64,000 nucleotides of DNA from Candidatus Rokuibacteriota bacterium (GTDB taxonomy: Bacteria > Methylomirabilota > Methylomirabilia > Rokubacteriales > CSP1-6): NCBI GenBank assembly GCA_003221695.1, contig QHSX01000045.1:62001-126000 (forward strand). The letters are read 5' to 3'. Shown piece after piece: positions 1 to 64,000 of this stretch (positions within the stretch are counted from its first letter, which is position 1; every line of letters begins with the position of its first letter). Made by a program: the position numbers and the translations under genes. Under the pieces are notes generated by a model. The model had not been told where the DNA came from. It ran no database searches and saw nothing but the letters and a program-made list of their open reading frames with translations.

Positions 1-449
1 TCATGCGACACGCGGCGACCGACCGCTCGCTCGGTGACCCGCCGGGCTTCCGTCTGGACGATTGCTCCACCCAACGTAACCTCTCCGACGAGGGCCGCGC
101 CCAGGCGCGCCGCGTCGGCGCCGCCTTCGCCACGAGAGGGATCCCGATCGGGCGCGTGCTCTCGAGCCAGTGGTGCCGCTGCCTCGAGACCGCGCGTCTG
201 GCGTTCGGCGGGGCCGAGCCCTGGCCCGCGCTCAACTCATTCTTCCACGACCGCTCGCTCGAAGCCGAGCGGACCCGCGAGGTCCGCGCCCTCGTCTCCG
301 AGCGCCCGGCGACGGCCAATCTGGTGCTCGTGACCCATCAGCTCAACATCGACGCCCTCGCCGGCGTCCACCCCCGAGAGGGCGAGCTGGTTGTCCTCAC
401 GCCGCTCGGCCAAGGTCAGGTCCGCGTCGCGGGTACAATGAGGCCATGA
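1..449 (+). CDS. Histidine phosphatase family protein (5' end cut by window)
   Basis: The visible part is about 148 residues. It begins at the phosphohistidine motif: Arg-His-Ala at residues 2-4 counted from the first visible Met is the RHG-type signature. A second catalytic His lies in VTHQLNID (His112), and the SSQWCRCLETA segment supplies the usual Arg. In this superfamily the RH motif follows a short N-terminal beta strand, so the true start lies just outside the window. The family covers SixA-like phosphohistidine phosphatases and phosphoglycerate-mutase-like phosphatases, and the substrate cannot be told. Its stop overlaps the start of the next gene (ATGA), so the two are probably co-translated. 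Confidence 0.75.
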   Translation, partial: MRHAATDRSLGDPPGFRLDDCSTQRNLSDEGRAQARRVGAAFATRGIPIGRVLSSQWCRCLETARLAFGGAEPWPALNSFFHDRSLEAERTREVRALVSERPATANLVLVTHQLNIDALAGVHPREGELVVLTPLGQGQVRVAGTMRP

Positions 450-1678
450 AGACACTCGCCATCCTCGTCGGCGGGGGCCCGGCCCCCGGGATCAACGCGG
501 TCATCGCGGCCGCGACGATCGAGGCACGGAACCGCGGCGCGCGCGTGCTCGGCTGCTACGACGGCTTCAAGTGGCTCGTCGAGGGCGACCTCGAGCACGT
601 GACCGAGCTCACGATCAACGAGCTGTCGCACATCCACTTCGACGGCGGCTCGATCATCCGCACCTCCCGCACCAACCCCGCGCGTACGCCCGATGGCCCC
701 GGCCGCGTCGCCGAGACGCTCAAGCGCCTCGGCGTCGACTACCTCATCACGATCGGCGGGGACGACACGGCCTTCGCGGTCTCCCGCGTCGCCCGCGCCC
801 TGCCGGGGCTCGCCGTCGCGCACGTGCCGAAGACGATCGACAACGACCTGCCGCTCCCGAGCGACATCGTCACCTTTGGGTTCACCACGGCGTGCGGCCT
901 CGGCAAGGACCTCGTCCGCAATCTGATGCAGGACGCCGCGACGACGGAACGCTGGTTCTTCGTGACCGTCATGGGCCGACGCGCGGGCCACCTCGCCCTC
1001 GGTATCGGCGGCGCCGCAGGCGCGACGCTCACCGTCGTCGCCGAAGAGTTCCCGGAGTCCAAGATCGCGCTGGACCGTCTCGCCGACGTCCTCGAGGGTG
1101 CGATCATCAAGCGCCGCCTGCACGGGCGCAACCACGGGGTCGCGATCCTCTCGGAGGGCCTCGCCGAGAAGCTCGACCTCGAGTCGCTCGGTCCCGTGGA
1201 GCGCGACCAGTACGGCAACGTCCGGCTGGCCGAGCTCGACCTGGGCCGGATGCTCAAGGACCGGGTCGCCGGGCGGTTGCGCGAGCGCAACGTGGACGTG
1301 ACGATCGTCGCGAAAGATCTCGGGTACGAGCTGCGATGCGCGCCGCCCGGCGCGCACGACATCCAGTACAGCCGGAGCCTCGGCTACTGGGCGACGCGCT
1401 TTCTCCTCGAGGGAGGCTCGAGCGCGATGGTGACGATCCAGGCCGGGCGCCTCGTGCCCATCCCCTTCGGGCTCCTGCTCGACCCGAAGACTGGCAAGAT
1501 CCGCGTGCGCTACGTCGAGGTCGACTCGGAGATGTACCAGACGCTCTACGCGTACATGATCCGCCTCAAGCCGGAAGACTTCGACGACCCGGCGAGCGTG
1601 GCGGCGCTCGCCAAGGCCGGCAACCTCAGCGAGAGCGAGTTCGTGAAGCGCTTCGCTCCCGTCGTCGGCCGCGCGTAG
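446..1678 (+). CDS. 6-phosphofructokinase, PPi-dependent type by signature
   Basis: A 410-aa phosphofructokinase family protein that phosphorylates fructose 6-phosphate at C1. The N-terminal GGGPAPGINAVI loop is the phosphoryl-donor site. GGDD lies at residues 104-107 and PKTIDND at 128-134. In ATP-dependent enzymes the matching positions carry Gly (GGDGS and PGTIDND). Asp after GGD together with Lys before TIDND is the accepted mark of pyrophosphate-dependent enzymes, where the extra side chains fill the ATP pocket. The start ATG overlaps the upstream stop. A PPi enzyme would make this step reversible and serve both glycolysis and gluconeogenesis. Donor use is inferred from two positions only. 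Confidence 0.88.
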   Translation: MKTLAILVGGGPAPGINAVIAAATIEARNRGARVLGCYDGFKWLVEGDLEHVTELTINELSHIHFDGGSIIRTSRTNPARTPDGPGRVAETLKRLGVDYLITIGGDDTAFAVSRVARALPGLAVAHVPKTIDNDLPLPSDIVTFGFTTACGLGKDLVRNLMQDAATTERWFFVTVMGRRAGHLALGIGGAAGATLTVVAEEFPESKIALDRLADVLEGAIIKRRLHGRNHGVAILSEGLAEKLDLESLGPVERDQYGNVRLAELDLGRMLKDRVAGRLRERNVDVTIVAKDLGYELRCAPPGAHDIQYSRSLGYWATRFLLEGGSSAMVTIQAGRLVPIPFGLLLDPKTGKIRVRYVEVDSEMYQTLYAYMIRLKPEDFDDPASVAALAKAGNLSESEFVKRFAPVVGRA

Positions 1679-1721
1679 AAACCTCCCCCCAGGAATCGTT
1701 GCGCCGGCGCTCGAAGCACGG

Positions 1722-2522
1722 TCAGTAGTACCCCGGATCGCCAGGCATCAACACGCGCCGCTTGCCGGAGTCGTCGAGCACGCGCGGTCGAATCGTCTCG
1801 ACCGGGCGTCCCGCGAGGCGCGCGAGCGCCACGGCGACCGACGGCGCGCCCTCGAAGAGCATGAGGTTGCGGACGGTCGGGTTGCGCAGCGAGATCTCAC
1901 CCCGCGCCGCGGCGTCGATCGCCTCACGCGGCCCAAGCCAACGAACCGCGATGACCTCCTTGCCATCGAGGGTCGCCTCCTGCCCTGCGGGCGCCTCGGC
2001 GGCGAAGAAGCGCGTGTCGAAGCGGACGGGCGACTCTTCGGGCGTGATCCAGTGCGCGAAGTAGACGAGCCGGTCGGTGGCGAGCGTCAGCCCCTCGGTC
2101 CTGAGCATCGTCCAGAACGCCTGCTTGTCCGAGTGGCACCCGCGGCGGTACGCCGCGATCCGCGCGGGATCGGGCCAGCGTGCGCCGTGCGCGAGCAGGA
2201 TCCCGACCTCCTCGAAGGTCTCCCGGATCGCGCCGATCCAGGAGGCGAGCGCGGTCTCGGGCGCGTGAGCCAGGCCGAGCAAACGGCTCGCGTCCGTCGG
2301 GTCCAGACCGGCGCACCACGCCGCGGCGTCGGCGGGCGCGTCGTCCGCTTCGATTTTCCCGCCCGGGAAGACGAAGTCGCCCGCGGCGAACTTGCTGGCC
2401 CGGTGACGTTGCATCAGGAGGACGTCGAATCCCCCGGAGGGGCGGTCCTTCAACAGGACGAGCGTCGCGGCGTGGGCCGGCGTGGCGGGTGTCGGTTTGA
2501 CGGGCACGTCGTAGTGTGCCAC
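1722..2522 (-). CDS. NUDIX hydrolase, NUDT19-like with split Nudix box
   Basis: A 266-aa protein. The Nudix box GX5EX7REUXEEXGU is present but interrupted: GGKIEADD at residues 54-61 and AIRETFEEVGILL at 98-110 are separated by about 36 residues. A long insertion inside the box is typical of NUDT19/RP2-type hydrolases, known in mammals as CoA-diphosphatases. The metal-binding RETFEEVG half is intact, so catalysis is plausible. Likely substrates are nucleoside diphosphates linked to another moiety, such as CoA derivatives. It is divergent from the RidA gene. Confidence 0.85.
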   Translation of the reverse strand: MAHYDVPVKPTPATPAHAATLVLLKDRPSGGFDVLLMQRHRASKFAAGDFVFPGGKIEADDAPADAAAWCAGLDPTDASRLLGLAHAPETALASWIGAIRETFEEVGILLAHGARWPDPARIAAYRRGCHSDKQAFWTMLRTEGLTLATDRLVYFAHWITPEESPVRFDTRFFAAEAPAGQEATLDGKEVIAVRWLGPREAIDAAARGEISLRNPTVRNLMLFEGAPSVAVALARLAGRPVETIRPRVLDDSGKRRVLMPGDPGYY

Positions 2523-2565
2523 GATGAGCCGCCGCTGTCATTCATACCGAGGAGGACCCAGCCGA

Positions 2566-3030
2566 ATGGGCGCAGAAGCGCGTCTCAAGGAAAGGACCAT
2601 CACGCTCCCGCAGCTCGCCACGCCACTCGCGAACTACGTCGGAGCGGTGCGCGTCGGGAGCCTGCTCTTCGTCTCGGGTCATGGGCCGCTCCGGACCGAC
2701 GGCAAGCCCTCCGCGCGCGGCAAGGTCGGCCGCGAGCTCACGGTCGAGCAGGGCTACCAGGTCGCGCGCGAGGTCGGGCTCTCTCTGCTCGCGACGATTC
2801 GCGCGAGCGTCGGGAGCCTCGACCGGGTCAAGCGCGTCGTCAAGGTGCTGGGCATGGTGAACTCGGCCGATGGCTTCGGCGACCAGCCCCGCGTGATCAA
2901 CGGGTTCTCCGACCTCATGGTGGAGGTCTTCGGCGAGGCGATCGGCCGGCACGCGCGCTCCGCCGTCGGCATGGCCGAGCTCCCGATGGGCATCCCCGTG
3001 GAGATCGAGATGGTCGTCGAGGTCGAGTAG
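2566..3030 (+). CDS. RidA family protein (YjgF/YER057c/UK114)
   Basis: A 154-aa RidA-like protein. The family forms trimers that hydrolyse reactive enamine/imine intermediates released by PLP enzymes. The C-terminal ARSAVGMAELPMGIPVEIEM segment matches the family signature, with Arg131 at the position of the substrate-carboxylate-binding arginine. A longer frame opens at 2524, but a clear GAGGAGGA ribosome-binding site at about 2549-2556 supports the ATG at 2566. A PLP-dependent threonine ammonia-lyase, a known source of RidA substrates, is encoded near 31.5 kb. The gene is followed almost at once by the sensor-like gene. Confidence 0.88.
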   Translation: MGAEARLKERTITLPQLATPLANYVGAVRVGSLLFVSGHGPLRTDGKPSARGKVGRELTVEQGYQVAREVGLSLLATIRASVGSLDRVKRVVKVLGMVNSADGFGDQPRVINGFSDLMVEVFGEAIGRHARSAVGMAELPMGIPVEIEMVVEVE

Positions 3031-3032
3031 CC

Positions 3033-4289
3033 ATCGGTCCGCATCACCTCGTCGAGGTCGCGGGTGTCCTGGTCTTCGGCGCGCTCTTCTACTCGTGCAC
3101 CTATCGGTGGTTCGAGGCGGGGACCCCGGGGAACGTACGCCGACGCGCGCTGCTCATCGGCGCGGCCTTCGGCGGGCTCGCCGTGGTGCTCATCACCGCG
3201 CGCGTCGAGACCCCCGAGGGGATCGACGTCGACGCGCAGACCGTTCCCGTGGCGCTCATCACGCTCTTCGAGGGATGGCCGACGGCGCTCCTCGCCACGA
3301 CGCTGCCCGCCGCCTACCGCGTCTGGCTCGGCGGCAGCGACGCGTGGGCGAGCGTGCTCTCGGTCGGGGCGGCCGCGGCGGCCGGCAGCCTCGCCCACGT
3401 CTGGGCGCGCCGCGACGGGGGCGTCGGCCCCCGCCACGCGCTCGCGCTCAGCGTGGTCGTCTTCCTCACGACGTTCGCGAGCTTCGCCCTGCTCGACCCC
3501 GGGGGCCTGGTGCTGTTCGGGCGGGCCTGGCTCCCGCTCCTCGCCATCTCCGTCGTCGGCATCGGCCTCGTGGGGCGACTCTTCCACGACGTCGTGAAGC
3601 ACGCCGAGGCGGTCGACGCCCACGCGCGCTTCCGCACCATCATCGACGAGGCGTCCGACGCGATCCGCATCGTCGACCCCAATACGCTCACGATCCTCGA
3701 CGTGAACCGCCGGGACTGCGAGATCTCGGGCTACGCGCGGGAGGCGCTGATCGGACGCGACGTGCGCACCTTCTGGCCCGACGAGCCCGACTTCCGCGCG
3801 CGCCGGGAGGCGACGATCGCCGAGGCCCGGGACCACGGGTTCGCCCGCGCCTTCTCCACCCCCTACCGCCGCGCAAGCGGCGAGCTGATCCGGGTGGACT
3901 CGACCCGTCGGATCGTCAACCACCACGGGCGCCGGTACGAGATCGTGATCTACCGCGAGTCGGCGGAGCGCGAGGCGGCCGAGACGGCGCAGCGGGAGGC
4001 CGCCGACCTGCGCGCCGTCGCGCTCCTGGCGAGCGCCGCGGCGCACGAGATCAACAACCCCCTCACCGTCGTCGTCGGCTCGCTGGAGCTCTTGTCGCGC
4101 CACGTCGGCGCCGACAACCAGGAGCGCCGCTGGCTCGACCGGGCGAACGCCGCGGCCCGACGCATCCGTGACATCGTCGCCCGCATGACGCGGATCACCC
4201 GCATCGAGCGGAGCGAAGCCCGTCCCGGGCTGCCGCCGATGCTTGACATCCACAAATCGAGCGACATCGAATCGTCGGAGGCCCCATGA
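3033..4289 (+). CDS. Membrane sensor kinase-like protein (5TM-PAS-HisKA) without ATPase domain
   Basis: About 418 residues. The first ~190 form several hydrophobic helices; the segment with VPVALITLFEGWPTALLAT and AAYRVWLGG resembles the 5TM-5TMR_LYT sensing domain. A PAS domain follows at about 198-320 (FRTIIDEASDAIRIVD, then DVNRRDCEISGY). A HisKA helix carries the phospho-acceptor His338 in AAHEINNPL. The protein stops about 80 residues later with no N, G1 or G2 box, so it cannot bind ATP as a classical kinase. No ATG, GTG or TTG lies in frame between the end of RidA and the first helix. ATC at 3033, with GAGGT ten bases upstream and two bases after the RidA stop, is the best candidate, though a sequence error is possible. 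It may work as a phospho-acceptor for another kinase. Confidence 0.7.
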   Translation: MGPHHLVEVAGVLVFGALFYSCTYRWFEAGTPGNVRRRALLIGAAFGGLAVVLITARVETPEGIDVDAQTVPVALITLFEGWPTALLATTLPAAYRVWLGGSDAWASVLSVGAAAAAGSLAHVWARRDGGVGPRHALALSVVVFLTTFASFALLDPGGLVLFGRAWLPLLAISVVGIGLVGRLFHDVVKHAEAVDAHARFRTIIDEASDAIRIVDPNTLTILDVNRRDCEISGYAREALIGRDVRTFWPDEPDFRARREATIAEARDHGFARAFSTPYRRASGELIRVDSTRRIVNHHGRRYEIVIYRESAEREAAETAQREAADLRAVALLASAAAHEINNPLTVVVGSLELLSRHVGADNQERRWLDRANAAARRIRDIVARMTRITRIERSEARPGLPPMLDIHKSSDIESSEAP

Positions 4290-4438
4290 CCTCGCTGCTC
4301 GACCTGCTCTCTACGCTCATCTCGCTCGTCTTCCTCTCGATCCTCGGCCTGATCGCCGGGGTCGCGATCCCGGGGCTCTTCCTCGCCGCGGCGGCGCCGT
4401 GGCTCGACACGTTCCTGCCGACGGGCCCGAAGCGCTGA
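4286..4438 (+). CDS. Small membrane protein, 50 aa
   Basis: The ATG overlaps the stop of the truncated kinase (ATGA), a strong sign of translational coupling. The product is MTSLLDLLSTLISLVFLSIL followed by a second hydrophobic stretch (GLIAGVAIPGLFLAAAAPWL) and a short charged tail ending PKR. It therefore looks like one or two transmembrane helices with a cytoplasmic basic end. No family is recognised. The coupling suggests that it acts with the sensor protein, perhaps as a membrane partner. Confidence 0.6.
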   Translation: MTSLLDLLSTLISLVFLSILGLIAGVAIPGLFLAAAAPWLDTFLPTGPKR

Positions 4439-4442
4439 CGCG

Positions 4443-5252
4443 TCAGCCGACGAGGAGTGGGGGAATCGTGCGGAGCGCTTCCGCGATGCGCGGCCCGTGC
4501 CACGAAAAGGGCTTTCCGTCCACGAGGTGGACGCGCCCGTCGCGGACGGCGGGCATGTCGGCGTACCGCTCGAAGTCCTTCACGTGGGCGCGGCGGAACC
4601 GGAACGGCTCGTCGGGCAGGAGGATCACGGCCGGCCGCCGCGCCGCGACCTCGTCGAGGGTGACCGTCGGGTAGCGCTCGGGGCGGTCCCAGAAGACGTT
4701 CCGCCCGCCGCAGACCGTCAGCATATCGTGGACGTAGGTGTCGGCGCCGACCGTCATGTACGGGTCGCGCCAGATCGGGTAGAAGACCGCCACGGGTGCG
4801 TGAGCCGCGGACGCGACGCGCACCCGCTCGTAGAGCGGCTCGAGCTCACGCAGGATCGCCGCGGCGCGCTCCCGCGTCCCGGTGACCTCTCCGAGCTCCC
4901 GGATCAGGCGCAGACCGTCGGCCACGGTGCGCGGGTAGGTCACCCACACCGGGATCGCCCACGCGCGCAGCTGCTCGATGTGCTCACGCACGTTCTCCTC
5001 GACGTTGGCGACGACGAGGTCGGGCCCGAGGGCGCGGATCGCGTCGAGGTCCGGGGTCTTCTCGCCGCCGATCTTCCGCTTCGTCCGCGTGACCTCGGCG
5101 GGCTCGCGGCAGTACACCGTGACGCCCACGAGCGCGTCGGCGAGCCCGAGCGCGCAGAGGGTCTCGGTCGTCGAGGGGATCAGCGAGACGATCCGGCGCG
5201 GCGCACGGTCGAGGGCGAGTCCCTTGCCGGAGGCGTCGACGAGCGCCTCCAT
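4443..5252 (-). CDS. Cobalamin/iron-type ABC substrate-binding fold protein (BtuF-like), no signal peptide
   Basis: A 269-aa helical-backbone metal-receptor protein. Typical elements are RIVSLIPSTTETLCALGL at the N-terminus, then PDLDAIRALGPDLVVA and a C-terminal lobe ending in DGKPFSWHGPRIAEAL. BtuF and related proteins bind vitamin B12 or ferric chelates for ABC importers. No export signal or lipobox is visible, and no BtuC or BtuD gene is adjacent, so this may be a cytoplasmic or orphan binding protein. The start overlaps the stop of the 60-aa gene upstream (TGATG). A corrinoid link is tempting because corrinoid enzymes lie at 51-56 kb, but that is inference. Confidence 0.78.
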   Translation of the reverse strand: MEALVDASGKGLALDRAPRRIVSLIPSTTETLCALGLADALVGVTVYCREPAEVTRTKRKIGGEKTPDLDAIRALGPDLVVANVEENVREHIEQLRAWAIPVWVTYPRTVADGLRLIRELGEVTGTRERAAAILRELEPLYERVRVASAAHAPVAVFYPIWRDPYMTVGADTYVHDMLTVCGGRNVFWDRPERYPTVTLDEVAARRPAVILLPDEPFRFRRAHVKDFERYADMPAVRDGRVHLVDGKPFSWHGPRIAEALRTIPPLLVG

Positions 5253-5434
5253 CACGCGATGCGCCGGCTCCGGAGACGGTCGACGAGCGCCAGGGTCTCG
5301 CGCGTGCGCTCCGCGACCTCCGCGTCCCACTTCATGATTTCGTCGAGTGGCGCCTTGCGGTCGATGGCGTCTTCGAGATTCGTCACGGCCACCCCGAACA
5401 GCTTCAGGACCCGTCGGGTCTCCTCGCTCGGCAT
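5252..5434 (-). CDS. Conserved-looking small helical protein, 60 aa
   Basis: The start at 5434 was chosen because a GGAG-rich ribosome-binding site sits just upstream; a TTG fifteen bases earlier is the alternative. The product is charged and helical (MPSEETRRVLKLFGVAV, then EIMKWDAEVAERTRETLALVDRLRSRR), with no cysteines and no membrane segment. Its stop overlaps the start of the BtuF-like gene, so the two are translationally coupled. The function is unknown. Confidence 0.6.
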   Translation of the reverse strand: MPSEETRRVLKLFGVAVTNLEDAIDRKAPLDEIMKWDAEVAERTRETLALVDRLRSRRIA

Positions 5435-5464
5435 CTCTCCGCTCCTCAATCAACGTCGGGGGGA

Positions 5465-5691
5465 GCGGCGCCGCTCCCCCCGACACCCCCCACCGGTCAC
5501 TCGCGGCGGCCGCGCCCAGAACCCGGTTGCGCGGGCAAAGCCCGCGCTCGAAGCGCCGCTCCTTCGACGCTCGCTCACGCGGCGCCGCTCCCCCCGACAC
5601 CCCCCACCGGTCACTCGCGGCGGCCGCGCCCAGAACCCGGTTGCGCGGGCAAAGCCCGCGCTCGAAGCGCCGCTCCTTCGACGCTCGCTCA
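5465..5691. repeat. Two-copy tandem direct repeat, 114-bp period
   Basis: Two essentially identical units start at 5465 and 5579. Each unit contains a hairpin-forming core GCGCGGGCAAAGCCCGCGC and a C-rich tract CTCCCCCCGACACCCCCCAC. The second copy ends within the stop codon of the gene at 5689-6057, so that gene's last codon is supplied by the repeat. A related element in reverse orientation lies near 32.8 kb, which makes this look like a dispersed intergenic repeat family. Confidence 0.85.
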
Positions 5692-6057
5692 GTCGAGGAC
5701 GAGTTCCGGCGCCTCCTGCCAGTGCGGCTCCCCCTCGGGCCTGAAGTTCTTGGTGGACACGAAGTGCATCCCGTGGTGGAGATTCAGCTTGAACTTCCCG
5801 CCGCCGTACCGCGCGGCGATCCAGCCCGCCGGGTCCTCGAGGAACGGCGTCATCTCGGTCGCGGAGAGGCGCACGAGCCACTTGAAGCGGATCGTGCCGG
5901 CGAACGGCTCCTGGACGCCGAGCGTCGCGGTGAAGCCGGGCCAGACGCGCGCGAACTCCTCCAGGATCTGCCTCCGTGACGGTCGCTCGACGCCACGGTT
6001 GATCAGGTTGCGCTTGAGGTACGGCTCGATCAGCTCCCAGCACCACGGGGCAATCAC
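5689..6057 (-). CDS. Hypothetical protein, 122 aa
   Basis: No family is recognised. The protein starts MIAPWCWELIEPYLKRNLI and contains a well-formed alpha/beta region (FAGTIRFKWLVRLSATEM, then KFKLNLHHGMHFVSTKNFRP). It has no signal peptide or membrane helix. Codon use is like that of neighbouring genes and the composition looks like a real soluble protein. The stop codon lies in the last bases of the tandem repeat, so the natural C-terminus may have been altered by repeat insertion. It is divergent from polX with about 25 bp between start codons. Confidence 0.6.
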   Translation of the reverse strand: MIAPWCWELIEPYLKRNLINRGVERPSRRQILEEFARVWPGFTATLGVQEPFAGTIRFKWLVRLSATEMTPFLEDPAGWIAARYGGGKFKLNLHHGMHFVSTKNFRPEGEPHWQEAPELVLD

Positions 6058-6082
6058 GACGGCCGGAGTGTATCATGAGCCC

Positions 6083-7816
6083 GTGAAAAACCTCGAGCTC
6101 GCGCGTCTCTTCGACGAGATGGCGAGCCTCCTCGAGGTGGCGAACGAATCCGTCTTTCGCGTGCGCGCGTACACGCGCGCGGCGCAGACGCTCGAGACGC
6201 TCGGTGAGAGCGTCGAAGCCGTCGCCGCGCGTGGCGAGCTCGAGAACCTGCCGGGGATCGGGCGCGAGCTCGCGGCGAAGGTCGATGAATACCTGGCCTC
6301 GGGCCGCATCGCGCAGCTCGACGAGCTGCGCCGCGGCCTCCCGCCGACCTTCCTCACCCTCCTCGAGATCCGCGGCCTCGGCCCCAAGACCGCCCGGCTG
6401 CTCTACGACCGGCTCGGTGTGGACGGGGTCGAGCGGCTCGAGGCGCTCGCCCGATCGGGCGAGATCCTCCGCGTGCCGGGCATCCGCGCGAAGACACGCG
6501 AGAATATTCTCAAGGCGATCGCCGTCTGGAAGGCCGGCCGCACCCGCACGCCCCTCGCCCGGGCGCGCCAGATCGCGGCAGGCGTGGCCGAGGCGCTCGC
6601 GGCCCACGGCGGCGCCGACCGGATCGAGGTCGCCGGGTCGCTTCGCCGGATGCGCGAGACCGTGAAGGACATCGACATCCTCGTGACCTCGACGGAGCCC
6701 GCGCGCGTGATCGAGACGTTCGTCTCGCTCCCGTCGGTCCTGGAGGTCACCGCCCGGGGCGACACGAAGGCGTCGGTGCGTCACGCCGAGGGGCTCGCGA
6801 TCGACCTGCGCGTCGTCGAGCCGGACGCGTTCGGCGCCGCGCTCCAGTACTTTACCGGTTCCAAGGACCACAACGTGAGGCTCCGCGAGCTGGCGCGGCG
6901 CCAGGGGCTCTCCGTGAGCGAGTACGGCGTCTTCGACGAGCAGACGGGCGCCCGCGTCGCCGGGACGACCGAGGAGGAGGTGTACGGGGTCCTCGGGCTC
7001 CCCTCGATCCCGCCCGAGCTCCGCGAGAACGCCGGAGAGCTCGAGGCCGCACGCGACGGGCGGCTGCCCGCGCTCGTGACGCGGGCGGCGATCCGCGGCG
7101 ACCTCCACGCGCACACGGACGCCTCCGACGGTCACCATCCCCTCGAGCAGCTGATCGAGGCGGCCCAGGCGCGCGGCCACGAGTACATTATCGTCTCCGA
7201 CCACTCGAAGTCAGCGACGGTCGCCCACGGTCTCGGCGTCGACGAGCTCCGGGCACAGCTGGCGCAGATCCGCGCGCTCCAGCCCCGCTACCGGATCCGC
7301 ATCCTGACGGGCAGCGAGTGCGACGTCCTCGCTGACGGCACGCTCGACTTCCCCGACGAAATCTTGAAGGCGCTCGACCTGGTCCTCGCCGCCGTCCACT
7401 CTCGCTTCAGGCAGCCGCGGCACGAGATGACGGCGCGCATCGTCCGGGCGCTCGCGAACCCGTACGTCAGCATCCTGGCCCATCCGACCGGGCGCCGGCT
7501 CGGCGCGCGCGAGCCGTACGACGTGGACCTCGACGCCGTGTTCGCGGCCGCCCGGGCGCACGGCAAGGCGGTCGAGATCAACGCGTCGCCCGAGCGGCTC
7601 GACCTCAACGACGTCCACGCACGGCGGGCGACGGAGCTCGGCGTCTCGGTTGCGATCTCGACCGACACCCATTGGCTCGAGAACCTCGACAACCTCGAGC
7701 TGGGCCTCGGCATCGCCCGGCGCGCGTGGATCGGACCCGCCCAGGTCGTCAACGCGCTGCCGCTCGCCGACCTCCTCGCCTGGGCGCACCGGGGGAGGCC
7801 GGGGGCACGCGAGTGA
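6083..7816 (+). CDS. polX: DNA polymerase/3'-5' exonuclease PolX
   Basis: A 577-aa family-X polymerase, the usual length for bacterial PolX. It carries N-terminal helix-hairpin-helix motifs (ENLPGIGRELAAKVDEYL and EIRGLGPKTARLLYDRLG), the nucleotidyltransferase core with GSLRRMRETVKDIDILV and a third acidic residue in AIDLRVV, and a C-terminal PHP domain starting DLHAHTDASDGHHP. The PHP domain gives Mn-dependent 3'-5' exonuclease activity. The role is gap filling in base-excision repair. The GTG start at 6083 gives the classical VKNLELARLFDEMASLLEV beginning. The stop overlaps the next start. Confidence 0.93.
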   Translation: MKNLELARLFDEMASLLEVANESVFRVRAYTRAAQTLETLGESVEAVAARGELENLPGIGRELAAKVDEYLASGRIAQLDELRRGLPPTFLTLLEIRGLGPKTARLLYDRLGVDGVERLEALARSGEILRVPGIRAKTRENILKAIAVWKAGRTRTPLARARQIAAGVAEALAAHGGADRIEVAGSLRRMRETVKDIDILVTSTEPARVIETFVSLPSVLEVTARGDTKASVRHAEGLAIDLRVVEPDAFGAALQYFTGSKDHNVRLRELARRQGLSVSEYGVFDEQTGARVAGTTEEEVYGVLGLPSIPPELRENAGELEAARDGRLPALVTRAAIRGDLHAHTDASDGHHPLEQLIEAAQARGHEYIIVSDHSKSATVAHGLGVDELRAQLAQIRALQPRYRIRILTGSECDVLADGTLDFPDEILKALDLVLAAVHSRFRQPRHEMTARIVRALANPYVSILAHPTGRRLGAREPYDVDLDAVFAAARAHGKAVEINASPERLDLNDVHARRATELGVSVAISTDTHWLENLDNLELGLGIARRAWIGPAQVVNALPLADLLAWAHRGRPGARE

Positions 7817-8532
7817 GTGACAAGCCGGAGATCCGCGAGCGCGTGTGGGCGCTCCTGACCGCGCGCCGCGTCGCGCGGTTCCCGCTGCCGCTCGACGAGC
7901 GGATCCCCAACTTCACGGGCGCCGAGCGCGCGGCCGAGCGGCTCGCCGAGACCCCCGAGTGGAAGGCCGCGACACGCCTCAAATGCAATCCCGACGCTCC
8001 CCAGCGCCCGGTGAGGCTCCGGGCGCTCTCCGAGGGCAAGCTCGTCTTCATGGCGGTGCCGCGGCTTCGCGACGAGCGCTGCTTCCTCCGCCTCGACCCG
8101 GCGAAGCTCGGCCGGCGGGTCGCCGAGGCCGCCACGATCGCGGGCGCCGCCCGGCTCGGCGAGCCCGTGGAGCCGGAATCGCTCGGGGCGATCGATCTCG
8201 TGGTCACGGGCAGCGTGGCGGTGAGCCCGGAAGGCGCGCGCGTCGGCAAGGGCGGCGGGTACAGCGACCTCGAGTTCGCCCTGGCCCGCGAGCTCGGCGC
8301 CCTCGGCGAAGACACCCCCGTGGCGACGACGGTCCACGAGCTCCAGATACTCGGCGAGCCGCTTCCGATGACGGACCACGACGTCCCGCTCGACCTGATC
8401 GCGACTCCCGAGCGGCTGATCTGGACGCGGCGCGCGCTCCCGAAGCCGAAGGGGATCCTCTGGGAGCAGCTCTCCGCGACACGGCTCGCCGCGATGCCCG
8501 TTCTCCTACGGATCCGGCGCCGACGGCGCTAG
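7813..8532 (+). CDS. 5-formyltetrahydrofolate cyclo-ligase family protein (MTHFSD-like)
   Basis: A 239-aa protein starting at a GTG that overlaps the polX stop. The motif RVGKGGGYSDLEFALARELG corresponds to the conserved GKGGGYYDR region of the 5-formyl-THF cyclo-ligase fold, and TTVHELQIL followed by HDVPLDLIATPE matches its C-terminal part. Several catalytic features of true FolA-cycle ligases are not obvious, so it sits closer to the MTHFS-domain-containing group, whose substrate is uncertain. The C-terminal tail is strongly basic (RIRRRRR). Confidence 0.75.
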   Translation: MSDKPEIRERVWALLTARRVARFPLPLDERIPNFTGAERAAERLAETPEWKAATRLKCNPDAPQRPVRLRALSEGKLVFMAVPRLRDERCFLRLDPAKLGRRVAEAATIAGAARLGEPVEPESLGAIDLVVTGSVAVSPEGARVGKGGGYSDLEFALARELGALGEDTPVATTVHELQILGEPLPMTDHDVPLDLIATPERLIWTRRALPKPKGILWEQLSATRLAAMPVLLRIRRRRR

Positions 8533-8565
8533 GTTGAGGGCCGAGTCGATACGTGGCGGCGCGCC

Positions 8566-8594
8566 TTGACAAGATTCTGAGGCTGGCGTAGGGT
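8566..8594 (+). promoter_or_regulatory. Sigma-70-type promoter for the quinoprotein operon
   Basis: A perfect -35 TTGACA (8566-8571), a 17-bp spacer and a -10 TAGGGT (8589-8594). It lies about 115 bp upstream of the quinoprotein start and is the best promoter match seen in the window. It leaves a long 5' leader in which no riboswitch was recognised. Confidence 0.6.
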
Positions 8595-8708
8595 TGCTGC
8601 GCTTCGGAAGCTGTGTGGTCGTGGTGGTCGTGAGGGACAGTCAGGAACAAGGAGTGATGAGCGGCCGACACCACACGTACTCTCTCCAACGCGGGACGGA
8701 GGACACCC

Positions 8709-10493
8709 ATGAAACACTGGATCGACCACGACCTTTTCAAGCTGGTGCTGGTGGTTGCGCTGCTCGTCGTAGCCGTCGTGCTGCCCGCCCCGGTCGCCCG
8801 GGCGGGTTCCTCAGCGGACGACATCAAGAACTGCCCCGACCAGAACTGGTGCGCCTACCATCGCACGGTGGACACGGCCTGGCGGCACAGCCCGCTGACC
8901 CAGGTCAATGCCGGGAATGTGAAGCGGCTGCGCCCGGCCTGGATCTTCCAGCCCGGTGACCCGCGGATGGGCCTCCACAGCACGCCGCTGGTGGTCGACG
9001 GGTACATGTATGTGTCGACGAATCCGTCGACGGTCTGGAAGCTCAACGCCACCACCGGGGAACGCATCTGGGCCTATGTCCCCAAGATGGACGAGGCCAT
9101 CGTGTCCCGCTCGTTCTTCGCCCACACTCGCGGCCTCTCGATCGGAGACGGGCGCGTGTACATGGGCCTGGTCGACGGCCGCATCGTCGCTCTCGACGAG
9201 GCGACCGGCCACGTCCTGTGGGAGCGGCAGATCGTGAACTCCAAGAAGGACACCGCGGGCTTCAGCGGCGCCGCGACCTTCGTGAACTCCAGTCTGCTCG
9301 TGATCGGGCAGAACGGCGGCGAGTACCCGGTGGAGGGAAAGATCTTCGGGCTCAACCCGAGGAACGGCGACATCAAATGGATCTTCTATACGACAGGGCG
9401 GGATGATGCGAAGGCCCTGGCGACCTGGAAGGGGGACTCCTGGAAGTACGGCGGCGGCGGATCCTGGCAGCCCGGGTCGGTCGACTACGGGAACAACCAG
9501 ATCTTCATCGGGGTCGGGAACCCCAACCCGGACTACGATTACTGTGGCGACAAGTGCCTGGACCCGAACGCCGACGGCTGGCGTCCCGGCGGGAATCTCT
9601 ACACGTCGTCGACGATCGCCCTCGACCTCAACACCGGCAAGCTGAACTGGTACTTCCAGGAAGCGCCGGCCGATCCGTATGACTACGACGCCGCGCCGGG
9701 CGAGTACGTCCTGTTCGAGGATTCGCAGGGCCGGAAGCTGGTACTGCATCCGGGGAAGAACGGGTTTAACCACGTGCACGACCGGAAGACGGGCAAGACC
9801 ATCAACGTCTATCCGGACATGAAGTCGTTCAACTGGACGTCCGGGTTCAACCTGGAAACGAACAAGTGGGAGAAGATGCTCTGGCCGAAGGCCGGGGAGA
9901 AGACTCTGGTCTGCCCCGCGATCGACGGTGGGCATAGCTGGAACGCCGGCGCCTACAACCCCCAGACGAAGCTCTTCTACCGCATCGCCAACGAGTGGTG
10001 CATGGAGCTGACCAACGCTCCGAAGGGCGGGGGAACGACGATCACCGCGGGCGCCGAGACCCGTGTCCTCGAGCCGTTCGCGCAGCCGTTCATGAACGCC
10101 GAGTGGATCGGGGCGAACCCGCCGGGCGACAAAGCGCACGGCCGGCTCACGGCCCGCGATCCCGTGAGCGGGAAGCTCGCGTGGGAAAAGCGGTACGAGC
10201 TGATCCCGCACTCCGCACTCCTGTCCACCGCGGGCGGGCTCATCTTCGTGGGAACGACGGACGGCTTCGTCGAGGCCCTCGACGCGAAGTCGGGCGACCT
10301 GCTGTGGCGGTTCAACAATGGCTCCGCCCACAACGGAGGGATCGTCTCGTACGCGGTCGGCGGCAAGCAGTACATCGCGGTGGCGACGGGCCATGGCTCC
10401 TACGTTGGCCGGGCACTCGCCGACCACTACCACAAGGATAAGATCATCAACATGAAGGAGAGCGCGGCCATCGTGGTCTTCTCGCTCGACTGA
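8709..10493 (+). CDS. PQQ-dependent dehydrogenase, lanthanide-type metal site (XoxF/PedH-like)
   Basis: A 594-aa periplasmic quinoprotein with a signal peptide of about 33 residues and repeated tryptophan-docking beta-propeller motifs (for example TGERIWAYVP, TGHVLWERQ, NGDIKWIF, SGDLLWRFNNG). The metal site reads Glu205 (GGEYPVEG), Asn271 (GVGNPNP) and Asp325-Tyr-Asp327. The second Asp two residues after the catalytic Asp marks lanthanide-dependent XoxF/PedH enzymes; calcium MxaF has Ala there. The vicinal Cys-Cys pair of methanol dehydrogenases is absent, so the substrate may be another alcohol. The cytochrome gene two bases downstream is the likely electron acceptor. Confidence 0.85.
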   Translation: MKHWIDHDLFKLVLVVALLVVAVVLPAPVARAGSSADDIKNCPDQNWCAYHRTVDTAWRHSPLTQVNAGNVKRLRPAWIFQPGDPRMGLHSTPLVVDGYMYVSTNPSTVWKLNATTGERIWAYVPKMDEAIVSRSFFAHTRGLSIGDGRVYMGLVDGRIVALDEATGHVLWERQIVNSKKDTAGFSGAATFVNSSLLVIGQNGGEYPVEGKIFGLNPRNGDIKWIFYTTGRDDAKALATWKGDSWKYGGGGSWQPGSVDYGNNQIFIGVGNPNPDYDYCGDKCLDPNADGWRPGGNLYTSSTIALDLNTGKLNWYFQEAPADPYDYDAAPGEYVLFEDSQGRKLVLHPGKNGFNHVHDRKTGKTINVYPDMKSFNWTSGFNLETNKWEKMLWPKAGEKTLVCPAIDGGHSWNAGAYNPQTKLFYRIANEWCMELTNAPKGGGTTITAGAETRVLEPFAQPFMNAEWIGANPPGDKAHGRLTARDPVSGKLAWEKRYELIPHSALLSTAGGLIFVGTTDGFVEALDAKSGDLLWRFNNGSAHNGGIVSYAVGGKQYIAVATGHGSYVGRALADHYHKDKIINMKESAAIVVFSLD

Positions 10494-10494
10494 C

Positions 10495-10977
10495 ATGCAC
10501 GCTCGAGGTGGGACAAGAGTGCGCACTCTTGTCCCACCTTACCTTCCTCGCCTTTCCCTCGCGGTCGTCCTCACGATTCTGTGCGGGGCCGTCTCTGCCG
10601 GACCCTTTGGCGTCGTGGCCGCGGACGCGCAGATGACGAGCCCGCCGTCGGACGAGAAGCAGCCCCCCAAGCCTCGCAGCTCGGCGGCCAACCCGGTCTC
10701 AGGCAACCCGGAGGCGATCGAGGCCGGGCGTAAGCTCTACTCGATGTGGTGCATGCAGTGCCATGGCTCCAAGGCGGATGGGGTGTCGCGATTCGGTAAA
10801 TACGCGGCGGACCTGCGCGAGTTCTGGCGAGGGTACCGCGAATTCGTGACCATCGTGAAGAACGGACGGCCCGAGAAGCAAATGCCGCCGTGGAGAGAAG
10901 TCCTGGACGACGGCAAGATCGCGCAGGTCGGCGCGTTCTTGGAGACGCTCGCCATCGAAGGGGCGAACTGGAAATAG
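10495..10977 (+). CDS. c-type cytochrome, partner of the quinoprotein dehydrogenase
   Basis: A 160-aa exported monohaem cytochrome. A hydrophobic export segment (LSLAVVLTILCGAVSAG) is followed by a Pro-rich linker, the haem site CMQCH at residues 86-90 and a candidate axial methionine in KQMPPW (Met130). It follows the dehydrogenase stop by one base, so it probably takes electrons from PQQ in the periplasm. No usable start lies between the palindrome at 10506-10539 and the export segment. Initiation at the ATG (10495) or at the GTG at 10519 therefore falls next to or inside that palindrome. Confidence 0.85.
   Translation: MHARGGTRVRTLVPPYLPRLSLAVVLTILCGAVSAGPFGVVAADAQMTSPPSDEKQPPKPRSSAANPVSGNPEAIEAGRKLYSMWCMQCHGSKADGVSRFGKYAADLREFWRGYREFVTIVKNGRPEKQMPPWREVLDDGKIAQVGAFLETLAIEGANWK
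10506..10539. promoter_or_regulatory. Perfect 34-bp palindrome at the start of the cytochrome gene
   Basis: Arms AGGTGGGACAAGAGTGC and its exact complement meet with no spacer. It lies four codons into the cytochrome frame. In RNA it would form a very stable hairpin covering the initiation region, and in DNA a symmetrical operator. No U-run follows, so it is not a classical terminator. Confidence 0.75.
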
Positions 10978-10978
10978 C

Positions 10979-11389
10979 ATGAAGACCGCGGTCGTGATCC
11001 TGGCGCTCGGCGTCGTCGTGCTCGGCATCGCCGTGGGGTTGGCGCACGCCACCGACTACCTCCAAACGCTGAAGGAGGGCTCCTGGATCTGCACCACACC
11101 GGAGGCCTACGACCTCGCGATTGCGGAGCAGCGAAAGCCGAACAGTAACCTGTCGGACATGAAAGAGCGCTTCCTCGCGCAGAAGCTGTGCGTCTACGCC
11201 GACGCCGAGTTCATCGAGAAGATGATGGTCCCCTACGCCAAGATCGTCGAGCGTCGAGGCAACAAGGTGAAGGTGACGTTCATCGTGCAGTACCGTAAGA
11301 GCCTCGAGTTCCTGCATCGACAAATTTCACGGCTCACGTTCGTCGGGTGGACGGACGCGAGCAACCTCGAGGACAAGGAGATCCTGTAG
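10979..11389 (+). CDS. Small secreted protein of the quinoprotein operon, 136 aa
   Basis: The protein begins with a clean signal peptide (MKTAVVILALGVVVLGIAVG, cleavage after about residue 24). The mature part is about 112 residues with two cysteines (WIC and KLCVYAD) and basic/acidic helices, ending in a beta region (VKVTFIVQYRKSLEFLH). No family is recognised. It follows the cytochrome stop by one base, so it is expected to act in the periplasm with the dehydrogenase and cytochrome, but no role can be assigned. Confidence 0.7.
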   Translation: MKTAVVILALGVVVLGIAVGLAHATDYLQTLKEGSWICTTPEAYDLAIAEQRKPNSNLSDMKERFLAQKLCVYADAEFIEKMMVPYAKIVERRGNKVKVTFIVQYRKSLEFLHRQISRLTFVGWTDASNLEDKEIL

Positions 11390-11399
11390 CGCGACCGGG

Positions 11400-11984
11400 T
11401 CAGGTCTGGCTCGGGTCGAGCCAGGCGCGCGGGATCGCCGGGGCGCGCCACGCAGCGAACCGGTCGAGCAGCTCGGGTGCGCTCGTCCCGAAGAGCAGCA
11501 ACGCCGCGTACTCCCGTCGCACGAAGCCCTCACGGACGGCGTGGGCGAGCATCCCCTCGAGCCCGTCCCAGTAGCCCGCGACGTTGAGCACGCCGACGGG
11601 CTTCCGGTGGATCCCGAGCTGCGCCCACGTCAGGACCTCGAGCGTCTCCTCGAAGGTGCCGAGGCCGCCCGGCAGCGCGACGAACCCGTCGGAGAGCCGT
11701 GCCATCGTCGCCTTGCGCTCGTGCATCGAGCCCACCACGCGCAGCTCCGTGAGCCCGGCATGGGCGAGCTCCCGTGAGGCCAGCGGTCCCGGGATCACGC
11801 CGATCACCTCGCCACCCTCGGCGAGGACCGTGTCCGCGAGCACGCCCATGAGGCCCACCGACCCGCCGCCGTAGACGAGCCCGAGCCCACGCTTGGCGAG
11901 CTCCCGACCGAGCGCCCGCGCCGCGTCCGCGTAGGCCGGGCGCGTGCCCTCTGCCGAGCCGCAGAAGACGCAGAGCCGCCTCAT
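11400..11984 (-). CDS. LOG family protein (TIGR00730 Rossmann-fold nucleotide phosphoribohydrolase)
   Basis: A 194-aa protein starting MRRLCVFCGSAEGTRP, with the LOG signature PGGLGTFEETLEVLTWAQLG at about residues 104-123. The family cleaves nucleoside 5'-monophosphates, including cytokinin ribotides, to base and ribose 5-phosphate. The segment GLVYGGGSVGLMGVLADTVL is the conserved phosphate-binding region. It is transcribed toward the quinoprotein operon (convergent) and follows the DapF-like gene by seven bases. Confidence 0.9.
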   Translation of the reverse strand: MRRLCVFCGSAEGTRPAYADAARALGRELAKRGLGLVYGGGSVGLMGVLADTVLAEGGEVIGVIPGPLASRELAHAGLTELRVVGSMHERKATMARLSDGFVALPGGLGTFEETLEVLTWAQLGIHRKPVGVLNVAGYWDGLEGMLAHAVREGFVRREYAALLLFGTSAPELLDRFAAWRAPAIPRAWLDPSQT

Positions 11985-11991
11985 CTCCGGA

Positions 11992-12855
11992 TCATCCCTC
12001 GAGTGACGCCACGAACTCAGGGGAGAGCGTCCCGCGATAGACCTCCTCCACCGGCCCCTCGAGGCGGAGCGACCAGTCCGGTCGCACCTCGATGACGAGC
12101 TCGCCGCCCGGCATGCGCACTCGCACGCGTCCGTGGTCGCACAGACCGTTCTTCACCGCGGCGGATGCGGCGCCGCAGGATGACGAGCCGGACGCGAGCG
12201 TGAAGCCAGCGCCCCGCTCCCAGATGAGGACGTCGAGCGTGTCGCGCGCGCGGGGGCGCGCGAACTGGACGTTCGTCCGGTTGGGGAAGGCCGGGTGGGT
12301 CTCGATGAGCGGGCCGAGCCGGCGGCACTCGCCGTCGTCCAGCCGATCGACGAACGTCACGCAGTGCGGGTTCCCGACGGAGACCGCGGTCACGCGGAGC
12401 GTGGTGCCGTCCCCGAGCTGGAGCGGCACGCCCACGACCTCGCGGTCGGGCCCGTGCATCGGGATCTCCGGCGCGCGGAAGGTGGCGCGGCCCATCTCCA
12501 CGGTCACGAAGCGCACGCGCCCGTCGCTCACGTGGCACTGGCACTCGACGACGCCGCCCTTGGTCTCCACCGTGAAGGTCGGCGCCTTCGCGCGCCCCCG
12601 GTCCCAGAGGTACTTCGCGAAGATCCGGAGCCCGTTGCCGGACTTCTCCGCCTCGCTCCCGTCCGGGTTGAAGATGCGGAGGCCGAAGTCGGCGCGCAGG
12701 CTGGGCACGCCGAGGAGGATCCCGTCGGAGCCGACCCCCCGGTGCCGGTCACAGATCGTCCGGATCGCGCGGGTGGACAACGGCTCGCGCAGATCGGCCT
12801 GGTCGATGACGATGTAGTCGTTGCCGAGGCCGTGGCCCTTCGCAAACGGGATCAT
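11992..12855 (-). CDS. dapF: Diaminopimelate epimerase-like protein lacking both catalytic cysteines
   Basis: A 287-aa protein with the DapF fold. GHGLGNDYIVID at the N-terminus, NPDGSEAEKSGNGLRIFAKY, a GNPHCVTFVD strand and ASGSSSCGAASAAV are in the right order and spacing. Known DapF uses two cysteines (CGNG and ACGTG) as acid/base pair. Here both are serine, Ser72 and Ser222. Other substrate-binding elements are kept, so the fold is sure. Epimerase activity is uncertain: it could be a Ser/Ser enzyme, a different isomerase or a binding protein. The start overlaps the stop of the oxidoreductase gene. Confidence 0.82.
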   Translation of the reverse strand: MIPFAKGHGLGNDYIVIDQADLREPLSTRAIRTICDRHRGVGSDGILLGVPSLRADFGLRIFNPDGSEAEKSGNGLRIFAKYLWDRGRAKAPTFTVETKGGVVECQCHVSDGRVRFVTVEMGRATFRAPEIPMHGPDREVVGVPLQLGDGTTLRVTAVSVGNPHCVTFVDRLDDGECRRLGPLIETHPAFPNRTNVQFARPRARDTLDVLIWERGAGFTLASGSSSCGAASAAVKNGLCDHGRVRVRMPGGELVIEVRPDWSLRLEGPVEEVYRGTLSPEFVASLEG

Positions 12856-14027
12856 GCGCGGTCGAGCTCCACCCGACGCCCGGTCGCCGCCGACACGTAC
12901 CCGGCGTAGATCACCTCGACGACCTCCCGCGCCAGCAGCGCCCCCGACAGGGGCTCGCGCCGCTCGCGGATCGCATCGACGAAGTCCGCGAGCTCCTGCG
13001 GGTAGCCGCGCATCCAGTCCTCCTCGGGGCTCGGGAACTGCCAGCCCGCCTTGGTCTCGACCTTCTCGGTGATGTACTCGTCACCCCAGACGGCGCCGTC
13101 GGGGGCGTACGCCGCCACGGCGGTGTTGGGATTCACGTTGGCGTGGACCACGCCGTTGGTCAGGTACGCGGTGACGACGTTCCGGACGCCGCCCAGCGTG
13201 ATGTCGTTCGCGTGGACGGTCGCCTTCGTGCCGTCCTCGAAGGTGATCACCGCAACCGACCAGTCCTCGACGTCCTCCGCCTTCGTCGACAGGTAGCGCT
13301 TCTGGCCCGTCACGGCGGGAAGCCGGGTGAGCTGGGCGACGTCGGCCACGACCGTCCGCGCCCGGATCGGGCGCCCGTGGCGCCGGAGGCCCTCGTCGTG
13401 CTTGAGGTGGAGGACCACGCCGACGGGATGCGAGCCCATCCGGAGCAGCGAGCCCCCGCCCGAGGTCCGCCAGCGGGCCGCGTAGGCGGCGTGGGAGCCG
13501 GAGTGACTCTCCTCCGCGCGGAGCTCCAGAATCGCGCCGCCCGACGCGTCGAGCAGCCGGCGCAGCTTGGCGATGGGCGGCGCGTAGACGAAGTCCTCCG
13601 CGTAGCAGAGGGTCACCCCGGCCCGGGTCACGGCCTCGAGCACGGCGTCGGAGTTGCGGAGTGCCGCGGCGCGCATCGCCTCGCGCGGCTCCGTCGCCTC
13701 GTAGAAGGCGCCCGTCAGCGGCTTCTCGACGATCACGTGCTTGCCCGCGCGCGCCGCCGCGATCGCGATCTCGTGGTGGGTGTCGGTCGTCGAGCAGATG
13801 TCGACGACGTCCACGTCCGGCGACGCGCAGAGCTCGCGATAGTCGGTGAACACCCGCCCCACGGCGTGATGCTTGGCGAAGGCCTCGGCCTGGGAGCGCG
13901 TGCGGGCGCACACGGCGGCGAGCTCGACCTTCCCGCCCACGAGCGGACGGTAATTGACGGCGTGAAGCTCCGCGGCGAAGCGCGCTCCGACGATCCCGAT
14001 TCTGAGCGGCGTCATCGTGCGACTCAT
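12852..14027 (-). CDS. Gfo/Idh/MocA family oxidoreductase
   Basis: A 391-aa NAD(P)-dependent dehydrogenase. It has an N-terminal Rossmann fold (RIGIVGARFAAELHA) and the family motif GKHVIVEKPLT with its Lys-Pro, followed by a C-terminal alpha/beta substrate domain. Substrates in the family are mostly sugars, inositols and their derivatives. The neighbouring GT2 gene hints at cell-surface sugar metabolism, but the exact substrate is unknown. The start at 14027 overlaps the stop of the glycosyltransferase (ATGA), and an internal ATG at 14015 is possible. Confidence 0.87.
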   Translation of the reverse strand: MSRTMTPLRIGIVGARFAAELHAVNYRPLVGGKVELAAVCARTRSQAEAFAKHHAVGRVFTDYRELCASPDVDVVDICSTTDTHHEIAIAAARAGKHVIVEKPLTGAFYEATEPREAMRAAALRNSDAVLEAVTRAGVTLCYAEDFVYAPPIAKLRRLLDASGGAILELRAEESHSGSHAAYAARWRTSGGGSLLRMGSHPVGVVLHLKHDEGLRRHGRPIRARTVVADVAQLTRLPAVTGQKRYLSTKAEDVEDWSVAVITFEDGTKATVHANDITLGGVRNVVTAYLTNGVVHANVNPNTAVAAYAPDGAVWGDEYITEKVETKAGWQFPSPEEDWMRGYPQELADFVDAIRERREPLSGALLAREVVEVIYAGYVSAATGRRVELDRA

Positions 14028-14836
14028 TCCATGGGTGCGAGCTTCGCCCGCAGCCAGTCGCCCACCCGCTGGCGCGCAGAGCGCACGTCGCATGGCAGAC
14101 GGTGACGCCACTTCTGCGCGACCCGCGCGAGCGCCGCGTCGCGCATGGCGAGGTCCGCGCGCGCTCGCGCCGGATCATGGGCGAAGTCGCGCGTACGGGT
14201 CCGGCCGCCATGGTGGCGGAGCGGCGCGTGGACCACGAGGCAGCGCCGGCCGAGCTCCAGGACCGCGAGCGAGAGGTCACGGTCGTGGCCGTGGTAGAAG
14301 CCGTAGCCCTCGTCGAAGCCCCCCAGGGTCTCCATGAGGTCCCGGCGCAGGCACATGCAGACCGAGTCGACGAAGGCCACGTCCTCCCACGGCGCGCGGA
14401 CCGTCGGCGCGGGCAGGAGGCTCGAGACGATCGTCCGGCCCACCGCGCGGCCGTCCGCGCGCAGCCGCTTGGCGCCGTACACGCCGGCGAGCCCGGCGCC
14501 GGGCTCGGCGAGCGCTCCGAGGAGCCGGGCGAGCCACACGGGTTCGCAGAGCTCCGTGTCGTTGTGGAGGAAGCAGAGGACCTCGGTGTCGGCGAGCCGC
14601 CAGGCGCGATTGAGCGCGGCAATCACGCCGTCGTTGGCGGGATTCCGCGCGAACGTCAACGGGTACGGGTACGGGAAGTGCCCGAAGAGCTCCGGCGTCC
14701 CGTCGGTGGAGCCGTTGTCGATGACCACCAGGCGGAACGGCTCGGTCGTGGCGCGGAGGCTCTCGAGACACGCGCGCGTGTCCTCGAGCCCGTTGAAGAC
14801 GCACATCACGAGGCTCACGCGCGGCGCGGCGCGCAC
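14024..14836 (-). CDS. Glycosyltransferase family 2
   Basis: A 270-aa GT-A-fold transferase. The segment RVSLVMCVFNGLEDTRACLE starts the nucleotide-sugar domain. VVIDNGSTDGT and CFLHNDTEL provide the acidic metal-binding positions, and GGFDEGYGFYHGHDRDL is the usual acceptor-side motif of rhamnosyl-type GT2 enzymes. No membrane helices are visible, so it is probably a soluble or peripheral enzyme making a surface polysaccharide. It starts at a GTG seven bases after citrate synthase ends. The acceptor and sugar cannot be told. Confidence 0.87.
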   Translation of the reverse strand: MRAAPRVSLVMCVFNGLEDTRACLESLRATTEPFRLVVIDNGSTDGTPELFGHFPYPYPLTFARNPANDGVIAALNRAWRLADTEVLCFLHNDTELCEPVWLARLLGALAEPGAGLAGVYGAKRLRADGRAVGRTIVSSLLPAPTVRAPWEDVAFVDSVCMCLRRDLMETLGGFDEGYGFYHGHDRDLSLAVLELGRRCLVVHAPLRHHGGRTRTRDFAHDPARARADLAMRDAALARVAQKWRHRLPCDVRSARQRVGDWLRAKLAPME

Positions 14837-14843
14837 GGCCTCC

Positions 14844-15974
14844 CTAGCGGCGGTCGATCGGGACGTATGTGGCGTGGGTGGGGCCGGTGTATTCCGCGCG
14901 CGGACGGATCAACCGGTTGTTGGTGTGCTGCTCCATCACGTGCGCGGCCCACCCGGCCACCCGGCTGATCGCGAAGATCGGCGTGAACTGGTCCGTCGGG
15001 ATCCCCATCGACTTGTACGCCGCGCCCGAGTAGAGATCGACGTTCGGGTAGATGTGCTTGTCCTCGGTGACGACGCGGGCCACCGTGTTGAGGATCTCGA
15101 CGTAGCTCGTGTCGCCCGCCTGCCGGCCGAGCTCGCTCGCCAGCCGGCGCAGGTGCTTGGCGCGCGGGTCCTCGACACGGTAGACGCGGTGACCGAACCC
15201 CATGACGCGCGCTCGGTCGGCGAGCGCCTTCCGGATCCACGCTTCGGCCCGCTCCGGGGACTTGATCTGCTCGACCATCCGCATGACCTGCTCGTTGGCG
15301 CCGCCGTGGAGGGGCCCCTTGAGGGCGCCGATCGCCGAGGTGACCGCCGAGTGCAGGTCGGACATGGTCGCCGCCGTCACGCGCGCGGCGAAGGTCGAGG
15401 CGTTGAACTCGTGATCCGCGTGAAGGATGAGGGCGACGTCGAACGTCTTCACCTCGAGGGGCGTCGGCGTGGACCCGCGCAGCATCGCGAGGAAGTTGGC
15501 GGCGAGCGACAGCCTCGGGCTCGGCGCGACGAGCGGCTTGCCGCGGCGGATCCGCTCCCACGCGGCGACGAGCGTCGGCATCTGCGCCGTGAGCCGTACC
15601 GCCTTGCGCGCCGTCGCCTCGCGCGAGTTGTCCGTCGCGTCCGGGTCGAACGCCGAGAGGGCCGACACGCCGGTGCGCAGCACCTCCATCGGGGTGGTCT
15701 TCTTCGGGAGCGCGCGCAGCAGGGCGATCAGCCCGGGCGGGAGCTTCCGCGTCGCGGTGGCGGAGAGCGCCTTCACGTGCACGTCGAGCTCCTTGCGCGT
15801 CGGTAGCGAGCCGTGCCACAGGAGGTAGACCACCTCCTCGAAGGAGGAGTGCTCGACGAGGTCGTTGACGTCGTAGCCGCGGTAGACCAGCCGGCCCTCG
15901 CGCCCGTCGATGAAGCAGATGTCCGACGTCGAGACGACGACGTCCTCGAGGCCGCCTTTGGCTTCGCTGCTCAT
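14844..15974 (-). CDS. Citrate synthase / 2-methylcitrate synthase
   Basis: A 376-aa short-form citrate synthase. The catalytic residues are visible: His in GPLHGGANE, His in MGFGHRVYR and Asp in YPNVDLYSG, with HADHEFNASTF as the conserved substrate region. It condenses acetyl-CoA (or propionyl-CoA in the methylcitrate variant) with oxaloacetate. No prpB or prpD lies nearby, so a TCA role is the simpler guess. A TATGAT -10-like box on the minus strand (16013-16018) could serve this gene and the cluster below it. Confidence 0.93.
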   Translation of the reverse strand: MSSEAKGGLEDVVVSTSDICFIDGREGRLVYRGYDVNDLVEHSSFEEVVYLLWHGSLPTRKELDVHVKALSATATRKLPPGLIALLRALPKKTTPMEVLRTGVSALSAFDPDATDNSREATARKAVRLTAQMPTLVAAWERIRRGKPLVAPSPRLSLAANFLAMLRGSTPTPLEVKTFDVALILHADHEFNASTFAARVTAATMSDLHSAVTSAIGALKGPLHGGANEQVMRMVEQIKSPERAEAWIRKALADRARVMGFGHRVYRVEDPRAKHLRRLASELGRQAGDTSYVEILNTVARVVTEDKHIYPNVDLYSGAAYKSMGIPTDQFTPIFAISRVAGWAAHVMEQHTNNRLIRPRAEYTGPTHATYVPIDRR

Positions 15975-16045
15975 GGGCTCCCCTCGCCGCGTGGTGAGAA
16001 CGGTTTGCTTTTATCATACGTGGCGAGGCGCTTCAAGCGACGCGC

Positions 16046-16867
16046 ATGCGTGTCGACGACTTCTACGACCGCCATCCGATCAGCGAGCCCCAGGTGCTCG
16101 CTGCCGTCGCACGGCGGCGCGGCGGTGACCTCTCGAGGCTCGGTCCCGACGATCTCTTCGAATTCGACCAGGACCACTACGGCGGTCTCAAGGCGGTGGA
16201 TGAGCTGGCGAGGCGCGCCGGGATCACGGCGGCGAGCCGCGTCCTCGACGTCTGCGCGGGCCTCGCCGGTCCGGCGCGCTTCCTGGCGAGCCGGCGCGGC
16301 TGCCGGGTCCTGGCGCTCGAGCTCCACGCCGGCCGGGCCGCCGGTGGCGTGCGGCTCAACCGCCTCGTCGGGCTCGACGGCCGGGTTCGCGTCGTGCGGG
16401 GTGACGCGACGGCCCTTCCATTCCGCTCGGCAAGCTTCGACGCGTGCGTGAGCCAGGAGGCGCTCTTGCACATCGACGACAAGCTCGCGGTGCTGGCGGG
16501 CTGCCGTCGTGTCCTCGTCCCGGGCGGGCGCCTCGCCTTCACCGACTGGATCGCCCACGCGAGCCTCGGCGAGCGAGAGCGCGCGCGCCTCGTCGAGTGG
16601 ATGGCCGCGACGACTCTCCAGTCGCTCGACTCCTACCGCGCGCTCCTCGGACGGGCGGGCTTCGTCCGAGTCGAGGCGGAGGATCTCTCCGACGAGTGGC
16701 GGCCCCTCGTCAAGGCGCGGCTCGCAACCTTCCGGGCACTGCGCGGGGACCTGGCCGCGCGCCTCCCCGAGACGCGCGCGCGCGACTACGAGCAGCTTTA
16801 CGCGTTCTTCGTCGGGCTGCTCGAGGACGGCAAGCTCGGCGGCGGCCGGCTCAGCGGAAGCGCTTGA
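16046..16867 (+). CDS. Class I SAM-dependent methyltransferase
   Basis: A 273-aa methyltransferase. The SAM site is VLDVCAGLAGPARFLAS (motif I), with an acidic residue at LALELHA, VVRGDATALPF and the motif-IV region DACVSQEALLHI. The pattern (LHIDDK, VLVPGGRLAFTDW) resembles the sarcosine/dimethylglycine and phosphoethanolamine N-methyltransferase group, though the substrate cannot be fixed. It is divergent from citrate synthase, and its last 17 bases overlap the convergent AsmA-like gene. Confidence 0.85.
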   Translation: MRVDDFYDRHPISEPQVLAAVARRRGGDLSRLGPDDLFEFDQDHYGGLKAVDELARRAGITAASRVLDVCAGLAGPARFLASRRGCRVLALELHAGRAAGGVRLNRLVGLDGRVRVVRGDATALPFRSASFDACVSQEALLHIDDKLAVLAGCRRVLVPGGRLAFTDWIAHASLGERERARLVEWMAATTLQSLDSYRALLGRAGFVRVEAEDLSDEWRPLVKARLATFRALRGDLAARLPETRARDYEQLYAFFVGLLEDGKLGGGRLSGSA

Positions 16868-18461
16868 GAAGCTCTCGCAGCCCGCGTTCGAGGGTCTTCG
16901 TGGACGGCGCGACCCTGATGGAGGGCGACGCCGGTGTGCCCGTGACCTTCGCCCTCACCTCGCCACGCCCGTGGTTGACGACCATGTCGAGGTTCATGCG
17001 CCCGCTGTCGAGCCGGTACTCGCCCACCACCGCGACCTTCATGATCCGGCTCACGTACAGCAGGTCGCGGGTGCTCACGACGCCGTTCGCGATCTGGTAG
17101 GTGCCGGTGATCGAGTCGAACTCGACCGGCGAGGTGAAGAGAGACGCCGGCACGTCCGCGCTCAGCATGGACGAGACCGCGCCTCCGATGCGCACCACGC
17201 CGCCGATGAGAGCGAGCGCCTGCCGACCCACGACGCGTCCCCGGCCGATGCGGAGCTGACCCGCGCCCGACAGGGTCTTCGCGAGACGGACGGAGTCGAA
17301 CGCGAGCGTGCCCGCGAGGTCGAGGGGCCCGGAGACCGCGTAGCCGAGGCACAGAAAGTCCACCAGCACCGTTTCGAGCGGCAGCGCCTTGACGGCGAGG
17401 TTGTCGAGCGCGACGCGCGCGCCGTGGTCGAGCGTCACCGTCAGGCCCGTCGCGATCGTCCCACCCCCGACGCTCGTCGTCACCGCGCGACTTCCGAGGC
17501 GCCCGGCGTCCCAGGAGAGGTCGGCGAGCCGGAGCGTGCCGAAGGCGAGCGTCCGTCCCTTGGGCTCGGGGCATGCGGGCACGGTCTGCGTGATCCTGGG
17601 ACTCGCCAGCTCCGCGGTGCCCGCGGCCGTGGGCGCCCCGAGGGTTCCACCGACCGTGAGCCTCGCGTCGACGGCGCCGCTCACCGAGGTGGCGGCGCCC
17701 GCGCCGAGCGCGACCAGCGCGCCGACGTCCTTGCCTTCCACCGACACGAGCGCGCTCAGGGGCGCCTCGGCGAGGCTCCGCGCGCCGTTTGTCGCGAGAC
17801 GCCCCTCGGCGATCCTCACCGTGAGGTCGCCCGGTTGCAGCCGCGCGCCGCCGTCGAAGCGGAGCGCGGCTCCGGCCGTCAGCGTCAGGTCGACGTCCTC
17901 GGCGCGGTAGCGGGTGAGCGCGCCCGCGCCGCCCCGGGCCACGTACGTGACCGTCCCCTTCTCGATCCTGACGCTCTGCGCCAGGGCCGCCGCCCCCGTC
18001 CCGCCGGTGCCCGCACCGGCGGCGCCGCCGCGCCCGGCGCGCGCGCCCGCGCGCAGGTCGCCGGCGCCGAGGCTCGCGATGTTCAGCTGACCGTCAGGGT
18101 TCCGGATGATGGTGATGCCCGGGCGCGTGAGCGTGAGGGCGCCGAACTCGACGCGCCCCGCGAGCAGAGGCCGCACGCGGAGCGCGAGTCGGCCCGTGTC
18201 GAGCTTGAGGAACGGCGCGGTCCCGAACTGCGGGTCCTCGCCGATCTCGAGCGCGTACAGCTCGACGGCCGGCCACGGGAAGACCGCGACCGAGATCGAG
18301 GCGAACCTGACGGGACGGCCGAGCGCCTGCGAGGCGCCGGAGGCGATCAGGGTCTGCATGCGCGGGGTGTCCACCAGGAACGGGATCGCGACAAGCGCGG
18401 CGAGCGCCAGGACGGCGACGGCCACGAGAACGCCCACGGTCCACCGGAGGGCGCGCTTCAC
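16851..18461 (-). CDS. AsmA family protein
   Basis: A 536-aa protein with one N-terminal transmembrane helix (residues about 9-29) followed by a long periplasmic beta-rich region. The N-terminal part (FLVDTPRMQTLIASGASQALGRPVRFASISV) and the C-terminal repeats with LDLAGTLAFDSVRLAKTLSGAGQLRIGRG are typical of AsmA/TamB-like proteins, which support outer-membrane lipid transport and assembly. A Gly/Ala-rich linker lies at about residues 130-155. The gene start overlaps the acyl-CoA synthetase stop by four bases. Confidence 0.85.
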   Translation of the reverse strand: MKRALRWTVGVLVAVAVLALAALVAIPFLVDTPRMQTLIASGASQALGRPVRFASISVAVFPWPAVELYALEIGEDPQFGTAPFLKLDTGRLALRVRPLLAGRVEFGALTLTRPGITIIRNPDGQLNIASLGAGDLRAGARAGRGGAAGAGTGGTGAAALAQSVRIEKGTVTYVARGGAGALTRYRAEDVDLTLTAGAALRFDGGARLQPGDLTVRIAEGRLATNGARSLAEAPLSALVSVEGKDVGALVALGAGAATSVSGAVDARLTVGGTLGAPTAAGTAELASPRITQTVPACPEPKGRTLAFGTLRLADLSWDAGRLGSRAVTTSVGGGTIATGLTVTLDHGARVALDNLAVKALPLETVLVDFLCLGYAVSGPLDLAGTLAFDSVRLAKTLSGAGQLRIGRGRVVGRQALALIGGVVRIGGAVSSMLSADVPASLFTSPVEFDSITGTYQIANGVVSTRDLLYVSRIMKVAVVGEYRLDSGRMNLDMVVNHGRGEVRAKVTGTPASPSIRVAPSTKTLERGLRELLKRFR

Positions 18462-19921
18462 CGCTTGCGGAGCTCTTTCTTGAGGATCTTCCCCGTCGGG
18501 TTCTTGGGGAGCGCGCCGAGGAACTCGATCGTCTCGGGCACCTTGTAAGACGCCACCGCGTCGCGGCAGACCTGCTGGAGCTCCTCCGGCGTGACGCGCC
18601 GGCCTTCCTGCAGCACGACGAACGCCTTCACGGCCTCGCCGCGCACCGGGTCCGGCACGCCGACGACCGCCGCCTCTCGGACCGCGTTGTGGCGGAAGAG
18701 CACCTCCTCGACCTCGCGCGGGAAGACCTTGAAGCCCGCGACGTTGATCATGTCCTTCACGCGGTCGACGAGGAAGTAGTAGCCGTCCGGGTCCCGATAG
18801 CCGATGTCGCCCGAGTGGAGCCAGCCGTTCCGGATCGCGTCGGCCGTCGCCCGGGGGTTGCCGAAGTAGCCCTTCATGACGTTCGGCCCCTTGATGAGGA
18901 GTTCCCCGAGCTCCCCGTCGGCCACCTCGCGGCCCTCACCGTCCACCACTTTCATCTCGACGTTCTCGATGGGCGTGCCGACCGAGCCCGCGCGGATCCG
19001 GACGTCGTGGTTCCACGCCGCGAAGGGCGAGCACTCGGTGAGCCCGTACCCCTGCGTGATCGGCCGCCCGTAGCGCTCGTGCCAGCGCCGCTCGACGTCC
19101 AGGGGCAGCGTCGCCGCCGCCGAGAAGAAGAGCCGGATCGACGCGAAGTCGAGCGCCCGCTCCATCGCGAGGAACACGATGTACATCGCCGGGACGCCGT
19201 AGAAGAGCGTGATCCGGTGACGGACGACCGCGTCGTGGAACGCGTCGGGGACGAACCGCGGCTGGATCACGAGCTGCGCCCCCGCGGTGACCAGGGCGTT
19301 CATGATGAAGTTCTGGCCGAAGCAGTGGAACATCGGCACGGCGCAGAGACCGCGGTCCTCCGACGTCAGCGCGAGGTGACGGACCGTGGCCCAGGCGTTC
19401 GACACGATGTTCGCGTGCGTGAGCATCACGCCCTTCGGTCGGCCGGTCGTCGCCGAGGTGTACAGGATCGCGGCCGTCTCGTCGCGGTCACGGTCGAGGG
19501 CGCGCGCGGGCTCGGCGCCCTCGCGGACGGTCAGGTCCTCGGTGTGGAGCACGTGACGAACCGACGGCATGCGGTCACGCGGCGGCAGGCTCGCCGCGAC
19601 CGCCGCCGCCGTGACGACCGCCTTCGGCGCCGCGTCGCCGACGATATAGGCGATCTCGTCGGCGGCATAGGTCACGTTCAGCGAGAGCGGCACCACACCG
19701 ACCTTCTGGGCGGCGTAGTAGGCCAGGACGAACTCGGCAGAGTTGGGCAGGTGCAGGCCGATCCGGTCGCCCGGGTGGAGGCCCAGACGGGCCAGGCGGC
19801 CGGCGAGGACCGAGCACGCAGCGTCGAGGTCGCGGTAGGTCCACGTCCGGTCGCCGACGACGAGCGCCGTCCGATCCGCGTGGTCGCGCGCCGCGGTCTC
19901 GAGCAGCTGCGCGACGCTCAC
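18458..19921 (-). CDS. AMP-dependent acyl-CoA synthetase (long-chain type)
   Basis: A 487-aa ANL-superfamily enzyme. The P-loop-like motif [17 protein letters not shown], the adenine-binding YGLTECSP and the A8 region [19 protein letters not shown] are all present, and the C-terminal catalytic lysine lies in [16 protein letters not shown]. It activates a carboxylic acid to acyl-AMP and then acyl-CoA. Closest in pattern to FadD-like synthetases, so a fatty or aromatic acid is likely. It overlaps the neighbouring genes on both sides by four bases, pointing to one operon with the quinone oxidoreductase. Confidence 0.9.
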
Positions 19922-20883
19922 GGGATCAGGAGCACCTTGCCCGTCGTCTTCCGCCCTTCCAGCGCCCGGTGGGCCTCGGCGGCGTCCTTGAGCGCGAACT
20001 CGAACTCCGTCCGGAGGCGCAGCTTGCCGTCGCGGATCCAGCCGAGCACGTCGCCCGCGCGGAGGAGCAGCTCGTCGCGCGTCGCGACGTGGTGGACGAG
20101 ACTCGGGCGCGTCAGGAACAGCGAGCCCTTCGCGTTCAGCACCTGGGGATCGAACGGGCCGATCGGACCGCTCGACTGGCCGTAGAGCACCATCAGCCCG
20201 CGGAGCGCGAGACAGTTGAACCCCTTGTCGAACGTCGTCTTGCCGACCGAGTCGTAGACGACCTGCACGCCCTTGCCGGTCAGCCGCTTCACCTCGGCCT
20301 CGAAGTCCTGCTTCGTGTAGAGGATGACCTCGTCCGCCCCCGCCTCACGCGCGAGCTTGGCCTTGTCCTCGGTCGAGACCGTGCCGATGACGCGCGCGCC
20401 GCGCATCTTCGCGATCTGGCACAGGAGCAGCCCGACGCCCCCGGCTGCCGCGTGGATCAGGCACGTGTCGCCCTTCTTCAGCGGATAGGTCGAGCACGCC
20501 AGGTAATGCGCGGTCATCCCCTGGAGCATCGCCGCCGCGCCCTGCTTGGTGCTGACGCCGGCCGGGAGGACCACCAGGCGCTGCGCAGGCACGGCGGCGT
20601 ACTGCGCGTACGCGCCCGCGACGCCGGTGTACGCCACCTTGTCGCCCACCTTCACCTCGGTCACGTTCGGCCCGACGGCCGTCACGGTGCCGCCGGCCTC
20701 GAGCCCGAGCGTCATGGGGAGCTCGGCCTTGTACAGACCGGAGCGGTAATACACGTCGATGTAGTTGAGCCCGGCGGCGTCGACCTTGACGATCGCTTCG
20801 CCCGCCTTCGGTTGGGGCTCGGGCACGTCCTCGTACGTGAGCACTTCGGGACCGCCGGGAGCGTGCATGCGAACGGCTTTCAT
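19918..20883 (-). CDS. NADPH:quinone oxidoreductase (zeta-crystallin-like MDR)
   Basis: A 321-aa medium-chain dehydrogenase/reductase without zinc ligands. The N-terminal GroES-like domain starts [20 protein letters not shown]. The Rossmann motif is [24 protein letters not shown], and [18 protein letters not shown] is the family signature. It reduces quinones with NADPH. The start at 20883 is set by a GGAGGA ribosome-binding site; an upstream ATG at 20901 lacks one. Confidence 0.9.
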
Positions 20884-20923
20884 GGGATGGTCCTCCGTCA
20901 CTAGGATGGCTCGGCGGAGCGAA

Positions 20924-21847
20924 TTATATCAGGGGCGTGGCGGCCGAAGGGGGGTGCTGGAGGACCCTCGCGCCTTTATCCGGCCACCCACGTTCGGAGC
21001 CGTGCTGGAGGACCCCGCTACCAAAGTGGTACATCGCGAAGCACTCGAGGGCGAACGGCAAGAAGCCGAGGTACCCGAGCACGGGCATCTCGAAGAGCTT
21101 CACGGCGGGTGGATACGGCACCGTGTAGGTCCACTTCGTCAGCGCCCAGTAGTTCCAGAACTCCCAGAGGAATCCGCACACGAGACCGCTCCCGAGGAGC
21201 GAGAGCACGCGCGAGGCGTCGCCGCCCGCGAGATCCGCGAGCCACGACGGCCGGCCGCGCCAGTAGTTCAGGGGTTCGAGGAGCAGCGCCCAGCCGATCC
21301 ACACGAGCGGCACGAACCAGGCCGACACGACGGCGAGCGGGAGGACGACGCCCACCGCGCCGGCGGCGACGGCGGCGCGGAGCAGAGCCGTCGACGGCCG
21401 CCACGGCCGCACGCGCGCGCGCCTGAGCACCGTCGCGCGGAGCGCCGCCGCCGTCAGGAACAGCGCGGGGAAGATCGTCGCGAACGCCCAGTCGTAGCCG
21501 AGCCGGCGCAGCAGGAGGTTCGGCTCCATGTTGCGATACTGCCACCAGAGCCCGGCGAGGTCGGCGCCGCCCCGCCAGAAGCGGGGGGCGTTGTAGAGCT
21601 CGAAGAGCCACCACCCGGCGACCGAGGCGAGACCGACCAGCACGCCCTCGGCGCGGTCGGTCGTGAGGTACGAGCGGCCCGTCAGAGAGCTGACCACGGC
21701 GTCCATGAGCAGCACGTAGCCGGTCCAGACGATCGGTGTGAACCAGCGCCCGACCAGCGCGGACCCGGAGACGAGCAGGAGCTCGGCGCCGACGATGACC
21801 GCCGCGCCGAGGTACCCGTGCAGAGGGAACCGTCGCCGATCCCGCAA
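20924..21847 (-). CDS. Membrane protein with an internal duplication, 307 aa
   Basis: A multi-helix integral membrane protein rich in Trp and Leu, with no recognised family. Two halves repeat the same pattern: [20 protein letters not shown] with GWWLFELYN in the first, and [20 protein letters not shown] with [10 protein letters not shown] in the second. This suggests duplication of a helical bundle. The C-terminal tail carries two short repeats, GVLQHGS and RVLQHPP, encoded by repeated GTGCTGGAGGACC-like DNA. The start is a TTG and is uncertain. It follows the secreted-protein gene closely and may end the exporter operon. Confidence 0.7.
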
Positions 21848-21872
21848 CGCTCAGGCGTGCCTCACGGACTGG

Positions 21873-22448
21873 TCATCGCATCGCGGAGAGATCGATCGTG
21901 AACCGGCTGACGTCGCGCCCGTCCCCATCCCGCACGACCAGCGCGACCCGCGACGTCCCCGTGAGGTACCGCGTGGGGAAGCTGTAGACGCAGCGGGCGA
22001 GGTACCGCCCGTCGTCCTGGCGCATCGCCGTCCGCTCGTTCTGGACGAAGGCAGGCTCGATCTCGCGGTCGCCGACGCGCAGGCGCGGCGAGTAGAAGCG
22101 CGCGAAGTCCTCGCGCGGGCCGCGGAGCGACGCCCAGAGCAACAGACGATCCTGCTGCTCGCGCAGGAGCTTGTCCGACGTGTCGGGCCTGAGCGGCTGG
22201 TTCCGGAATGCCGCGTGGCGCGCGGCCAGGACGAGCCGGTGGAACGGGGTGAGCACGGTGACGCTGTCACCCGCGGCGTTCGTCACACGCCACTCCGTGT
22301 CGAACGTCTCGACGGTCACGGCGCGCGCGCCGACGCGGAGCGCGTCCTCACGCTCGCCGGGCGTGAGCGCAAACGACGCCGCGCGCGCGGACGGTCCCAG
22401 GAGCACCGCGCCGAGAAGCGTGGCGACGGCGAGCCCGCTTCGGCTCAC
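21873..22448 (-). CDS. Hypothetical secreted protein, 191 aa
   Basis: The N-terminus is a signal peptide (MSRSGLAVATLLGAVLLGPS, cleavage near ARA). The mature part is mostly beta strands (TVETFDTEWRVTNAAGDSV, YLTGTSRVALVVRDGDG), with a helical stretch in the middle. No domain is recognised. Its start overlaps the stop of the inactive M16 gene by four bases, so it belongs to the protease/ABC unit and is expected outside the cytoplasm. Confidence 0.7.
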   Translation of the reverse strand: MSRSGLAVATLLGAVLLGPSARAASFALTPGEREDALRVGARAVTVETFDTEWRVTNAAGDSVTVLTPFHRLVLAARHAAFRNQPLRPDTSDKLLREQQDRLLLWASLRGPREDFARFYSPRLRVGDREIEPAFVQNERTAMRQDDGRYLARCVYSFPTRYLTGTSRVALVVRDGDGRDVSRFTIDLSAMR

Positions 22449-23743
22449 GGGATCCGGCCGACCACGACCCAGCTGAACGACTCCGGGGAGAAGAATCGCG
22501 CGGCGGCGCGCTGGACGTCCCGGCCGGTCACGCGCGAGACGCCCGCCTTGTAGCGATCGGTGTAGTCCAGTCCGAGCCCGAGCTCCTCGACCGCCGAGAC
22601 GAAGTCGGCGACCTTCCCGGACGTGTCGAGACGCAGCGGGAAGCTCCCGACGAGGTACGACTTGGCGAGCGCCAGCTCGGCGTCGGAGGGAGGCTCGCGC
22701 GTCATGCGCGCGAGCTCGGCCTTGAGGAGGGTCTGGACCTTCGCGACCTCCGTGGTCCGCGTCTGGGCGCTCACGAAGAACGCCGAGCCGTACTTCGACG
22801 GCGAGACGTAGCTGTAGACGCTGTACGCGAGCCCCGCGTCCTCACGGACCCGCGTGTACAGGCGCGAGGCCGAGCCGCCGCCGAGCACGTACGAGGCGAC
22901 CACCAGCGGGAAGTAATCGGGGTCGGTCTGACGAATCGCCTGCCGGCCGAGCACGATCGTGCTCTGCGTCAAGGAGTCTCTCGTGATCGCCTGCTCGCGC
23001 GCCTCGCGCCCGGGGGTGGCGCTCGGCACGGCGATGAGCGGAGCGGCGGGCCGCGGCCATGACCCGAACCGGCTCAGGACCTCGCGCCGCGCCTCGGCCA
23101 CGGTGACGGCGCCGACGACCGCGACGACGGTCGCGTCCGGACGGAAGTGCTCCCGGTGGAACTTCACCACCTCCTCGCGCGTCAGCCGCGCCACGGACTC
23201 GCGGGTGCCCTCGACCGGTAGGCCGTAGGGATGGTTGGGGAAGACGAGCCGGGCCAGTGCCCGCGCGGCGACCGTTCCGGGGTCCTCCTCGGAGCGCTTG
23301 ATGGCAGCCTGGATCTCGCCGATCTTCCGTGTCACCTCCTCCGGCGGGAACGTCGGCGACTGGATCACCTCGGCGAGGAGATCGAGGCCGAGCCCGAGGT
23401 CCTTCCGGAGGACGCGGAGCGACGCGCTGACGCTGTCGCGCCCGGCGCCCGCCTCGAGGCTGCCGCCGACGAACTCGATCGCCGAGTCGAGCGCCGGCCC
23501 CGTGCGTTTCGCCGTCCCGCGCGTGAGCAGGGCGCCCGTGAGGTTCGCGAGCCCCGCGCGGTCGGAGGGATCGTACACGGCGCCCGCCTCCACCAGCACC
23601 CGCACGGCCACGATCGGCACCGCGGGGCGCTCGGCGACGAGCAGGACGATGCCGTTCGGCAGGACGTCGCGCTGGGCGATCGGCGCCGCCAGCGCCGGCG
23701 ACGCGAGCCCGAGGAGCAGGACCAGGGCCAGACGCGGCTTCAT
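22445..23743 (-). CDS. M16 family peptidase homologue, catalytically inactive subunit
   Basis: A 432-aa exported protein (signal peptide about 1-20). It has both M16 halves: the N-terminal PNGIVLLVAERPAVPIVAV and the C-terminal domain with GGGSASRLYTRVREDAGLAYSVYSY. The zinc site HXXEH is missing: the matching segment at residues 63-77 reads AGLANLTGALLTRGT with neither His. In M16B two-subunit proteases one subunit is active and the other dead but needed for substrate binding. The active partner is encoded at 26998-28305 in the same operon. Confidence 0.87.
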   Translation of the reverse strand: MKPRLALVLLLGLASPALAAPIAQRDVLPNGIVLLVAERPAVPIVAVRVLVEAGAVYDPSDRAGLANLTGALLTRGTAKRTGPALDSAIEFVGGSLEAGAGRDSVSASLRVLRKDLGLGLDLLAEVIQSPTFPPEEVTRKIGEIQAAIKRSEEDPGTVAARALARLVFPNHPYGLPVEGTRESVARLTREEVVKFHREHFRPDATVVAVVGAVTVAEARREVLSRFGSWPRPAAPLIAVPSATPGREAREQAITRDSLTQSTIVLGRQAIRQTDPDYFPLVVASYVLGGGSASRLYTRVREDAGLAYSVYSYVSPSKYGSAFFVSAQTRTTEVAKVQTLLKAELARMTREPPSDAELALAKSYLVGSFPLRLDTSGKVADFVSAVEELGLGLDYTDRYKAGVSRVTGRDVQRAAARFFSPESFSWVVVGRIP

Positions 23744-23748
23744 CCGGC

Positions 23749-24873
23749 CTAGTCTAACTGCTTGCGGAAGCGGACGATGGACAAGCTGAACACGATCGCG
23801 CCGAACGCCACGAGCGGGAGCACGCTGGGCCAGAGGTACTCGAGCCCGATGCCTTTGAGCACGATGCCCCGGACGATACGCAGGTAGTACGTCAGCGGGA
23901 TGATGCTTGCGATGTACTGCGCGCCCCGCGGCATCCCCTCGATCGGAAACAGGAGTCCCGAGAGGTAGATCGACGGCAGGAACGTCATGAAGGACAGCTG
24001 CATCGCCTGGGGCACCGTCCGCGACGCCGCGGACACGAGGATGCCGACGCCGAGGGTGCCCCACATGAACACGGCGGAGAGCCCGTACAGCAGCGCGAGG
24101 CTCCCCCGGATCGGCACGTCGAAGACGAAGTGCGCGACGACGAGGGCCATCGTCATCTGGCCGTACGCGACGAGGAGGTTCGGGATGATCTTGCCGAGCA
24201 GCAGCTCCCAGCGGCGGATCGGGCTCACGACCAGCGCCTCGAGCGTCCCCCGTTCGCGCTCGCGGACGATCGCGATGGCCATGACGCTGACGGTCGTCTG
24301 CATCAGGAGGGCGCCGATCAGCCCCGGCACGATGAAGATGGCCGACACGAGGTCGGGGTTGTACCAGGCGCGCACGCGGAGGTCGAGCGGCGGCGCGTCC
24401 TTCCGCAGCACCGCGCCGCCGGCGGTCTCGGTCAGGATCTCGAGCGAGCGGTCCGCTCCGAGCGCCGCCGCCGCGTTCATCGCGGACGTCGCCACCTGCG
24501 GGTCCGAGGCGTCCACGATGACCTGGACGCGGGCCTGCTTGCGCGCGAGCTCGCGCGCGTAGTCGGGCGGGATCACGACGCCGACCTTCGCCGAGCCGTC
24601 GTCGATCATGCGCGTGAGCTCGCGCGTGTTCGCGGCACGGTGACGGATGTCGAAGTACTGGCTGTTCTCGAAGGCCTCGAGGAGCTTCCGCGCCTCCACG
24701 CTCCCGGAGAGGTCGACGACGGCCGTCGGCACGTGCTTGACGTCGGTGTTGATCGCCCAGCCGAAGATGAAGAGCATGGCGACCGGAACGAACAGCATGA
24801 GCGTGAGCGCGAGACGGTCGCGCCCGAGCTGGAGGAACTCTTTCGCGATGATGCCGTGGAGCCGGCTGCCCAC
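23749..24873 (-). CDS. ABC-2 type exporter permease
   Basis: A 374-aa membrane protein. After a short cytoplasmic start (IIAKEFLQLGRDRLALTLML) comes a first helix, a large extracytoplasmic loop with a PTAVVDLSGSVEARKLLEAF strand, and then five helices including the ABC-2 signature RERERGTLEALVVSPIRRWELLLGKI. The GTG start at 24873 lies one base after the ATPase stop. With the ATPase and HlyD it forms a YhbJ/YhhJ-type export system for drugs or other hydrophobic substrates. Confidence 0.9.
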   Translation of the reverse strand: MGSRLHGIIAKEFLQLGRDRLALTLMLFVPVAMLFIFGWAINTDVKHVPTAVVDLSGSVEARKLLEAFENSQYFDIRHRAANTRELTRMIDDGSAKVGVVIPPDYARELARKQARVQVIVDASDPQVATSAMNAAAALGADRSLEILTETAGGAVLRKDAPPLDLRVRAWYNPDLVSAIFIVPGLIGALLMQTTVSVMAIAIVRERERGTLEALVVSPIRRWELLLGKIIPNLLVAYGQMTMALVVAHFVFDVPIRGSLALLYGLSAVFMWGTLGVGILVSAASRTVPQAMQLSFMTFLPSIYLSGLLFPIEGMPRGAQYIASIIPLTYYLRIVRGIVLKGIGLEYLWPSVLPLVAFGAIVFSLSIVRFRKQLD

Positions 24874-24874
24874 G

Positions 24875-25897
24875 TCAGCGCCCGGCGGGCCCGAGCGCCC
24901 GGAGCTGCTCGCGCACGCGCGCCTTGCGCTCGCGATCGACGAACGACACGAAGAGGTCCTCCACGTTCGGCTCGACCTCGTTGGCCCACTCCACGCGGAC
25001 GCCGCGGGCCGCGAGGTAGTCCCGCACGGCCCCGACCTGGAGGTCGCTCCGCGCGGCGATGAGTCGCACGCGGGCGCCCGCGCGGACCACCTCCTCGACG
25101 GCGTCCCACTCCGCGAGGGCATCAGCGGCGGCCCGCGCGTCCACCGGCTGGAGCTCGATCACCGGGCGGGCGAACGTCTCGGCCTTGATCTCCGCCGGGC
25201 TCCCGTGGGCGATGAGCCGGCCTTGATAGATGAAGCCGAGGGTGTCGCACAGCTCCGCCTCGTCCATGTAGTGGGTCGTCACGAGGATCGTCGTGCCCTC
25301 GTCGGCCAGCCGCCGGACGACCGCCCAGAACGTCCGCCGCGAGACCGGGTCGACGCCCGCGGTGGGCTCGTCGAGGAAGACCAGCCGCGGGCCGTGCACG
25401 AGGGCGCACGTGAGCGCGAGCCGCTGCCGATAGCCGCCGGAGAGCTGGCCCGCGAGCTGGCGCGGGTACCCGCCGAGGTCGCCGAGGCGCAGCATCTGTT
25501 GGATGCGTGCCGCGCGGTCGGCGCGGGGGACCATGTAGACGCGCGCATAGAACATGAGGTTCTCCTCGACCGTCAGGTCGTCGTACAGCGAGAAGCGCTG
25601 CGACATGTAGCCGATGGCCGACTTGACACGCTCGGGATCGCGGCGCAGATCGATGCCCAGCACGCGCCCCTCGCCCTCCGTCGGCTCGAGGATCCCACAC
25701 AGCATGCGGAGCGTCGTCGACTTCCCGGCGCCGTTGGGTCCGAGGAAGCCGTACAGCTCGCCGCGTCGGACGCGGAGGTCGAGACGGTCCACCGCAACGA
25801 TCCGGCCGAAGCGCTTCGTGAGCCCGTGGGTGACGACCGCGTATTGATCATCCGCATCCGTCAGGGCAGGAGCGGCCGGCCGACCCCCCTCGACCAC
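24875..25897 (-). CDS. ABC exporter ATP-binding protein
   Basis: A 340-aa ATPase with intact motifs: Walker A GPNGAGKSTT, Q-loop in GYMSQRFSLYDDLTV, signature LSGGYRQRLAL, Walker B RLVFLDEPTAGVD and switch His in LVTTHYMDEAE. The last ~100 residues are a C-terminal extension seen in ABC-2 drug exporters. The start is a GTG. About 114 bp without a convincing gene separate it from HlyD, but orientation and order support one system. Confidence 0.92.
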   Translation of the reverse strand: MVEGGRPAAPALTDADDQYAVVTHGLTKRFGRIVAVDRLDLRVRRGELYGFLGPNGAGKSTTLRMLCGILEPTEGEGRVLGIDLRRDPERVKSAIGYMSQRFSLYDDLTVEENLMFYARVYMVPRADRAARIQQMLRLGDLGGYPRQLAGQLSGGYRQRLALTCALVHGPRLVFLDEPTAGVDPVSRRTFWAVVRRLADEGTTILVTTHYMDEAELCDTLGFIYQGRLIAHGSPAEIKAETFARPVIELQPVDARAAADALAEWDAVEEVVRAGARVRLIAARSDLQVGAVRDYLAARGVRVEWANEVEPNVEDLFVSFVDRERKARVREQLRALGPAGR

Positions 25898-26011
25898 GCT
25901 AGCACTCGCTACGCGAGAACGACCTCACCGGCGACTGGCGAGACGACGCCCAGAAGTTACGGGTCTCGGGAGGTCGCCCGGCCGCTCCCGCCCCGACGGT
26001 GACGGGCGGCA

Positions 26012-26998
26012 TTACGGGTGGATCAGTGCGTCGGCCGGCATGCCGGGCTTGAGCACGCCGTCCGGGTTCGACACGCCGATCTTCACGCGATAGACGAGGT
26101 TGACGCGCTCCTTCTTCGTCTGCACGTTCTTCGGCGTGAACTCGGCCTCCGACGCGATCTCGCGAACGACGCCGGCGAACATCCGGCCCGGGAACGCGTC
26201 CACCGTGAGCGCCGCGGCCTGGCCGAGGCGGATCCGGCCCAGGTCCGTCTCCGACACGTACGCGCGCAACCACAGGTCGTTCGGGTCGATCAGCGTGAGG
26301 ATAGGGGCGCCGGGCGTCGCGGTCTCGCCCACCTCCATGCTCTTCCGGAGCACGATGCCGGTGAGCGGCGACACCAGGCGCGTGTCGGCCAGGCGCGCCT
26401 GGGTGAGCGCCAGCGCCGCCCGCGCCTCGCCGACCTGGGCGCGCGCCGCGGCCACCGCGTCGGGACGCGGGCCCGCCTCGAGCAGCGCCAGCTTCTCGCG
26501 GGCGCCCGCCTCGTTGGCCAGGGCGGCGTCGAAGAGGTTGAGCGCGCGGTCCACTTCCTGGAAGGCGACCAGCTCCTTGGCGAAGAGCTGGCGCACGCGC
26601 GCCAGCTCCCGCTCCGCCCACTCGCGCGTCACCGTCGCGTTGCGCAGCGCCGCGCGCGCCTGCTCGATCTCCTGGGACCGGGCGCCCGCCTCGAGATCGC
26701 TCAACTGGGCCTGGGCCGTGCGGAGCGCCGCCTCGGCGCGGTGGACCTCGGCGGCGGGCTCGTCGTCGGCAAGGCGCGCGAGCAGCTGGCCGCGCTCGAC
26801 GGGCTGGCTCTCGGCCACGGTGCGCTCGACGACGCGGGCGGTGATCTTGGCGCTCACGTCCACCTGGAGGGCCTCGATCGTGCCCGTGACCGCGACGGTG
26901 CGGTCTTCGCCGTCCAGGCGACGAACGGTCCAGGTCGCGGCGAGGACCAGGAGGAGAACGAGCGCACCCGCGCCGCCGAGCTTCAGCGACCGCGTCAT
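26012..26998 (-). CDS. HlyD/EmrA-type membrane fusion protein
   Basis: A 328-aa periplasmic adaptor with one N-terminal membrane anchor (LGGAGALVLLLVLAATWTV). The lipoyl-like half-motif VDVSAKITARVVERTVAESQ is followed by a long coiled-coil hairpin (about residues 75-190), then the second lipoyl half and beta-barrel (RLVSPLTGIVLRKSMEVGET, LWLRAYVSETDLGRIRLGQ). It links the ABC-2 permease to the envelope. The start overlaps the stop of the active M16 gene (TGATG). Confidence 0.9.
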   Translation of the reverse strand: MTRSLKLGGAGALVLLLVLAATWTVRRLDGEDRTVAVTGTIEALQVDVSAKITARVVERTVAESQPVERGQLLARLADDEPAAEVHRAEAALRTAQAQLSDLEAGARSQEIEQARAALRNATVTREWAERELARVRQLFAKELVAFQEVDRALNLFDAALANEAGAREKLALLEAGPRPDAVAAARAQVGEARAALALTQARLADTRLVSPLTGIVLRKSMEVGETATPGAPILTLIDPNDLWLRAYVSETDLGRIRLGQAAALTVDAFPGRMFAGVVREIASEAEFTPKNVQTKKERVNLVYRVKIGVSNPDGVLKPGMPADALIHP

Positions 26999-28305
26999 CA
27001 GTCGGTCGGGAGGAGGATCCCGACGTTCCGCTTGTCTTCGGGGAACCACGCGCGCGCGACGCGCAGGACATCCGCCGCGGTCACGGCACGGATCTTTGCG
27101 AGGAACTGGTCCTTCTGCGCGTAGCCGCCGATCACTTCGAAGCGCGCGAGGAGCGACGCGCGGTGGTGGACCGAGTCCTCCTGGAACACGAACGACGCCT
27201 CGAGCTGGTTCTTCGCGCGCTGGAGCTCCTCGTCGGTGACCGGCTCCTTCTTGAGCCGCTCCACCTGGGCGAGGAGTTCCTTCTCCAGCGTCTCCGCCCG
27301 CTGCCCGGGCATCGCGGTCGCCCAGAACCAGAAGAGGTTGGGGTCCACGGAGAAGTAGGAGTAATCGCCGCCGGCCTCGAGCGCGAGTCGGCGCTCGTAG
27401 ACGAGGTCCCGGTAGAGCCGCGAGGCCCGCCCGCCGGACAGGACCGTGGAGAGGACCTCGAGCGGCGCGGCGTCGTCCGAGCGGTGGTTCGGGACGTGGT
27501 AGGCGACGTAGACGATCGGCAGCTCGGCCTGCTTCCGCACGACCCCGCGCCGCTCCCCGTTCGGCGGCGGCTCGACGGCGAGCACCGGCGGCGGGACCGG
27601 TCCCCGCGGGGCCTGGCCGAAGCGGCGCTTGATCCGCTCGAGCGCCTCCCCCGACCGGAAGTCGCCGACGGCGACGATCAGCACGTTGTTCGGGACGTAG
27701 TATGTCCGGTAGAAGGCGCGGATCTCCTCGGGCGTGATCCGGGCGATGTCTTCGCGCCAGCCGATGACCGGGAAGCCGTAGGGGTGCGCCCTGAAAGCGA
27801 GCGAGGCCACCTCCTCACCGAGGAACCCGCCCGGGTCGTCGTCGGTGCGCGTCCGCCGCTCCTCGAGGACCACCTGGCGCTCCGAGTCGATCTCCTTGGG
27901 GTCGAGCAGGAGGTTCTGCATGCGGTCGGCGTCGAGCTCGATCACGAGATCGAGCTTGTCCGCGGCGATGTCGACGAAGTACGAGGTGACGTCATGCGAG
28001 GTGAACGCGTTGTCCTGGCCGCCGTTCTGCTCGACGAGCCGGGCGAACTGGCCACGTCCGTGGGTGGGTGTGCCCTTGAACATCATGTGCTCGAGGAAGT
28101 GCGCGATCCCGGTCGCGCCACGCGCCTCGTTGCGCGAGCCCACCCGATACCAGACCTGGAAGGACACGATCGGGCTGCGGTGGTCCTCCAGCAGCAGCAC
28201 CCGCAGCCCGTTGTCGAGCGTCTCCGCGACGACAGTGTCCGCGGCCCAGGCCGAGGCCCAGCCGAGGAGGAGCGGAACGAGCAGGACGGCGGGAATCCTC
28301 CACAT
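26998..28305 (-). CDS. M16 family zinc metallopeptidase (active subunit)
   Basis: A 435-aa exported peptidase with a signal peptide of about 22 residues. The inverted zinc motif HFLEH lies at residues 69-73, inside GIAHFLEHMMFKGTPTHG, with the third ligand at Glu149 in VVLEERRTRTDD. The C-terminal domain has GGRASRLYRDLVYERRLALEAG. It is the catalytic half of an M16B pair with the gene at 22445-23743. The start was placed at 28305 because it gives a clean signal peptide; an in-frame ATG at 28323 is the alternative. Head-to-head with the HtrA gene. Confidence 0.9.
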   Translation of the reverse strand: MWRIPAVLLVPLLLGWASAWAADTVVAETLDNGLRVLLLEDHRSPIVSFQVWYRVGSRNEARGATGIAHFLEHMMFKGTPTHGRGQFARLVEQNGGQDNAFTSHDVTSYFVDIAADKLDLVIELDADRMQNLLLDPKEIDSERQVVLEERRTRTDDDPGGFLGEEVASLAFRAHPYGFPVIGWREDIARITPEEIRAFYRTYYVPNNVLIVAVGDFRSGEALERIKRRFGQAPRGPVPPPVLAVEPPPNGERRGVVRKQAELPIVYVAYHVPNHRSDDAAPLEVLSTVLSGGRASRLYRDLVYERRLALEAGGDYSYFSVDPNLFWFWATAMPGQRAETLEKELLAQVERLKKEPVTDEELQRAKNQLEASFVFQEDSVHHRASLLARFEVIGGYAQKDQFLAKIRAVTAADVLRVARAWFPEDKRNVGILLPTD

Positions 28306-28331
28306 CTTCGAGTAGTGTATCATCCGTGCTG

Positions 28332-29375
28332 ATGCGTCCCGGCGCGCTCCTCGTCCTCCTGCTGGCGCTCGCTACGGACGCGTCCGCGGAGCCCTGTACC
28401 GAGTCGTTCGCCGAGGTCTACGGGAAGGTCTCGCCGACGGTCGTGTCGATTCAGGCGACGAAGATCAACAAGGCGAAGCCCCAGCGCCGCTTCGAGACGG
28501 TCGTCGGCTCGGGCGTCGTGATCGAGCGTGACGGCCAGATCCTGACGAACGCCCACGTCGTCGACGGCGCCACGTCCCTCTCGGTCACGCTCGACTCCGG
28601 CACGAAGGCGACCGCGAAGGTGGTCGGACTCGACTCCATGCTCGACCTCGCGCTGCTCCGGATCGAGACGACGGACGCGCTCGCCACCGCGCGGCTCGGC
28701 GACTCGTCCACGCTCCGCGTCGGCGACGAGGTCGCCGCGATCGGGAACCCGATCGGCCTGGAGCAGACGATGACGCGGGGGATCGTGAGCGGGCTCAACC
28801 GCCTCCTGCCGGGCCTCGCGGAGCAGCCCATGATCCAGACCGACGCCCCGATCAACCCGGGCAACTCGGGCGGCCCGCTCGTGGACCGCTGCGGCCACGT
28901 CGTCGGCATCAACACGTTCATCTCCGAGGAGGCGCAATCGATCGGCTTCTCGGTGCCGATCAACAGCGCGAAGGCGATTCTGCGCGACCTGCGGGAGACC
29001 GGGCGTGTGATCCGCCCGTGGCTCGGCATTCAGGGACGCGAGGTGGATGCGAGCCTCTCCTCGATCGTGCGGCTGCCGCTCGCCACCGGCTATCTCGTCG
29101 AGATCGTCTACGACGGGAGTCCGGCGGACCGCGCCGGCATGCGGGGCGGCACCACGTCGGTCGTCGTCCAGGGCGAAGAGTACTTGCTGGGCGGCGACGT
29201 GCTCACCGCGATTCAGTCCACGCCGATCCGGACCCACGGGGAGTACGTCGCCAAGGTGCGGACGCTCAAGCCCGGTCAGCGCGTCAAGGTCACGATCGTA
29301 CGCGACGGCCAGAGCCGCGAGCTCACGCTGGCCGTCACCGAACGCCCCCGACTCCCCGCCGACCTCGTCGAGTGA
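28332..29375 (+). CDS. HtrA/DegP-type serine protease with PDZ domain
   Basis: A 347-aa exported S1C protease. The signal peptide covers about residues 1-19. The catalytic triad is His75 (TNAHVV), Asp105 (DLALLR) and Ser179 (GNSGGPL), and a PDZ domain occupies about residues 240-335 (GYLVEIVYDGSPADRAGMRGG). It degrades or refolds misfolded envelope proteins. A GTG six bases upstream could also start it. Only about 26 bp separate it from the divergent M16 start, so the promoters must overlap coding sequence. Confidence 0.9.
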   Translation: MRPGALLVLLLALATDASAEPCTESFAEVYGKVSPTVVSIQATKINKAKPQRRFETVVGSGVVIERDGQILTNAHVVDGATSLSVTLDSGTKATAKVVGLDSMLDLALLRIETTDALATARLGDSSTLRVGDEVAAIGNPIGLEQTMTRGIVSGLNRLLPGLAEQPMIQTDAPINPGNSGGPLVDRCGHVVGINTFISEEAQSIGFSVPINSAKAILRDLRETGRVIRPWLGIQGREVDASLSSIVRLPLATGYLVEIVYDGSPADRAGMRGGTTSVVVQGEEYLLGGDVLTAIQSTPIRTHGEYVAKVRTLKPGQRVKVTIVRDGQSRELTLAVTERPRLPADLVE

Positions 29376-29837
29376 TCAGGACCCGCGCGGGGGTTTCCGA
29401 CGCGCTCCCCTCCTGGACGTCCCTTCGCCGGTCCGCCCGGGGACGTGAGCGACCTCGAGCTTGAGCCGGTCGGGGTCTTCGAAGAACACCGCGTAGTAGC
29501 CCGCCGCGTACGCCGGGTAGTCGCGCGGTGAGCCATAGAGCGTCGGGATCCCGCGCGCCACGAGAAACTCGCGGTGGAAGACGTCCACCGCGTCGCGGCT
29601 CGCGACACCGAACGCCAGATGGTTGAGCCCGCTCCGCTTGCGGTGGAGGGCGGGCTGCCGGTGCTGGTCCGGTGTCGCGATGATCCAAAAATCCGCCGTG
29701 CCGTTGCTCATGCCCATGAAGTCGTGCGCCGCGGCGAGCACGCGGTACTCGAAGTACTCGAGCAGGGCCTGGTAGAACGGAATCGACCGCTGCGGGTTCG
29801 ACACGTTCAGCTGTAGATGGTAGAGGGAGGCCTTCAC
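29376..29837 (-). CDS. VOC family protein (glyoxalase/bleomycin-resistance fold)
   Basis: A 153-aa protein with the paired beta-alpha-beta-beta-beta layout. HLQLNVSNPQRSIPFYQALL opens the first module, GLNHLAFGVASRDAVDVFHRE the second, and a metal-ligand-like Glu lies in RLKLEVAHV. Substrate unknown. The GTG start overlaps the uracil-DNA glycosylase stop. Its stop and the HtrA stop abut on opposite strands (TGATCA). The C-terminal ~20 residues are basic and disordered. Confidence 0.82.
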   Translation of the reverse strand: MKASLYHLQLNVSNPQRSIPFYQALLEYFEYRVLAAAHDFMGMSNGTADFWIIATPDQHRQPALHRKRSGLNHLAFGVASRDAVDVFHREFLVARGIPTLYGSPRDYPAYAAGYYAVFFEDPDRLKLEVAHVPGRTGEGTSRRGARRKPPRGS

Positions 29838-30598
29838 GAGCGTTCCTCCAGGAGTCGGCGCGCCCTGCGGAACACGCCGCGGAGCATCGGCCGCGTGAGC
29901 TTGCCGGTGAACGTGTTCTGCTGGCTCGGGTGGTACGAGGCGATCAGCGCGACGCCATCGGCGAAGGTCGCCACGGCGCCGTGCGCGAAGCGCGGGGCGC
30001 GCCGTGGCCGGGGCGCGCCGAGCCGGCGGCGGGCACGCAGGTACGCCTGCCAGCCGATCCGCCCGAGCCCCACGACGACGCTCACGCGATCCAACAGCCC
30101 GAGCTCCTCGAGAAGGTACGGCTCGCAGCGCGCGAGCTCGGCCGGCGTCGGCTTGTTGCCGGGCGGCGCGCAGCGGAGCGCGGCGGTGATGTACGCGTCT
30201 CGGAGGCGGAGACCGTCTCCCCGATGTCGCGAGGTCGGCCGGTTGGCGAAGCCCGCGTGGTGGAGCGCGTCGACGAGCCAGTCGCCGCTCCGGTCGCCCG
30301 TGAACATCCGGCCGGTGCGGTTGCCGCCGTGCGCCGCGGGTGCGAGCCCGACGAGGAGGAGGCGCGCCTTCGGGTCGCCGAAGCCCGGCAGCGGCCGCGC
30401 CCAGTAGGCGAGGCCCGCATACCGGCGCGGCGGCGACGCCGCGACGGCTTCGCGATGGGCGACGAGCCGGGGGCAGGCGCGACATCGCACGATCACGCGA
30501 GAGAGCCGCTCGAGAGCGCTTTGCAATTCGGCCGGATTGTGACACGGTGAGAGCCATGCCGCCACAGCGCGATCGGGTCCCTGCCCCGCGCGTGCCAT
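29834..30598 (-). CDS. Family 5 uracil-DNA glycosylase (UDGb)
   Basis: A 4Fe-4S uracil-DNA glycosylase of up to 254 aa. The family 5 motif GLAPAAHGGNRTGRMFTGD (motif A without the usual polar catalytic residue) and the C-terminal HPSQQNTF are present. An N-terminal Cys pair in CRACPRL, with further cysteines in RCAPP and CEPY, supplies the cluster. It removes uracil and other deaminated bases, a useful activity in very GC-rich DNA. Starting at 30598 it would overlap the divergent asparaginase gene by 43 bp, so an in-frame TTG at 30526 may be the true start. Confidence 0.88.
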   Translation of the reverse strand: MARAGQGPDRAVAAWLSPCHNPAELQSALERLSRVIVRCRACPRLVAHREAVAASPPRRYAGLAYWARPLPGFGDPKARLLLVGLAPAAHGGNRTGRMFTGDRSGDWLVDALHHAGFANRPTSRHRGDGLRLRDAYITAALRCAPPGNKPTPAELARCEPYLLEELGLLDRVSVVVGLGRIGWQAYLRARRRLGAPRPRRAPRFAHGAVATFADGVALIASYHPSQQNTFTGKLTRPMLRGVFRRARRLLEERS

Positions 30599-31455
30599 CC
30601 ATCATCGTCCACGGCGGCGCCGGTGCGGACCCCGTCGAGGGGCGAGACGAGCTTCGCGCGGGCGTCCGGGTCGCCGTCCTCGAGGGCTGGCGCGTCCTCG
30701 CCGGAGGTGGCTCGGCGCTGGGCGCCGTGGAACGCGCCGTGCGTGCCCTCGAGGATCATCCGCGCTTCAACGCCGGGCGCGGCTCGGTGCTCACGTCCGC
30801 GGGCACGGTCGAGACGGACGCCTCGATCATGGAAGGCGACCGGCTCCAGTGCGGCGCCGTGGCCGCCGTGAGCCGGATCGCCAACCCGGTCACGCTCGCC
30901 CGGCGGGTGATGGAGGCGAGCCGCCACATCCTCCTCGTCGGCGAGGGCGCCCTCGCCTTCGCCCGCGCGCAGGGACTTCCCGAGTGCGACCCCGAGGCGC
31001 TCGTCACCGAGCGCCAGCGCGTGCGCCATCGCGAGCTGGTGGCGGCGACGAAGGGAACCGTTGGCGCCGTCGCCCTGGACAGGCACGGCACGATCGCCGC
31101 CGCGACCTCCACGGGCGGCCTCGCGGGCAAGCTCCCGGGGCGCGTCGGCGACAGCGCGCTGATCGGCTGCGGGACCTACGCGGAGAGCTCGACCGGCGGC
31201 GTCTCCTGCACGGGCGACGGCGAGGCAATCATCCGTGTGGTGCTCGCCCGCCGGGCCCTCGACTACCTCCAGCAGGCCGACGACGCCGACTACGCGGCGC
31301 GGGTCGCGGTGGACCTCCTGGTCGAGGAAGGCCGGGGCCACGGCGGGCTGATCCTCCTCGACTGGCGAGGCCGCACGGGCTGGGCGCACTCGACACCGTT
31401 GATGCCGGTGGCGCTGATGAGCGCGGCGTTCACCGAGCCGCGCGTGCCCTTTTAG
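30556..31455 (+). CDS. Isoaspartyl peptidase/L-asparaginase (Ntn-hydrolase)
   Basis: A 299-aa plant-type asparaginase. The precursor is self-cleaved before Thr168 in KGTVGAVALD to give alpha and beta subunits; GTVG is the family cleavage motif. The STGGLAGKLPGRVGDSALIGCG segment that follows carries the substrate and sodium-loop residues. It hydrolyses isoaspartyl dipeptides and asparagine. Its stop is followed after one base by the threonine ammonia-lyase gene, so the pair looks like an amino-acid catabolic unit. Confidence 0.9.
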   Translation: MPPQRDRVPAPRVPSIIVHGGAGADPVEGRDELRAGVRVAVLEGWRVLAGGGSALGAVERAVRALEDHPRFNAGRGSVLTSAGTVETDASIMEGDRLQCGAVAAVSRIANPVTLARRVMEASRHILLVGEGALAFARAQGLPECDPEALVTERQRVRHRELVAATKGTVGAVALDRHGTIAAATSTGGLAGKLPGRVGDSALIGCGTYAESSTGGVSCTGDGEAIIRVVLARRALDYLQQADDADYAARVAVDLLVEEGRGHGGLILLDWRGRTGWAHSTPLMPVALMSAAFTEPRVPF

Positions 31456-31456
31456 A

Positions 31457-32668
31457 ATGCTCGACCTCGCGGACCTCGACCGCGCCAAGAAGCGTCTCGA
31501 GGGCGCCATCTACGAGTCGCCCTGCCCCTACTCGCAGACGCTCTCGGAGCTCTCCGGCGCACAGTGCTTCGTCAAGCTCGAGAACCTCCAGATGACGGGC
31601 TCGTTCAAGGAGCGCGGGGCGGTGAACGTCCTGCTCCAGCTCGACCCCGCCGAGCGCGCCCGCGGCGTCGTCGCGGCGAGCGCGGGCAACCACGGACTCG
31701 CGGTCGCCTTCCACGCCTCGCGTCTCGGGATCCCGGCCGTCATCGTCATGCCGGAGTGGGCGCCGCTCATCAAGGTGACGTCCTCGCGCCGGTACGGGGC
31801 CGAGGTCATCCTGCACGGCGCGAACTACGATGCGGCGTACGGGCGCGCCCGGGAGGTCCAGGCCGAGCGCGGGCTGGCGTTCGTCCACCCGTTCGACGAC
31901 GAGCGCGTCATCGCCGGCCAGGGCACGCTCGGGCTCGAGCTGCTCGCGCAGCGACCCGACATGGACGCGGTCCTCGTCCCCGTCGGCGGCGGCGGGCTCG
32001 TCGGGGGCGTCGCCCTCGCGATCAAGTCCCATCGGCCCAAGGTCCGCGTGATCGGCGTCCAGGCCGAGACGCTGCCCGCCATGAAGCGCGCCCTCGACGC
32101 GCACGAGCGGGTGACGCTGCCGCCCGCCTCCACGATCGCCGACGGCATCGCGGTGCGCCAGGTCGGCGAGCTGACGTTCGCCCTGGCGCAACGGCACGTG
32201 GACCGGGTGGTGACGGTGAGCGAGGAGGAGCTGGCGAACGCGATCCTGCTCCTGCTCGAGATCGAGAAGACGGTCGTCGAGGGCGCGGGCGCGGCGCCCC
32301 TGGCCGCGCTCCTGAACCGGTCGCTCGGGCTCGAGGGCCTCAACGTCGTGCTGGTCCTGTCCGGTGGCAACATCGACATGACGGTGATCGCGCGCATCAT
32401 CGAGCGGGGTCTCGTCAAGGACGGCCGTCTCGTACGCCTGGGCGTGCTCCTGCGCGACCAGCCCGGCGCGCTCGCCAGCCTCACCGCCCTCATCGCCGCG
32501 GAGCGCGCCAATATTCTGCAGATCGAGCACAATCGCGCGTTCTCGAGCGGGGCGATCGGCGAGACCCGCGTCGAGCTGACGCTCGAGACCTCGGGGCGCA
32601 CGCAGATCAACACGCTCAAGCAGCGCCTCGAAGCCGCCGGCTACCGGGTGGAGGAGCGGACAGCGTAG
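31457..32668 (+). CDS. Threonine ammonia-lyase with C-terminal ACT domain
   Basis: A 403-aa PLP enzyme. Lys51 in MTGSFKERGA forms the Schiff base, and a Gly-rich phosphate loop PVGGGGLVGG lies near residue 180. An ACT domain fills about residues 325-403 (LLRDQPGALASLTALIAAE), as in TdcB/IlvA-like enzymes that have a single ACT domain. It converts threonine (and often serine) to 2-oxobutanoate. The reaction releases reactive enamine/imine products, the known substrates of RidA proteins. Confidence 0.9.
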   Translation: MLDLADLDRAKKRLEGAIYESPCPYSQTLSELSGAQCFVKLENLQMTGSFKERGAVNVLLQLDPAERARGVVAASAGNHGLAVAFHASRLGIPAVIVMPEWAPLIKVTSSRRYGAEVILHGANYDAAYGRAREVQAERGLAFVHPFDDERVIAGQGTLGLELLAQRPDMDAVLVPVGGGGLVGGVALAIKSHRPKVRVIGVQAETLPAMKRALDAHERVTLPPASTIADGIAVRQVGELTFALAQRHVDRVVTVSEEELANAILLLLEIEKTVVEGAGAAPLAALLNRSLGLEGLNVVLVLSGGNIDMTVIARIIERGLVKDGRLVRLGVLLRDQPGALASLTALIAAERANILQIEHNRAFSSGAIGETRVELTLETSGRTQINTLKQRLEAAGYRVEERTA

Positions 32669-32825
32669 CCGCGGACCGAGTCTGCCCGGGGCGGCGGGCG
32701 GCTCGACCACGCGGCTCGCGTGCGCATGGCCCGTCGCGGGTGGGCTCCATCGCGGCGCTGTAACGTCCGCGTTCGACGCGGCGGGAACGGGTCTCGTCCA
32801 CCCCCCACCCGGGCAGACTCCGACC

Positions 32826-32920
32826 GCGGCGAGCGCGTGCGGGCGTCGAGCGCGGGCTTCGCCCGCGCAATCCTGTCCTTTGGGGGAGGTTTCGGAGGGG
32901 CCGTCGAGGCCCCCTCCGGC
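32826..32920. repeat. Dispersed intergenic repeat, related to the 114-bp unit at 5.5 kb
   Basis: The core GAGCGCGGGCTTCGCCCGCGCAA matches, in reverse orientation and with one change, the hairpin of the 5465-5691 repeat. A G-rich tract follows, as in that unit. The element lies in the 257-bp gap between the convergent threonine ammonia-lyase and HhH-protein genes. In the rest of that gap (32669-32825) nothing is recognised. Confidence 0.6.
32893..32918. terminator. Hairpin between convergent genes
   Basis: CGGAGGGGCC and GGCCCCCTCCG pair around GTCGA with one bulged base. It sits between two convergent genes and could stop transcription from both sides, but neither strand shows a U-run. Confidence 0.35.
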
Positions 32921-32925
32921 TAAAG

Positions 32926-33159
32926 CTAGGCGCCGGGCGATTCGGGCGCCGTGCTGTAGGCAGGGTCGAAGTCCAGGCGCTCGAGGTCGGCGTCACTCAC
33001 GCGCCATCCGTGGAGGACCCGGGCGAGCTCGGCCGCGTCTTGGATCGGGCCGTGCTCGGCGCGGAACTTGACGATGGCCATGGCCCGCTCGGGGCTGATG
33101 CCGGAGAGCTCCATGAGCTCCAGGCGATTGGCGAGGTTGATCCGCACCTTGACCGTCAT
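32926..33159 (-). CDS. Helix-hairpin-helix protein, ComEA-like, 77 aa
   Basis: A single HhH DNA-binding unit: VRINLANRLELMELSGISPE and AMAIVKFRAEHGPIQDAAEL match the ComEA C-terminal repeat. There is no signal peptide, so it is a cytoplasmic small DNA-binding protein and not the uptake protein. The start at 33159 is chosen by a strong GGAGGAGGT ribosome-binding site eight bases upstream. Confidence 0.8.
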   Translation of the reverse strand: MTVKVRINLANRLELMELSGISPERAMAIVKFRAEHGPIQDAAELARVLHGWRVSDADLERLDFDPAYSTAPESPGA

Positions 33160-33210
33160 GCCCGCACCTCCTCCGACAGGATCCAATAGTGCCTCGAGCC
33201 TGGTCAAGAG

Positions 33211-33849
33211 CTAATCCGTCGTGGCGTCGGGGAGCGCGCTGGCCACGGCGGCGTAGGCGCGCGCGGCCAGGTCACCCGCGGCCTGCCGCGGCCCGAGGGC
33301 GGGATCAGGATGGATCGCTCGGTGGTACGTGATCCGGATCCGCCCGGGACGGGGAAGGAGACGGCCCGGCGGCCAGGCGTCGTGACCGCCGGCGATCGTC
33401 ACCGGCAGCACCGGAGCGGCCAGCGACGCCGCGAGGCGGAAGGCGCCCGGCTTGAAGCGCTTGACGCGACCGTCCGGACTTCGCTCGCCCTCGGGGAAGA
33501 TCATCACCACCTGGCCGGCCTGCAGCAGCCTCACGGCCTCGCGCGTCGCGCGGGGATCGGACGACTCGATCTGGACGGGAAACGCGCGGAGCCGGCGGAT
33601 GAGCCGGCCGAAGAGCGGGATCTCGAAGAGCCGGTTCCACGCCATGTAATAGACGGGCCTTCTGACCGGAATCGAGACGAGCGGCGGGTCGGCGTAGGTC
33701 TGGTGGTTCGGCGTGACAATCAAGGGCCCCGTCGTCGGGATGTGCTCGACGCCGACCAGCTCGAGGCCGAAGTAGGCTCGGCAGAGGACGTGGAGCCCGG
33801 GCCGGACGAGGTCGAGGACGGGCGTGCGCACCCCTTCAGCCTTATACAC
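33211..33849 (-). CDS. plsC: 1-acyl-sn-glycerol-3-phosphate acyltransferase (PlsC family)
   Basis: A 212-aa acyltransferase. The catalytic HX4D motif is NHQTYADPP, the glycerol-phosphate-binding motif is FPEGERSPDG, and APVLPVTIAGG is the conserved motif IV. It adds the second acyl chain in phospholipid synthesis or belongs to the lysophospholipid acyltransferase relatives. The first helix (DLVRPGLHVLCRAYFGLEL) is the membrane-associating segment. A terminator separates it from the DksA-like gene upstream. Confidence 0.87.
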   Translation of the reverse strand: MYKAEGVRTPVLDLVRPGLHVLCRAYFGLELVGVEHIPTTGPLIVTPNHQTYADPPLVSIPVRRPVYYMAWNRLFEIPLFGRLIRRLRAFPVQIESSDPRATREAVRLLQAGQVVMIFPEGERSPDGRVKRFKPGAFRLAASLAAPVLPVTIAGGHDAWPPGRLLPRPGRIRITYHRAIHPDPALGPRQAAGDLAARAYAAVASALPDATTD

Positions 33850-33858
33850 GAAAGAAAA

Positions 33859-33884
33859 CGGGGCCGGGAAGCATCCCGGCCCCG
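33859..33884 (-). terminator. Intrinsic terminator of the DksA-like gene
   Basis: A perfect 11-bp GC stem (CGGGGCCGGGA with its complement), four-base loop, followed on the minus strand by TTTTCTTTC. It lies 37 bp after the DksA-like stop and just upstream of plsC. Confidence 0.85.
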
Positions 33885-33920
33885 TGAATCTCTCGCCCTG
33901 ACTCGTTTCTCTTCGTCGCG

Positions 33921-34325
33921 TTAATCTTCGTCGAGCTGCAGCTCCGTCTCCTCAGGCTCGTATTGCCGACCGAGGCGCTCGATCCGGTCCTGGCAACGGA
34001 CGCAGGTCTGGACCTCGGGCATCGCGTGCAGCCGGGCGGGAGAAATTTCCTCGGCGCACTCCACGCACGTGCCGTACTCACCCTCGCTCAGCCGATCGAG
34101 CGCGGCCGACAACCGATTGACGCGTTCTACCAGGAGCTCGCGGGTCGCGAAGCCGATCTCGCGTCGCTCGTTGGCCTGGATCTCGTCCACTTCGTCGGCA
34201 AAGGGGGAGTTGTCCCCGATCGCCCCGGGGATTTCCTCGACCGCCACGGCTCCGCTCATCTGTCGGAGTCGGGAGATCGCCACCTCCAGATCCTGCTCGA
34301 GCCGCTTTCTGATGTTCTTGTCCAT
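33921..34325 (-). CDS. TraR/DksA family zinc-finger protein
   Basis: A 134-aa DksA-like protein. It has an N-terminal coiled coil (about residues 1-75, LEQDLEVAISRLRQMSG, then RELLVERVNRLSAALDRL) and a C-terminal C4 zinc finger formed by CVEC and CVRC. The family binds the RNA polymerase secondary channel. The coiled-coil tip is not a clear DxxDxA, so a stringent-response role like DksA is not certain. The start at 34325 is set by GGGAGGT seven bases upstream. A strong terminator follows, so it is a single-gene unit. Confidence 0.88.
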   Translation of the reverse strand: MDKNIRKRLEQDLEVAISRLRQMSGAVAVEEIPGAIGDNSPFADEVDEIQANERREIGFATRELLVERVNRLSAALDRLSEGEYGTCVECAEEISPARLHAMPEVQTCVRCQDRIERLGRQYEPEETELQLDED

Positions 34326-34490
34326 GATGGACCTCCCAGATTTCTCTGGCCCCGGCGGTGCAACTGCCGTGCCGAGGATTGGACGGTCCACCCCAGCGCA
34401 TAATTCATTGAAAAGAATACCCTGTGGATAGTCATGCTGGCAGGAAGGCGGGGCAAAATGCCAGAATGCTGACACTCCTATTGGCAAACG

Positions 34491-34508
34491 GCGGGGGCCG
34501 GCCCCCGC
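34491..34508. repeat. Perfect 18-bp GC palindrome
   Basis: GCGGGGGCCGGCCCCCGC lies in the 271-bp gap between the MHS transporter stop and the DksA-like start. It could be part of the transporter's terminator region. Confidence 0.6.
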
Positions 34509-34528
34509 AAGGACCCGGATAGAGGGAA

Positions 34529-34554
34529 CCCCGGGGGTCCGAGCGCCCCCGGGG
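34529..34554 (-). terminator. Hairpin downstream of the MHS transporter
   Basis: A 9-bp stem CCCCGGGGG with its complement around TCCGAGCG, 43 bp past the transporter stop on the minus strand. The following TTCCCTCT is a weak U-tract, so termination is plausible but not certain. Confidence 0.5.
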
Positions 34555-34596
34555 CGTCGTCAAGGAAAACGGAATTACGGAATTATCGGCGGTCGC

Positions 34597-35955
34597 TCAC
34601 GCGCGACTCCGAGTCGCCTCGATCGCCCCTTCCTCCCAGATGCTGTGCTTGCGCGTCTCCGGCATCACGAAGATGGCGATCAGGAACATGATCGCGGGAA
34701 GCGCGATGGGGTAGACCAGGGCCCAGAAGAGCGGGTCGCTGGAGCCCGCCTCCACCGCCTTGGCGTAGGCCGCCGTGGTGATGATGGGCACGAGACCGCC
34801 GCCCCAGCCGTTGCCGATATGATAGGGCACTGACACCGAGGTATAGCGGATGCGCGAGGGGAAGAACTCCGCCAGGAATGCCCCGATCGGGCCGTAAGTC
34901 ATGCCCACGTAGTTGACCAGGATCACAACGATGATGGTCGCCATCGTGAAGTTGAGGCTCTTGGGATCGCCATAGGTACCCAGGGCCGTGTAGAGCGGGT
35001 AGTAGGTGAGAGAGGCGAGGGCCATGCCACCGAGGATGATCGGCTTGCGACCAATCTTGTCCGAGAGCCAGCCCCAGAAGATGAGCGTCGGGGTCGCGAT
35101 CAGGAGAGCGATAGCGATAATCCAGCTCGACGTCAGCACATCGAGCTTCTTGACGGATTGGAGGTAAAACAGCGCCCAGAACTGGCCGCTGTACCAGACG
35201 CACCCCTGCCCCAGCACGACCACGCTGGCGATGACCACGTACTTGAAGTTGCGGCTCATGAAGGCCTCGCGCCACGGATTGGTCGCCGTTCGGCCCTTGG
35301 CCTTGATCTCCTGGAAGATCGGCGTTTCGCCCAGCGAGAGCCGGATCCAGATGGCAATGCCGACCAGGAGGAGCGAGATGATGAACGGCAGGCGCCAGCC
35401 CCAGTCTTGGAACGCGTCGTAGCCCAGATAAGATCGGGTCCCGATGATGATCGCCAGCGACACGACGATGCCGAGCGTCGGCGATGTCTGGAGCCACCCG
35501 GTGTAGTATCCGCGATTCTCGTCCTCGATGTGCTCGGCGACGTAGGTGATGGCTCCGCCGTATTCTCCGCCGAGGCAGAGGCCCTGGATCAGGCGGAGGG
35601 CGAAGAGGATAAACGCCGCGGTCAGTCCGATCGAGGCGTAGCTGGGAACAAAGCCGATGAGGGCCGTCCCCACGCCCATGCCGGTCAGCGTGACGATGAA
35701 GGTGTATTTTCGGCCCACCTTGTCGCCGAGCCAGCCGAAGAGGAACGCCCCCAGCGGGCGTATCAGGAAGCCGACCGAGAAGATCGCCACGGTGCTGAGG
35801 AAGGCCGCCACCGGGTGGCCCTTCTCGAAAAACTTGACCGCGAGAATCGAGGCCAGGCTACCGAAGATGTAGAAGTCGTACCACTCGATGATGTTGCCGA
35901 CGGATGCGGCAATGACGACGCGGCGGAGTTCTTTGGGCGGAACCTTAGCCGGCAT
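34597..35955 (-). CDS. MFS transporter, metabolite:H+ symporter (MHS) family
   Basis: A 452-aa twelve-helix transporter. The start (VVIAASVGNIIEWYDFYIFGSLA) and the loop motif GWLGDKVGRKYTF, repeated as GWLSDKIGRKPII after helix 8, are typical of the MHS group that includes ProP, KgtP and ShiA. Likely cargo is a carboxylate or betaine. The acetyl-CoA synthetase gene lies 33 bp upstream on the same strand, which suggests uptake of a short organic acid, but that is inference. Codon use is slightly less GC-rich than in its neighbours. Confidence 0.9.
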   Translation of the reverse strand: MPAKVPPKELRRVVIAASVGNIIEWYDFYIFGSLASILAVKFFEKGHPVAAFLSTVAIFSVGFLIRPLGAFLFGWLGDKVGRKYTFIVTLTGMGVGTALIGFVPSYASIGLTAAFILFALRLIQGLCLGGEYGGAITYVAEHIEDENRGYYTGWLQTSPTLGIVVSLAIIIGTRSYLGYDAFQDWGWRLPFIISLLLVGIAIWIRLSLGETPIFQEIKAKGRTATNPWREAFMSRNFKYVVIASVVVLGQGCVWYSGQFWALFYLQSVKKLDVLTSSWIIAIALLIATPTLIFWGWLSDKIGRKPIILGGMALASLTYYPLYTALGTYGDPKSLNFTMATIIVVILVNYVGMTYGPIGAFLAEFFPSRIRYTSVSVPYHIGNGWGGGLVPIITTAAYAKAVEAGSSDPLFWALVYPIALPAIMFLIAIFVMPETRKHSIWEEGAIEATRSRA

Positions 35956-35988
35956 TAGCCTCCCCTATTGTTGAATGCGTTCCCCACG

Positions 35989-37944
35989 CTACGACTCCTC
36001 CGACTCGTACTTCTCCTTCAGCATCGCCACCACATTCGGATCGGCCAGCGTCGTCGTGTCGCCGAGCGCCCGCCCCTCGGCGATGTCGCGCAGCAGCCGC
36101 CGCATGATCTTCCCACTCCGAGTTTTCGGAAGCTCGGCGGAGAAGATCACGTCGTCCGGCCTCGCGAGTGAGCCGATCTTCTTGGCCACGTGCTGCTTGA
36201 GCTCGTCCTGGAGCCCGGGCGTGCTCTCGATCCCCTGCTTGAGCGTGACGAAGGCCGCGATCGCCTGGCCCTTGATGTCGTGTGGCTTGCCGATGACGGC
36301 GGCCTCGGCGACTGCCTTGTGGTCGACGAGCGCGGACTCCACCTCCATCGTGGACACGCGGTGGCCGGAGACGTTCATGACGTCGTCCACGCGGCCGAGC
36401 AGCCAGAAGTAGCCGTCTTCGTCGCGCTTGGCCCCGTCGCCGGTGAAGTAGATGTTGTCGTACTTCGACCAGTACTGCTTGACGTAGCGGTCGGGGTCAC
36501 CCCAGATGCCGCGCAGCATCGCCGGCCAGGGCTTCTTGAGGACCAGGTAGCCCGATTTCGCCGGGTTGCCCTTCTCGTCGAGCACGTCCGCCTCGACGCC
36601 GGGGAACGGCTTCGTCGCGGAGCCGGGCTTGAGGATGGTGATCCCGGGCAGGGGTGTGATGAGAATCTGTCCCGTCTCCGTCTGCCACCAGGTGTCGACC
36701 ACCGGGCAGCGTCCACCGCCGATGACCTTCCAGTACCAGACCCACGCCTCGGGGTTGATCGGCTCGCCGACCGTCCCGAGCAGCCTGAGGCTCGACAGGT
36801 CGCACCGCCCCGGGTACGCCTCTCCCCATTTCATGAACGTCCGGATCGCCGTGGGCGCCGTATAGATGATGGTGATCCCGTACTTCTCGACGATGCGCCA
36901 GAAGCGGTCCTTGTCGGGGTAGTCGGGCGTGCCCTCGTACATGACGGAGGTGGCGCCGTTGGCGAGCGGGGCGTAGACGATGTACGAGTGTCCCGTGACC
37001 CAGCCGATGTCGGCGGTGCACCAGTAGACGTCCTCCTCGTGGAGGTCGAAGATCCACTTGTGCGTGGCGGTGATCCCCGTGAGGTAGCCGCCGGTCGTGT
37101 GGATGATGCCCTTGGGCTTGCCCGTGGATCCGGAGGTGTAGAGGAGATAGAGAAGGTCCTCGGAGTCCATGGGCTCGGCCGGGCAGCGGGCGGGCACGCC
37201 CTTGACGAACTCGTCCCACCAGATGTCGCGGCCGCTCTGCATCTCGACGGGCTGGCCGGTGCGCTTGAGCACGATGACGGTCTTGACTCCGGGCGCGCCG
37301 CGGAGCGCCTCGTCCGTGTTCTTCTTGAGCGGGACGGTCGCGCCACGCCGGAAGCCGCCGTCGGCGGTGATGACCAGGCTCGAGTCGGCGTCGTGGATGC
37401 GCTCGCGGACGGCCTCGGGGGAGAAGCCGCCGAAGATCACGCTGTGCGCCGCTCCGATCCGGGCGCACGCGAGCATGGCGATCGGCAGCTCGGGCACCAT
37501 CGGCATATAGATCGTGATCCGGTCGCCCTTCTTCACGCCGTGCCGCTTGAGGGCCGCGGCGAACCGGCTGACCTCACGGTAGAGGTCCCAGTAGGTCAGC
37601 ACGCGGCTGTCCCCGGGCTCGCCTTCCCAGATCAGCGCGGCCTTGGTGCGACGCGGCCCGGCGATGTGGCGGTCGAGGCAGTTGTCGGCGACGTTCAGCT
37701 TGCCCCCGACGAACCACTTCGCGTAGGGCGGCTTCCACTCGAGCGCCTTCCTCCACGGCTTGAACCAGTGGAGGTCACGCGCCCGCCCTTCCCAGAACCG
37801 GACGAAGTTCTTCTGCGCCTCGGCGTAGACCGAGGGCTTGTTGATCAGCGCATTCTTCACGAACGCCTTCGGCGGCGGAAACTTCCGGTTCTCGCGAAGC
37901 AGCGCCTCGATGGGAGCGCCCGCTTTCGGTGTCCTCTGGGCCAT
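35989..37944 (-). CDS. acs: Acetyl-CoA synthetase
   Basis: A 651-aa enzyme of the usual Acs length. It contains the ANL core [22 protein letters not shown], the acetate-pocket region [17 protein letters not shown], and the C-terminal lysine motif [20 protein letters not shown], where acetylation normally controls the enzyme. The N-terminal Acs-type domain ([17 protein letters not shown]) separates it from other acyl-CoA synthetases. It makes acetyl-CoA from acetate and ATP and is grouped with the MHS transporter and malic enzyme. Confidence 0.94.
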
Positions 37945-38015
37945 GATCCCCTCGTTCGGTGGTGATGTGACCAGTCCGGGGATTCTACCGCATTCGACAC
38001 GCCCCGCGGAGACCC

Positions 38016-39458
38016 CTACCGTGCCGCCGGCGCCGGCGCGGGCCGGCCGCGGCCGCGCCGACGGGCAACCCCGGTGCGGGCCGCGGCGTCCGCGACCGCC
38101 TCGGCGACCGCCGGCACCACGCGGCTGTCGAACATCGACGGCGTGATGTACTCCTCGGAGAGCTCTCCCTTGGACACGATGGCCGACAGCGCTTGCGCGG
38201 CCGCGAGCTTCATCTCATCGTTCACGCGCCGCGCCCGCACGTCGAGCATCCCGCGGAAGAAGCCGGGGAAGCAGCACGAGTTGTTGATCTGGTTCGGGTA
38301 GTCCGAGCGTCCCGTGGCCATCACGCGGACGTAGGGGCCCGCCTCCTCCGGCTGGATCTCCGGGATCGGGTTGGCCATGGCGAAGACGATCGGGTCCCGG
38401 CCCATGGCCTTGATGTCCTTGAGCGCGACGACGCCGGGGCCCGAGAGGCCGATGAAGACGTCGGCGCCCTGGAGCGCGTCGCTGGCGGAGCCGCGGAGCT
38501 TCTTCTCGTTGGTGTGCTTGGCGAACCACTCCTTCATCGGGTTCATGTTGTCCACGCGGCCCCGGTAGAGCGCGCCCGCGCGGTCGCAGGCGATGATGTG
38601 CTGGGCGCCCGCGCGCATGAGCAGCTTCGCCGTCGCGATGCCGGACGCGCCGGCGCCGGTGAACACGATGCGCACGTCGCCCAGACGCTTCTTGACGATC
38701 TTGAGCGCGTTGAGGAGCGCCGCGAGGACCACGACCGCGGTGCCGTGCTGGTCGTCGTGGAACACGGGGATCTCGAGGTCGCGCTGGAGCCGCGCCTCGA
38801 TGTCGAAGCACCGCGGCGCGGAGATATCCTCCAGGTTGATCCCGCCGAAGACCGGCGCGATGGCCTTCACGATCGAGACGATCTCGTCCGCGTCCTTGGT
38901 CGCCAGGCACACCGGGAACGCGTCCACGCCGGCGAACTCCTTGAAGATGAGCGCCTTGCCCTCCATCACCGGCTGAGCGGCGCTCGGGCCGATGTCGCCC
39001 AGGCCCAGGACCGCGGTGCCGTCGGTCACGACCGCGACGGCGTTCTGCTTGATCGTCAGCGCATACGCCTTCTCGGGGTCCGCGTGGATCGCCATGCAGA
39101 CCCGCGCCACGCCCGGCGTGTAGGCCATGGACAGGTCGTCGCGGGTCTTGACGCTCATCTTGCCCCGCACCTCGATCTTCCCGCCCAGGTGCATGAGGAA
39201 CGTGCGGTCCGACACGTTGACGACCTTCACGCCCTGCACCGCACGGACCCCGTCGACGACCTCCTGGCCGTGCCGTTCGTCGCTCGCCTTGAAGGTGATG
39301 TCGCGCGTGATCGTGGACTTGCCGACGACGACCAGGTCGATGGCGCCGATGTCACCGCCGGCCTTGCCGATCGCCGAGGTGACCCGGCCGAGCATCCCGG
39401 GCTTGTTCACGATCTCGAGCCGGACCGTGAGGCTGTAGCTGGCGCTTGGAGCCTGCAT
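38016..39458 (-). CDS. NAD-type malic enzyme with N-terminal ACT domain
   Basis: A 480-aa protein. Residues about 8-85 form an ACT domain ([22 protein letters not shown]), followed by a malic enzyme of the short bacterial type ([53 protein letters not shown] and the nucleotide fold [16 protein letters not shown]). ACT domains bind small ligands such as amino acids, so the oxidative decarboxylation of malate to pyruvate is probably allosterically controlled. The C-terminus is a basic, disordered tail ([15 protein letters not shown]). Confidence 0.92.
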
Positions 39459-39524
39459 TCGAGGCCTCCTCCGACCGGGTCCCCGGTCTTGACGCAGCGA
39501 GCAAGGCCCGCCGCGAGTGCGCGG

Positions 39525-39540
39525 TATTTTATACTAGTTG
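39525..39540. promoter_or_regulatory. A/T-rich divergent promoter island
   Basis: TATTTTATACTAGTTG stands out in the GC-rich context between the malic enzyme (minus) and the DUF169 fusion (plus). TATACT at 39530-39535 is a good plus-strand -10, though no clear -35 was found at the right distance. Confidence 0.4.
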
Positions 39541-39590
39541 GGTCCGCGAGAGAGTAGGCTCGCTGCCGGACCCGTTCCAAAGGAGAGCCC

Positions 39591-41450
39591 ATGATCGACG
39601 TCAAGACGGCCGACCGAGAGCTGCAGTTCTACATCCGGCCCCAGACGTTCCCCGTAGCGATCCGGATGCTCAGGCCCGGCGAGGAGATCCCCGAGAAGGC
39701 CAAGCGGCCGGCGCGGGATTTCAAGAAGCTCAGCATGAACTGTCAGGTCATCGACATGGCCCGGCGGTACGGCTGGATGATCGCGCTCACGCGGGAGGAT
39801 CACATCTGCTCGCTCGGCATCGCGGCGCTCGGCTTCGAGAAGCCGACGCACCTGCACAGTTCCGGAACGCTGTGCGAGGGGATGTACACGGCGACGAAGT
39901 CCGCCGGGGCGCGCTCCGAAGCCGCCGTCGACAAGTTCGCACCGGGCGAGTACGCCTGCCTCCTCGTGGCGCCGCTCGACCGGGCGCCGTTCGAGCCGCA
40001 CCTCGTCTGCATCTACGCCAACCCGGCCCAGGTCATGCGCCTGACCCAGGCGGCGCTCTGGAAGCGCGGCGGGAAACTCACCTCCTCCTTCGGCGGCCGC
40101 ATCGATTGCTCAGAGATCATCGTGACGACGATGCGCACCGACGCGCCACAGGTCATCCTGCCGTGCTCGGGCGATCGGATCTTCGGCCAGACCCAGGACC
40201 ACGAGATGGCGTTCACGATCCCGTGGGGTCAGATGGAGGACATCATCGAGGGTCTCAAGGGCACGCACGCGGGCGGCATCCGCTACCCGATCACACAGTT
40301 CATGGAGTACGAGGCCAAGCTCCCGGCCCGGTACATGGAAGCCAACCGCATCTGGGACGTGGAGCACGGCCGGAGCCAGTACGCCCCCCGCGACCGGGTC
40401 GTCGCGGCCTACAAGCGCTCGTTCGCCGATCGTGTGCCCGTCTACCCGATCGTCGCCTCATTCGCCGGGACCCTCGACGGCCTGTCGATCGAGGAGTACT
40501 GCACGAACGTGCCCAAGGCGATCACGGCGATGCTGAACTACTACGAGCGATATCAACCCGACGTGGTGCTGGCCTATAACGACCTGGCCAAAGAAGCGGA
40601 AGCCTTCGGATGCCGCGTGAAGTACTCGGATTATGTCGTGCCCTCCATCGATGGCCACGTCCTCCAGGACGACAAGGCCCGGCTCGCGAAGCTGGCGCTG
40701 CCGGACCCGTACAAGACGGCGCGCCTCCCCGGCTTCCTCGAGCAGTGCGAGGCGCTCGTGAAGGCGAAGCCTCCGACGGCGATCGGGGCCGTGGCCGTGG
40801 GCCCGTGGACGATCGCGATGCTGCTCCGGAACCCCGAGACGATGCTCCTGGACACCTTCGAGGACCCGACCTTCATCCACGACCTGATGCGGATCACGAC
40901 CGATTTCTGCAAGAACTGGGGAGACGCGATCGTGAAGACGGGCATCGGGCTCAGCTTCTCGGAGCCGACCGCGTCGATCAGCCTGATCTCGCCCGACAAT
41001 TATCGGGACTTCATCGCGCCCTACCACAAAGACCTGGTCGACTACTTCAAGGCCAAGAAGGTCGGCGTGACGACACACATTTGTGGCACGACCTATCCGA
41101 TTTACGAGGACCTGATCGCCTGCGGCTTCACGACGATCTCGTTCGACCTCGATCAGCAGGCGGACCCGAAGCTCTACGTGGACCAGCTCAAGCGGTTTAC
41201 CGAGGTGTCCCGCGGTCGCGTCGTCGCGATCGGCAACGTGGACGCGACGAAGTTCGAGAAGACGACGAAGGACGCGATGGAGGCCGACGTCCGGCGTTGC
41301 CTCGACACGGCGGCGCGAGGCTCGGCGTTCATCCTCTCAACCTCGTGCGAGATCCCGCCCCGGTCGGATCCCGACGCCGTGAAGTGGTTCATGGACGCCG
41401 CGCACGAGTACGGCCGCTACGACCGCGTCTTCTCATCGGCCGGGGCCTGA
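39591..41450 (+). CDS. DUF169 / MtaA-CmuA-type (uroporphyrinogen decarboxylase-fold) methyltransferase fusion
   Basis: A 619-aa two-part protein. Residues about 10-235 match DUF169 (LQFYIRPQTFPVAIRMLRPGE and HICSLGIAALGFEKP). Residues about 265-610 are a URO-D-fold barrel. Zinc ligands of the corrinoid:CoM methyltransferase group are visible: His496 and Cys498 in HICG, and Cys586 in STSCEIPP. Heme-pathway decarboxylases do not have this H-x-C...C set, so methyl transfer is the better guess. The methyl donor is unknown. The ATG at 39591 has AAGGAGA just upstream. A 13-bp hairpin follows the gene, which has no coding partner on its strand. Confidence 0.82.
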   Translation: MIDVKTADRELQFYIRPQTFPVAIRMLRPGEEIPEKAKRPARDFKKLSMNCQVIDMARRYGWMIALTREDHICSLGIAALGFEKPTHLHSSGTLCEGMYTATKSAGARSEAAVDKFAPGEYACLLVAPLDRAPFEPHLVCIYANPAQVMRLTQAALWKRGGKLTSSFGGRIDCSEIIVTTMRTDAPQVILPCSGDRIFGQTQDHEMAFTIPWGQMEDIIEGLKGTHAGGIRYPITQFMEYEAKLPARYMEANRIWDVEHGRSQYAPRDRVVAAYKRSFADRVPVYPIVASFAGTLDGLSIEEYCTNVPKAITAMLNYYERYQPDVVLAYNDLAKEAEAFGCRVKYSDYVVPSIDGHVLQDDKARLAKLALPDPYKTARLPGFLEQCEALVKAKPPTAIGAVAVGPWTIAMLLRNPETMLLDTFEDPTFIHDLMRITTDFCKNWGDAIVKTGIGLSFSEPTASISLISPDNYRDFIAPYHKDLVDYFKAKKVGVTTHICGTTYPIYEDLIACGFTTISFDLDQQADPKLYVDQLKRFTEVSRGRVVAIGNVDATKFEKTTKDAMEADVRRCLDTAARGSAFILSTSCEIPPRSDPDAVKWFMDAAHEYGRYDRVFSSAGA

Positions 41451-41462
41451 GCGCCGGACGCC

Positions 41463-41492
41463 CGAAGGGGCCAGCTATCGCTGGCCCCTTCG
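41463..41492 (+). terminator. Hairpin after the DUF169 fusion gene
   Basis: A perfect 13-bp stem (CGAAGGGGCCAGC with its complement) and a TATC loop, 13 bp after the stop. No U-run follows, so it may act as an mRNA-stabilising or Rho-assisted end. Confidence 0.6.
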
Positions 41493-41497
41493 TGACC

Positions 41498-41745
41498 TCG
41501 CTACGACGAACCCCTCAGACTACCGGCTTCTCGGACTCGCCTCGGATGCGCGCTCCGCCGAGCCTCCGCGGCCGCCGCTCGGCTCGTACGACCAGTTCCT
41601 CAGACTCGCCTCGCGGCGCGCTCCGCCGCTCGGCTCGTACGACCAGTTCCTCAGACTCGCCTCGCGGCGCGCTCCGCCGCTCGGCTCGTACGACTAGGAT
41701 TCCAGACTCGCCTCGCGGCGCGCTCCGCCGCTCGGCTCGTACTAC
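41498..41745. repeat. Tandem repeat, 51-bp period, about four units
   Basis: The segment GGCTCGTACGACCAG recurs at 41581, 41632, 41683 and 41734, each followed by CTCAGACTCGCCTCGCGGCGC or close variants. A diverged unit precedes it at 41498-41580. The 51-bp period keeps both strands open, giving a spurious 17-residue peptide repeat. It ends at the stop codon of the RRM gene (41742). No other gene lies between 41451 and 41741. Confidence 0.85.
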
Positions 41746-42125
41746 CACTTCACGGGTTTGGAGGGACGGTGGGCGTAGCCGCTGTCGCGCCCGCCGCCCG
41801 GGCCCCGCCCCCCGCCAGGACCGCGCCCGCCGCCGCCCGGCCGGTTGCCGCCGGGTCGCGGGCCACCGCTGCGCTGGCCCTGCGGGTTCGACAGCTCGAC
41901 CGTGATCTTCCGGCCGTCGAACTCACGCCCGTTGAGCTGAGCGATCGCGTTCTGTGCCTCTTCTGCCGTCGCCATTTCGACGAACCCGAAGCCGCGCGAC
42001 TGCCCGGAGAACCGGTCGGTGATCACAGTCGCCGATAGAACGTTGCCACATTGGCTGAAGAACTCGCGAAGCCCGTCGCTCGTCGTCGAGTACGCGAGAC
42101 CGCCGATATACAGTTTGGACGCCAT
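41742..42125 (-). CDS. RRM-type RNA-binding protein (glycine-rich)
   Basis: A 127-aa protein with one RNA-recognition motif: RNP2 LYIGGL at residues 5-10 and RNP1 RGFGFVEM at about 44-51. A Gly/Arg/Pro-rich tail of about 40 residues (GGNRPGGGGRGPGGGRGPGG) follows. Such proteins act in RNA folding and cold-shock response. The start at 42125 has GGGGG upstream. The stop codon lies in the last unit of the 51-bp repeat array, so the original C-terminus may have been changed by it. Confidence 0.92.
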   Translation of the reverse strand: MASKLYIGGLAYSTTSDGLREFFSQCGNVLSATVITDRFSGQSRGFGFVEMATAEEAQNAIAQLNGREFDGRKITVELSNPQGQRSGGPRPGGNRPGGGGRGPGGGRGPGGGRDSGYAHRPSKPVKW

Positions 42126-42320
42126 GTGAACCCCCTGGACTCTGCTTCCGCTTGTCGTACACGCCCCGCGAACCGGAAGACACGTTGCATCGGAGGCGAG
42201 ATCCGGCCCATTCGGCCGACCGGTCCAGTGTACACGGGCGGCCAGACCGCGCAAGCCACCTGTCACGCCGAGCACGGGGGCCTCGCGGTCAGGTCCTCGA
42301 GGGCGACCGGCCCGGCGCGG

Positions 42321-42986
42321 CTACCGCTGCCTGGTCGGTGAGGGGGACAGGCCCTGCGCCGTCTGCCCGACCGAGCGAAAGAGAAGGCCTGAGGTGGAGA
42401 CCCGGAGCTCGAGCTCGGTCGGCCCTCGCGCCGAGCTGAAGGTGGCCGACCCGTACTCGGTGTCCACCAAGCGCCCCAGGAAGGCGAGGCTCCGGGCGAG
42501 CTGGAACATGTCAACGGGCGTAGGACGTGAAAGGGCGAACATCCGCCGCGGCCTCGTCTGCTCGTCCTCGAGCCGGTCGTAACGCCCCGTCACGCGGTCG
42601 AGTTGGTACGCGGTGTGGAGTCCCAGGATGTTGGCAAGCGGGTGCCACTTGACGATGTGCGCGTCCACATAGAGGGCGTTCCCAGTGAGCTCGTAGTGCT
42701 CGCGCCGGCCGTCGGGGAAGGCGAACGTGGCCATGAATCGCTCCGGCCCGGTCGGTCGCGTTACGACGGTCGCCGCCACCACCTCGCGCGTCAGGGCCTG
42801 GTACCCTTGCGTCGCCAGGCTGAGGGTGGCGGCCAGCGCCGCCATGGCCAGGAAGAGCACGGCGACGACGAGGGCCACGCCGGTCCCCATCCAGCGCTGC
42901 TTCCGCACGGCCGCCAACGCCGTCACGAGCAGGACGACGCTCAGCAGGGCGAAGGCAGCCGTCACGAGCATCAGTGGTTCGTGCAT
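42321..42986 (-). CDS. Membrane protein with extracytoplasmic domain, 221 aa
   Basis: Two hydrophobic segments (MLVTAAFALLSVVLLVTALA and TGVALVVAVLFLAMAALAAT) are followed by a soluble region of about 150 residues with beta strands (ATVVTRPTGPERFMATFAFP, ALYVDAHIVKWHPLANILG). The family is not recognised, though the layout resembles multidrug-transporter-associated membrane proteins of unknown role. It has no operon partner closer than about 100 bp. Confidence 0.65.
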   Translation of the reverse strand: MHEPLMLVTAAFALLSVVLLVTALAAVRKQRWMGTGVALVVAVLFLAMAALAATLSLATQGYQALTREVVAATVVTRPTGPERFMATFAFPDGRREHYELTGNALYVDAHIVKWHPLANILGLHTAYQLDRVTGRYDRLEDEQTRPRRMFALSRPTPVDMFQLARSLAFLGRLVDTEYGSATFSSARGPTELELRVSTSGLLFRSVGQTAQGLSPSPTRQR

Positions 42987-43083
42987 GTCCCCAACCTAGC
43001 GCCACGCGCCCGCGGCGAAGCCCGCAGGACGGCGACCCGGTGACGGGCCACAGCCCATCAGCCGGGTCGCCGATTGGTACGAG

Positions 43084-43167
43084 TCAGCTCTTTTTCATCG
43101 GCGCCCCACAGCACATCCCCGGCTTCGACGACGTCTTCCCGCACTTCCCGCACTTGAAGTGATCCAT
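43084..43167 (-). CDS. Small zinc-ribbon-like peptide, 27 aa
   Basis: A very short gene with a strong GGGAGGTGAGGA ribosome-binding site. The product is MDHFKCGKCGKTSSKPGMCC followed by GAPMKKS. CXXC and CC are spaced like a mini zinc ribbon. It starts four bases after the stop of the 86-aa Cys-rich gene, which indicates an operon. It is below normal gene-calling length, but the ribosome-binding site and Cys pattern argue that it is real. Confidence 0.65.
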   Translation of the reverse strand: MDHFKCGKCGKTSSKPGMCCGAPMKKS

Positions 43168-43171
43168 GTCC

Positions 43172-43432
43172 TCACCTCCCCTCGCGGCGTGATCCTGACT
43201 GACGCGACCGATAGGTGTAGCCGCGCAGCGTCCTGAGGCCGCGAATCCCCTCCGTCATGCTGGCCGAATACGCCTTGAGGCACTCGTCGCTGCAGAAGCT
43301 CTGGCGGCCGGGCGGGAGGTCGTTGTAGCAGCCCGGGCGTGCGCACTTGCTCGAGGACGTCGATGTCTCGGCCGGGCGCTCTTCCTCGCGGGGCGGGTCG
43401 GGCGGGGCGGGCTTTCGAGGCCACCAGCGCAT
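43172..43432 (-). CDS. Small Cys-rich (zinc-finger-like) protein, 86 aa
   Basis: The N-terminal half is Pro/Glu/Arg-rich and probably disordered. The middle has four cysteines in SKCARPGCYNDLPPGRQSFC followed by SDEC, a treble-clef-like CX4C...CX3C pattern also seen in DUF-type zinc proteins. The C-terminus is basic. The ATG at 43432 is the only sensible start; a longer frame to 43453 also exists. Its function is unknown. It lies in the run of small Cys-rich genes after the two-component system. Confidence 0.6.
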   Translation of the reverse strand: MRWWPRKPAPPDPPREEERPAETSTSSSKCARPGCYNDLPPGRQSFCSDECLKAYSASMTEGIRGLRTLRGYTYRSRQSGSRREGR

Positions 43433-43469
43433 ACCGTGGCAGGGCGGAGGCAAAGGGCGCGCCAGAGCG

Positions 43470-43565
43470 CTAAGGGCTTAGAAAATCCGCGTTCTCCGTG
43501 ATGAATCGCCCTGGCCGTGTCACGGGGCTGGACGCTCGAGTGCCGCGCTGACATTTCTTCGTCAT
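43470..43565 (-). CDS. Possible 31-aa peptide
   Basis: A short frame with an excellent GGGGAGGGAAG ribosome-binding site directly before the ATG. The product begins MTKKCQRGTRASSPVTRPGR and ends FITENADFLSP. Basic, one cysteine, no family. It fills the gap between the 92-aa and 86-aa genes. It could be a real microprotein or chance, as no conservation data are available. Confidence 0.3.
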   Translation of the reverse strand: MTKKCQRGTRASSPVTRPGRFITENADFLSP

Positions 43566-43577
43566 CTTCCCTCCCCT

Positions 43578-43856
43578 TCACGCGCCACGCGGGCCTCGTT
43601 GACACTCCTCTTCCCAGATCCGGTGGCATTGGCCGTGAAACCTGAGGATCCGACCGTCCGGGAACCGATACGCGACCTGCGCACCCGGCTCATCGCACGC
43701 GGCGCATCTGACCACGCCGATGGAGGTATCCACGCTGACGTGCGCCGTGGGCGACGTCGACGCACCCGGCTTCACCGTCAGTGGCGGGATCGCTCGAGGC
43801 AAACTGCCGGCGTCCAGCCGCTCACGGATCCTCTGCGTGACGGTGTTCTTATCCAT
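43578..43856 (-). CDS. Small Cys/His protein, 92 aa
   Basis: A soluble protein starting MDKNTVTQRIRERLDAGSLP. CAAC (in VVRCAACDEPG) and HGQCH (in ILRFHGQCHRIW) give a CXXC...HXXCH set that could bind zinc or haem; with no signal peptide zinc is likelier. Its start overlaps the stop of the NtrC-type regulator gene by eight bases, so it is part of that operon. Function unknown. Confidence 0.7.
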   Translation of the reverse strand: MDKNTVTQRIRERLDAGSLPRAIPPLTVKPGASTSPTAHVSVDTSIGVVRCAACDEPGAQVAYRFPDGRILRFHGQCHRIWEEECQRGPRGA

Positions 43857-45228
43857 GTCGCGTGCCCTCCCCGCCCGTCCTGAACTCGTCGGGGGCGATT
43901 CCGTAGGCGACGATCTTCCGGTAGAGCGTCTTCGGGTCGATGGCGAGCAGCGCCGAGGCCTTGCCCCGGTGACCGCCCACCTCGCGCAGCGTCGCGACGA
44001 TGTGCTGGCGCTCCATCGTCTCGAGGCTCGCCCCCGACGACGCGGCCGGGGCCGGCGCCGCGCCGAGGACCTCCGGCGGCAGGTCCTCCGGCAGGATCTC
44101 CTCGCCCTTCGAGAGGATCACGGCGCGCTCGATGGCGTGGAGCAGCTCGCGGACGTTGCCGGGCCACGCGTACCCCTCGAGCGCGCCGAGGGCGCGGGGG
44201 CTGAGGCGCTTGGCGCCGTAGGTCGCGTTGGCCGCGACGAAGTGGTTGGCGAGGAGCGCGACGTCCTCACGGCGCTCGCGGAGCGGCGAGAGCTTGACCG
44301 TGATCGTGTTGATCCGGAAGTAGAGGTCCTGGCGGAAGGCGCCCGCCTTCATCGCCTCGCCGAGGTCGCGGTTGGTCGCCGCGACGAGCCGAACGTCCAC
44401 CCTGCGCGGGCGCGTGGCGCCCACGCGGAAGAAGGTGCCGGTCTCGAGGGCGCGCAGGAGCTTCACCTGACTGTCCGGCTCCATCTCGCCGATCTCGTCG
44501 AGCAGGAGCGTGCCGCCGTCGGCGAGCTCGACGAGCCCGGGTTTCGCGGCGACGGCGCCGGTGAACGCGCCCCGCTCGTGACCGAAGAGCTCCGACTCGA
44601 ACACCTCGCGCGGCAGCGCGCCGCAGTGGATGGGAACGAAGGGCCGCGCGGCCCGCGCCGAGAGGGCGTGGATCGCACGCGCCACCAGCTCTTTCCCCGT
44701 GCCGCTCTCGCCCAGGATGAGCACCGAGGAGTCGGTGGGCGCGACCCGTTCGACGATCCGGAGGACCTCCTGCATCTGGGAACTCTTGGTGAGGATGCCG
44801 CCGAACGGCTCGGCGCCCGGCGCGTACGCTCGCAGCGCCTCGTTGTCACGCAGGAGCTGGGCCTTCTCCGCAGCCTTGCGGACGAGGACGTCGAGCTCCT
44901 CGATCTTCATGGGCTTGGTGAGGTAGTCGTAGACGCCGAGCTTCATCGCCTCGACGGCCGTGCCGACCTCCTGGAACCCCGTCACCACGATCACCTGCGG
45001 CTGCTCGGGGAAGGCCTGGAGCTCACGCAGGACCTCGATCCCCTCCTTCTTCGGCATCTTCATGTCGAGGACCACGACGTCGTACGGCGTCTCCGCGAGC
45101 CGCTCGAGCGCCGCGGCCCCGTCGGCCACGCCGTCCACGTCGTGCCCCTTGCGCCCCAGCTCGCGCACCACGAGCTCGCGCAGGTGGCGCTCGTCGTCGG
45201 CGACCAGCACGCGGACCTTGCGGCTCAC
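43849..45228 (-). CDS. Sigma-54-dependent response regulator (NtrC/AtoC type)
   Basis: A 459-aa three-domain regulator. The REC domain has phospho-acceptor Asp55 (VVVLDMKMP). The AAA+ domain has Walker A GESGTGKE at 173-180, the sigma-54 contact GAFTGA at 220-225 and LLLDEIGEM. A Fis-type helix-turn-helix follows (HIVATLREVGGHRGKASALL). It activates transcription at -24/-12 promoters on phosphorylation by its kinase, whose gene overlaps by four bases upstream. Its target promoters cannot be named from the sequence. Confidence 0.94.
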   Translation of the reverse strand: MSRKVRVLVADDERHLRELVVRELGRKGHDVDGVADGAAALERLAETPYDVVVLDMKMPKKEGIEVLRELQAFPEQPQVIVVTGFQEVGTAVEAMKLGVYDYLTKPMKIEELDVLVRKAAEKAQLLRDNEALRAYAPGAEPFGGILTKSSQMQEVLRIVERVAPTDSSVLILGESGTGKELVARAIHALSARAARPFVPIHCGALPREVFESELFGHERGAFTGAVAAKPGLVELADGGTLLLDEIGEMEPDSQVKLLRALETGTFFRVGATRPRRVDVRLVAATNRDLGEAMKAGAFRQDLYFRINTITVKLSPLRERREDVALLANHFVAANATYGAKRLSPRALGALEGYAWPGNVRELLHAIERAVILSKGEEILPEDLPPEVLGAAPAPAASSGASLETMERQHIVATLREVGGHRGKASALLAIDPKTLYRKIVAYGIAPDEFRTGGEGTRHG

Positions 45229-48218
45229 GCCGGCAGCACCATGCGGAAGAGGCTCCCCTTGCCGGGCCGCGAGGTGACCTCGATCCGGCCCCCGTGGTCC
45301 GTCACGATCCCCTGGGCAATGGCGAGCCCGAGGCCGGTCCCCTGCCCCGGCGGCTTGGTCGTGAAGAACGGATCGAAGATACGAGACAGGATCTCGTCGG
45401 GAACGCCCGGCCCCTCGTCCTCGAACTCCACTTCCACCTCGCCACGGTGCACACGTGAGCGCACGGTCAGCCGGCCGCGGCCCTCCATCGCCTCGAGCGC
45501 GTTCGAGGCGAGGGCGATGAAGACCTGACGGATCTGCCCCTCGTTGACCGCGAGGGAAGGGGGCGCGGGATCGAGCTCGGTCGCGAACCGGCCCTCGGCG
45601 AAGCGCGACTGGTGGGAGAGAAGCTCGAGGGTCTTGAGGACGAGCGCGTTGAGGTCGGTCGGCACACGCCGGCTCCCGGGATCACGGACGAACTGGAGCA
45701 GGGTCCCGGTGATCTCCTTGCACCGGAACGCCTCCTCCTCGACCAGCTCGAGGTAGTGCTGGAAGTCGGTCAGCTCGGCGGTTTGCGCGAGCCCGCGTTC
45801 CGTGAGTCGCCCCCGGAGCGACTCGGCGCAGCCGGCGATCGTCGCCAGCGGGTTGTTCAGCTCGTGCGCGACCCCCGCGGCGAGCCGTCCGGCGGTCGTG
45901 AGCCGCTCGGTCAGCAGCATCTGGCGCTCGAGCCGCTTCGCGAGCGTCACGTCCTCCACGAGGACCACCGCGTGCGTGGCGCTCGCCTCCGCCGACTCGA
46001 CGGGCGCGCTCGTCAGCCGGAGGACCTTCGTTTCGCCGCCGAGCGTGACCTCCGTCTCGAGCGCGCCGCCCTGCCGCGTCTCGAACGCCGCGCGGACGAA
46101 CCCCTCGACCGTCCCCGCGGTGTCGGGGGCGAAGAGCGCGGCGAACGAGGTGCGCGTGCCCGGGTCGCAGCCGAGGACCCGCGCGCCCTCGCGGTTGGTG
46201 CGCACGACGCGAAGCTCGGCGCCGAGGACGAAGACGCCGAGCGGCAGCGTCTCCAGCACCACCTCGACGAAGCGCTTCTGCGCGTCGAGCTCCCGCGTCC
46301 GCTCGGCGACCATGCCCTCGAGCGCCGCGTAGAGCCGCGCGTGCTCGAGCGCGATCGCCGCCTGGTCGGCGAGCGCCAGGAGGAGCTCCGCCTCGCTCGC
46401 CGAGAATTCGTGAACGTCCCGCCGGAAGGCGCTGATCGCCCCGATGGCGCGGTCACCCACGAGGAGCGGCGCCACCAGCATCGAGCGCAGGCCGTGGGCG
46501 CGTGGCAGCTGTGGGTAGCGTACGCGCGGGTCGGTGTAGAGATCACGGCTCTGGACCGGGCGCCGCTCGCGCACCGCCCGGCCCCCGATCCCCTCACCCA
46601 CCTTGATTCGAATGTCCTTCACCATCGCCTGGGGAAGATCGAGGCTCGCCACCGTGACGAGCTCGTCCGTCAGGGGGTCGAGCGTCGCCAGGCCGCACGA
46701 GTCGACGCCGAGAACGCCGCGCGCCTCCTCCAGGATCACGCGGATCGTCCGGTCCACGTCGAGGCTGGCGGTCACCGCGCGGCCGGCCTCGAGGAGCGCG
46801 CGTGTCTCGCGGGCCCGGCGCACGCTCTCCTCGAAGAGCCGCGCGTTGTGGATCGCGATCCCGGCCTGCTCGCCGAACGCCTCGAGCACGCGCTGGTGGT
46901 GCGTGGTGAACGCGCCCGGACGCGTCGCGAAGGCCGAGATCACGCCGATGACTCCGCCCGCGACCTTGAGCGGCACGCAGAGCATCGAGCGAATCCCCTC
47001 GCGCTCGTCCACGTCGCGGCGCGCCGAGTGCGGGTCGGTGCGGACGTCGTCGACACGGAGCGTCGTGCCGCTCTGGGCGGCGCGGCCCATGATCCCCTCG
47101 CCGACCGGGACCGAGAGCGTGCGCCACGCCTCACTCCCGGCCCCGTGGGCCGCGACGTGGGCGATGTGGGTCCCGGCCGGATCGAGAAGGCCGATGCCGC
47201 ACCCCGAGCTGCCGATCAGGTCGCTGACCGAGCGGCTGATCCGGTCGAGGACCGACTCGACGTCGAGACGGGCGGTGATGAGCTGGCTCGTTGCGTAGAG
47301 CGCCGCGAGCTCGTCCCGCCGCCGGTGGCCTTCCGTCAGGAGCCGTCGCAGTTCGATCGCCGACGCGAGGGGCCGGGCGAGCTCGCCGACGATCTCGACG
47401 TCCTCGGCGTCGAAGGCTCCCACGCGCGCGGACGTCAGCGTCACGGCGCCGAAGACGCCGCCGGCCGACAGGAGCGGCACGAGCGTCACCGCACGGTAGC
47501 CGCGCTCCGCGAAGACCCGCCGGCTCACCCCGGGGACCCGTTCGTCCCGCACGTCGTCCACCCGGAGCGGCGTGCCGCGCGCCACGAGGTCAGCGAAGAG
47601 GGTCCCGGCGAGGGCCATCCGGTCGTCGCGCGGCACGCGCAGGGGCACGGAGCGCGCGACGACGTCGATGATCTCGAACTCGTCGCGCTCCGCGTCCAGG
47701 AGCGACACGGCGATCGAGTCGAACGCCACGAGCTTTGCCGCACCCTCGGCGAACGCGCGGAACACGTCGTCGAGTGAGTGGGTCACGACGAGGAGCCGCG
47801 TCAGCTCGTCGAGCGCCGACATGCGGAGCGCGCGCCGGTGGAGGCGCCAGACGCGATCGAGCGCCTCGCCGAGCGCGCGCGAGACGTCGGGCGTCAGGGT
47901 GCCGCGCGTGAGCGCGGGCCCGAGGAGCAGGAGGGCGCCGACGCGCCGCCCCGACGCCACGAGCGGCGTCTTCAGCACGACCGCGCGGCCCCGCGTCCAG
48001 CCGGGCGGCGTGGCGCGCGCGAGCCCGAGACGCCCCACCGGGGTCCGCACCGAGGCCTGCAACCACCCGTCGAGCCGCGCGGGCAGACGCCGGCCCGCCG
48101 CCCTCACGACCACCGGCGCCTCGCGGGGTGGCGTGAAGACCAGCGCGCCAGCCACGGCACGGGCTTGTGCCACCAGCGGGCGCAGGATTCGGGCGAGCTC
48201 CTCCTCCAGGAGCGTCAT
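45225..48218 (-). CDS. Multi-GAF/PAS soluble sensor histidine kinase
   Basis: A 997-aa kinase with no clear membrane helices. Domains in order: an N-terminal region, a GAF domain at about 145-285, further GAF domains at about 310-460 and 480-630 (IGLLDPAGTHIAHVAAHGAG, LATLDPLTDELVTVAS), a PAS domain at about 655-765 (VLETLPLGVFVLGAELRVV), a HisKA with His785 in VAHELNNPLATIAG, and a HATPase ending in GTGLGLAIAQGIVTDHGGR. Three GAF domains suggest a cytoplasmic small-molecule or redox sensor. Its start overlaps the amidohydrolase stop, and its stop overlaps the regulator start. Confidence 0.92.
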   Translation of the reverse strand: MTLLEEELARILRPLVAQARAVAGALVFTPPREAPVVVRAAGRRLPARLDGWLQASVRTPVGRLGLARATPPGWTRGRAVVLKTPLVASGRRVGALLLLGPALTRGTLTPDVSRALGEALDRVWRLHRRALRMSALDELTRLLVVTHSLDDVFRAFAEGAAKLVAFDSIAVSLLDAERDEFEIIDVVARSVPLRVPRDDRMALAGTLFADLVARGTPLRVDDVRDERVPGVSRRVFAERGYRAVTLVPLLSAGGVFGAVTLTSARVGAFDAEDVEIVGELARPLASAIELRRLLTEGHRRRDELAALYATSQLITARLDVESVLDRISRSVSDLIGSSGCGIGLLDPAGTHIAHVAAHGAGSEAWRTLSVPVGEGIMGRAAQSGTTLRVDDVRTDPHSARRDVDEREGIRSMLCVPLKVAGGVIGVISAFATRPGAFTTHHQRVLEAFGEQAGIAIHNARLFEESVRRARETRALLEAGRAVTASLDVDRTIRVILEEARGVLGVDSCGLATLDPLTDELVTVASLDLPQAMVKDIRIKVGEGIGGRAVRERRPVQSRDLYTDPRVRYPQLPRAHGLRSMLVAPLLVGDRAIGAISAFRRDVHEFSASEAELLLALADQAAIALEHARLYAALEGMVAERTRELDAQKRFVEVVLETLPLGVFVLGAELRVVRTNREGARVLGCDPGTRTSFAALFAPDTAGTVEGFVRAAFETRQGGALETEVTLGGETKVLRLTSAPVESAEASATHAVVLVEDVTLAKRLERQMLLTERLTTAGRLAAGVAHELNNPLATIAGCAESLRGRLTERGLAQTAELTDFQHYLELVEEEAFRCKEITGTLLQFVRDPGSRRVPTDLNALVLKTLELLSHQSRFAEGRFATELDPAPPSLAVNEGQIRQVFIALASNALEAMEGRGRLTVRSRVHRGEVEVEFEDEGPGVPDEILSRIFDPFFTTKPPGQGTGLGLAIAQGIVTDHGGRIEVTSRPGKGSLFRMVLPA

Positions 48219-49810
48219 AGGGGCGTCAGGAGCTTACCGGGGAGGCTCCCGGTGTGCGCGCCATCCTTGACGACGATGGACCCGTTCACGACGACGTGCT
48301 CGATGCCGACGGGATAGCGGTGGGGCGCGTCGTACGTCGCCTGGTCGGCGACCCGCCTGGGATCGAACACGACGAGATCGGCCTTCGCGCCCACGCGGAT
48401 GACGCCGCGGTCGCGCAGCCGGAGGCGCTTGGCAGGCAGTCCCGTCATCTTGTGCACGGCCTCGGGCAGCCCGAGGAGGCGCTGCGCCCGGGCGTACTCG
48501 CCGAGCACGCGCGGGAACGTGCCGTAGCTGCGCGGGTGCGGCTTGCCCGTGCCGAGGACGCCGTAGGGCGCCAGCGCCGAGCCGTCGGAGCCGATCATGA
48601 CCGCTGGATGGGCGAGGGCGCGGCGGAGATCCGCCTCGTCGAGCTGGAAGAGGATGACGTAGCCACGGCCCGCTTCGTCCACGAGGAGCTCGAACGCCGC
48701 GTCGAGCGGGTCCATGCCGCGCTCGGCGCCGACCTCCGACAGGCGCTTGCCTTCGGCGTCCTTCCGCCGCGCGCAGGACGCGATCATGATGTTCTCCCAG
48801 CCGACGCGGTCGAGGAGGCCCTGGCCGGTCACGGGCGCCTCGAGCTCGTGACGGATCCGCTCGCGCGCCTCCGGCGTGTGAAGCCGCTCCAGCATCGCCC
48901 CGACGCCACCCTCGAGGGCCCAGTCGGGCAGGAGCGCGCGGAGCGTCGTGCTCGACGCCGTGTAGGGGTAGACGTCGGCCATGACGTCGAGGCCCTCGGC
49001 GCGCGCGGCGTCGATGAGCGCGAGCGCCCCGGCGACCTTGCCCCAGTTCGGGCGGCCCGCGGCCTTGATGTGGCTCACCTGGACCGACAGCTCGCCCTCC
49101 CGCCCCACGCGGATCGCCTCGCCGACGGCGTCGAGGAGCGTCGCGCCCTCGCCGCGGATATGGCTCGCGTAGAAGCCACGGTGCCGACCCGCCACGCGCG
49201 CGATCTCGACGATCTCTTCGGTCGAGGCGTACGAGCCGGGCGCGTAGATGAGGCCCGTGGAGAGACCCCACGCGCCGTCCTCCATCGCCTCGGTCATGAG
49301 CCGCTGCATCCGGGCGAGCTCCTTGCGATCGGGCGCGCGACGGGCGAAGCCCATCACGGCGATGCGGAGGGTGCCGTGGCCCACGAGCTGCACGACGTTG
49401 AGGGCCGTGCCCTCCGCGTCGAACGCCTTCAAGTAGTCGCCAACCGACCGCCACCGGAAGTCCATGCCCCGCGGCACGTAGAGGGCGAACCCACGGAGCT
49501 CCGCGAGAAATTCGGGGGACGCGGGCGCGGGCGAGAAGCCGCAGTTGCCCACGACCTCCGTGGTCACGCCCTGGCGGATCTTCGACTCGGCGCGCCGGTT
49601 CTCCCAGAGCCGCCAGTCCGAGTGCGAATGCATGTCGATGAACCCCGGCGCCAGCACACGGCCCGCGGCCCAGAGCGTCAGGCCGGCCGCCTCGCCCGAG
49701 AGGTCGCCGACCGCCGCGACGACGTCGTCGCGGATGCCGACGTCGGCACGACTGCCCGGAGCGCCGGTACCGTCGACGACCTGGGCGCCCTCGATCTTGA
49801 GGTCGAGCAT
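48215..49810 (-). CDS. N-acyl-D-amino-acid deacylase family amidohydrolase
   Basis: A 531-aa amidohydrolase. The metal motif APGFIDMHSHSDW provides the HXH-D pattern, with further His in VVGNCGFSP, YASHIRGEG and VQVSHIKAAG. The C-terminal DPRRVADQATYDAPHRYPVG closely matches D-aminoacylase/dihydroorotase-like enzymes. The ATG at 49810 is two bases past the amidase stop. Together with the amidase it should release amines and acids from amides or N-acyl amino acids. Confidence 0.9.
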   Translation of the reverse strand: MLDLKIEGAQVVDGTGAPGSRADVGIRDDVVAAVGDLSGEAAGLTLWAAGRVLAPGFIDMHSHSDWRLWENRRAESKIRQGVTTEVVGNCGFSPAPASPEFLAELRGFALYVPRGMDFRWRSVGDYLKAFDAEGTALNVVQLVGHGTLRIAVMGFARRAPDRKELARMQRLMTEAMEDGAWGLSTGLIYAPGSYASTEEIVEIARVAGRHRGFYASHIRGEGATLLDAVGEAIRVGREGELSVQVSHIKAAGRPNWGKVAGALALIDAARAEGLDVMADVYPYTASSTTLRALLPDWALEGGVGAMLERLHTPEARERIRHELEAPVTGQGLLDRVGWENIMIASCARRKDAEGKRLSEVGAERGMDPLDAAFELLVDEAGRGYVILFQLDEADLRRALAHPAVMIGSDGSALAPYGVLGTGKPHPRSYGTFPRVLGEYARAQRLLGLPEAVHKMTGLPAKRLRLRDRGVIRVGAKADLVVFDPRRVADQATYDAPHRYPVGIEHVVVNGSIVVKDGAHTGSLPGKLLTPL

Positions 49811-49812
49811 GG

Positions 49813-51144
49813 TCAGAGACCGGGCGATCGGGTGAACGCGACCTGGCGCTCGCACCAGGCCGCCACGCTCAGCAGTCGCGCCGAGGCGCCCGCGGCCTGG
49901 ACGAGCTGGATGGCGAGCGGAAGCCCCGACGGCGTGAGCCCGCTCGGCAGCGAGATCGCCGGGACCCCGGCGAAGCTCCAGGGCGCGCACAGCGAGGCGT
50001 CGCCCGTCGACGCGAGCCCCTCGGGGGCGGGCGTGGGCGCCGTCGGCGTGAGGAGCGCGTCGTGCGCCGCGAGCACCTCCATGACCTCCTCTCGGAAGGC
50101 GAGCCGCGCACGGTTGGCGCCGAGGTAGGTGACGGCGGAGATCGTCAGCCCCCGCTCGACGAGCTTGCGGATCTCCGGGCCGTACTGGTCGGCGTACTTG
50201 GCGAACAACGGCTCGTGGAAGGCCGCCGCCTCCGATTCCAGGACGGTCTGGCCCGCCGCGTGGATCCCGTCGAACGACCGCGGCAGCTTCACCTCGGTGA
50301 GCGTCGCGCCCGCACGGGCGAAGGCGTCGGCCGTCGCCTGGACGTGGGCGGCAACCTCGCGCGAGGCGCGACGCAGGACCTCGGGTGCCAGCGCCAGGCG
50401 CGGCGGGTTGCCGGGCTCGACGGCGACGCGCTGGCGTGCCAGCACCGAGAACACGAGCCCCGCGTCGGCGACCCCGCGGGTGAAGACGCCGACGTGGTCG
50501 AGCGACCCGGCGAGCGGGATCACGCCCGTGGTCGACACGAGGCCGTGCGTGGGCTTGAAGCCGACCACGCCGCAGTAGGCCGCGGGGCGCAGGACCGAGC
50601 CGACGGTCTGCGAGCCGAGCGCCAGCGGGACCATGCGCGCGGCCACCGCGGCCGCCGAGCCCGACGAGGAGCCGCCGGGCGTGTGCGCGCGATTCCACGG
50701 GTTGCGCGTGGGCGCCGGGTCGCGGTAGGCGAACTGCGTCGTGTGCGTCTTGCCGAGCACGATCGCGCCTGCGGCACGGAGCAGCGCGACCGACGCCGCG
50801 TCCTCGCCGGGTCGGCGGTGGGCGAACGCCCGGGCGCCGGCGGTCGTCGGGAGCCCGGCGACGTCGAAGATGTCCTTCACCGCGAACGGGATGCCGTGCA
50901 GGGGCCCGCGCACGGCGGCGCGCGCCGACTCACGGGCACGCTCGCGCGCGACGGCCAAGGCGCCCTTCTCGTCGACGTGCACCCAGGCCTCGAGCGTCCC
51001 GTCGAGCGCGCGGATCCGCTCGAGGCACGCCTCGACGAGCGCCACGGGGCTCAGCGTGCCGCGTCGGATCCGCTCCCCGGCTTCTCCCACGCCGAGCGCC
51101 GCGAGGTCGGCGGAGCCATCTAGCTCCTCTCTCAGGCCACCCAC
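49813..51144 (-). CDS. Amidase-signature hydrolase (GatA-like)
   Basis: A 443-aa amidase. The Ser-cisSer-Lys triad is visible: Lys in GIPFAVKDIFD, the Ser-rich TPGGSSSGSAAAVAARMV, and the nucleophile region LALGSQTVGSVLRPAAYCGVVGFKPT. GSQTVGSVL replaces the more common GSDTGGSIR, so substrate preference differs from glutamyl-tRNA amidotransferase. No GatB or GatC gene is adjacent. The start is a GTG. Confidence 0.88.
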   Translation of the reverse strand: MGGLREELDGSADLAALGVGEAGERIRRGTLSPVALVEACLERIRALDGTLEAWVHVDEKGALAVARERARESARAAVRGPLHGIPFAVKDIFDVAGLPTTAGARAFAHRRPGEDAASVALLRAAGAIVLGKTHTTQFAYRDPAPTRNPWNRAHTPGGSSSGSAAAVAARMVPLALGSQTVGSVLRPAAYCGVVGFKPTHGLVSTTGVIPLAGSLDHVGVFTRGVADAGLVFSVLARQRVAVEPGNPPRLALAPEVLRRASREVAAHVQATADAFARAGATLTEVKLPRSFDGIHAAGQTVLESEAAAFHEPLFAKYADQYGPEIRKLVERGLTISAVTYLGANRARLAFREEVMEVLAAHDALLTPTAPTPAPEGLASTGDASLCAPWSFAGVPAISLPSGLTPSGLPLAIQLVQAAGASARLLSVAAWCERQVAFTRSPGL

Positions 51145-51168
51145 GGCTCCCCCGATCTCGCGCTCCGA

Positions 51169-53019
51169 TCAGTGCAGGGCATCCAGCACCTCGGCGACGA
51201 CCTCAAAGCGCCCGAACGAGGGCACCAGATAGGCGCCCGCGTACCGGCCGCGGATCTCGTGGAGCAGGCGCTGGGCCATCTCGATCCCGACCCGCAGCGC
51301 CCCGTCGCCCGCGTCCCTGAGCCGCGCGCGGATATGCTCGGGGATCGTGATGCCCGGCACCTCGTTGTGGAGGAACTCGGCGTGGCGGTAGCTGTGGAGC
51401 GGGAGCACCCCGACGATGACCGGCACCGGCGGGCCGCCCGCCTGCTCGAGAAACCGGTCGAGCTCGGCCAGATCGTACACGGGCTGCGTCTGAAGCCACT
51501 GCGCCCCCGCGTGCACCTTGCGCTGGAAGCGGCTGATCTCCGCCTTGATGTTCTCCGCCCCGGGGTTCAGCGCCGCGCCGACGCAAAACGAGGTCGGCGT
51601 GCCGATGCTGTTCCCGGTCGCGTCCAGCCCCTGGTTCATCCGCTTCAGCACCTCGATGAGGCCGATCGCGTTGACATCGAAGACGGCCGTGGTGTTGACG
51701 TAGTCACCCGCGCGCGGCGGGTCGCCCTTGAGGGCGAGGATGTTTCGGACGTCGAGCGCGTGGGCGCCGAGCAAGTCGGCCTGGATACCCATGAGGTTCC
51801 GGTCGCGACAGGTGAAGTGCATATTGATGTCGAGCCCGGTCGCCTCGCGCACCAGGAGCGCCGTCGGCAGGACGGCCATCCGCACGCGGCCGAGCGAGCC
51901 GTCGTTGACGTCGACGATTTCGACGCCGCGCTCCTTGAGGAGCTTGGCGCCCTGGACGAGCCTCTCGACGGTGTGGCCCCGTGGCGGGTCGAGCTCGACG
52001 GTGACGACGAACTCCCGCGCCTCGAGCTTGCGCTGGAGCGGCGTCGCGGGACGCCGGGTCAGGAGCCCGGCCGACTCCCCGACGGCCGGTGTGGTGACCG
52101 TGACCGTGGGACGCACCGCGTCGCGCCGCGGCGGACGCTTGCGATCCAGCGTCTCGCGCATCGCCGCGATGTGCTGCGGCGTCGTGCCGCAGCAGCCCCC
52201 GACGACACGGGCGCCCGCGTCCACCATGCGCGCGGCGTACTCCGCCATGTAGGCCGGCGACGAGAGGTAGATGAGCCGTTCGCCGACACGGCTGGGGAGC
52301 CCCGCGTTCGGCTGGATCGCGAGCGGCAGGCCCCCGGCCACCTCCACCATCTGCTCGAGCACCCCGTACAAGGTGCTCGAACCCACGGAGCAGTTCGCGC
52401 CCAGGGCCTGGACGCCCAACGCGCGCAGGGTGCGCGCCACCTCGGCGGGCGAGCGTCCCGTGAACGTCACGCCCTCGTCGGTGAAGGCCATCTCCGCGGC
52501 GATGGGCAGGTCGGTGACCGAGCGGATCGCTTCGATGGCGAGCGCGATCTCGGCGAGATCGGAGAACGTCTCGACGATGAAGGCGTCGACGCCACCCTCG
52601 AGGAGCCCCTCCGCCTGCTCCCGGAACGCGGCGCGCGCGTCCTCCGCCGTCACGCTCCCGAGGGGCGCCAGGTACTTGCCGAGCGGACCGACGGAGCCGA
52701 GAATCAGAACGTCACGCCCGGTCGACTCGCGCACGTCACGGGCGAGCCGGACGCCGCGGCGGTTGACCTCTCGCACCTGGCCCTCGAGCCCGTGCACCGC
52801 GAGCTTGAAGCGGTTGGCGCCGAAGGTGTTGGTCTCGATCAGGTCGGCCCCCGCGGCGACGTAGTCGGCGTGGATCGCCTGCACGAGCCTCGGGTTGTTC
52901 AGGTTGAGGACGTCGAAGCACGCGTCGAGCGACACCCCGCGCGCGTAGAGCATCGTGCCCATCGCCCCATCGCAGAGGAGCGCCCCCGCGGCCAGACGCT
53001 GGCTAAACGCGTGCGGCAT
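51169..53019 (-). CDS. Bifunctional homocysteine S-methyltransferase / methylenetetrahydrofolate reductase
   Basis: A 616-aa fusion. Residues about 1-290 are a homocysteine methyltransferase (CDGAMGTMLYARG, ETNTFGANRFKL and the zinc ligand motif GGCCGTTPQHI). Residues about 330-616 are a MTHFR barrel (EFVVTVELDPPRGHTVERL, HFTCRDRNLMGIQADLLGAHAL). It can both make 5-methyl-THF and methylate homocysteine in one polypeptide. The gene is downstream of aroK, whose stop overlaps its start by 17 bases. Confidence 0.93.
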   Translation of the reverse strand: MPHAFSQRLAAGALLCDGAMGTMLYARGVSLDACFDVLNLNNPRLVQAIHADYVAAGADLIETNTFGANRFKLAVHGLEGQVREVNRRGVRLARDVRESTGRDVLILGSVGPLGKYLAPLGSVTAEDARAAFREQAEGLLEGGVDAFIVETFSDLAEIALAIEAIRSVTDLPIAAEMAFTDEGVTFTGRSPAEVARTLRALGVQALGANCSVGSSTLYGVLEQMVEVAGGLPLAIQPNAGLPSRVGERLIYLSSPAYMAEYAARMVDAGARVVGGCCGTTPQHIAAMRETLDRKRPPRRDAVRPTVTVTTPAVGESAGLLTRRPATPLQRKLEAREFVVTVELDPPRGHTVERLVQGAKLLKERGVEIVDVNDGSLGRVRMAVLPTALLVREATGLDINMHFTCRDRNLMGIQADLLGAHALDVRNILALKGDPPRAGDYVNTTAVFDVNAIGLIEVLKRMNQGLDATGNSIGTPTSFCVGAALNPGAENIKAEISRFQRKVHAGAQWLQTQPVYDLAELDRFLEQAGGPPVPVIVGVLPLHSYRHAEFLHNEVPGITIPEHIRARLRDAGDGALRVGIEMAQRLLHEIRGRYAGAYLVPSFGRFEVVAEVLDALH

Positions 53020-53536
53020 GCGTTCCCCGGAGCGCGATCAGGACGCGGGCCACGACCTGGTCGGGGCCGAGCCCGCTCGTGTCGATCACGATGTGCGCGC
53101 GTCGGTAGTAGGGCTCGCGCGCGCGGTAGAGCGCCCGGAGCTCCTCGGCGCTCCGGCCCGCGAGCATCGGCCGGTCTCCCGACCGGCCCGCGCGCTCGCA
53201 GAGGTCGGCGAGGTCGCCCGCGAGCCACACGACGGTGCCGAGCGCGCGGAGGGTCTCCATGCGCCCCTCGCGGCAGGGAAGGCCACCACCCGTCGCGATG
53301 ACGTCGCCCGATTTCAGCTTGAGCGCCTCCAGCGCCTCGGCTTCGAGCGCGCGGAAGCGCTCCTCGCCCTCCGCGCGGAAGATCTCGGCGATCGAGCGCG
53401 CCTCGCGGGCGACGATCATGTCGTCGGTCTCCACGAAGCAGCGCCCGAGCCGGCGCGCGAGAAGCCTGCCGACCACCGACTTTCCCGCCCCCATGAAGCC
53501 CACCAGAAGGATGTTGTCCGCCGGCATCTTCCGCAT
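53003..53536 (-). CDS. aroK: Shikimate kinase
   Basis: A 177-aa P-loop kinase. Walker A LLVGFMGAGKSVVGRLLA, the shikimate-binding ETDDMIVAREARSIAEIF and ATGGGLPC are the standard motifs, and the lid Arg lies in RSGDRPML. It phosphorylates shikimate in aromatic amino acid synthesis. The position between two methionine-synthase-type genes is odd. An in-frame ATG at 53527 is the alternative start. Confidence 0.93.
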   Translation of the reverse strand: MRKMPADNILLVGFMGAGKSVVGRLLARRLGRCFVETDDMIVAREARSIAEIFRAEGEERFRALEAEALEALKLKSGDVIATGGGLPCREGRMETLRALGTVVWLAGDLADLCERAGRSGDRPMLAGRSAEELRALYRAREPYYRRAHIVIDTSGLGPDQVVARVLIALRGTHAARV

Positions 53537-53556
53537 CGTATCAGATCGCCTCGGGC

Positions 53557-54279
53557 TTACCGATGCACGGTCTTCAGGGCGGGCGCGCGGCGATAGGCGC
53601 AGTCGCGCATCCAGCAGCGGGCGCACTGGCTGAAGTAGTGATCGACGCGCGCCGCGACGCCCGCACCCGCGAGGAGCGAGATCGACTTCACCGGCGTCAT
53701 GAAGCAGGACGCGTTGAGCCGGACGCCGATCTCCTCTCCCGGGCAGAGTCGGAACAGCTCCCGCTGCTGGGTCACGTCCCAGGGGCCGTAGCCGGGGCTG
53801 ATCCGGTTGGTGACCTGGAGGCGGCGCCGGATCCCCTCCTGGCAGAGCATGTCGTTCACGTATTCGGCCAGGCTCTCGACGGCGCCCGAGCCCACGCTGT
53901 CGAGCATGACCGCCAGCGGCAGCTCGCGCGCCTCCCACAGCTCGGCGCCCCGACGCTCGAGCTGGTCGCCGATCGTGCACACGGCGGCCGCGAGCTCGGC
54001 CACGGGACCCCACGCGCGCTCGATCGCCGGGATCGTGAGCGCGACCCCGGCCGCCTCGAGCGTGTCGCCCTCGCGCCGGGTGACGGGCGCCCAGCGGACC
54101 ACCGCGCGCGGCTCCATGAGGCGCCGCCCGAGCGCCATCGCCTCGTCGAAGAGCGCCCGGACCTCGCGGCTCGGGACGTCGGCGCCGCGCTTGTAGCCCT
54201 GGAAGCGTAGGACCTCGTCGGGATCGATCTCGAGCGCGATGTCCGCGAGAACGCGGGGCGCGTCGGACGGCGCCGTCAC
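53557..54279 (-). CDS. Stand-alone methionine synthase activation (SAM-binding) domain protein
   Basis: A 240-aa protein matching the activation domain of cobalamin-dependent methionine synthase. The signature is PAIERAWGPVAELAAAVCTI, then LMLDSVGSGAVESLAEYVND-like helices, and GYGPWDVTQQRELFRLC containing the SAM-contact region. Four cysteines sit near the end (QCARCWMRDCAYR), which is unusual for this domain and could bind a metal. In MetH it reductively remethylates inactive cob(II)alamin with SAM and a flavodoxin-type donor. The GTG start overlaps the homocysteine methyltransferase stop. Confidence 0.85.
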   Translation of the reverse strand: MTAPSDAPRVLADIALEIDPDEVLRFQGYKRGADVPSREVRALFDEAMALGRRLMEPRAVVRWAPVTRREGDTLEAAGVALTIPAIERAWGPVAELAAAVCTIGDQLERRGAELWEARELPLAVMLDSVGSGAVESLAEYVNDMLCQEGIRRRLQVTNRISPGYGPWDVTQQRELFRLCPGEEIGVRLNASCFMTPVKSISLLAGAGVAARVDHYFSQCARCWMRDCAYRRAPALKTVHR

Positions 54280-55190
54280 TGCCTGCGGCGTCGCACGAGC
54301 TCGGCAATCAACCGGATGTGTTCGGGGTTGGAGCCGCAGCAGGCGCCGACGATGCTGCACCCGGCGTCGAGCAGCGCGGGGTAGTCCCGCGCCATCGCCT
54401 CGGGCCCGAGCTCGTAGGTGACCGTGTCGCCCGTCGTGATCGGGAGCCCCGCGTTCGGGTAGGCGACGAGCGGCGCGTCCGTGACCTTCCGCATCTCGCG
54501 GATAATGACGATCGCCCGGTCGGGCCCGCGCCCGCAGTTCATCCCGACGACGTCGGCCCCCGCGGCGAGGAGGCTCGCGGCCACGTCCGCCGGGCTCTCG
54601 CCCCACATCGTGCGATCACGGTCGTGCAGCTCCTCGTACTGGAAGAACATCGTCGCCATCACGGGGAGGTCCGTGACCTCCTTGCACGCGCGCACCGCCG
54701 CGGTCGCCTCCTGCGGGAACATCATCGTCTCGACCGCGAAGAGGTCCACGCCGCCCTCGGCGAGCGCCTCTGCCTGCTCGCGGAACGTCGCGACGTACTC
54801 CTCGTCGGTCACGCCTTCGTCGAGCGCGTAGTCGCGGGGCAGTCGGCTCGTGGGGCCGATCGAGCCCGCCACGTACGTGTCGCGCTGCGCGACCGCCCGG
54901 GCCAGCCGGGCGCCCTTGGCGTTCAGCTCGCGCGTCTGCTCGCCGAGCGTGTACTCGTTGAGCTTGAGGCGGCTCCCGCCAAAGGTGTTGGTCTCGACGA
55001 TCTGGCTGCCCGCGTCGATGTAGCCTTTGTGGATCCCCTGTACGATGTCGGCGTGGGTGTCGTTCCACAGCTCCGGGCAGGCGCCGTTGGCGAGGCCCGC
55101 CGCGAACAGCATGGTGCCGTACCCGCCGTCGAAGACGAGGATCTCGCCCGCGTGGACGCGCTCGAGGACCTCGCGCCCGCGCGCCGTCAC
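54276..55190 (-). CDS. Homocysteine S-methyltransferase (MetH homocysteine domain-like)
   Basis: A 304-aa single-domain homocysteine methyltransferase. FDGGYGTMLFAAGL opens the barrel, ETNTFGGSRLKLNEY is conserved, and the zinc ligands are in GMNCGRGPD and GACCGSNPEHI. It transfers a methyl group to homocysteine. It lies between the corrinoid-protein gene and the activation-domain gene, with GTGA overlaps on both sides, so it is very likely the Hcy domain of a split MetH-type enzyme. Confidence 0.92.
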   Translation of the reverse strand: MTARGREVLERVHAGEILVFDGGYGTMLFAAGLANGACPELWNDTHADIVQGIHKGYIDAGSQIVETNTFGGSRLKLNEYTLGEQTRELNAKGARLARAVAQRDTYVAGSIGPTSRLPRDYALDEGVTDEEYVATFREQAEALAEGGVDLFAVETMMFPQEATAAVRACKEVTDLPVMATMFFQYEELHDRDRTMWGESPADVAASLLAAGADVVGMNCGRGPDRAIVIIREMRKVTDAPLVAYPNAGLPITTGDTVTYELGPEAMARDYPALLDAGCSIVGACCGSNPEHIRLIAELVRRRRQ

Positions 55191-55861
55191 GACCGCGCCG
55201 CCTCGGCCTCGACGCCGACGAGCGTCTTGGCCTTGACGACCGCGAGGGTCGAGTCCCTCGCGTAGCCGTCGGCGCCGATCTCGTCGGCGAACGCCTGGCT
55301 CACCGGCGCGCCGCCCACCATCACCTTCACCCGCGCGCGGAGCCCCGCGCGGACGAGCGCGTCGATCGTCCGCTTCATCGCGGGCATGGTCGTCGTCATG
55401 AGCGCCGAGATGCCGACGATGTTCGCGTTGTGCTCCTGGACCGCACGCACGAAGGCTTCCGGCGCCACGTCACGGCCGAGGTTGACGACCTTGAACCCCG
55501 CGCCCTCGAGCATCATGGCGACCAGGTTCTTGCCGATGTCGTGCAGATCCCCCTGGGCGGTGCCGATGACGACGATACCGAAGTAGTCGTCGCTCTTGGC
55601 CGAGGCCGTGATGAGCGGCTTGAGCAGATCGAGCCCGGCGTACATGGCGCGCGCGGACAGGAGGACCTGCGGTACGTAGTACTCGTTCCGGCGGAACTTC
55701 TCGCCGACGACGTCCATCCCCGGAATGAGCCCCTTGAAGATGAGCAGCTTCGGGTCGAGGGAGAGGTCGAGTCCCTCCCGGGTCTTGCGCGCGACGGTGT
55801 CCTTGTCGCCGAGGATCAGCGCGCGCGCCATCGTCGGATAGTCGAAGCGCTCGTCGCCCAT
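55187..55861 (-). CDS. Corrinoid-binding protein (MtaC/MtbC/MetH B12-domain type)
   Basis: A 224-aa protein with a four-helix cap (residues about 1-85, FKGLIPGMDVVGEKFRRNEYYVP) and a B12-binding Rossmann domain. The lower ligand His107 sits in DLHDIGK (the DxHxxG motif), followed by the downstream MVGGAPVSQAFADEIGADGYARD element. It carries the methyl group on cobalt. It is the first gene of a long minus-strand run, and the promoter probably lies in the A/T-rich gap ahead of it. Confidence 0.94.
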   Translation of the reverse strand: MGDERFDYPTMARALILGDKDTVARKTREGLDLSLDPKLLIFKGLIPGMDVVGEKFRRNEYYVPQVLLSARAMYAGLDLLKPLITASAKSDDYFGIVVIGTAQGDLHDIGKNLVAMMLEGAGFKVVNLGRDVAPEAFVRAVQEHNANIVGISALMTTTMPAMKRTIDALVRAGLRARVKVMVGGAPVSQAFADEIGADGYARDSTLAVVKAKTLVGVEAEAARS

Positions 55862-55902
55862 GCGCCAATCTTACTATTTTTCTGTGCTAGTATTGCGACG
55901 GG
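55862..55902. promoter_or_regulatory. A/T-rich divergent promoter region
   Basis: The 41-bp gap between the corrinoid gene (minus) and the MBL hydrolase (plus) contains CTTACTATTTTTCTG and TAGTAT (55888-55893), rare in this GC-rich DNA. Minus-strand TAGTAAGAT could be a -10 for the methionine synthase-like operon. Exact boxes are uncertain. Confidence 0.35.
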
Positions 55903-56667
55903 ATGAAATTCCGCGTGCTCGGCGCCTTCGGCGGCGAGGGGCTCGGGCACCGCCCCTCCGCGTTTCTCATCAACGACCGGACGCTGATCGACGCGGGCAC
56001 CGTGTCGAGCGCGCTGACGGTTCCCGAGCAGCTCTCGATCGAGTACGCGCTGATCTCGCACTCGCACCTGGACCATATCGCCGGCCTCGTGTACCTCAGC
56101 GAGACGCTCGGCTTCTGTGAGACCGGCGCCGCCGTGACGGTCACCGGCATCGATCCCGTGGTGAGCACGCTCCGGTGGAGCGTCTTCAACAACGTCCTCT
56201 GGCCCGACTTCTCGAAGATCCCGCACGCCGACGTCCCCGTCGTCAAGTACCGGGCGCTCGTCGAGGACGTCGAGCAGCGCGTCGCGGACCTGTGGGTGAC
56301 GCCGGTCCACGTGAACCACACCGTGCCGACGACGGGGTTCATCATCCACGACGGCTCGTCGGGCCTCATCTACTCGGGGGACACGGGCCCGACCGACGCG
56401 CTCTGGCGTGCGGCCCGCGGGCTCCACGGTCTCGGCGCCGTGATCCTCGAGTGCGCCTTCCCGAACCGGCTGGGCCCGCTCGCGGAGATCGCCAAGCACC
56501 TCACGCCCACCCTGATCAGCCGCGAGCTCGACAAGCTTCCGCCAGACCTCCCCGTCCTGATCTACCACGTGAAGCCCCAGTTCCACGAGGAGATCGCCGA
56601 GGAGCTCGAGCGCATCGGCAGCGCCCGCGTCAGCATCCTGGAGCAGGACAAGACGTACGCGGTGTGA
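55903..56667 (+). CDS. MBL-fold hydrolase, class II cyclic-nucleotide phosphodiesterase-like
   Basis: A 254-aa metallo-beta-lactamase fold enzyme. The metal motif HSHLDH is at residues 53-58, with further His and Asp in VHVNHTVP, IYSGDTGPTD and YHVKPQ. The layout (FNNVLWPDFSKIP, then MBL core) resembles class II cAMP phosphodiesterases such as yeast PDE1. A cyclic-nucleotide or other phosphodiester substrate is possible but not shown. It is divergent from the corrinoid operon. Confidence 0.82.
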   Translation: MKFRVLGAFGGEGLGHRPSAFLINDRTLIDAGTVSSALTVPEQLSIEYALISHSHLDHIAGLVYLSETLGFCETGAAVTVTGIDPVVSTLRWSVFNNVLWPDFSKIPHADVPVVKYRALVEDVEQRVADLWVTPVHVNHTVPTTGFIIHDGSSGLIYSGDTGPTDALWRAARGLHGLGAVILECAFPNRLGPLAEIAKHLTPTLISRELDKLPPDLPVLIYHVKPQFHEEIAEELERIGSARVSILEQDKTYAV

Positions 56668-56679
56668 CCGACCGCCAGG

Positions 56680-57786
56680 CTAGGCGTCTGGCACCAGCAC
56701 GACCGTCTCGCTCGACACCTCGACACGCACCCGGTCGCCGAGCCGATAGATGCGCGTCTCGCCCGTCGAGGGCACCTCGACGCGCACCGGGAGCGTCCCG
56801 CCGATCTCGATCTCGTAGAGGTGGCGCGCGCCCTCGAAGACGCGCAGCGCGACCTTCCCGGGGATGCCCGGCCCGCGTGCCATCGCCGCCTCGGTGAGGG
56901 AGAGGGTCTCCGGACGGAGGACGAGCAACCCCCGATCGCCCTTCCGGAAGGCGCCGGTACCGGCGACCGGCACCTGGTGGCCGCCGTCGGTCTCGACGAC
57001 GACGCCGAGGTCACGGACCTCCACGACGCTCACCCGTAGGAAGTTCGCCGGCCCGAGCGTCTCGGCCACCGCGCGGCTCGAGGGGCGGTGGTAGAGCTCG
57101 TCGGGATTACCGACCTGGAGCGCGCGCCCGTCGCCCATGACCGCGAGGCGGTCGGAGAGGGCGAGCGCGTCGGCGGCGTTGCGCGTGGCGTGAATCGTCG
57201 TCACGGCGAGGTCGCGGTGGAGCTTCGCGAGGTCGAGCCGCAGCGTCTTGCGCGCGGCCGGGTCGACGTTCGCGAGCGGCTCGTCGAGCAGGAGCACGCG
57301 TGGCTCGACAGCGAGCGCGCGCGCGATCGCCAGGCGGCGCCGCTGCTCGATGGAAAGCTCGGGCGGGCGGCGCGCCTCGAGCCCGGCGAGGCCGAGCCGG
57401 CCGGCGACCGTCTCGACCTTGCGCGCGACCTCCGCCCCGGCGAGCCCCTGCTGCTCGAGGCCGAAGGCGATGTGCTGGGCCACCGTGAGGTGGGACCAGA
57501 GCGCCCCCTCCTGGAACACGTAGCCGAGGCCCCGCGCGCGCGGCGGCAAGAGGGAGATGTCCTGGCCGTCGACGAGGACGCGGCCGCTCGTCATCGGCAG
57601 GAAGCCCGCGAGCGCCCGCAGCACGTCGGACTTCCCCGACTTGGGCGGGCCCAGGAAGGTGAAGAACTCGCCGTAGCGCACGTGAACGCCGACCTCGTAG
57701 ACGCCAGGCGGGCGGCCGCCGCGCGTGCTGAGCGCCTCGAGGCGGACGTCCACGAGCGGCCGGGTGGAGCCGTGCGTCGCGCTCAT
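56680..57786 (-). CDS. ABC importer ATPase (MalK/UgpC-like with TOBE), degenerate signature
   Basis: A 368-aa ATPase without adjacent permease or binding-protein genes. The Walker A motif is GPPKSGKS at residues 46-53, and Walker B is VLLLDEPLANVD. The signature motif reads LSIEQRRR instead of LSGGQ. The switch region is TIHATRNAADAL. The C-terminal TOBE-like domain spans about residues 240-368 (ANFLRVSVVEVRDLGVVVE and KVALRVFEGARHLYEIEIGG). Probably serves a distant sugar, phosphate or polyamine importer, but the altered signature makes activity uncertain. Confidence 0.82.
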   Translation of the reverse strand: MSATHGSTRPLVDVRLEALSTRGGRPPGVYEVGVHVRYGEFFTFLGPPKSGKSDVLRALAGFLPMTSGRVLVDGQDISLLPPRARGLGYVFQEGALWSHLTVAQHIAFGLEQQGLAGAEVARKVETVAGRLGLAGLEARRPPELSIEQRRRLAIARALAVEPRVLLLDEPLANVDPAARKTLRLDLAKLHRDLAVTTIHATRNAADALALSDRLAVMGDGRALQVGNPDELYHRPSSRAVAETLGPANFLRVSVVEVRDLGVVVETDGGHQVPVAGTGAFRKGDRGLLVLRPETLSLTEAAMARGPGIPGKVALRVFEGARHLYEIEIGGTLPVRVEVPSTGETRIYRLGDRVRVEVSSETVVLVPDA

Positions 57787-57931
57787 GCGCCCGTTGGTGT
57801 GCCGATCCTCGCAAATCGGTGCACAGGACGCAACCCCCGTTCCTCAAGGGTTCGCCTCGGGTCCTCTCGGGTACTCACCCGATGGCCTCTCCGAGCACCC
57901 GCGCCTAGCCTGGTCTCTGAGGGAGACGACG

Positions 57932-58576
57932 ATGGCGCTGTGGATCGGGGTGGCCGTCTCGGCGGCGGGGCTCGTCTCGGCGGCGTTGCTGGCGCCGGGC
58001 GCGGCGGTAGCGTCGCCACCCGTGGGACCGCGTCAGGCGGTGGAATCGGCGGTCGTCGGCGTCCTCACCATCTTGCGGGACGGCGAGGTCAACGGCACAC
58101 CCGTGGCCGACCGCTGGGCGACGATTCGGCGGATCGGCCGCGAGACGTTCGATTTCGAGGAGATCGCGCGTCGCGCGCTCGCGCGCCACTGGCAGGCGCG
58201 GACGCCCGAGGAGCAAGCGGAGTTCGTGGCGCTGTTCACGGACTTGCTGGAGCGCTCCTACGTGACCCAGATCGAGGCGTCCGCGGGTGAGACGATCACG
58301 TTCGTCGGCGAGTCGGTCAACGGCGGCTTCGCCATGGTGCGCTCGGAGGTCATGACCCGGCGCGGTACGGCGATCGCGCTCGACTTTCGCCTGCACGTGC
58401 GCGAGGGGCGCTGGCGGGTCTACGACGTGCTGATCGGCGGCGCGAGCGTCGTCGCGAGTTACCGGAGCCAGTTCGACCGCGTGATCCGAGCGGAGTCCTA
58501 CCGCGTGCTGCGCGACCGGTTGCAAGAGAAGCACCTCGACACCGCCCTCGCACGCCGCCGAGCCGAAGGGCCGTAG
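57932..58576 (+). CDS. MlaC/Ttg2D family phospholipid-binding periplasmic protein
   Basis: A 214-aa exported protein with a signal peptide of about 27 residues. FDFEEIARRALARHWQARTPEEQAEFVALF and the C-terminal FRLHVREGRWRVYDVLIGGASVVASYRSQFDRVI match the MlaC family. It moves phospholipids between outer and inner membrane in the Mla pathway. No MlaD, E or F gene is nearby; the adjacent ABC ATPase is of the MalK type and reads the other way. A GAGGGAG ribosome-binding site precedes the ATG. Confidence 0.87.
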   Translation: MALWIGVAVSAAGLVSAALLAPGAAVASPPVGPRQAVESAVVGVLTILRDGEVNGTPVADRWATIRRIGRETFDFEEIARRALARHWQARTPEEQAEFVALFTDLLERSYVTQIEASAGETITFVGESVNGGFAMVRSEVMTRRGTAIALDFRLHVREGRWRVYDVLIGGASVVASYRSQFDRVIRAESYRVLRDRLQEKHLDTALARRRAEGP

Positions 58577-58598
58577 ACCAGTGCGGCAGGGCCGGACG

Positions 58599-58847
58599 AT
58601 GAGCGGCGACCTCCTGGAGACCCTGTCGGTCGCGCGGTTGTACTGTCCGGGGTGCGAGCCGAGTGCAGATCCCGTGAGGGAGATTCTCGACGTGCGCTGG
58701 TGCGCCGCGCATTGTCCGAAGACGGACGGCATCGAGGACAAGAAGGTGATCGTGCACGCGTACCTGTCCTCGTCGGTCGAAGCGGGCGGCGCCCCGAACC
58801 GGGCCGTGTGCGACCTCCTTCACCGGAAGAAGACGCGTCGGCGGTGA
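58599..58847 (+). CDS. Small Cys-containing protein, 82 aa
   Basis: The protein begins MSGDLLETLSVARLYCPGCEPSADP and includes CPGC and CAAHCP, a pair of Cys motifs that could bind metal. No signal peptide is seen and the tail is basic (HRKKTRRR). A GTG at 58581 gives six more residues and is an equally possible start. It follows the MlaC-like gene by 22 bp. Function unknown. It is the last gene before the change in base composition. Confidence 0.55.
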   Translation: MSGDLLETLSVARLYCPGCEPSADPVREILDVRWCAAHCPKTDGIEDKKVIVHAYLSSSVEAGGAPNRAVCDLLHRKKTRRR

Positions 58848-58879
58848 CGCGACCGCACACGACTGCGCGAACCGGGCGG

Positions 58880-59683
58880 TCACTCCGACCTGAATTCTTG
58901 ATAACGCTCGGGTGCGTATCGAGTGGCTAGCAAACCGGTCGCTTCCTCGACTTTGATCGCCTGCACGAGTACGCCTTCCTGCCCGTAGGGTAGGTACGCC
59001 TGGCACTGGCCCGACGGGGTAATGAGACACGTGGCCGATTCTTGGAAGCGCAAAGCATAATTGACACTGGCAAAGTAGATCGTGTTCTCCATGCTGCGCA
59101 TCATCATCGCCTTCTCATAGTAGAGCCCGCTGGCCGAGCCCCACTCAGTCAGACGGACACCTGCTTGATCACTCCCCGTGTGGTGGGGATGAAAGACGAT
59201 CTTGGCGCCCCGCACCGCCGCCCATCGCACCGTCTCGGGATAGCGCCAGCCCTCATGGCAAATCGCCACTCCAAACTTCATCCCGTTGATCTCGAAGAGT
59301 CGCCGGGTATTTCCAGGCACATAGAACTGATCTTCGGTCGGGGCGAGTTGGTTCTTGGTTTGGTATCCCTGAATGTGGCCCCGGGCGTCGATGACAAAGG
59401 CCGCAATTTGCCGGCCCGCCTCCGTGAGCCTGTCCATCCCGAGGATCGTGGCCACCGCATACGTTCGCGCCCACTGCGCCACGGTCTGGAGTGCCCGTTC
59501 CTGCTGCGTCTGATCAAAAGGCAAGACTTCAAAATCCTGTCCCCGCAAGCCTGGGAGATAGGCTTCCGGGAGACACACGATCTCCGCGCCTTGGGCCGAA
59601 GCTTCGGACAGGAGCCGCTTGATCTTCCCTAAGCCCTCATCAAGGGCTGAGGCGATACAAGGCGACGCCAGGGCAACGATCAT
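58880..59683 (-). CDS. Carbon-nitrogen hydrolase (nitrilase superfamily)
   Basis: A 267-aa enzyme with the Glu-Lys-Cys triad: Glu40 (CLPEAYLPG), Lys110 (YQTKNQLAP) and Cys142 (AICHEGWRYPE). It hydrolyses amides or nitriles; the substrate is unknown. The start at 59683 is supported by GGAGGT five to six bases upstream. Codon use has more A and T than genes before 58.9 kb, so it may be acquired DNA. Confidence 0.88.
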   Translation of the reverse strand: MIVALASPCIASALDEGLGKIKRLLSEASAQGAEIVCLPEAYLPGLRGQDFEVLPFDQTQQERALQTVAQWARTYAVATILGMDRLTEAGRQIAAFVIDARGHIQGYQTKNQLAPTEDQFYVPGNTRRLFEINGMKFGVAICHEGWRYPETVRWAAVRGAKIVFHPHHTGSDQAGVRLTEWGSASGLYYEKAMMMRSMENTIYFASVNYALRFQESATCLITPSGQCQAYLPYGQEGVLVQAIKVEEATGLLATRYAPERYQEFRSE

Positions 59684-59779
59684 GGATGACCTCCGATGAG
59701 AATCTCGACCACGATTAGGTTGGTGAAACACATGCCTCGACGATCTCAGCCCTTGGGCACCAGGTCCTGTCTCATGATT

Positions 59780-60490
59780 TCACGGTAGGAAGTAGAACGG
59801 GTTCGGCAGCTTGTACGTCCGTTCGGCAAAACCTCCTTCAAGATCACTCATCTGATCGCCGATGTTCACGATGATTGTGTAGCCCTGATCGATGAGTTTC
59901 TTCCGCTCTGGCGCCTTGAAATCGGCTGCCGATTTCGTCGTCAGGGCGTCTGGCTTCAAGATCAGCGCGGTCCATTCATATCCCGCAGTCCGCAGATTCC
60001 GTTCAGTGGGCGCGCGCGCCCGTTCCGGGCGTCCGGTGAGGAAGAACACGGCGACGCTGCGCTCGCGGGCGAGGCGGGCGAGCGCCAAGACCGGTTTGAT
60101 CGCGTCCGCTTGCGCCATCCGAATCCACGCGCCCAGCCCACATGGCCCACCCGGAAGATCACAGGGACCGGGGATGATGAAACCGTAATCGTTTGCTCGA
60201 AGGCTCGGGAGATTCGAGAGCGCTGTCTCATCGACGTCCAAGACGATCGCCAACTTACCTCCGCCGCGCACCCGCGACTCCAGATAGGCTCTCGCCTGGT
60301 CAGCGACGGCGGCGATGTCGGCCTCGTAGCGACCCGAGTCGACGTATGCGTTGACCTGACGCTTTGCCTCGACGAGGCTGGGCGCGGCCACAACCGACGG
60401 AGTGGTCGACGGTCCTGTCTCAGCGCACCCCGCACCGAAGAGGACGAGCGCTGGGACTATCGACCAGAGCGATCGTTGTCGGTTTCGCAT
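59780..60490 (-). CDS. HAD-family acid phosphatase lipoprotein (class C / e(P4)-like)
   Basis: A 236-aa lipoprotein. The signal sequence ends in the lipobox LFGAGC with Cys22. The catalytic DXD is Asp85-Val-Asp87 (IVLDVDETAL), and the acidic motif III is GDQMSDLEGG. It removes phosphate from nucleotides or other phosphomonoesters at the outer face of the cell. The start at 60490 gives a good lipoprotein signal; upstream ATGs do not. Composition is lower in GC than the window average. Confidence 0.88.
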   Translation of the reverse strand: MRNRQRSLWSIVPALVLFGAGCAETGPSTTPSVVAAPSLVEAKRQVNAYVDSGRYEADIAAVADQARAYLESRVRGGGKLAIVLDVDETALSNLPSLRANDYGFIIPGPCDLPGGPCGLGAWIRMAQADAIKPVLALARLARERSVAVFFLTGRPERARAPTERNLRTAGYEWTALILKPDALTTKSAADFKAPERKKLIDQGYTIIVNIGDQMSDLEGGFAERTYKLPNPFYFLP

Positions 60491-60778
60491 AGTCTTCGCG
60501 GCCTCTGGTACCGGCATCATAGTTCCCAGAAACAGAAAGCCGCAAGGCGCCGCCGGCGCCACGGGGCGGATCAGCGGGGCCTAACTACCTCAGCACGCAG
60601 AACCCTTGCGCCTCGATGCCGAGGGCGACGTTGAACTTGCTGCGGAACACGCGCGTCGCAAGCACCCGTTGATTTTAGGGCGTTTAGCTTGCAGATGGAG
60701 GCAGAACGACGCACGTTCTAGCTTGAATCTGTCACCCAGCTGTCACCAGAAATCGCCGATTGTGATTTCACGCGTCGC
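60491..60778. other. Gap without a complete gene
   Basis: A 288-bp stretch. On the minus strand, a frame ending TAG at 60585-60587 reads VLATRVFRSKFNVALGIEAQ and continues for six residues. It looks like the end of a real protein, but no start or upstream half was found, so it is at most a remnant. Nothing else is recognised. Confidence 0.4.
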
Positions 60779-61162
60779 TCACCGAATGGCCTCTCCCGTC
60801 CATCGATCCCTGTCCGCCCAGTATGGACACGCAGGGCATTTCTCCCCGACCGCGTAGTCGACGCCTTCTTCGTGTGGGCACCCGATGATCCCCGGACTTA
60901 TCACGACAGTCTTCACGTGATGGGCCGCCATGAAGTCAAGCGCGGCGCCGCAGGCATCCTGGTCGAACCGCGCATCTGCCTCGGCAGAATTCCAGCGCTC
61001 CAGCGCAGAAGGTTCGGCGCCCTCCGCGAGGATCACGCCGACTGCTACCTTTGTGGCTCTGCTGGCGTCTGGTCCGTAGTACGCGACCGTTGCGACTGGG
61101 TAGCCCCGGAAGCCTCGTCCTGATGTTTCCCGCAGCGCCGCAAAGCGGCCAGAACGTGCCAT
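60779..61162 (-). CDS. Hypothetical protein, 127 aa, Cys-rich C-terminus
   Basis: A soluble protein with an alpha/beta part (YPVATVAYYGPDASRATKVA, HHVKTVVISPGIIG) and a C-terminal Cys cluster in IIGCPHEEGVDYAVGEKCPA plus a following Cys, which could bind a metal. No family is recognised. It follows the toxin-antitoxin pair on the same strand, with lower GC than the main chromosome. Confidence 0.55.
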   Translation of the reverse strand: MARSGRFAALRETSGRGFRGYPVATVAYYGPDASRATKVAVGVILAEGAEPSALERWNSAEADARFDQDACGAALDFMAAHHVKTVVISPGIIGCPHEEGVDYAVGEKCPACPYWADRDRWTGEAIR

Positions 61163-61248
61163 CCGACCGTACCTCCCTGCGCTACCAGGTTGTCGAATGT
61201 GCCATATGAGCCGCGGGGCGCCTTCGCCCCCTCGGGTGCATGCGTTCG

Positions 61249-61503
61249 TTAATCAAGCAGCCGGTCGTAATCGGCATGGGTGCCGATCCAAAACCACACG
61301 AGCCCGTCTTTCGCTTCCACGGCCAGGGCGCGGTAGTGGGCTCCAACCCGAGCCGACCAGAAGCGACCGACCTTTTTGAAGTGGAGCGACGGGTGCCGCG
61401 GGTCTTGCTTCAGGCGCGCGTATGCTTGGTCGGCGAGATTCTGGACGTCCGACGGTAAGGCCCGGTAGGACGCCCAGAAATCGGGAGACGCGTGATGAGT
61501 CAG
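61249..61503 (-). CDS. ParE-like toxin of a type II toxin-antitoxin system, CTG start
   Basis: An 84-aa protein that lacks any ATG, GTG or TTG. In frame it reads LTHHASPDFWASYRALPSDV, then HPSLHFKKVGRFWSARVGAH and WFWIGTHADYDRLLD. This pattern is that of a small ParE/RelE-related toxin family whose members start at the position of this first Leu (usually MNH-ASP-FW). The CTG at 61503 overlaps the antitoxin stop (CTGA), so translation is likely coupled. Inhibition of gyrase or mRNA cleavage cannot be told apart. Confidence 0.65.
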   Translation of the reverse strand: MTHHASPDFWASYRALPSDVQNLADQAYARLKQDPRHPSLHFKKVGRFWSARVGAHYRALAVEAKDGLVWFWIGTHADYDRLLD

Positions 61504-61700
61504 AGAGGTTTTGTCTTACCGGCTGCGTGGTCACGAAGGGCTTTCTCGGCAAGGTCGTCAAGCCGCCCCGCATGAACGTCGCGCTCGAGTTGACGGTCCC
61601 AGGCTGCCCAGTCGTATTCCAGGAACCAGGCGCGAAACTGCGCAAGCTCGCCCGGGGAGAGCGCTTGAATCTCTTGCTCGATCTTTTCGACCTTGCCCAT
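61500..61700 (-). CDS. Antitoxin-like protein, 66 aa
   Basis: A small acidic/helical protein (MGKVEKIEQEIQALSPGELA, then WFLEYDWAAWDRQLERDVHAG), with the LSPGELAQFRAWF pattern common to antitoxins paired with the toxin encoded directly downstream. No clear DNA-binding fold is seen. It is upstream of the toxin with overlapping stop/start, the usual order. The module is close to the cassette array; toxin-antitoxin cassettes are common in such arrays. Confidence 0.65.
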   Translation of the reverse strand: MGKVEKIEQEIQALSPGELAQFRAWFLEYDWAAWDRQLERDVHAGRLDDLAEKALRDHAAGKTKPL

Positions 61701-61764
61701 GACCCTTAGTCGGTAACCTAGTCTAACATCCTGCCGGGCCCCGAAGAAAAGCGGCCATCCTGCT

Positions 61765-61856
61765 GGCTAACGCACGGCTGAGCGGCCGGCGCACCACGAT
61801 GTGCGGCGTAGCGACTCGCACTTCATGCGCCGGCCCGCTGCAGCCGCTGGTTGGGC
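61765..61856 (-). other. attC-like integron recombination site 1
   Basis: 92 bp between GGCTAAC (61765-61771) and GTTGGGC (61850-61856). The inner arms CGGCTGAGCGGCCGGCGCA and TGCGCCGGCCCGCTGCAGCC are complementary with a few unpaired bases, the hallmark of attC. It lies three bases after the stop of the ICMT-like gene, where cassette sites are expected. Confidence 0.7.
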
Positions 61857-61859
61857 GGC

Positions 61860-62360
61860 TTACAGCCAGCGGCGCACGGACGCCTTATAGTCCAAGTACT
61901 GCGCACCGAATCTCCGTTCCAGGTACTGCTCTTCTCTGCGTATGACGACGTAGTGAATGAGCGCCGCCGCCCCGGCGAGCGTGGCCAGCAGCCACACGCT
62001 GTTGACCCAGATCGAGATACCGAGCTGCAACAGGGAGAACGCCAGATAGATCGGGTTCCGGCTAAAGCGATAGGGCCCCGTCCGCACGATCACGGTGGTG
62101 GGCTTTCGGGCGGGCACGGGCGTGCCGGCCGCCCGGAATGTCGTGACCGAGTAGGCGAACAGCGCTATGGCAACCACAACGAGAGGCGCTCCGAGCGGCA
62201 CAGCGAGCGTTCCCGGAAGGAATGGGAATGGCGTGGCGAGCTGGATCACCGCCCCTGAGACGAGCGAAGTCAGATACACAAGCGGCGGGCGAATGAGACC
62301 GAGATTCGCAACGTCCTGCGCCGCGCTTGGGGGCCCACAGCTCTGTGGTCTGGTAGTCAT
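61860..62360 (-). CDS. ICMT/PEMT-like membrane methyltransferase, cassette gene
   Basis: A 166-aa membrane protein with about four helices. The conserved C-terminal half is RTGPYRFSRNPIYLAFSLLQ, then EEQYLERRFGAQYLDYKASV followed by RRWL, the SAM-binding and lipid-facing signature of isoprenylcysteine carboxyl methyltransferase/phospholipid N-methyltransferase relatives in bacteria. Its substrate is unknown. It fills the space between attC sites 1 and 2, with only about 37 bp ahead of the ATG, as in promoterless gene cassettes. Confidence 0.87.
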   Translation of the reverse strand: MTTRPQSCGPPSAAQDVANLGLIRPPLVYLTSLVSGAVIQLATPFPFLPGTLAVPLGAPLVVVAIALFAYSVTTFRAAGTPVPARKPTTVIVRTGPYRFSRNPIYLAFSLLQLGISIWVNSVWLLATLAGAAALIHYVVIRREEQYLERRFGAQYLDYKASVRRWL

Positions 62361-62397
62361 GGTCTTCGGTCCTGCAAACCGATCGATCGACTAAGCC

Positions 62398-62481
62398 GCC
62401 CAACGTTGCCGTTAAGCTGCGGCCGATCGACCGAGCCGAAGGCGAGGTAGGCGGCCGTCAGCTTCAACGGCCTGGTTGGGC
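62398..62481 (-). other. attC-like integron recombination site 2
   Basis: 84 bp bounded by perfect GCCCAAC (62398-62404) and GTTGGGC (62475-62481). Inner arms GTTGCCGTTAAGCTGCGGCC and CGGCCGTCAGCTTCAACGGC pair along their length with two extrahelical bases. It is the clearest site of the three and lies ten bases after the VOC gene stop. Confidence 0.85.
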
Positions 62482-62491
62482 AGCAGCGGAC

Positions 62492-62884
62492 TCATTCGGC
62501 GATAACAATCCGGTTACCTTCGGGATCCGCGACCATGCTCTCGTAGTATCCATCGCCGGTCCGTCTTGGCCCATCGAGAAGCGGGAACCCGTCGCCCTGC
62601 AGTCGCTTTGTAAGGGCGTCGACGGCGGCCCGAGAGCCCAGCTCCACACCCAGGTGAGCGTACCCGATGAACTCGCGCGAGCTCTGTGAATCTGGGACCC
62701 TTTGGATGTCTGGTCGGCACATCAGTTCCAACCGCCCGCCTCCAGGAAACGTCAGGAAATACGAAGTGAATCTCTTACGTTCATTCTCATATTTCAGGTT
62801 CGACCGCGCGTCGAAGTACTTCTCGTAGAACGTGCGCATCAGCTCGATGTCCATAGCCCAGATTGCGACATGGTCAAGCTTCAT
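62492..62884 (-). CDS. VOC family protein, cassette gene
   Basis: A 130-aa glyoxalase-fold protein. MKLDHVAIWAMDIELMRTFY opens the first half, with His4 as a metal ligand, and FIGYAHLGVELGSRAAVDAL the second, with a Glu in GNRIVIAE at the end. Such cassette proteins include bleomycin- and fosfomycin-resistance types, but the substrate cannot be told. The start at 62884 has AGGTG seven bases upstream; a GTG at 62893 is in frame. It is bounded by attC sites 2 and 3. Confidence 0.85.
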   Translation of the reverse strand: MKLDHVAIWAMDIELMRTFYEKYFDARSNLKYENERKRFTSYFLTFPGGGRLELMCRPDIQRVPDSQSSREFIGYAHLGVELGSRAAVDALTKRLQGDGFPLLDGPRRTGDGYYESMVADPEGNRIVIAE

Positions 62885-62952
62885 TGTGTTCACCTGTCAG
62901 ACACTGGTCTCGAACTGAGCAACTCCGCCCCAGGGTCTCCACATGAGTCGCG

Positions 62953-63015
62953 GCCCAACGTCCGGCGTCAGCCACGCCCGTTTTACGGGCGTCGGCTGCA
63001 CGCCATTGTTAGGGC
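62953..63015 (-). other. attC-like integron recombination site 3
   Basis: 63 bp between GCCCAAC (62953-62959) and GTTAGGGC (63008-63015). Arms GGCGTCAGCCACGCCCG and CGGGCGTCGGCTGCACGCC pair with two extrahelical bases around a TTTTA loop. It lies 27 bp after the stop of the racemase-like gene. Confidence 0.8.
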
Positions 63016-63042
63016 GCGATCTCGCCGAGGGCGCTGCCTAAC

Positions 63043-64000
63043 TCATAGTGCGAACTTTGCGACGGCCTTCTCGTCCCACTCGATGCCTTGGCCAGGTTTG
63101 TCAGGAACCATGAGATGTCCCTCCTGGATTGCGAAGGGCTCGGACAGTATCGGGTCGGCCCAATCTTGCCACTCAAGCCAGTGTGCGGTATCGGTGACGC
63201 GCATGAGATGCGCAGCCATCTCTGGATAGAGATGTGTGGACATTGGAATTCCCGCGGCGCTCGCGATCGCTGCCGCCCGCAGCCATCCGGTGACACCGCC
63301 AATGCGCATGAGGTCGGGCATTACATAGTCGCCCGCGCCAGCAAGCATTGCTTGATACAGCATGCGGGGACCGTAGAAGTTCTCCCCGAGCTGAACCGGT
63401 GTCTTCAGCTCACGCGCTAGCTGAGCGTAGCCCGGAATATTGTCGTAGGTGGTAGGTTCCTCAAACCAATAGAGTCCTTGGTCGTCGAGACCGTGGCACC
63501 GAACGAGCGCATCACCAAGTGACAAACCTTGGTTGAAGTCGCACATCAACTTTACCGAGGAACCAGCGGCCTCTCGGACGGCGGCGATAGCCGCCAGATC
63601 GTCGGTCAGTCTTTCTCTTCCCAGTCTGAGCTTCAGACCGGTGAACCCCCCCTCCGCCACAAGCGCTGCCGCCTCAGTAGCCAGCTTCTCCACTGGCGTC
63701 AACCATAAGCCGTTGCTGTTGTAGGCGGGGACCGGACCCACCGTCCCGCCGAGGAACACGGCGAGCGGCATGTCGGCGGCTTTGGCCAGTGCATCCCACG
63801 CCGCCATATCGAGGCCTGATACCGCGATCAGCGATACCCCTTCTCGCCCGACGAGATGCAGCGAGCCGACCCCTCGGCGATAGCCGTCGAACGGCGCCAC
63901 AGGTTGGCCTTTTGCCGCTTGGGCGAGATCTTCGATCGCAGGAACGATGTAACGCACGGATTGCTTGATATAAGGCTCGAGGTAGCTGTGACCCACAACT
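63043..64000 (-). CDS. Mandelate racemase-like enzyme, 5' end cut by window, cassette gene
   Basis: About 319 residues are visible and roughly the first 65 lie outside. The MR-type metal ligands are present: Asp in MCDFNQG, Glu in YWFEEPTT and Glu in LGENFYGP. The MR Asp-His dyad is also present (MPDLMRIGGVTGW and STHLYPEMAAH), as is the HWLE glutamate. KTKIG of mandelate racemase reads KLRLG, so the Lys166 base is Arg. It belongs to the MR subgroup, but mandelate is unlikely as the substrate. It is followed by attC site 3. Confidence 0.87.
   Translation of the reverse strand, partial: VVGHSYLEPYIKQSVRYIVPAIEDLAQAAKGQPVAPFDGYRRGVGSLHLVGREGVSLIAVSGLDMAAWDALAKAADMPLAVFLGGTVGPVPAYNSNGLWLTPVEKLATEAAALVAEGGFTGLKLRLGRERLTDDLAAIAAVREAAGSSVKLMCDFNQGLSLGDALVRCHGLDDQGLYWFEEPTTYDNIPGYAQLARELKTPVQLGENFYGPRMLYQAMLAGAGDYVMPDLMRIGGVTGWLRAAAIASAAGIPMSTHLYPEMAAHLMRVTDTAHWLEWQDWADPILSEPFAIQEGHLMVPDKPGQGIEWDEKAVAKFAL

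Follow-up and report, generated by a model that had tools for sequence, protein, structure and literature searches.

Does the end of this window, a 64,000-nucleotide stretch of DNA (C34:62001-126000) from a 4.6-Mb, 109-contig Rokubacteria MAG rated 100% complete and derived from an uncultured bacterium of soil, hold an integron cassette array, and where is the integrase that would have built it? Integron gene cassettes are movable one-gene units, best known as spreaders of antibiotic resistance; their attC sites, folded from the bottom strand, are recognised by the integron integrase, which exchanges DNA at G^TT. The window end is very probably the distal part of such an array on a Rokubacteria chromosome, built by an integron integrase and now probably fixed.

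Three palindromes, each lying 3' of a single minus-strand gene, had been described in the initial annotation, and their positions were confirmed. The distance from the stop codon to the first R box was 28 nt for attC1, 10 nt for attC2 and 3 nt for attC3, and that from R' to the next start codon was 59, 37 and 64 nt, respectively. The sites were located as follows, attC3 being the last intact attC of the array.

62953 to 63014, minus strand: attC1, the attC of the racemase cassette (CCCTAAC...GTTGGGC; crossover G^TT with the G at 62959)
62398 to 62481, minus strand: attC2, the attC of the VOC cassette (GCCCAAC...GTTGGGC; crossover G at 62404)
61765 to 61856, minus strand: attC3, the attC of the ICMT cassette (GCCCAAC...GTTAGCC; crossover G at 61771)
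C34:126214-126273, just past the window end: a fourth attC, found as a match to model R2 (below)

The RYYYAAC/GTTRRRY-type ends and extrahelical arm bases claimed for the palindromes were seen in all three sites within the window. The ends enclosed an imperfect palindrome, with a single box base deviating from consensus in each of attC1 and attC3, and arm-versus-arm alignment placed two or three extra unpaired bases in the gene-strand 5' arm of each site (two in attC1). Folding as single-stranded DNA gave z = -3.2 to -5.3 against shuffled sequence (-4.6/-5.3 for attC1). Unpaired bases confined to one arm fix which strand of an attC is recombined. The aadA1 attC of class 1 integrons shares with these sites the R boxes, the arm that carries the additional bases and the crossover motif.

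The genes, annotated as unrelated (ICMT-like, VOC and mandelate racemase-like), were assigned by Pfam to three different families. They and the two mobile units delimited within the window were:

63043 to 64000, minus strand: mandelate racemase/enolase-family gene (PF13378, 8e-57), cut by the window end
62492 to 62893, minus strand: VOC/glyoxalase-family gene (PF00903, 1e-16)
61860 to 62360, minus strand: PEMT/ICMT-type methyltransferase gene (PF04191, 7e-14; PF04140, 1e-7)
62404 to 62958, minus strand: VOC cassette as a mobile unit, from the TT of attC1 to the G of attC2
61771 to 62403, minus strand: ICMT cassette as a mobile unit; the match in Rokuibacteriota AR17 ends near both unit ends

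At its full length the racemase gene encodes 364 aa (L009 1043-2137) with PF02746 and PF13378. A PADLOC search of the genes gave no match. Class 1 integrons carry resistance genes, whereas the window cassettes carry metabolic-type enzymes.

The attC covariance-model check proposed with the initial annotation was run using two models, and the sites matched, clearly for two of the three with the first model and for all three with the second. For model R1, 16 attC sites were taken from a plasmid of Gemmatirosa, from class 1 integrons and from a plasmid of Shewanella, all of them outside Rokubacteria, and the model was run over the 64-kb window with filters off. It placed attC1 first in the 64 kb (E=1e-6) and attC2 second (E=0.0036); attC3 came fourth (E=0.26), just after a non-attC match at 0.2, and was not separated from background by R1. 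Model R2 was obtained by iteration from 45 R1 matches, attC1 and attC2 among them and attC3 held out, and gave E=9e-12 for attC1, 4e-11 for attC2 and 1.6e-8 for attC3, with the next independent match in the window at 0.24. Pair counting over the 45 sites of R2 showed strong covariation, in an alignment that had itself been fitted to structure. An Rfam search of the last 6 kb of the window gave no attC-type match.

The palindromes might instead owe their likeness to attC to chance and be transcription terminators or dispersed repeats, and GC-rich DNA does yield some random motif-plus-stem matches. Motif-plus-stem scores of at least 50 were reached three times in the window, all in the last 2.3 kb, and once in total over 60 random 64-kb replicas, a score that is weaker evidence than the models and not decisive alone. 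Against chance stand the R1 and R2 scores, the covariation across the 45 sites and the breaks in homology at the crossovers (below), together with an attC-model search of 40 genomes of other groups, which returned zero matches in 22, two GC-rich actinobacteria included. The terminator or chance-repeat reading is left with a negligible probability and is already refuted for practical purposes.

Mobility of the cassettes was examined by a DNA search of all three in 57 family genomes. The ICMT cassette matched AR17 at 85%, ungapped, over 61769-62407, with ends no more than 4 bases from both crossovers, and its neighbours in the window were without a match at the AR17 ICMT locus. AR17 appears to be family genome G006, in which the search found ICMT at 85%; a 108-bp piece was found in G010. 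The VOC cassette was found in G019, G014, G018, G013, G017, G026 and G009 at 89-95%; its homology covered 62466-62960 in G019 (95%) and 62470-62972 in G014 (89%), beginning there at a GTTGGGC crossover. The racemase was found in G016, G019 and G020 at 72-89%, with weaker matches elsewhere in the family. The sets of genomes differed among the three cassettes, and no conserved order of the three genes lacking attC sites was found in the family; such an order had been named as what would refute the cassette interpretation. Recurrence in different relatives, with ends at or near crossover points, indicates that the cassettes have moved singly. The ICMT match in AR17, the VOC matches in G019 and G014 and the array end in G001 (below) identify the units as integron gene cassettes, that is, one short gene with an attC, mobile as a unit and ending at G^TT. 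The sequence and structure of the sites, their model scores and the movement of single cassettes among relatives all support the original interpretation.

An ICMT gene at 87% nucleotide identity was also observed on a contig binned to Verrucomicrobia (L013 4127-4713), the match including R'' and the first half of attC3; no recognisable attC was found at that locus. The copy reflects either cross-phylum transfer or a binning error.

The integrase and attI, if present, had been expected beyond position 64000. C34 ends at 127271, inside a transposon and 1.3 kb past the window, and this remaining 1.3 kb held the rest of the racemase gene, the fourth attC, another cassette and the transposon end. 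Further cassettes above 64000 were thus present as anticipated, but neither an integrase nor an attI was, and no intI or attI linked to the window's array was found on C34. Across the genome, R2 located about 40 attC places on C11, C21, C28, C32, C34, C35, C46 and C53. Two integron integrases were found, on C28 and C11, neither adjoining the window's array and both damaged; no intI with IntI-specific features stood beside the array. The C28 intI starts near residue 146 (IntI1 numbering), without approximately the first 145 residues, and in the C11 intI a central block that includes R146 and K171 is deleted. A candidate attI crossover lies 3' of the C28 intI (GTTAGAC, about 180 bp past the 3' end of the gene; none was present on C34), followed by three cassettes. 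Other tyrosine-recombinase matches (C91, C72 and weaker ones) did not reach the cut-off for integron integrases and were left out of the count.

Reading by eye of L010 1893-2770 (C28) showed the truncated intI abutting what looks like the end of another tyrosine recombinase, on the opposite strand, and a tRNA-Arg-like gene, which suggests that the 5' part of this intI was lost through an element integrating at the tRNA.

The transposon in which C34 ends is a DDE element (PF13751, PF05598) with the ends GAGCCTGTAGAAAAACC and GGTTTTTCTACAGGCTC, the right end slightly varied in this genome (G000). We take it to be IS1182-like. It was seen at these loci:

L131 5754-7521 (C21): this genome
L169 4147-end (C11): this genome
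L009 2839-end (C34, just past the window): this genome
L132 1-435 (C46): this genome
L164 (G014) and L165 (G018): relatives

At every end seen, the transposon was placed immediately at the GTT core of an attC R box, its left end after a complete attC ending in GTT and its right end before the GTT of the next cassette, and its GAGC restores a GTTRRRY box. The element looks to be attC-targeting, possibly with a 3-bp duplication of GTT. The IS1111-attC group, named in the literature, is a known analogue from another family.

At the distal end, the flank (60564-61771) was 92% identical in the same-genus genome G001, and the homology halted at the crossover base, past which G001 has another unit, made up of two small genes with an attC. 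The features of the flank were:

61500-61700 and 61253-61498, minus strand: two small genes, 92% conserved in G001; probable fossil cassette
61192 to 61254, minus strand: probable decayed attC (GATTAAC...ATTCGAC, crossover GTT lost; R2 E=1.6 only)
60566 to 60647, minus strand: 82-bp copy of the 3' terminus of an AhpD-like gene, 93% identical to that of the intact C11 gene; putative island end

The small genes of 61253-61700, presumably a RelE/ParE-type toxin-antitoxin pair, had no match in Pfam, NCBIfam or PADLOC. A degenerate site occurs in G001 at the same place as the decayed attC, and 61192-61700, with the two small genes and the degenerate attC, is a probable fossil cassette at the array end. 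At the right end of C11 the AhpD-like gene is intact (direct repeat at L169 3927-4008); an attC lies 45 bp beyond it, and then comes the left end of the transposon. The array is probably part of an island bounded on either side by a copy of this gene's 3' end. Since different DNA lies 3' of the AhpD-like gene in G001-G003, the gene end may be an integration hotspot. The simplest reading makes C11 and C34 neighbours across the transposon, an arrangement that we infer; C46, which starts in the same transposon, is an alternative neighbour. As a bridge between C34 and C28, C46 was rejected: its ends match both at about 99%, which is inexact, so that C46 probably represents either a strain variant or an alternative neighbour. 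That the array came from contamination of the MAG is argued against by the adjoining flank, which is about 89-94% identical to same-genus genomes.

Clusters of attC sites that lack an integron integrase (CALIN) are defined by at least two attC less than 4 kb apart and no linked intI (IntegronFinder 2.0, PMC9024848). Four attC were found here in 2.5 kb, and the end of C34 was reached without an intI. With no local integrase, and with the two of the genome on other contigs and truncated or deleted, the locus is locally a CALIN in an island-like setting, a known kind of system. As in other CALIN, the attC are in tandem and in the same orientation with no integrase within reach, and the damaged integrases elsewhere in the genome fit the proposed origin of CALIN from degraded integrons; the host lineage, the attC in nearly all family genomes and the island-like setting differ from known CALIN.

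A complete working integron, with its intact intI and attI missing from the assembly or carried by other strains, was weighed against this. An intact integrase may have escaped the fragmented MAG: C34 breaks inside a repeated transposon, and intact integrases occur in family genomes. In addition, the short array contigs C46 (L132), C32 (L130) and C53 (L129) share ends at about 99% with one another and with C28 (L010) and C34 (L009), as strain variants would, and these five contigs differ in cassette content despite the shared ends, as expected of strain-level variation of the array. The MAG is rated complete, however, and its two integron integrases are damaged, and the AhpD-like repeat suggests that the other end of the array lies on C11, where gene, attC and transposon follow one another with no integrase between. 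A complete integron is on balance quite unlikely.

It is also improbable, if conceivable, that an integrase located elsewhere inserted the cassettes singly into ordinary sites of the chromosome and that they never formed the array of a former integron. The attC groups on at least 8 contigs and the lack of intI or attI beside the window's array would agree with such insertions, but four consecutive cassettes in the same orientation, with the probable fossil cassette beyond, resemble a tandem array. In the favoured reading, an integrase-built array, each unit is one gene with its attC, and units enter, leave and move one by one through integrase-driven exchange at G^TT of the folded attC bottom strand. 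We infer construction by such an enzyme from the anatomy and structure of the sites, the gain and loss of single units and the related integrases. With no local integrase, and with damage to both of the genome's integron integrases, the array is now probably fixed unless an integrase acts in trans.

In relatives, the VOC, racemase and CN-hydrolase genes were seen in two states, with an attC and without one (loci L146-L150, L152-L156, L176), and the sequence shared by the two kinds of copy often stopped at the ORF ends or close to them. In the window the CN-hydrolase gene (58880-59731) had no attC; in same-genus G003 (92%) it was flanked by attC. Since these genes also occur outside cassettes, not all of their movement need be integrase-mediated. 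Some pairs could be cassette births rather than decays, in which case the family would record the acquisition of attC by ordinary genes; we regard this as doubtful.

No 16S gene was found in the MAG, so its placement rests on rpoB, which was 89% identical to that of AR17 and at most 65% in any long match to other phyla, and on the membership of AR17 in the same family. Of the 57 family genomes, 26 had an integron-integrase match at E<=1e-40, 24 of them above the NCBIfam curated cut-off. Where attC lay near intI in family loci they were always on its 3' side, as on C28 and C11 of this genome. The same arrangement is seen in inverted chromosomal integrons, already known from Treponema (PMC3607928) and from an inverted IntI clade (PMC8352920), with archaeal integrons (PMC9668308) as a further comparison, although the window array itself has no linked integrase to orient against; in class 1 integrons, unlike the Rokubacteria family loci, the integrase is divergently oriented. 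The closest integrase in the plasmid collection (67%) belongs to the integron of Gemmatirosa kalamazoonensis plasmid 1, which is inverted too but differs from the window array in its intact integrase, long array and uniform attC of about 96 bases. This lineage is absent from a 2021 review of phyla with known integrons (PMC8618304), and no work on integrons in Rokubacteria was found in the literature outside subscription journals.

What is less ordinary here is the host lineage and the near-universal occurrence of attC sites within it, with matches in 54 of the 57 family genomes and in all 35 of the best genomes. The VOC copies at 89-95% across genera and the methyltransferase at 85-87% in AR17 and in the Verrucomicrobia-binned contig suggest wide exchange, and genes that occur in both states, with attC and without, could open the origin of cassettes to testing. 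With attC sites this widespread in the family, these soil bacteria would amount to a large pool of mobile genes.
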